A stretch of 14,572 nt of DNA. It comes from Deltaproteobacteria bacterium RBG_13_61_14 (GTDB lineage Bacteria; RBG-13-61-14). The position numbers and the translations under genes are program-made. The notes below the pieces were generated by a model, which was not told the origin of the DNA, did no database searches, and worked only from the letters and a program-made list of their open reading frames with translations. Within the stretch, counting starts at the first letter, position 1, and the number at the start of each line of letters is the position of its first letter. Positions 1-14,572 of this stretch are shown piece after piece. The stretch is from positions 3,387 through 17,958 of the forward strand of contig MGQK01000046.1 in assembly GCA_001797815.1 (NCBI GenBank). The letters are read 5' to 3'.

Positions 1-1525
1 TGAAACCCTTGACCGGGTTCTTGAGGTGCGGCATTTCGGCAAACGGGATCCAGCCGCCCCAGTCGTCCTCCCCGGTGCCCCGCCGCGCCAGCACGCCCTG
101 GCCGTCCGGCCGCAAGGCCACGTGGCCGGACTCGTAATAGCCGATGTCGCCGCCGGTCGAAGCGAAGACATGGTTCCAGGCTACCGGTCCCATGGCCTTG
201 TCTGCGAGCGCGGCCGCAAAACTATTCCAGTCCGTGGCCAGGGCAATGCGGTTGTAGCCATGGAAAAAGCGGGCCATGTCCACCTCGGTCAGGTGGCTCG
301 AGAGCACCTCCTCGCCGCGGTTCACCGGCACCGGCCAGCCCATCAACGCCTGGTCTATCACCGGGCCGTGCACGGTGAAACGCATCTCGATCGGCACCGG
401 CTTGCGGCCCCGGACCGGGATCTCCTCCCGCACCACCTCGAACGGCCTCCACTCGCCCTTGTAAAAATATTGGCCCGGGTGCTCGGGGCTGATCTTTTCG
501 CGGAACAGGTCAAAGTAATCCGCGCGGGCATTGGTGATGCCCCAGGCGATCTTGCCGTTGGTGCCGGCGCCGAAAGCGGGGAACCCGGGGAAGACCATGC
601 CGGCCACGTCGTAGCTGCCGCCCTGCAGGTGCGCGTGATACCAGAAGCTGGGAAGCAGGATGGTGGGCACGTGCGGGTCATTGGCCAGGAGCGGCTTGCC
701 GGAAGCCGTCTTGGAACCGGCGACCACCCAGTTGTTCGAGCCGATGCCATTCAAAAGTGGAAGGATCCCGGCCAGCGAATCAAAGAGCCGCTCGAAAACC
801 GGCGCGTTGGCCGAAGCGAACGCGGTGTCATCCTCCAGGATGTAGGGCGCGTCCTCCGGATACTCGACCAGGAAGACCTTGGCCCGCTCCGGGCCCAGTT
901 CGCGGAAGAGCCGGGTGGCGTAATATTCATAGACCAGGCCGTAGAGGGTCATGGAAAGGCCGAACACGTCGGCAGAGATAAAACAGTCTTCCGGCCGCCA
1001 GGGTTCGGGCCGGGTGTGGAAGAAGCGGTACTCGATCAGCGAGTCCCCGGCGTCCTGCAGGTAGCGGTTGATGCCGCGGGTGTAGGCTTCGATCAGGGCG
1101 CGGTCTTCGGGCGAAAGGCCGGCCAGGCCTTGCTGGCCGCGCTCGAAGAAGCGGAAGGAGCGCATGATGCGGTCAATGCCGAGGAGGCTATAGGAGCGGT
1201 AAGAGGGAAGCTGGCCGATCAGGCCGGAGAGTTCGCCCCGGCCGACGCGGCGGAAGATGTCGAGGAGGAAGAAGCGGTCCTGGGCCATGGAGTAACCCAG
1301 GCCGTAGAAAAGGTCCGGGTCGTTTTCCGCCCGGATGTGGGGCATTCCGTTTTGGTCGTAGAGGATGCTGACCGGCGCGGAGACCGGATGGCCGGCGAGC
1401 GAGCCCGCGGTGTGCTCGATCCGTGTCACCTTGGGCAAACAGCCGGCCAGGGGAAAAGCCATCGCCGCGAGCAGCGTCCAAATCAATCCTGCAAGGGGGG
1501 CAGAGCGCGACCTTTTACAATTCAC
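1..1525 (-). CDS. Penicillin-acylase-family Ntn hydrolase, lipoprotein (partial, C-terminus off the left edge)
   Basis: The family hydrolyses amide bonds (penicillins, acyl-homoserine lactones, other N-acyl compounds) after self-cleavage into alpha and beta subunits. The minus-strand frame stays open to the window edge and gives 508 residues. Visible: a lipoprotein signal with lipobox LAGC (Cys29); the GSNNW motif in which Ser263 would become the N-terminal nucleophile of the beta subunit; ANDPH just after it; and WGITNARAD with Asn332 at the place of the family's oxyanion-hole Asn. The GTG start at 1525 is chosen because GGAGG (1533-1537) lies 7 nt upstream; an in-frame ATG at 1561 would add 12 residues but lacks such a site. 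Substrate cannot be told. A long plus-strand frame lies over this gene but is a shadow of it. Family assignment is firm; anchoring in the outer membrane or periplasm is inferred from the lipobox. Confidence 0.9.
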   Translation of the reverse strand, partial: MNCKRSRSAPLAGLIWTLLAAMAFPLAGCLPKVTRIEHTAGSLAGHPVSAPVSILYDQNGMPHIRAENDPDLFYGLGYSMAQDRFFLLDIFRRVGRGELSGLIGQLPSYRSYSLLGIDRIMRSFRFFERGQQGLAGLSPEDRALIEAYTRGINRYLQDAGDSLIEYRFFHTRPEPWRPEDCFISADVFGLSMTLYGLVYEYYATRLFRELGPERAKVFLVEYPEDAPYILEDDTAFASANAPVFERLFDSLAGILPLLNGIGSNNWVVAGSKTASGKPLLANDPHVPTILLPSFWYHAHLQGGSYDVAGMVFPGFPAFGAGTNGKIAWGITNARADYFDLFREKISPEHPGQYFYKGEWRPFEVVREEIPVRGRKPVPIEMRFTVHGPVIDQALMGWPVPVNRGEEVLSSHLTEVDMARFFHGYNRIALATDWNSFAAALADKAMGPVAWNHVFASTGGDIGYYESGHVALRPDGQGVLARRGTGEDDWGGWIPFAEMPHLKNPVKGF

Positions 1526-1532
1526 GGGTTTT

Positions 1533-1537
1533 CCTCC
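1533..1537 (-). promoter_or_regulatory. Ribosome binding site fixing the GTG start of the acylase
   Basis: On the minus strand GGAGG sits 7 nt before GTG at 1525. It favours this GTG over the in-frame upstream ATG at 1561. Confidence 0.65.
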
Positions 1538-1573
1538 CTGGTCAAATGTCAAGAGTCTCATGCTCAAATCATT

Positions 1574-1621
1574 GTTGGCCCCAACGGGGCGGTCGAGAGT
1601 AGCCCCGCGATTCATCGCGGG
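1574..1621. repeat. Two adjacent short palindromes between minus-strand genes
   Basis: The second palindrome has 7-bp arms CCCGCGA/TCGCGGG around a 4-base loop (1604-1621). The first has arms GCCCC/GGGGC around AAC (1578-1590), with an alternative pairing GTTGG/CCAAC (1574-1585). They lie between the stop of the URO-D-like gene and the acylase start. No T-run follows, so an intrinsic terminator is not supported; an extragenic palindromic repeat is more likely. Confidence 0.5.
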
Positions 1622-1645
1622 ATGGAATATGACCTTGATACCCGT

Positions 1646-2713
1646 TCAGGATTTCTTTGAATAAACTCCCGCTTCTTGAAGATATCGGCACATTTCAAGC
1701 AAGGCCTCCAGGTGAACGCCCTCATGGGCCGATCCCGCAATGGAGAAGATATAGCCGCCCCCCTTCATTCCTTCTTTCAAACAGCGCTCGACCTCCTGAC
1801 GGACCAGCCCTAAATCGGATTGACAGAGAATCCAACTTCCGTCGGCATTGCCTAAGAGGACAAGGTCCTTTCCGAATTCTCTTTTGATCTCCCCCAGGTT
1901 CATCCCGGCCTCTGCTTCAATGCCATGAATCCCCTTGATCCCGGCTTCGATCGCCAGGGGGAGATAGTCCCGCACGTACCCTTCGGAATGCCAGAATACG
2001 GGAACGGAAATGGATTCGACAATCCGGCGGTAATAGGGAAAGGCGAGTTCTTTAAAATCCGCGGGAGAGACATATCCCTGTCCCTTGAAGCCCATGTCAT
2101 CCCCCATGATCACGAAATCCACCCCCAACTCGACGGCGTGCTTTGAGGTCTCAATAAACCACTCCGTCTTTAATTCCGCACTTTCCTGAATCAAAGCCCT
2201 TTTCTCAAAGAGGGCATAACAGAACTCTATCAGTCCAAAGGCTTCAATGGTTAAACCGAGAGGACCGCTGTGAGAGAAAAGGGCAAAGGCATGATCGGAA
2301 TAGTTCTTCTTCCAATCCTCCATCAACCGACGGTTATAGCGTTCATGCAGTTTCGGCGCAGGCGAATATTTGCGGAGGTCTTCCCGGGTGGCCACCGCGC
2401 CCCCCACATATCGGCCATGTTTCCATCTTCGGCCAAACTCATCAATCCCATTCCAGCCCGCGTAAATGGCGCCTCCGAGGGACTCTTCCGGGGGAGGAGG
2501 ATCGGGAGAGTATCCGAGCCCGGTGGGCTTATCTTCGCACCAAGACCGGCGGGCGACGACGAACACATCCACCCCAAGCTGATTCCAGGTTTTTACCATG
2601 TCGCCCTGGCTAATGGCGTTAACAAACTTGGCCTCGATGGCATTGAAAAAAAGGGGAACCCGGTCCGGCTCTTGATGAGCCATCGTGGTGAGAACCCTTT
2701 CTCGAGAATTCAT
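1646..2713 (-). CDS. URO-D superfamily protein (uroporphyrinogen decarboxylase / corrinoid methyltransferase-like)
   Basis: A 355-residue protein of normal family length. It opens with a segment typical of the superfamily (NSRERVLTTMAHQEPDRVPL) and has GDDMGFKGQ (204-212) followed by a SPADF segment, then HSEG (242-245), the GIEAEAGM stretch (264-271) and LLGNADG (286-292). This fits the broad group of URO-D-like proteins that includes MtaA/CmuA-type corrinoid methyltransferases, rather than true HemE. MtaA-type enzymes use a His-x-Cys zinc site; here the equivalent reads His-Ser-Glu, so thiol methyl transfer of that type is doubtful. GGGAG lies about 7 nt before the ATG. Its GC is far below that of neighbouring genes, and it begins 12 bases after the stop of a broken tcmP, so it looks acquired or moved. 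Substrate unknown. Confidence 0.8.
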   Translation of the reverse strand: MNSRERVLTTMAHQEPDRVPLFFNAIEAKFVNAISQGDMVKTWNQLGVDVFVVARRSWCEDKPTGLGYSPDPPPPEESLGGAIYAGWNGIDEFGRRWKHGRYVGGAVATREDLRKYSPAPKLHERYNRRLMEDWKKNYSDHAFALFSHSGPLGLTIEAFGLIEFCYALFEKRALIQESAELKTEWFIETSKHAVELGVDFVIMGDDMGFKGQGYVSPADFKELAFPYYRRIVESISVPVFWHSEGYVRDYLPLAIEAGIKGIHGIEAEAGMNLGEIKREFGKDLVLLGNADGSWILCQSDLGLVRQEVERCLKEGMKGGGYIFSIAGSAHEGVHLEALLEMCRYLQEAGVYSKKS

Positions 2714-2725
2714 CGGTGTTCTCCC

Positions 2726-2944
2726 TTATTTAAGAGCATTCAGTGGTGATCCGACTACAAAGCTTCCAGTTGCTTTTGAAACATGGTTTCCAGACCCGAC
2801 GAAGGCATCAATATAGACGTGGTATAAAGAGGGGTTTCTTTGAGCATTTAGAATCTGAGAATAGGCAGAAACATACTCCTTCACGATATCTAGCTTTACC
2901 TCGGTCCAGTATCCGATTTCATCAAATTTCAATTCTGCGCTCAT
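2726..2944 (-). pseudogene. tcmP: Three-Cys-motif partner protein TcmP, N-terminal fragment
   Basis: The 72-residue frame matches the start of the TcmP family as I know it: FDEIGYWTEVKLDIVKEY, then YIDAFVGSG, then GSPLNALK. Complete members are roughly 280-300 residues, so only the first quarter is present; it stops at TAA right after NALK and the URO-D-like gene begins. In the family, tcmP usually sits next to a gene for a three-Cys-motif protein (DUF5131-like); none is recognisable here. The ATG at 2944 has GGAAAG about 7 nt upstream and overlaps (ATGA) the stop of another open frame. GC is low (23 of 60 at 2821-2880). The fragment is probably non-functional. Family call rests on remembered motifs. 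Confidence 0.7.
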
Positions 2945-3097
2945 GTCATTCTTTCCACAAACTTCTCTAAATTCTTGACTCTGATTTCAGCCGAAAGGCG
3001 CTTCGGAAAAGCATATCGCGGATTGCGGCCAGAACGCGTTCGACACCTTTGACCGAAAAGTCCGTGCTGACAAGGCTCGCGAGAATAGCACATTGGA
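2941..3097 (-). pseudogene. Coding debris upstream of the tcmP remnant, frames disputed
   Basis: About 155 bases between a REP-like hairpin and tcmP. One minus-strand frame ends with KNLEKFVERMT and a TGA that overlaps the tcmP ATG by 4 bases, as expected for an operon partner. A second frame over the same DNA, read up to a TAG at 2967-2969, has a more protein-like look (TDFSVKGVERVLAAIRDM). Neither has a good start: the hairpin at 3102-3155 cuts both. A plausible reading is the 3' end of a gene once co-transcribed with tcmP, truncated and perhaps frameshifted. I do not recognise the family. Confidence 0.3.
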
Positions 3098-3155
3098 GTC
3101 AGAGCCTGACGTGGGATATTTCAGCATTGGAGAAGCCATGCCCCATGTCAGGCTC
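3098..3155. repeat. REP-like imperfect inverted repeat
   Basis: GAGCCTGACGTGGG (3102-3115) pairs with CCCATGTCAGGCTC (3142-3155), 13 of 14 positions, around a 26-base loop. The left arm also holds a small palindrome GTCAG-AGC-CTGAC (3098-3110). It lies between the M48 protease stop and the coding debris. The form resembles extragenic palindromes mobilised by REP-associated (IS200-like) transposases; no such transposase is in the window. It could also slow or end transcription leaving the M48 gene, but there is no U-tract. Confidence 0.6.
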
Positions 3156-3177
3156 CGGCCCCCTAAATTTGCCAGGC

Positions 3178-4089
3178 TCACGGAATCGGGTGTTTGGCCT
3201 TGAAGGCCTGGAATCTTTCCTTGTTGTCCTGGCGGTTCTCCGGCTTCAAACCATTTTGGGCCATGAATTTATCCAACTCCTTCAGGCGGTTTTCCGGCGC
3301 GGGATGGGTGCTGAGCAAGCGTTTCATTCGGGGGCTTTGATCCTTCTCCTGGCTTTGTAACGTGGCAATGAAATTCCGCAGGCCGAGCGGATTATAGCCC
3401 ATCTTCCAGGCGTTCAGGGTGCCGGTCTGGTCCGAGTCGTATTCGTCCTGCTTGGAAAAACCCTTGTTGATCAGCAAATCAAAGATCTGATCGTTCACCT
3501 TTTCGATCAACTGCTGGCTTTCCACATCCACCGTGGCTGCGCGGATCGCCTGGGACGCCCCGGTCTTGTACAAGTTTGATTTCTGCACTTCCTTGACAAT
3601 GTGCTTCTTGGCCACGTGGGCGATCTCGTGCGCCAGCACGCCGGCCAGCTCCGCCTCGCTTCCGAGCTCCTTGAGCATGCCCCGGGTGATGAAGATGTAA
3701 CCCGCCGGCGTGGAGTAAGCGTTGATGTCATCCACCTTGAGGATGGCGAACCGATACTTGATGTCGGCGCGTTCCGAGTAAGGCACCAGGCCGCGGCCGA
3801 CCAGGTTGAGGTAAAGCGTCCAGTTGGGATCATTCCAGATCCCGAAATTCCCGGCGAGGCGCGCCGCCACCTGCCGGCCTAACCGGTGCTCTTCCTCGAA
3901 GTCCATGGGCTTGGTCATTTTGATTAGATTGCGTCCCGTTTCAACAGCATTGTCCACGTCATGGCGTCCCGTTCCAAAAACCTTGTCCACTTCATCTTTG
4001 ATTTGACTGACCAGGCGCGAGGGCGTGCTAAACAGAGCCAAAGCCAAAAGCAGGAACAGGCCGGCCCCGAGCTGTCTTCTCTTCTTCAT
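3178..4089 (-). CDS. Exported M48-family (Ste24-like) zinc metalloprotease
   Basis: 303 residues. A basic N-terminus and hydrophobic stretch (about 1-22) form a signal peptide or anchor. The zinc site HEIAH is at 154-158, the third ligand is probably Glu216 in the segment DEYDSD, and a Ser-Thr-His-Pro motif follows near residue 251. These are standard features of periplasmic M48 proteases of the BepA/LoiP/HtpX group. Such enzymes degrade misfolded or stalled envelope proteins. Unlike BepA it has no clear TPR domain after the protease domain. Its ATG lies within the ATGA stop overlap of the upstream gene, so the two are translationally coupled. The exact substrate is unknown. Confidence 0.9.
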   Translation of the reverse strand: MKKRRQLGAGLFLLLALALFSTPSRLVSQIKDEVDKVFGTGRHDVDNAVETGRNLIKMTKPMDFEEEHRLGRQVAARLAGNFGIWNDPNWTLYLNLVGRGLVPYSERADIKYRFAILKVDDINAYSTPAGYIFITRGMLKELGSEAELAGVLAHEIAHVAKKHIVKEVQKSNLYKTGASQAIRAATVDVESQQLIEKVNDQIFDLLINKGFSKQDEYDSDQTGTLNAWKMGYNPLGLRNFIATLQSQEKDQSPRMKRLLSTHPAPENRLKELDKFMAQNGLKPENRQDNKERFQAFKAKHPIP

Positions 4090-4487
4090 TGCCCGCCCCC
4101 TTTCTTTGCAAAGAAAGGTCCCACCTTGCCTTCTTTCAAAAACTTGAACATCTGCTGTTTGGTCACGGTGAACTGTTCCATCTGGCGCACAGCCTTCCAG
4201 TTGTATTTCTCGCTCATCTTCGCCTCTTGGTCCACCCCGCGCACGCCCGAGACCTCGGTCCGCTGCGGCCCGCGGTCCTCGTATTGAGGCTCCGGGCTGG
4301 AAAACAGCCGCTGGAACGTTGTCCAGAAATCATCCTCTTGGGCGGCCGGTTCTGGAGCCTTGGCCTTGTCGGCCGCTGCCAGGAGAAGGCCGTCCTTCCG
4401 GGGTGTGTGCTCATTTCCGGCCAGAGCCAGCCAGGCGCCGGAAACAAGCACGCCGAGCGCGAGCCCTGTCACCATCCTTTTTTTCAT
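4086..4487 (-). CDS. Uncharacterised exported protein coupled to the M48 protease
   Basis: 133 residues, family not recognised. It has a clear Sec signal (MKKRMVTGLALGVLVSG and following, with a likely cut after Ala23, ALA/GN), a Lys/Ala/Pro-rich linker, an aromatic segment DDFWTTFQRLF, a central basic/acidic part, and a C-terminal amphipathic segment around QMFKFLKEGKVGPFF. The start at 4487 is chosen because AGGAGG at 4494-4499 stands 6 nt upstream; the ATG at 4493 is too close to that site. The stop overlaps the M48 start by 4 bases. Candidate roles are a protease partner, adaptor or substrate; this is inference from coupling only. Confidence 0.7.
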   Translation of the reverse strand: MKKRMVTGLALGVLVSGAWLALAGNEHTPRKDGLLLAAADKAKAPEPAAQEDDFWTTFQRLFSSPEPQYEDRGPQRTEVSGVRGVDQEAKMSEKYNWKAVRQMEQFTVTKQQMFKFLKEGKVGPFFAKKGGGQ

Positions 4488-4493
4488 GATCAT

Positions 4494-4499
4494 CCTCCT
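4494..4499 (-). promoter_or_regulatory. Ribosome binding site deciding the start at 4487
   Basis: AGGAGG on the minus strand abuts an ATG at 4493 but is correctly spaced (6 nt) for the ATG at 4487, which also opens directly into the signal peptide. Confidence 0.7.
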
Positions 4500-4576
4500 G
4501 GTGTAAGGTTGCGAAAGAAAGTGCCGGTGACTATTCATTCACATACCACAAACCGGCCGGAAAAACCAATCCTTTT

Positions 4577-4597
4577 GGGCAGGGCATGCCCGGCCCT
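4577..4597. repeat. GC-rich palindrome in the divergent intergenic region
   Basis: GGGCATGCCC (4582-4591) is a perfect 10-base palindrome inside a longer G/C-rich imperfect one (4577-4597). It stands between the divergent 4487 and 4679 genes. The form fits a dispersed extragenic repeat. An operator is possible, but nothing else supports that. Confidence 0.4.
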
Positions 4598-4627
4598 TAC
4601 TCGTGACCGGGAATCAGCAGTATCCGC

Positions 4628-4657
4628 TTGACAAGGGGTCTCAAGAAGATTTATGTT
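4628..4657 (+). promoter_or_regulatory. Sigma70-like promoter for the zinc-ribbon/TPR gene
   Basis: A perfect -35 TTGACA (4628-4633) is followed after 18 bases by TATGTT (4652-4657), 4 of 6 matches to the -10 consensus. Transcription would start near 4664, leaving a leader of about 15 bases that holds the GGGGGAGG ribosome site. Confidence 0.6.
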
Positions 4658-4678
4658 GATAAGGTAAGGGGGAGGACC

Positions 4679-6760
4679 ATGATCATCCAGTGCAACAAAT
4701 GCCAGAAGCAATATAAGGTCAATCCTGAGAAGGTCACGGAAAAGGGGACCAAGATCACCTGCCCTTCCTGTGGTCACCAGTTCATTGTCCGGCGCAAAGC
4801 CGAGGCACCGCCACCTGAGCCCAAGGTGAAGACTCCGCCCTGCCGGGTCTGTGGCCAACCCTCGACTCACGTGCTGCCAGGCGATCCGCCGCTCGTCCTG
4901 TGCGAACGGTGCTTCCAGGTCGAAAAGGAGAAAAAAACCCGCTTTTCACCGGAAGCGTTTGCACCGCCGCCGGTGAAAGAAGAACCTCCTCCGCCGCCGG
5001 CCGCGGCCGAGCCGGTTGAAGATGCTCCTTCCCGCAAATACGTGGAAGGCGAATACTTTGATACCTTCGACGAGATCCCGGACCTGCCCTCGGATGCGGA
5101 CACGCTGGGGCCGTCCTCCCTGACCGAAGCCACGGAGGCCGAGATCAAAGCCCGCCCCGGCACCGAGCAACCCGAGGCCCCGTTCCACGATCCTTTTGCC
5201 GGTTCGCGGACTCCGATGAAAAGAGACGAAGAAGACCAAGCCTCCCTCTCGCCGCGGGCTGCCGCCCCGCCGGCTTCAGTTCTTTCTGAGTTCGAGGCCG
5301 CAGAGGAAGATGTGCCGCTGCAAGCCTCTGCGCCGCTCCCGCCACCTGCGCCTCCTGCCGGGCCGGTCGCTGATCTCACCGCTCCTCGCGGCCGCTTGTC
5401 TTTGGAAGAAGAGGTGGAAAGATCCCTGGAGCGAGAAACGCAGGAAGTGGGGCCGACCCCGGCGGAGATGTCGGTTTTACGCCCGCTCCGCGTCGAGCGC
5501 CGGCACGGGCCGGCCTATTTGATCTTAGGCGGCGTCTTTCTCGCGATCCTGCTGGCCGCGGCGTTCTGGCTGCTCCAGTCCGGAGGCGGGGAGGTCGCGA
5601 CGCTCAAACCGCCTCTGCCAGCCGTGCCGGCGCCTGCTCCCAGCCAGCCGCAAGCGGAGATTCCTCCTGCGGCTCCAGCGCCGACATCGCTGGACGCGGC
5701 CAAGCAAAAACAACTCCAAGAAAAATTCAAACTCTTCCGGGAATTCTTTTTGCGCGATACTTCGGAAGGCTACCAAAAGGCGATCAAGGAACTGGACCAG
5801 GCGCTGGCGCTGGCCCCCCGCCAGCCGGAGGCCGAGGCGCTGAAAATGGAAACGTATGCCTTCATGACTTCTCTGAACGACAACTTCCTTTACCGCCGCA
5901 CCACCGCCAAGCTGATCGAACAAGTTTCCCCGGAAGTGCAACTGCAGCCAGCCTTCCAGCGAGCCAAAATCCAGCAGTTCCTGACCGAAAAAGATGCTCG
6001 AGCCGGCCGCAAGGCCCTGGAAACCTTTTTGGCCGAAAACCCGGAAGACGGCATCGGCTATTACTTGCTGGCAGTGAGTTACTTGCAAGACCAGCCGCCG
6101 GATGATGCGGCTGCCCAGGAAAACCTGGAAAAAGCCATTAGCCTGGAGCCGGAGCTGACCCGGGCCTATTTCACCTTGGCCAAAGTCTATCAGGCCCAAG
6201 GCCAGACGAAAAAAGCCCTGGATGCATTTCGCCAGGTGCTCGAGCTTTCTCCTCAAAAGAAAGAAGCCGGCGCCGCCCTGGCCAAGCTCGAAGCGGGCGC
6301 CAAGACCAAGCCCCCGGCGCCGGCCCCGGCGCTTGCTCCCACGCCGGCCAAGCCCGAGACCCCGACTCCTGCTCCTGCTTCAGCTCCGGTTCCTTTGACC
6401 GTCGGAACCGTGGAAGCGGCCAAGCCCGAGACCCCGGCTCCTGCCCCTGCTTCAGCTCCGGTTCCTTTGACCGTCGGGACCGTGGAAGCGGCCCAGCCCG
6501 AAACCCCGGCCGAACAGCCGGTAGCTTTGCCGCCACACGTGACCGCAGCCGTCAAGCCGGAAGGCGGGACTTCTCCCACTTCTTCAGTGACCGGCCTGGC
6601 CGCGACCGGCGACGCTATGGCCGATAACCTGCGCGAGATCATCTCCGAGGTGTCCCGCCCCATGAGCCGGGTTCCGGCTCCTGCCCGACCCGTAAAGCCG
6701 CCGCCCCAGCCGCAAATCCCGCCGGAGATGATCCCTCCCGAGGAACGGCCTTCTCAGTGA
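4679..6760 (+). CDS. Zinc-ribbon (MJ0042-type), membrane-spanning TPR protein
   Basis: 693 residues. Domains in order: an N-terminal MJ0042-type zinc ribbon (Cys5, Cys8, Cys28, Cys31); a second CxxC pair set (Cys55, Cys58, Cys75, Cys78); a long Pro/Glu/Ala-rich disordered stretch; one membrane helix at about 279-298; a TPR-like helical region at about 348-540; then a Pro/Ala-rich tail with a 24-residue repeat (558-611) and a C-terminal piece ending in PEERPSQ. The expected topology is zinc ribbons in the cytoplasm and TPRs in the periplasm. Proteins of this build are common in Desulfobacterota and myxobacteria, mostly without known function. The ATG at 4679 has GGGGGAGG about 4 nt upstream; an upstream in-frame TTG overlaps the promoter and is rejected. 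The end overlaps the convergent membrane-protein gene by 7 bases. Likely role: scaffold or sensor (inference). Confidence 0.8.
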   Translation: MIIQCNKCQKQYKVNPEKVTEKGTKITCPSCGHQFIVRRKAEAPPPEPKVKTPPCRVCGQPSTHVLPGDPPLVLCERCFQVEKEKKTRFSPEAFAPPPVKEEPPPPPAAAEPVEDAPSRKYVEGEYFDTFDEIPDLPSDADTLGPSSLTEATEAEIKARPGTEQPEAPFHDPFAGSRTPMKRDEEDQASLSPRAAAPPASVLSEFEAAEEDVPLQASAPLPPPAPPAGPVADLTAPRGRLSLEEEVERSLERETQEVGPTPAEMSVLRPLRVERRHGPAYLILGGVFLAILLAAAFWLLQSGGGEVATLKPPLPAVPAPAPSQPQAEIPPAAPAPTSLDAAKQKQLQEKFKLFREFFLRDTSEGYQKAIKELDQALALAPRQPEAEALKMETYAFMTSLNDNFLYRRTTAKLIEQVSPEVQLQPAFQRAKIQQFLTEKDARAGRKALETFLAENPEDGIGYYLLAVSYLQDQPPDDAAAQENLEKAISLEPELTRAYFTLAKVYQAQGQTKKALDAFRQVLELSPQKKEAGAALAKLEAGAKTKPPAPAPALAPTPAKPETPTPAPASAPVPLTVGTVEAAKPETPAPAPASAPVPLTVGTVEAAQPETPAEQPVALPPHVTAAVKPEGGTSPTSSVTGLAATGDAMADNLREIISEVSRPMSRVPAPARPVKPPPQPQIPPEMIPPEERPSQ
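6350..6511 (+). repeat. In-frame 72-bp tandem repeat, 2.25 copies
   Basis: Units begin at 6350 and 6422 with a partial third at 6494. Each encodes 24 residues, K/QPETP followed by a Pro/Ala stretch and VPLTVGTVEAA. The copies differ by only a few bases, so the duplication is recent or kept alike by recombination. Length changes in this linker between strains would be expected. Confidence 0.9.
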
Positions 6761-7110
6761 GAGACCGGAGGCCGGGCTCGCTCCTTTCGGCGCGCGTTCC
6801 AATAAGCGTCCCCGATGGAATAAAGCCAAAGCGACACGATCAGGAGCAAGAGCCACCCGTTCTCGGAATAGGCACGCCGGTGGATCTCGGCCAGGGTCTG
6901 TTTCGAGGGGATCAGGATCAAGGAGCCGGGAGCGGTAGCCGCGGCCAGGACCTGATAGACCAACGAGAAAATCCGCCCGCCCAGGGCCAGAACCAGGACC
7001 GTGATCGCAGTCATAATGACCCCGGCCTTGACGCGCTGGCCATTAAGGTATTGGCCCAGGCCCGGCAAGACCAGGCCCGAAAGAAGAGCGGCTCGAGTGG
7101 ATAGTTTCAA
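6754..7110 (-). CDS. Small membrane protein with PGLGQ motif
   Basis: 118 residues. A hydrophobic N-terminal segment contains LPGLGQYLNGQ, a motif shared with TM2/DUF5683-like membrane proteins. A second hydrophobic stretch follows (about 28-60), and a last one near residues 84-101 leads into YSIGDAYWNARRKER. Likely three membrane segments. The start is TTG at 7110, preceded at 4 nt by AGGAGG (7115-7120). The gene is convergent with the zinc-ribbon/TPR gene and overlaps its end by 7 bases. Function unknown. Confidence 0.75.
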   Translation of the reverse strand: MKLSTRAALLSGLVLPGLGQYLNGQRVKAGVIMTAITVLVLALGGRIFSLVYQVLAAATAPGSLILIPSKQTLAEIHRRAYSENGWLLLLIVSLWLYSIGDAYWNARRKERARPPVSH

Positions 7111-7136
7111 GGGTCCTCCTCGGGGTCGGTAGTAAC

Positions 7137-7165
7137 ATCATTAGTCTTTTCTGCCGAATGATCAA
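7137..7165 (-). promoter_or_regulatory. Possible promoter for the small membrane protein
   Basis: On the minus strand TTGATC (7160-7165) and AATGAT (7137-7142) are 17 bases apart, each 4 of 6 to consensus, and lie just upstream of the AGGAGG of the TTG-started gene. Confidence 0.35.
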
Positions 7166-7263
7166 GAAACCTCAAAACCCGAAACCAGGAACCCGGAACC
7201 AATCTCTTCCGTTCCGGCCCGGCCATTTGCTCCCCATTCGCCTCCAGCCGGACCCAAATCCTT

Positions 7264-7292
7264 TTGACTCTCCCCTCGATTTGCTTTAAGCT
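7264..7292 (+). promoter_or_regulatory. Weak candidate promoter for the glycosyltransferase
   Basis: TTGACT (7264-7269, 5 of 6) is followed after 17 bases by TAAGCT (3 of 6). The GC-poor patch at 7279-7299 fits a promoter, but the -10 is poor. Confidence 0.25.
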
Positions 7293-7311
7293 AAATTCAG
7301 TCATCTCCCGT

Positions 7312-9396
7312 ATGGCCAAAAAAAAGAAAAAGATCAAGCCGGCTCCTGACTCACCCGCCCCCACCCTTGCCAAGCTAAAAATTCCGGCGCGCTGGAAAAG
7401 CCCCTGGGTAGCTTTAGCCTTGATCATCGCGATCGGCTTCGGCTTTCGGATCTCGACCACCTTGTTTACCCCCTTGCTCTATCCCGACTCGGTCCAATAC
7501 CTCTACCTGGCCCAAGAAATCCAGAACGGAAGCTTTTTCCACGCCGATTACAACCTCGATCAGGGATTCCTCCACTCCCGCCGGCTGCCCCCGCTCTATC
7601 CCTTCCTCCTCGCCCTGGCCCCCGGGCTGACCAACTACGGCGAATACATCGGCGCCTGGATCTCGATCCTCTTCAGCCTCGCCACTTTTCTCCCCGCCTT
7701 CTGGTTGGGCCGCCGGCTCGACTCTCCGGCCGCGGGTCTCCTGGCCGCAGGTCTGATGACCTTCCCATGGTTCATCCTCCGCTACGCCAGCCCGGTGCTG
7801 ACCGAGGCCACTTTCACCTTCTTTTTCACCCTGGCCCTGGTCATGGGCTATCGGGCCATGGACCGAAAGACCGCAGGCGCATTTGCGCTGGCCGGGGCGT
7901 TCTCCAGCCTGGCTTACCTGACCCGCGATGTCGGCATCACCACCGTCTTCGTGACCGGCTTTTTCGCCGCGGTCCGGCTCGCGCTCCTGGATCGCATCCC
8001 TTGGCGCCGTCTCGGCCTGTTCCTGGCGGTTCTTTTTGCCGCCTTTTCCCTCTGCTCCTTTCCCTATTGGCTGCATCTCCGGGTCCACACCGGTCACTGG
8101 GGCTTATCCTCCCAGGTGGGTAACCGCACGCTCGGTGAATACATCATGCTTTACGGCGGCTCGCGGCTGGACCGAGACCGGCTCCCGGGCCGGGAAGAAG
8201 GCACCGACTCCCTGGAAGAAGCAACCCGAACCGGCGAGCCGGCCGAACCTTCTCTGAAGAGCCTGCCGGCTCTGGCCTTCAAGGTCTTGGCGCTCTCCGG
8301 CGATTACGCGGCCGCGTTTAACAAGAAATTCGGATGGTTCTTAAGCTCGATTCTATTGCTCAGCCTGGCCTCTTCCCTGGTCGGCATGTTCCGCCGTGCT
8401 CCGACTCGACCGACGGTGGATGAATTATATTTCTGGGTCTGGATCCTCCATTTCCTGGCCCTCTACGCGCTGCTCACTCCCTACATGGTGGACGAGCGCT
8501 ATCTCTATCCCCTGACTGCGCCTGCCGCGCTGGCCGGCGCCCTGGGCGTGGTTCGCCTGGCCCGAAGGGTCGGCGGCCGGTGGTTCGCAAACAGCCCCGG
8601 GGTGATTCCCCTCGCCTCCGGGCTGGTCATCGTCACCGCCTTCGTCACCTTATGGCCCGACTTCAAAATCCATTACCTGCGCATGTCACCGAAGACTCTC
8701 GAGCTTAAGTATGCCTCCGGGTATAGAAAAGCCGCGCGGTTTGTCCGGGAGCACGGCCTGATCCCTCCGGGCAAGACGATCATGGCCCGCAAGCCTTTTG
8801 TCGCTTATTATTTGCGGGGACAGTTCGAATTGCTGCCCAAGACGGTGAAAGAGGTGGAGCAAGCCGCGGTCCAGGGCAAGGCCGATTTCCTGGCGGTGGA
8901 TACCTTTACCCTGGCCATGACCCGACCCCTGCTCCTGCCCCTGGCCTATCCGGACCAGCCGGTTCCGGGCGTGCGCGTGATTTACAACCAGGTTTTCCCC
9001 GAATACCGGCGCGTCATCACCTTCTACGACCTCAAGCCCTCGGGCCCGGAGCCGAGTTGCAGCTCGGAGCATCGCACCGCGGCCCAGCATCTGAGAGCCG
9101 CCGGCCTCTATTTGGAACAAGGCCGGATTTACGAAGGCCTGGTCGAAGCGCGAAAGGTCCTGGCCCAAAATCCGGAGGATGTGACCGCCCGCGGGCTGGT
9201 CATGGATGCGTATCGGCAGTATTACCTCCATTCCCCCTCCGGTCCGATTCCGCTTTCCCTGTTCATTACAACGATCAAGGATTATCTGGAAGTGAACCCC
9301 GACGACCGGCAGGTGCAACAGCAATTTGAAAAAATGATGCGCTTGGTCGAGGAAGTCGCTCCCGGGGTTTACATGAAAAAATCAAATATGCACTAA
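7312..9396 (+). CDS. GT39-like (ArnT/PMT-type) membrane glycosyltransferase
   Basis: 694 residues. A Lys-rich cytoplasmic N-terminus (MAKKKKKIKP) precedes the first membrane helix (about 32-46). The first external loop carries LYPDSVQY, with Asp59 at the position of the GT-C catalytic acid. Many further membrane helices follow, including ones near TRDVGITTVF and in the segment with DERYLYPL. After about residue 480 there is a soluble domain, and near 587-640 a TPR-like helical pair (LYLEQGRIYEGLVEARKVL). Such enzymes transfer sugars from polyprenyl-phosphate donors to lipid, glycan or protein acceptors at the outer face of the inner membrane. ATG 7312 is chosen over an in-frame TTG at 7264 because the latter falls on a possible -35; neither has a strong ribosome site. 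A stump of a paralogue follows directly. Confidence 0.85.
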   Translation: MAKKKKKIKPAPDSPAPTLAKLKIPARWKSPWVALALIIAIGFGFRISTTLFTPLLYPDSVQYLYLAQEIQNGSFFHADYNLDQGFLHSRRLPPLYPFLLALAPGLTNYGEYIGAWISILFSLATFLPAFWLGRRLDSPAAGLLAAGLMTFPWFILRYASPVLTEATFTFFFTLALVMGYRAMDRKTAGAFALAGAFSSLAYLTRDVGITTVFVTGFFAAVRLALLDRIPWRRLGLFLAVLFAAFSLCSFPYWLHLRVHTGHWGLSSQVGNRTLGEYIMLYGGSRLDRDRLPGREEGTDSLEEATRTGEPAEPSLKSLPALAFKVLALSGDYAAAFNKKFGWFLSSILLLSLASSLVGMFRRAPTRPTVDELYFWVWILHFLALYALLTPYMVDERYLYPLTAPAALAGALGVVRLARRVGGRWFANSPGVIPLASGLVIVTAFVTLWPDFKIHYLRMSPKTLELKYASGYRKAARFVREHGLIPPGKTIMARKPFVAYYLRGQFELLPKTVKEVEQAAVQGKADFLAVDTFTLAMTRPLLLPLAYPDQPVPGVRVIYNQVFPEYRRVITFYDLKPSGPEPSCSSEHRTAAQHLRAAGLYLEQGRIYEGLVEARKVLAQNPEDVTARGLVMDAYRQYYLHSPSGPIPLSLFITTIKDYLEVNPDDRQVQQQFEKMMRLVEEVAPGVYMKKSNMH

Positions 9397-9438
9397 GTGG
9401 GGACATCCTTCCATTCTTCTCTGAACGGACCTACTTTC

Positions 9439-9603
9439 ATGACCGAAACCCAAAACTTGGCAGCTCGTCAGCCCCGGATGGAGCCAGACTCCACACCCAA
9501 GCGAACCCTTCCGCCTCGCTGGAAAAACCCCTGGGCCGGCGTGGCCTTGTTGATCCTAGAAGATGGTAGAAGATGGTGTCAGACACTGACTTATGACTTA
9601 TGA
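9439..9603 (+). pseudogene. Truncated second GT39 copy (N-terminal stump)
   Basis: The 54-codon frame reads PPRWKNPWAGVALLIL, closely matching PARWKSPWVALALIIA of the gene just upstream, and at DNA level CTGGAAAA(A/G)(C)CCCTGGG is shared. After LLIL the similarity stops and the frame runs into EDGRRWCQTLTYDL, encoded by short repeats. It is therefore the first ~40 codons of a tandem paralogue, cut off at about 9557. Its TGA lies beyond the stop of the convergent split-barrel gene, so the two overlap by 3 bases. It is presumably not functional. Confidence 0.75.
9557..9600. repeat. Short direct repeats and a palindrome at the paralogue breakpoint
   Basis: TAGAAGATGG occurs twice head to tail (9557-9566, 9567-9576). 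Then comes the palindrome GTGTC-A-GACAC (9576-9586), followed by TGACTTA twice (9587-9600). The last repeat overlaps the stop codon of the convergent gene. The layout suggests an old insertion/deletion scar or the end of a REP-like element. Confidence 0.6.
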
Positions 9604-10437
9604 AAGTTCGGGTGGAAAGATTCTCCGGCCCGGCACGGGCGGGGCCGCGGTGTAGCTTTCCTGCAAATGGATCACGCCTTGCCGGCGGCCGGATTGGTCT
9701 TCTTCGCCCGTGAAAACGCCCTTGACCTGATAAGCCACCGGCGCCAGGGTGAAGACCGATCCGGCTACTTTCATGCCCGGCCGCAGTTGGCTCAGGGGAT
9801 GGTCATCGTTCCGGGGCATGACAAAGGCCAGGTCGTTCGCGCTGCGGGCATGGAGGTCCAGGCACGGCACCGCCACCGGTGTGCCATCCTCCTCCACAAA
9901 GCCCAAGTGCTTCAGCGCCAGCCTTCGGTTGAATTTTTCCAGCACCGGCCCCGGCATCACCGCCGGACCGTGGCCGCCAGGGCCGTCCGCCCGGACCGGC
10001 TCCCGCAGCAGGTTGTAGAACATGGCCGCGGCCAGACCCAGCGGCACCGGCCCGCGCGCTTCCCGCACCCGGATCACCCCCACCTCCCCGGCCCCGGTGT
10101 AGGCGTTGTAGCGGAACATGGCCTTGCGGTTGAAATAATCCAGGTAAGGGCCCTGGCGCACGAACTCCGCGAACTCGCCGACCACGATCCACGAATAGAG
10201 GCCCGGGCCAATCACGTTGATGGTAATGCGGCCGTTGGCCAGCAGGTTCCGCGCCGTCTTCCAGATCATCATCCGCACGAAGATCAGGGTGTTCTCGTCG
10301 GCCAGGCTGGTCGAGAGCAGCGGCACCACGTTGGGGATGCCCTCGTTGCTCTTCGTGGCCGCGAACTTGGGGAAGGCGTCGCCCCGGAGCGCCTTTTGCG
10401 CCGGCCGGGGCAGGCGGTCAAAACGGGCGAGCGGCAT
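9598..10437 (-). CDS. PPOX/FMN-binding split-barrel-like protein, two barrel halves
   Basis: 279 residues. The first half (about 21-126) has the split-barrel pattern: KSNEGIPNVVPLLSTS, then TLIFV, then TARNLLANGRITINVIG. The second half (about 172-261) repeats the theme: EEDGTPVAVPCLDL, then NDLAFVMPRND, then the Tyr-Gln-Val-Lys-Gly element at 236-240. This resembles the pyridoxamine-phosphate-oxidase-like / flavin reductase fold; bound cofactor (FMN, F420 or haem) is not determinable. The ATG at 10437 overlaps the TGA of the glycyl radical enzyme by one base (TGATG), so the pair is translationally coupled and likely works in the same process. A longer frame upstream in this phase is only the shadow of the enzyme gene. 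It could act in electron transfer or in protecting or repairing the partner; that is inference. Confidence 0.75.
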   Translation of the reverse strand: MPLARFDRLPRPAQKALRGDAFPKFAATKSNEGIPNVVPLLSTSLADENTLIFVRMMIWKTARNLLANGRITINVIGPGLYSWIVVGEFAEFVRQGPYLDYFNRKAMFRYNAYTGAGEVGVIRVREARGPVPLGLAAAMFYNLLREPVRADGPGGHGPAVMPGPVLEKFNRRLALKHLGFVEEDGTPVAVPCLDLHARSANDLAFVMPRNDDHPLSQLRPGMKVAGSVFTLAPVAYQVKGVFTGEEDQSGRRQGVIHLQESYTAAPPVPGRRIFPPELS

Positions 10438-12851
10438 CAGCCCTCTCCCCGCACCAGGGCATGCGCCTCGCGGGAAATAATCTCCTCCTGGATCTCCTGG
10501 CCCAGGGTGGTGAAGTAAGCGTTGTAGCCGGTGACTCGAACCAGCAGGTTGTGAAAGCTTTCCGGTTCTTTCTGCGCCTGGCGTAAAAGCTCGGGCGAGA
10601 CCAGGTTCACCTGCAGGGCCGAGCCGCCCTTTTCCGCGTAGCCTTGGAGGAAGGCCTTGAGCTTGTTCCGGCCGGCCGGGGTGCGGAGCAGGGCCGGGTT
10701 GAAGCTGATGGTGTGGGAAGCGCCGTTGGGCACGGTGGAAAGGTCCAGGTTCGCGACCGAGAGCGCCACCGCGGTGGGGCCGCAGCGGTCGGTCCCGGTC
10801 ACCGGGCAGACCCCGTTGGAAAGATAAGTGCCCCGGGGCCGGCCGTCCGGCGTGGCGCTCAGGCTGTTGGCATAAAATATCCAATAGTTCCAGGACAGGT
10901 AGCCGGCCCGGAAGCGCCGGCCGGTCGCCGGCGAGACCCGGCGGAAGACCTCCCGGCTGAAATGAGCGTTCAGGCGACGGGCGATCGCGTCCGCCTCCGG
11001 GTCGTCGTTCCCGTATTTGGGCGCCTTGTGCGAGAGCTTCTGGCGGAGGACTTCCTGGTCTTTGAAGTTGCTGCGCAGCGCCAGCAAGAGCTCGCGCATG
11101 GAGACGCTCTCGGTATCGAAAACCAGCTTCTTGACCGCGGCCAGCGAGTCCACCGCGGTGGCCAGGGCCACGCCCTCGACCGTGATGAAGTTATGCCACG
11201 GCCCCCCGGCCGAGACGTCCTTGCCCTTTTCCGCGCAGCCGTCCACCAGGGCCGATAGATAGGGGGTCGGCTCGAAGCGGGCGCGAATGGCATCCGCCTC
11301 GCCCGCGCTCTTCAGGATCCGGTCCATCAGCGCGTCGAGCTGGGTCTCGAAGGCTCGATAAAACTCTTCAAAGCTCGAGAAGCGCTCCGGGTTTCCGGTG
11401 CGAGCGCCCAGCCGCCACTTCCAACGCAGGTCGCGGCCGTTGCCCATGACCAGCTCCACCGCCTTGGCCAGGTTGAGGTTCACGTCCACCGTGCCCGAGC
11501 GGTCGTTGCCCTGGAGCGTGTTCTCCAGGCACCCGACCGGCGCATAGTCCCAGAGTTTATCTTCCGGCAGACCGGCCCATTTGAGCCCGGCCATGGAGGT
11601 CTCGTCGAAATTGAGCAGGAAAGGCGCGCCCTGGGCCTTGGCCAGCAATTCCACGATCCGGTCGAGCAGTTCGTCCGGCGTGCCGCGGTGCAGCCGGAGG
11701 TTCGGCTTCGGCTCCAGCAGGTTCATGTCCTCGATCACGTCCAGGAACAGCCAGGTCAGCTCGTTGCTCGCGTCCTTCTCCTCCGGCCCGATCCCGCCCA
11801 GCGTGATCAATTGACCGAAGCCGGAATTGATCCCCTGGTTCGGACCGACCCGGCCCATGAAGTCATAAGCGTAATTGTGCTTGATGAAGTAGCACTGCAA
11901 AAGCTCGCGCGCCTGCTCGCGGTCGAGCCGGCCCGACTCGAGATCGCGCCGAAAATAGGGATACAGGTATTGATCCACCCGTCCCGGCGACAGCCCCGGG
12001 CCCGGGTAGCTCTCCGCCGCCATCACCAGCATGTGCGTGAGCCACAGCGACTGCACCGCCTCGGCAAAGCTCTCGGCCGGCTGCCAGGGCACCTTGCGGC
12101 AGCGGCCGGCAATGGCCTGGAGCTCTTTTTTCCGCTCCGGGTCCGACTCGGCTGCGAGAAGCCGTTCGGCTTCTGCGGCATAGCGCTCGGCGAAAAGCCC
12201 GGCCGCCTCGCCGGCAATGATCAGCGCGCGCAAGAACTCCGCATGCTCGGCCGAAGCTCCGGCTTGCAGGGCCTTGAACTCCGCGACCAGGCCCGAGAAG
12301 CCGCGCTCGATCACCTTGGCGTAGTTGGGGATCAGGTGGCCGGGGACCGCGCCGCAGTTGCCGATCCCGAAAAAGTTGAGCCGCAAGTTGGACCAGCGCC
12401 ATTTCTTTTCCGCCCGCTGCCACTCTTCCCGCTCCCGGGGAGTCAGGGTCTTGGAAAGGGCGGTGTTAAAGTAGGAGCCGACGATCAGCTCGCCCGCCAG
12501 GATTTTGACCGGGAGATATTTTTTCAACACTTGCTGGAAGAAAATCGCGCGCCGCACCGCGAGCGGCTCCTGCCAGAAGCCTTCGGGCAATTCCACCGGG
12601 GTGGCGGTGGCGAGCAGGGTGTCCTGCATGGCATTGCTGAAGAGAAAAACTTCGGGCGCTACTCCCCAGTGGTGGGGGGAGAAGAGGATATCGTGGGGGT
12701 CGCCGGTGCTGAAGGCCAGGACTTCATTGCGGAAATAGTCGCGCTGGCGGAAGGAAAAATATTCTTCGCGGAGCCGCTTCACCCGGGGCGAGAGCTGGTC
12801 CGAAGGCGACCAGATATTGTCTTCAATTTTCAGCGCGGTTCCGGTTGCCAT
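10437..12851 (-). CDS. Glycyl radical enzyme (dehydratase/lyase class, substrate unknown)
   Basis: 804 residues, full length. The thiyl-radical Cys441 sits in VGCLE with Glu443 two residues on, the arrangement of dehydratase, choline-lyase and arylacetate-type enzymes, not the Cys-Cys of pyruvate formate-lyase. The glycyl radical is Gly775 in RVTGYNAYF, followed by a 29-residue tail. The Cys-Gly distance (334 residues) agrees with known members. Typical segments such as GHLIPNYAKVIERG and DASNELTWLFLDV are present. The usual GH..xDY Asp is Asn here, which may tune the substrate. The ATG at 12851 has AGGAGG 9 nt upstream. Reaction chemistry requires an activating radical-SAM enzyme, not encoded in the window. 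It is co-directional with anmK and coupled to the split-barrel gene. Class is sure; substrate is not. Confidence 0.9.
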   Translation of the reverse strand: MATGTALKIEDNIWSPSDQLSPRVKRLREEYFSFRQRDYFRNEVLAFSTGDPHDILFSPHHWGVAPEVFLFSNAMQDTLLATATPVELPEGFWQEPLAVRRAIFFQQVLKKYLPVKILAGELIVGSYFNTALSKTLTPREREEWQRAEKKWRWSNLRLNFFGIGNCGAVPGHLIPNYAKVIERGFSGLVAEFKALQAGASAEHAEFLRALIIAGEAAGLFAERYAAEAERLLAAESDPERKKELQAIAGRCRKVPWQPAESFAEAVQSLWLTHMLVMAAESYPGPGLSPGRVDQYLYPYFRRDLESGRLDREQARELLQCYFIKHNYAYDFMGRVGPNQGINSGFGQLITLGGIGPEEKDASNELTWLFLDVIEDMNLLEPKPNLRLHRGTPDELLDRIVELLAKAQGAPFLLNFDETSMAGLKWAGLPEDKLWDYAPVGCLENTLQGNDRSGTVDVNLNLAKAVELVMGNGRDLRWKWRLGARTGNPERFSSFEEFYRAFETQLDALMDRILKSAGEADAIRARFEPTPYLSALVDGCAEKGKDVSAGGPWHNFITVEGVALATAVDSLAAVKKLVFDTESVSMRELLLALRSNFKDQEVLRQKLSHKAPKYGNDDPEADAIARRLNAHFSREVFRRVSPATGRRFRAGYLSWNYWIFYANSLSATPDGRPRGTYLSNGVCPVTGTDRCGPTAVALSVANLDLSTVPNGASHTISFNPALLRTPAGRNKLKAFLQGYAEKGGSALQVNLVSPELLRQAQKEPESFHNLLVRVTGYNAYFTTLGQEIQEEIISREAHALVRGEG

Positions 12852-12883
12852 CTCTCTGGTCCTCCTGTCGTCCCTATACTATA

Positions 12884-12912
12884 AATATACCTTAAGCCTG
12901 CCGGCAGCGCAA
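12884..12912 (-). promoter_or_regulatory. Possible internal promoter for the glycyl radical enzyme
   Basis: On the minus strand TTGCGC (12907-12912, weak -35) and TATATT (12884-12889, 5 of 6) are 17 bases apart, overlapping the anmK stop. The surrounding stretch TATATTTATAGTATAG is strikingly AT-rich in a GC-rich setting. The enzyme may thus be regulated apart from anmK. Confidence 0.35.
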
Positions 12913-14070
12913 CGGCCAGCAAAGCTTGCCCAGGACCGCGCGCTTCCCGGCCCCGGTGGCGCCGGGCAGGTTGCCGGGCCGGCCATGCCAGCTTTCATAG
13001 GCCAGGACGGCAAAGGCGATCGCCTCCTTGGCATCGGCCGGGACTCCCAGGGCGTCAATGGGAATCACCTTCGCCGGCGCAAAGAGTTCTGCCAGGCGGC
13101 GCATCATCGCCCGATTGTTCACTCCGCCGCCGGACACGATCACCTCGTCCGCCGCGAATTCCGCGGCATAGAATTGGCGATAATGGCGGTAAACCGAGTG
13201 CGCGGTCAGAGCCGCGGCGGTGGCGATCAAGTTGAGCCAGGCTCGGCGCGAGCGGGGTCGCTTCCGGGCCAGGAGGTGGTCCACGAACCCGGTTCCGAAT
13301 TCTTCCCGGCCGGTGGACTTGGGCGGCGGCTTCCGGAAAAAGGGGTGGCGCAGAAGCTCGGCCAGCAGCTCCGGGATGACCCTGCCCTGCTCGGCGTAAC
13401 CGCCGCGCCGGTCAAAGCGCTCGCGGCCCCGGCTCATGCGGCGGGTAAGCTCGTCGCTGACCATGTTACCGGGCCCGGAATCGGAAGCGGCCACGCCGGA
13501 GACCTCCCGGCAGCCAGCCGGAAGCAGGGTGAGGTTGGCGATGCCGCCGAGGTTGAGGAGGATGCGGTTTTGGCGGGGGTGGCGGAAGAGGAGGAAGTCC
13601 ACGTAGGGGACAAGGGGCGCGCCCTGTCCGCCGGCGGCGATGTCGGCCGGCCGGAAGTCGCTGATTACCGGGGTTCCGGTCCTGGCGGCGATGATTGCCG
13701 GCTCCGCCACCTGCAAAGTGGCGCGGATGCGGTGCCGGCCCATGGGTTGGGGATGGGGAAGGTGGTGCAGGGTCTGGCCGTGCGAGCCGATCAAGTTGAT
13801 CGCTGTCGGCTTTAACCCGGCCTGGGCGATCACCTGGAGCACGGCCTCGGCAAAAAGCTCGCCCAGGTAAAAGTTGAGCCGGGCCACCTGGTCCACGGTG
13901 CCGGTCTTGGGCGAAGAGGCCCGGCGGATGAGGTCGAGCGTCGGCTTCGAGTAAGGGATGGTCTGAAAGGCGAGCAACTTGACGCGCAGGGCTTTTTGGC
14001 CCTGGATGTCCACCAGGGCGGCGTCAATCCCGTCGTGGGAGGTCCCGGCCATCAGGCCTACGATCTTCAT
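12892..14070 (-). CDS. anmK: Anhydro-N-acetylmuramic acid kinase
   Basis: 392 residues, normal length. AnmK phosphorylates and opens 1,6-anhydro-MurNAc from cell-wall turnover to give MurNAc-6-P in the cytoplasm. Visible: the phosphate-binding start MAGTSHDGID (7-16), IGSHGQTLHH, SDFRPADIAAGGQGAP with the catalytic Asp, NLGGIANLTL, SGPGNMVSDEL, SGGGVNNRAMM and a C-terminal PADAKEAIAFA motif. In many members the segment before GPGN reads DTGPGN; here DSGPGN. The start lies 2 bases after the M20 gene's stop with no clear ribosome site, so translation probably depends on coupling. No murQ etherase is visible in the window. Confidence 0.95.
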   Translation of the reverse strand: MKIVGLMAGTSHDGIDAALVDIQGQKALRVKLLAFQTIPYSKPTLDLIRRASSPKTGTVDQVARLNFYLGELFAEAVLQVIAQAGLKPTAINLIGSHGQTLHHLPHPQPMGRHRIRATLQVAEPAIIAARTGTPVISDFRPADIAAGGQGAPLVPYVDFLLFRHPRQNRILLNLGGIANLTLLPAGCREVSGVAASDSGPGNMVSDELTRRMSRGRERFDRRGGYAEQGRVIPELLAELLRHPFFRKPPPKSTGREEFGTGFVDHLLARKRPRSRRAWLNLIATAAALTAHSVYRHYRQFYAAEFAADEVIVSGGGVNNRAMMRRLAELFAPAKVIPIDALGVPADAKEAIAFAVLAYESWHGRPGNLPGATGAGKRAVLGKLCWPLRCRQA

Positions 14071-14072
14071 TT

Positions 14073-14572
14073 TCAGCGGCGGCGCCGCGCCAGGAACTCC
14101 TCGCGCATCTTTTGCCGCAGCCGGGGATTGCGCAGCACCTCGACGCCGGTGAGCGCCAATGCCTGGACCGCCCGCAACATGGTCTCCATCCCGGCATCGC
14201 TGCCCGCGGCCAGGACAAAGCCGGGCGAGTGGCAGGCGGCATCGTTGCCGGGGATGGCCAGGGTGGGATGCAAGGTGGGGGCGCGGGAGGAAACATTTCC
14301 CACGTCGGTGCTTCCCATCTCCTGGTCTTCGGGTCCTTGCTGGATCGGAATATTCAGTTGCTGAAGCGCCCGGGTAAAGGTCTCTCCCAGCGCCCGGTTG
14401 GGCGCAAAAGGTTCGTAAGCATCCTTGTAGAAGATCTTGGCCCGCAGCCTGGACCCGGTGGCCTGGGCGGCCCCTTGCGCGCAGGCCCGGATGCGGCGGG
14501 CCAGGGCCCGGGTCTCGGCCATGGTCATGCCCCGCGCCAAGAAGCGGGCCGCGGCCCGCTCCGGGATGATGT
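14073..14572 (-). CDS. M20-family amidohydrolase/dipeptidase (C-terminal part; N-terminus off the right edge)
   Basis: The open frame runs from the right edge to TGA at 14073 and gives 165 complete residues. The stretch IIPERAAARFLARGMTMAET fits the dimerisation domain, and GSTDVGNVSSRAPTLHPTLAI is the characteristic C-terminal metal-domain segment of PM20D2/AbgB-like members (Ser-Asp-Val-Gly type, with a His). A Met/TTG in this stretch should not be taken as the start, since homology continues upstream. Family members hydrolyse N-acyl or dipeptide amides. It is the first visible gene of the cluster; anmK follows after 2 bases. The zinc ligands in the N-terminal half cannot be checked here. 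Confidence 0.8.
   Translation of the reverse strand, partial: IIPERAAARFLARGMTMAETRALARRIRACAQGAAQATGSRLRAKIFYKDAYEPFAPNRALGETFTRALQQLNIPIQQGPEDQEMGSTDVGNVSSRAPTLHPTLAIPGNDAACHSPGFVLAAGSDAGMETMLRAVQALALTGVEVLRNPRLRQKMREEFLARRRR

Follow-up and report, generated by a model that had tools for sequence, protein, structure and literature searches.

The glycyl radical enzyme (GRE) and the split-barrel protein encoded side by side in the window (the whole stretch of DNA that was analysed, 14,572 nucleotides of contig MGQK01000046.1 from Deltaproteobacteria bacterium RBG_13_61_14) form a pair from an as yet unnamed family of radical enzymes that are sensitive to oxygen. In most relatives an activase gene lies between the two, and this GRE-activase-barrel module is real and conserved. 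Our preferred reading, to which we assign a probability of about 40%, is that the module combines a lyase-type GRE and its activase with a split-barrel flavoprotein that would be a redox partner dedicated to the GRE. The GRE subfamily and its barrel partner are unnamed in the literature and databases searched. No description of the module, or of a split barrel associated with a glycyl radical, was found in the literature searched, many subscription papers being outside its scope.

The gene pair and its neighbourhood in relatives

The features of the pair are collected in Table 1. The GRE belongs to the glycyl radical enzyme superfamily on the evidence of its PFL-like and Gly_radical domains, its loop cysteine, its radical glycine and its fold. 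A preliminary description, made from the sequence alone, had called the GCLE and glycyl motifs intact, and both are, with Cys441 in GCLE and Gly775 in RVTGYNAYF. The genes are also coupled in the manner proposed there (TGATG): the GRE stop codon TGA (10439-10437) and the barrel ATG (10437-10435) have one base in common. In each of three genomes of the window's phylum the barrel gene is single-copy and every copy adjoins the GRE gene (E <= 1e-5); the pairing in this phylum is far beyond chance. Upstream on the same strand, the end of anmK (anhydro-N-acetylmuramic acid kinase, window 12892-14070, minus strand) lies 40 bases from the GRE gene. A role in peptidoglycan recycling, prompted by this gene, was rejected because anmK was not seen beside the GRE gene in relatives. 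The window also encodes a URO-D family protein (1646-2713, minus strand) that is MtaA/CmuA methyltransferase-like, with scores well under the curated cut-offs of those families.

Table 1. Positions in the window of the GRE gene, the barrel gene and their principal features
Feature	Coordinates	Strand	Basis
GRE of the unnamed clade, 804 aa	10437..12851	-	PFL-like 445.5 bits and Gly_radical 81.2 bits (Pfam); tree; signature
His172 codon, at the place of the substrate-binding His164 of glycerol dehydratase	12336..12338	-	conserved in 87/88, one gap
YPGPG loop, residues 282-286, in place of the diol-binding His281-Ser282 of glycerol dehydratase	11994..12008	-	alignment
Cys441 codon, thiyl radical cysteine of GCLEN	11529..11531	-	Cys, Glu443 and the next Asn identical in 88/88
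Gly775 codon, glycyl radical site in RVTGYN	10527..10529	-	same alignment column as the radical glycine in every reference GRE
Tandem split-barrel (PNPOx-like) protein, 279 aa	9598..10437	-	PNPOx_N 29.8 bits (Pfam cut-off 28.1; N-terminal half only); model mean pLDDT 82; conserved neighbour
First split barrel, residues 1-132, FMN-binding-protein-like	10042..10437	-	HupZ Z 15.7; D. vulgaris FMN-binding protein Z 13.2
Second split barrel, residues 163-263	9649..9951	-	element order as in the first (whole-protein model)

Eighty-eight loci were scored with activase and barrel profiles, and 74 of these have at least 2.5 kb of downstream sequence. A gene was counted as a neighbour if it lay up to 5.5 kb downstream of the GRE gene and on its strand. 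At the 74 loci with room, the barrel gene was found at 64 and the activase gene at 60; 56 loci carried both, 8 the barrel gene only, 4 the activase gene only and 6 neither. The barrel and activase genes were always on the GRE strand, most commonly in the order GRE, activase, barrel, and often overlapped or were separated by fewer than 100 bases. The barrel gene is thus the usual companion of these homologues, as had been proposed, and the opposite outcome, in which most would lack it, was not seen. Barrel and activase genes, respectively, were present at 2 and 0 of 2 loci with room in the window's phylum, 14 and 14 of 17 in Anaerolineae, 17 and 15 of 18 in Dehalococcoidia, 31 and 28 of 34 in the Asgard phylum, and 0 and 3 of 3 in the L043 phylum. 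Beyond these three, no gene family recurred widely across groups in the neighbour survey of the relatives, where other neighbours were lineage-bound. Without a conserved catabolic enzyme downstream, no pathway can be named.

The association extends to whole genomes. In the Asgard phylum (227 genomes), a barrel match was present in 92 of the 101 with the GRE versus 10 of the 126 without it (odds ratio 119), although the p-value of this co-occurrence is not a chance probability because these genomes share ancestry. In three genomes (G535, G511 and G506) the GRE and barrel genes share a contig but are not adjacent. Pairwise identities of the GRE correlated at 0.87 with those of the barrel protein (53 loci) and at 0.70 with those of the activase; of the two partners, the barrel protein follows the GRE more closely. 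That the GRE and the barrel protein are nearly always found together suggests that they work on one reaction. At two Asgard loci (L184:10654-11223 and L223:5994-6524), where the barrel and activase genes are not adjacent to the GRE gene, a rubrerythrin-like protein is encoded on the GRE strand just upstream; a function in oxygen protection is possible.

Relatives of the GRE were found in Chloroflexota, in one phylum of Asgard archaea and in two small phyla, usually encoded in a single operon with the activase and the barrel protein; many are from sediment bacteria and Asgard archaea. Close relatives (54-67% identity) were found in two lake-sediment genomes of the same order, in Anaerolineales, Dehalococcoidia and a small bacterial phylum, and in a Helarchaeota bin. 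In the genome sets searched, whose lineage labels were taken from a named anchor record in each, the GRE was present in 3 of 3 genomes examined of the window's phylum, 5 of 7 of the L043 phylum, 34 of 396 of the class of the Anaerolineales anchor, 19 of 393 of the class of the Dehalococcoidia anchor and 101 of 227 (~45%) of the Asgard phylum of the Helarchaeota anchor. Asgard carriage is not an artefact of contamination, since two of the loci (L177 and L185) are on contigs of 4.9 and 4.4 Mb. One locus labelled Methanophagales, ANME-1 (L047, JANJFQ010000164.1) is most likely mis-binned, because it shares 94% DNA identity over 3.5 kb and the same gene order with a Dehalococcoidia contig (L040). 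The GRE is thus carried by nearly half of the Asgard genomes examined and by some sediment Chloroflexota. Single-cysteine Asgard GREs have so far been read as alkane- or aromatic-activating enzymes; if the clade consists of lyases for another substrate, carbon-cycling claims that rest on such labels would need review.

Phylogeny and active site of the GRE

In a quick tree, the 35 sampled members of the clade formed a single branch (SH-aLRT 100) with a stem of 1.05 changes per site. The branch lay outside glycerol dehydratase, CutC, HypD, AfPflD, YbiW, PflB and the other GREs of the same genomes. The tree contains no verified Ass, Bss or Mas members (IslA and BssA are absent), and the sister group of the clade is not settled because of long branches among the reference enzymes. 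The expectation that the GRE would fall outside the known substrate clades was borne out for those represented in the tree. Taken with the gene order, this separate clade shows that the conserved pairing marks an uncharacterised type of GRE, and the earlier interpretation is supported in that part.

Profile searches gave a similar placement. The best NCBIfam match was TIGR01774 (PFL2/glycerol dehydratase subfamily), at 467.2 bits against a cut-off of 678.2. The HypD profile gave 414.6 bits against a cut-off of 1100, and scores for the HypD, CutC and HpsG/HpfG equivalogs (the last being sulfopropanediol dehydratases) ranged from 342 to 424 bits against cut-offs of 1000-1100. Among PDB sequences the best score was to glycerol dehydratase (1r8w), and MasD and BSS reached 238 and 192 bits compared to 371 for the lyase side. 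The structure comparison leans to the lyase side as well: the GRE model, whose active-site loops are weak, gave Z scores of 30.8 for HypD, 29.4 for GDH, 29 for CutC, 26.9 for MasD, 25-26 for BSS and 22 for PFL. HypD, the trans-4-hydroxyproline dehydratase (6vxc), is the closest structure, tied with other dehydratases, yet it differs from the clade in its active-site residues and in the profile score given above.

The 88 members of the clade share a signature that consists of YPGPG, FGQ, NFD, GCLEN, TV-D/N, SWNY and RVTGYN. In the YPGPG loop, Gly284 and Gly286 are present in 88/88 and residue 285 is Pro or Ala. In the alignment, Glu435 and His164 of glycerol dehydratase correspond to Glu443 and His172 of the window GRE, and we take the glutamate at this position to be the catalytic acid-base of GRE lyases. 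Ser282, His281 and Asp447 of glycerol dehydratase are replaced in the clade by Gly, Pro/Ala and Val, respectively, which leaves only His164 of the four diol binders. The small residues at the diol-binding positions suggest a larger or differently bound substrate. Because the Cys-x-Glu and His of lyases are kept and the residues that bind a small diol are lost, we read the enzyme as a probable C–X lyase for a larger substrate. Disulfide chemistry through a second active-site cysteine (Cys166) was considered and dropped, as this residue is conserved in only 41 of the 88 members.

Two readings assign the GRE to a known chemistry. It might be a glycerol or 1,2-propanediol dehydratase of a glycerol pathway, with the barrel gene an accidental passenger; the B12-independent enzyme of Clostridium butyricum (1r8w) has in common with it the GRE fold, Cys-x-Glu, the substrate-side His and the glycyl loop, besides the top PDB and NCBIfam scores. 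A glycerol-kinase-like gene (FGGY family) also divergently adjoins the GRE gene in three Dehalococcoidia loci. We consider this very unlikely, since TIGR01774 falls about 200 bits short of its cut-off, the diol binders are not kept, and the clade is separate, long-stemmed and marked by its own signature and a barrel partner. The kinase is no neighbour in other lineages, whereas the barrel gene is, and a glycerol pathway deduced from the kinase was rejected because the kinase gene was seen only at the Dehalococcoidia loci. Ether-lipid cleavage, prompted by the kinase and a supposed geranylgeranyl reductase, was likewise rejected, as Pfam shows only generic FAD families.

The other is a fumarate-adding hydrocarbon enzyme, like alkyl- or benzylsuccinate synthase. 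The clade resembles Asgard Ass/Bss-like GREs and the Archaeoglobus fulgidus PflD (2f3o) in having one loop cysteine and in its occurrence in archaea of anoxic sediments, but the tree does not place this PflD within the clade. GREs of Hermodarchaeota that carry a single loop cysteine have been called Ass/Bss (PMC8163825), and Guaymas Basin GREs outside the known groups were left unassigned (PMC6258724). The single cysteine, these labels and the putative PPOX protein of a limonenylsuccinate synthase operon (described below) speak for this reading. The lower scores of MasD and BSS, in structure and in sequence, argue against it (BSS is absent from the tree). To our knowledge, fumarate-adding GREs also lack Cys-x-Glu, which is retained in 88/88 members of the clade, and we regard a fumarate-adding reaction as very unlikely.

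The split-barrel protein as a possible redox partner or reductase

The PPOX-like neighbour with two barrel halves that had been described earlier was recognized both by profile and by fold. PNPOx_N matched the N-terminal half above the Pfam cut-off, the fold agrees with membership in the PNPOx-like split-barrel group, and the whole-protein model shows two halves with their elements in the same order. Conserved positions are found in both halves (63 members). The first barrel has the fold of HupZ and the Desulfovibrio vulgaris FMN-binding protein (Table 1); further structure matches were to a Lactobacillus PPOX protein (Z 14.7) and to F420-binding proteins (11-12). Unlike those single-barrel proteins, the window protein has two barrels in tandem and accompanies a GRE. 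HupZ-type proteins bind heme, and for this reason FMN, although the likeliest cofactor, is only a candidate. One putative PPOX protein with no clear role, LssP, is among the expressed products of the limonenylsuccinate synthase operon (PMC12583861). It is likened to the barrel protein by description and its GRE is of the fumarate-adding type; by analogy, it may be an independent hint that PPOX-type proteins accompany GREs.

In the redox-partner reading, the activase would place the radical on Gly775, from which it would pass to Cys441. Cys441 would then take a hydrogen atom from a substrate larger than glycerol, and Glu443 and His172 would aid departure of the leaving group, with cleavage of a C-O, C-N or C-S bond beside an alcohol carbon. 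The barrel protein would bind flavin in its first half and serve the GRE as a dedicated redox partner, most likely by donating single electrons, which would support activation or keep the enzyme active. We favor this reading because the GRE-activase-barrel order spans bacteria and archaea, and because of the Asgard co-occurrence and the identity correlations. In addition, the barrel gene remains with the GRE gene at the 8 loci that no longer have the activase gene nearby, the Cys-x-Glu and His are kept and the diol binders lost, and the fold is of the FMN type. The lack of a conserved downstream catabolic gene would be expected of a barrel protein that works for the GRE itself, and LssP provides a putative PPOX protein expressed from the operon of an unrelated type of GRE. 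The reading is weakened by the L043 phylum, where GRE and activase genes occur with no barrel gene next to them, by the heme-binding relatives and by the poor active-site loops of the GRE model.

Nearly as likely is the same module with the barrel protein as an FMN- or F420-dependent reductase that removes the GRE product (an aldehyde, enal or imine), in the way that ProC reduces what HypD makes. The tighter coupling of the barrel than of the activase to the GRE fits a product reductase as well, and F420-dependent reductases are among the structural neighbours of the barrel. Various other flavoenzymes beside the GRE in some lineages also fit; lineage-dependent FAD/FMN enzymes inside or beside the module (L194:3018-4352, L204:9291-10793, L176:8810-10741, L149:6486-7775 and L038:2405-3850) include generic FAD oxidoreductases and amine-oxidase-like, NADH:flavin oxidoreductase and acyl-CoA dehydrogenase proteins. 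However, a product reductase would be expected to have further catabolic genes alongside, none of which is conserved, and the L043 phylum manages without an adjacent copy. We favor the redox partner by a small margin; a conserved flavin partner, if real, would bear on how GREs are activated and how their activity is kept up. More speculatively, GREs may be able to have a dedicated flavin split-barrel partner that either feeds electrons to the radical system or restores it; such a partner is nearly fixed across the Asgard/Chloroflexota family described here and perhaps recurs in unrelated GRE operons such as lss.

Activases in the genome of the window

The preliminary description had noted that no activase is nearby. 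This holds for the window and for its 47.6-kb contig, on which the TIGR02494 profile, run over the whole genome, found none; it does not hold for the system, in which 60 of 74 loci carry the gene. The missing activase is a local rearrangement or exception, since most relatives have it between the GRE and barrel genes. The window would thus hold two of the three module genes, the radical-SAM activase having moved elsewhere in the genome. The search for it there gave two matches over the TIGR02494 cut-off (4.7 Mb, 132 contigs), on contigs C9 and C11. The C9 activase adjoins another GRE of this genome and grouped in a tree with activases on contigs of C9-type GREs of two relatives (100/100). The C11 activase is a stand-alone protein of 302 aa that was placed, with weak support (82/84) and on a long branch, next to activases of GRE-activase-barrel operons. 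By profile match and tree, it is the best candidate for the activase of the window GRE. A third GRE match, on contig C34 (L008:9193-9555, minus strand), is a 120-aa N-terminal piece with no catalytic core after it and is probably what remains of a third GRE that has been lost.
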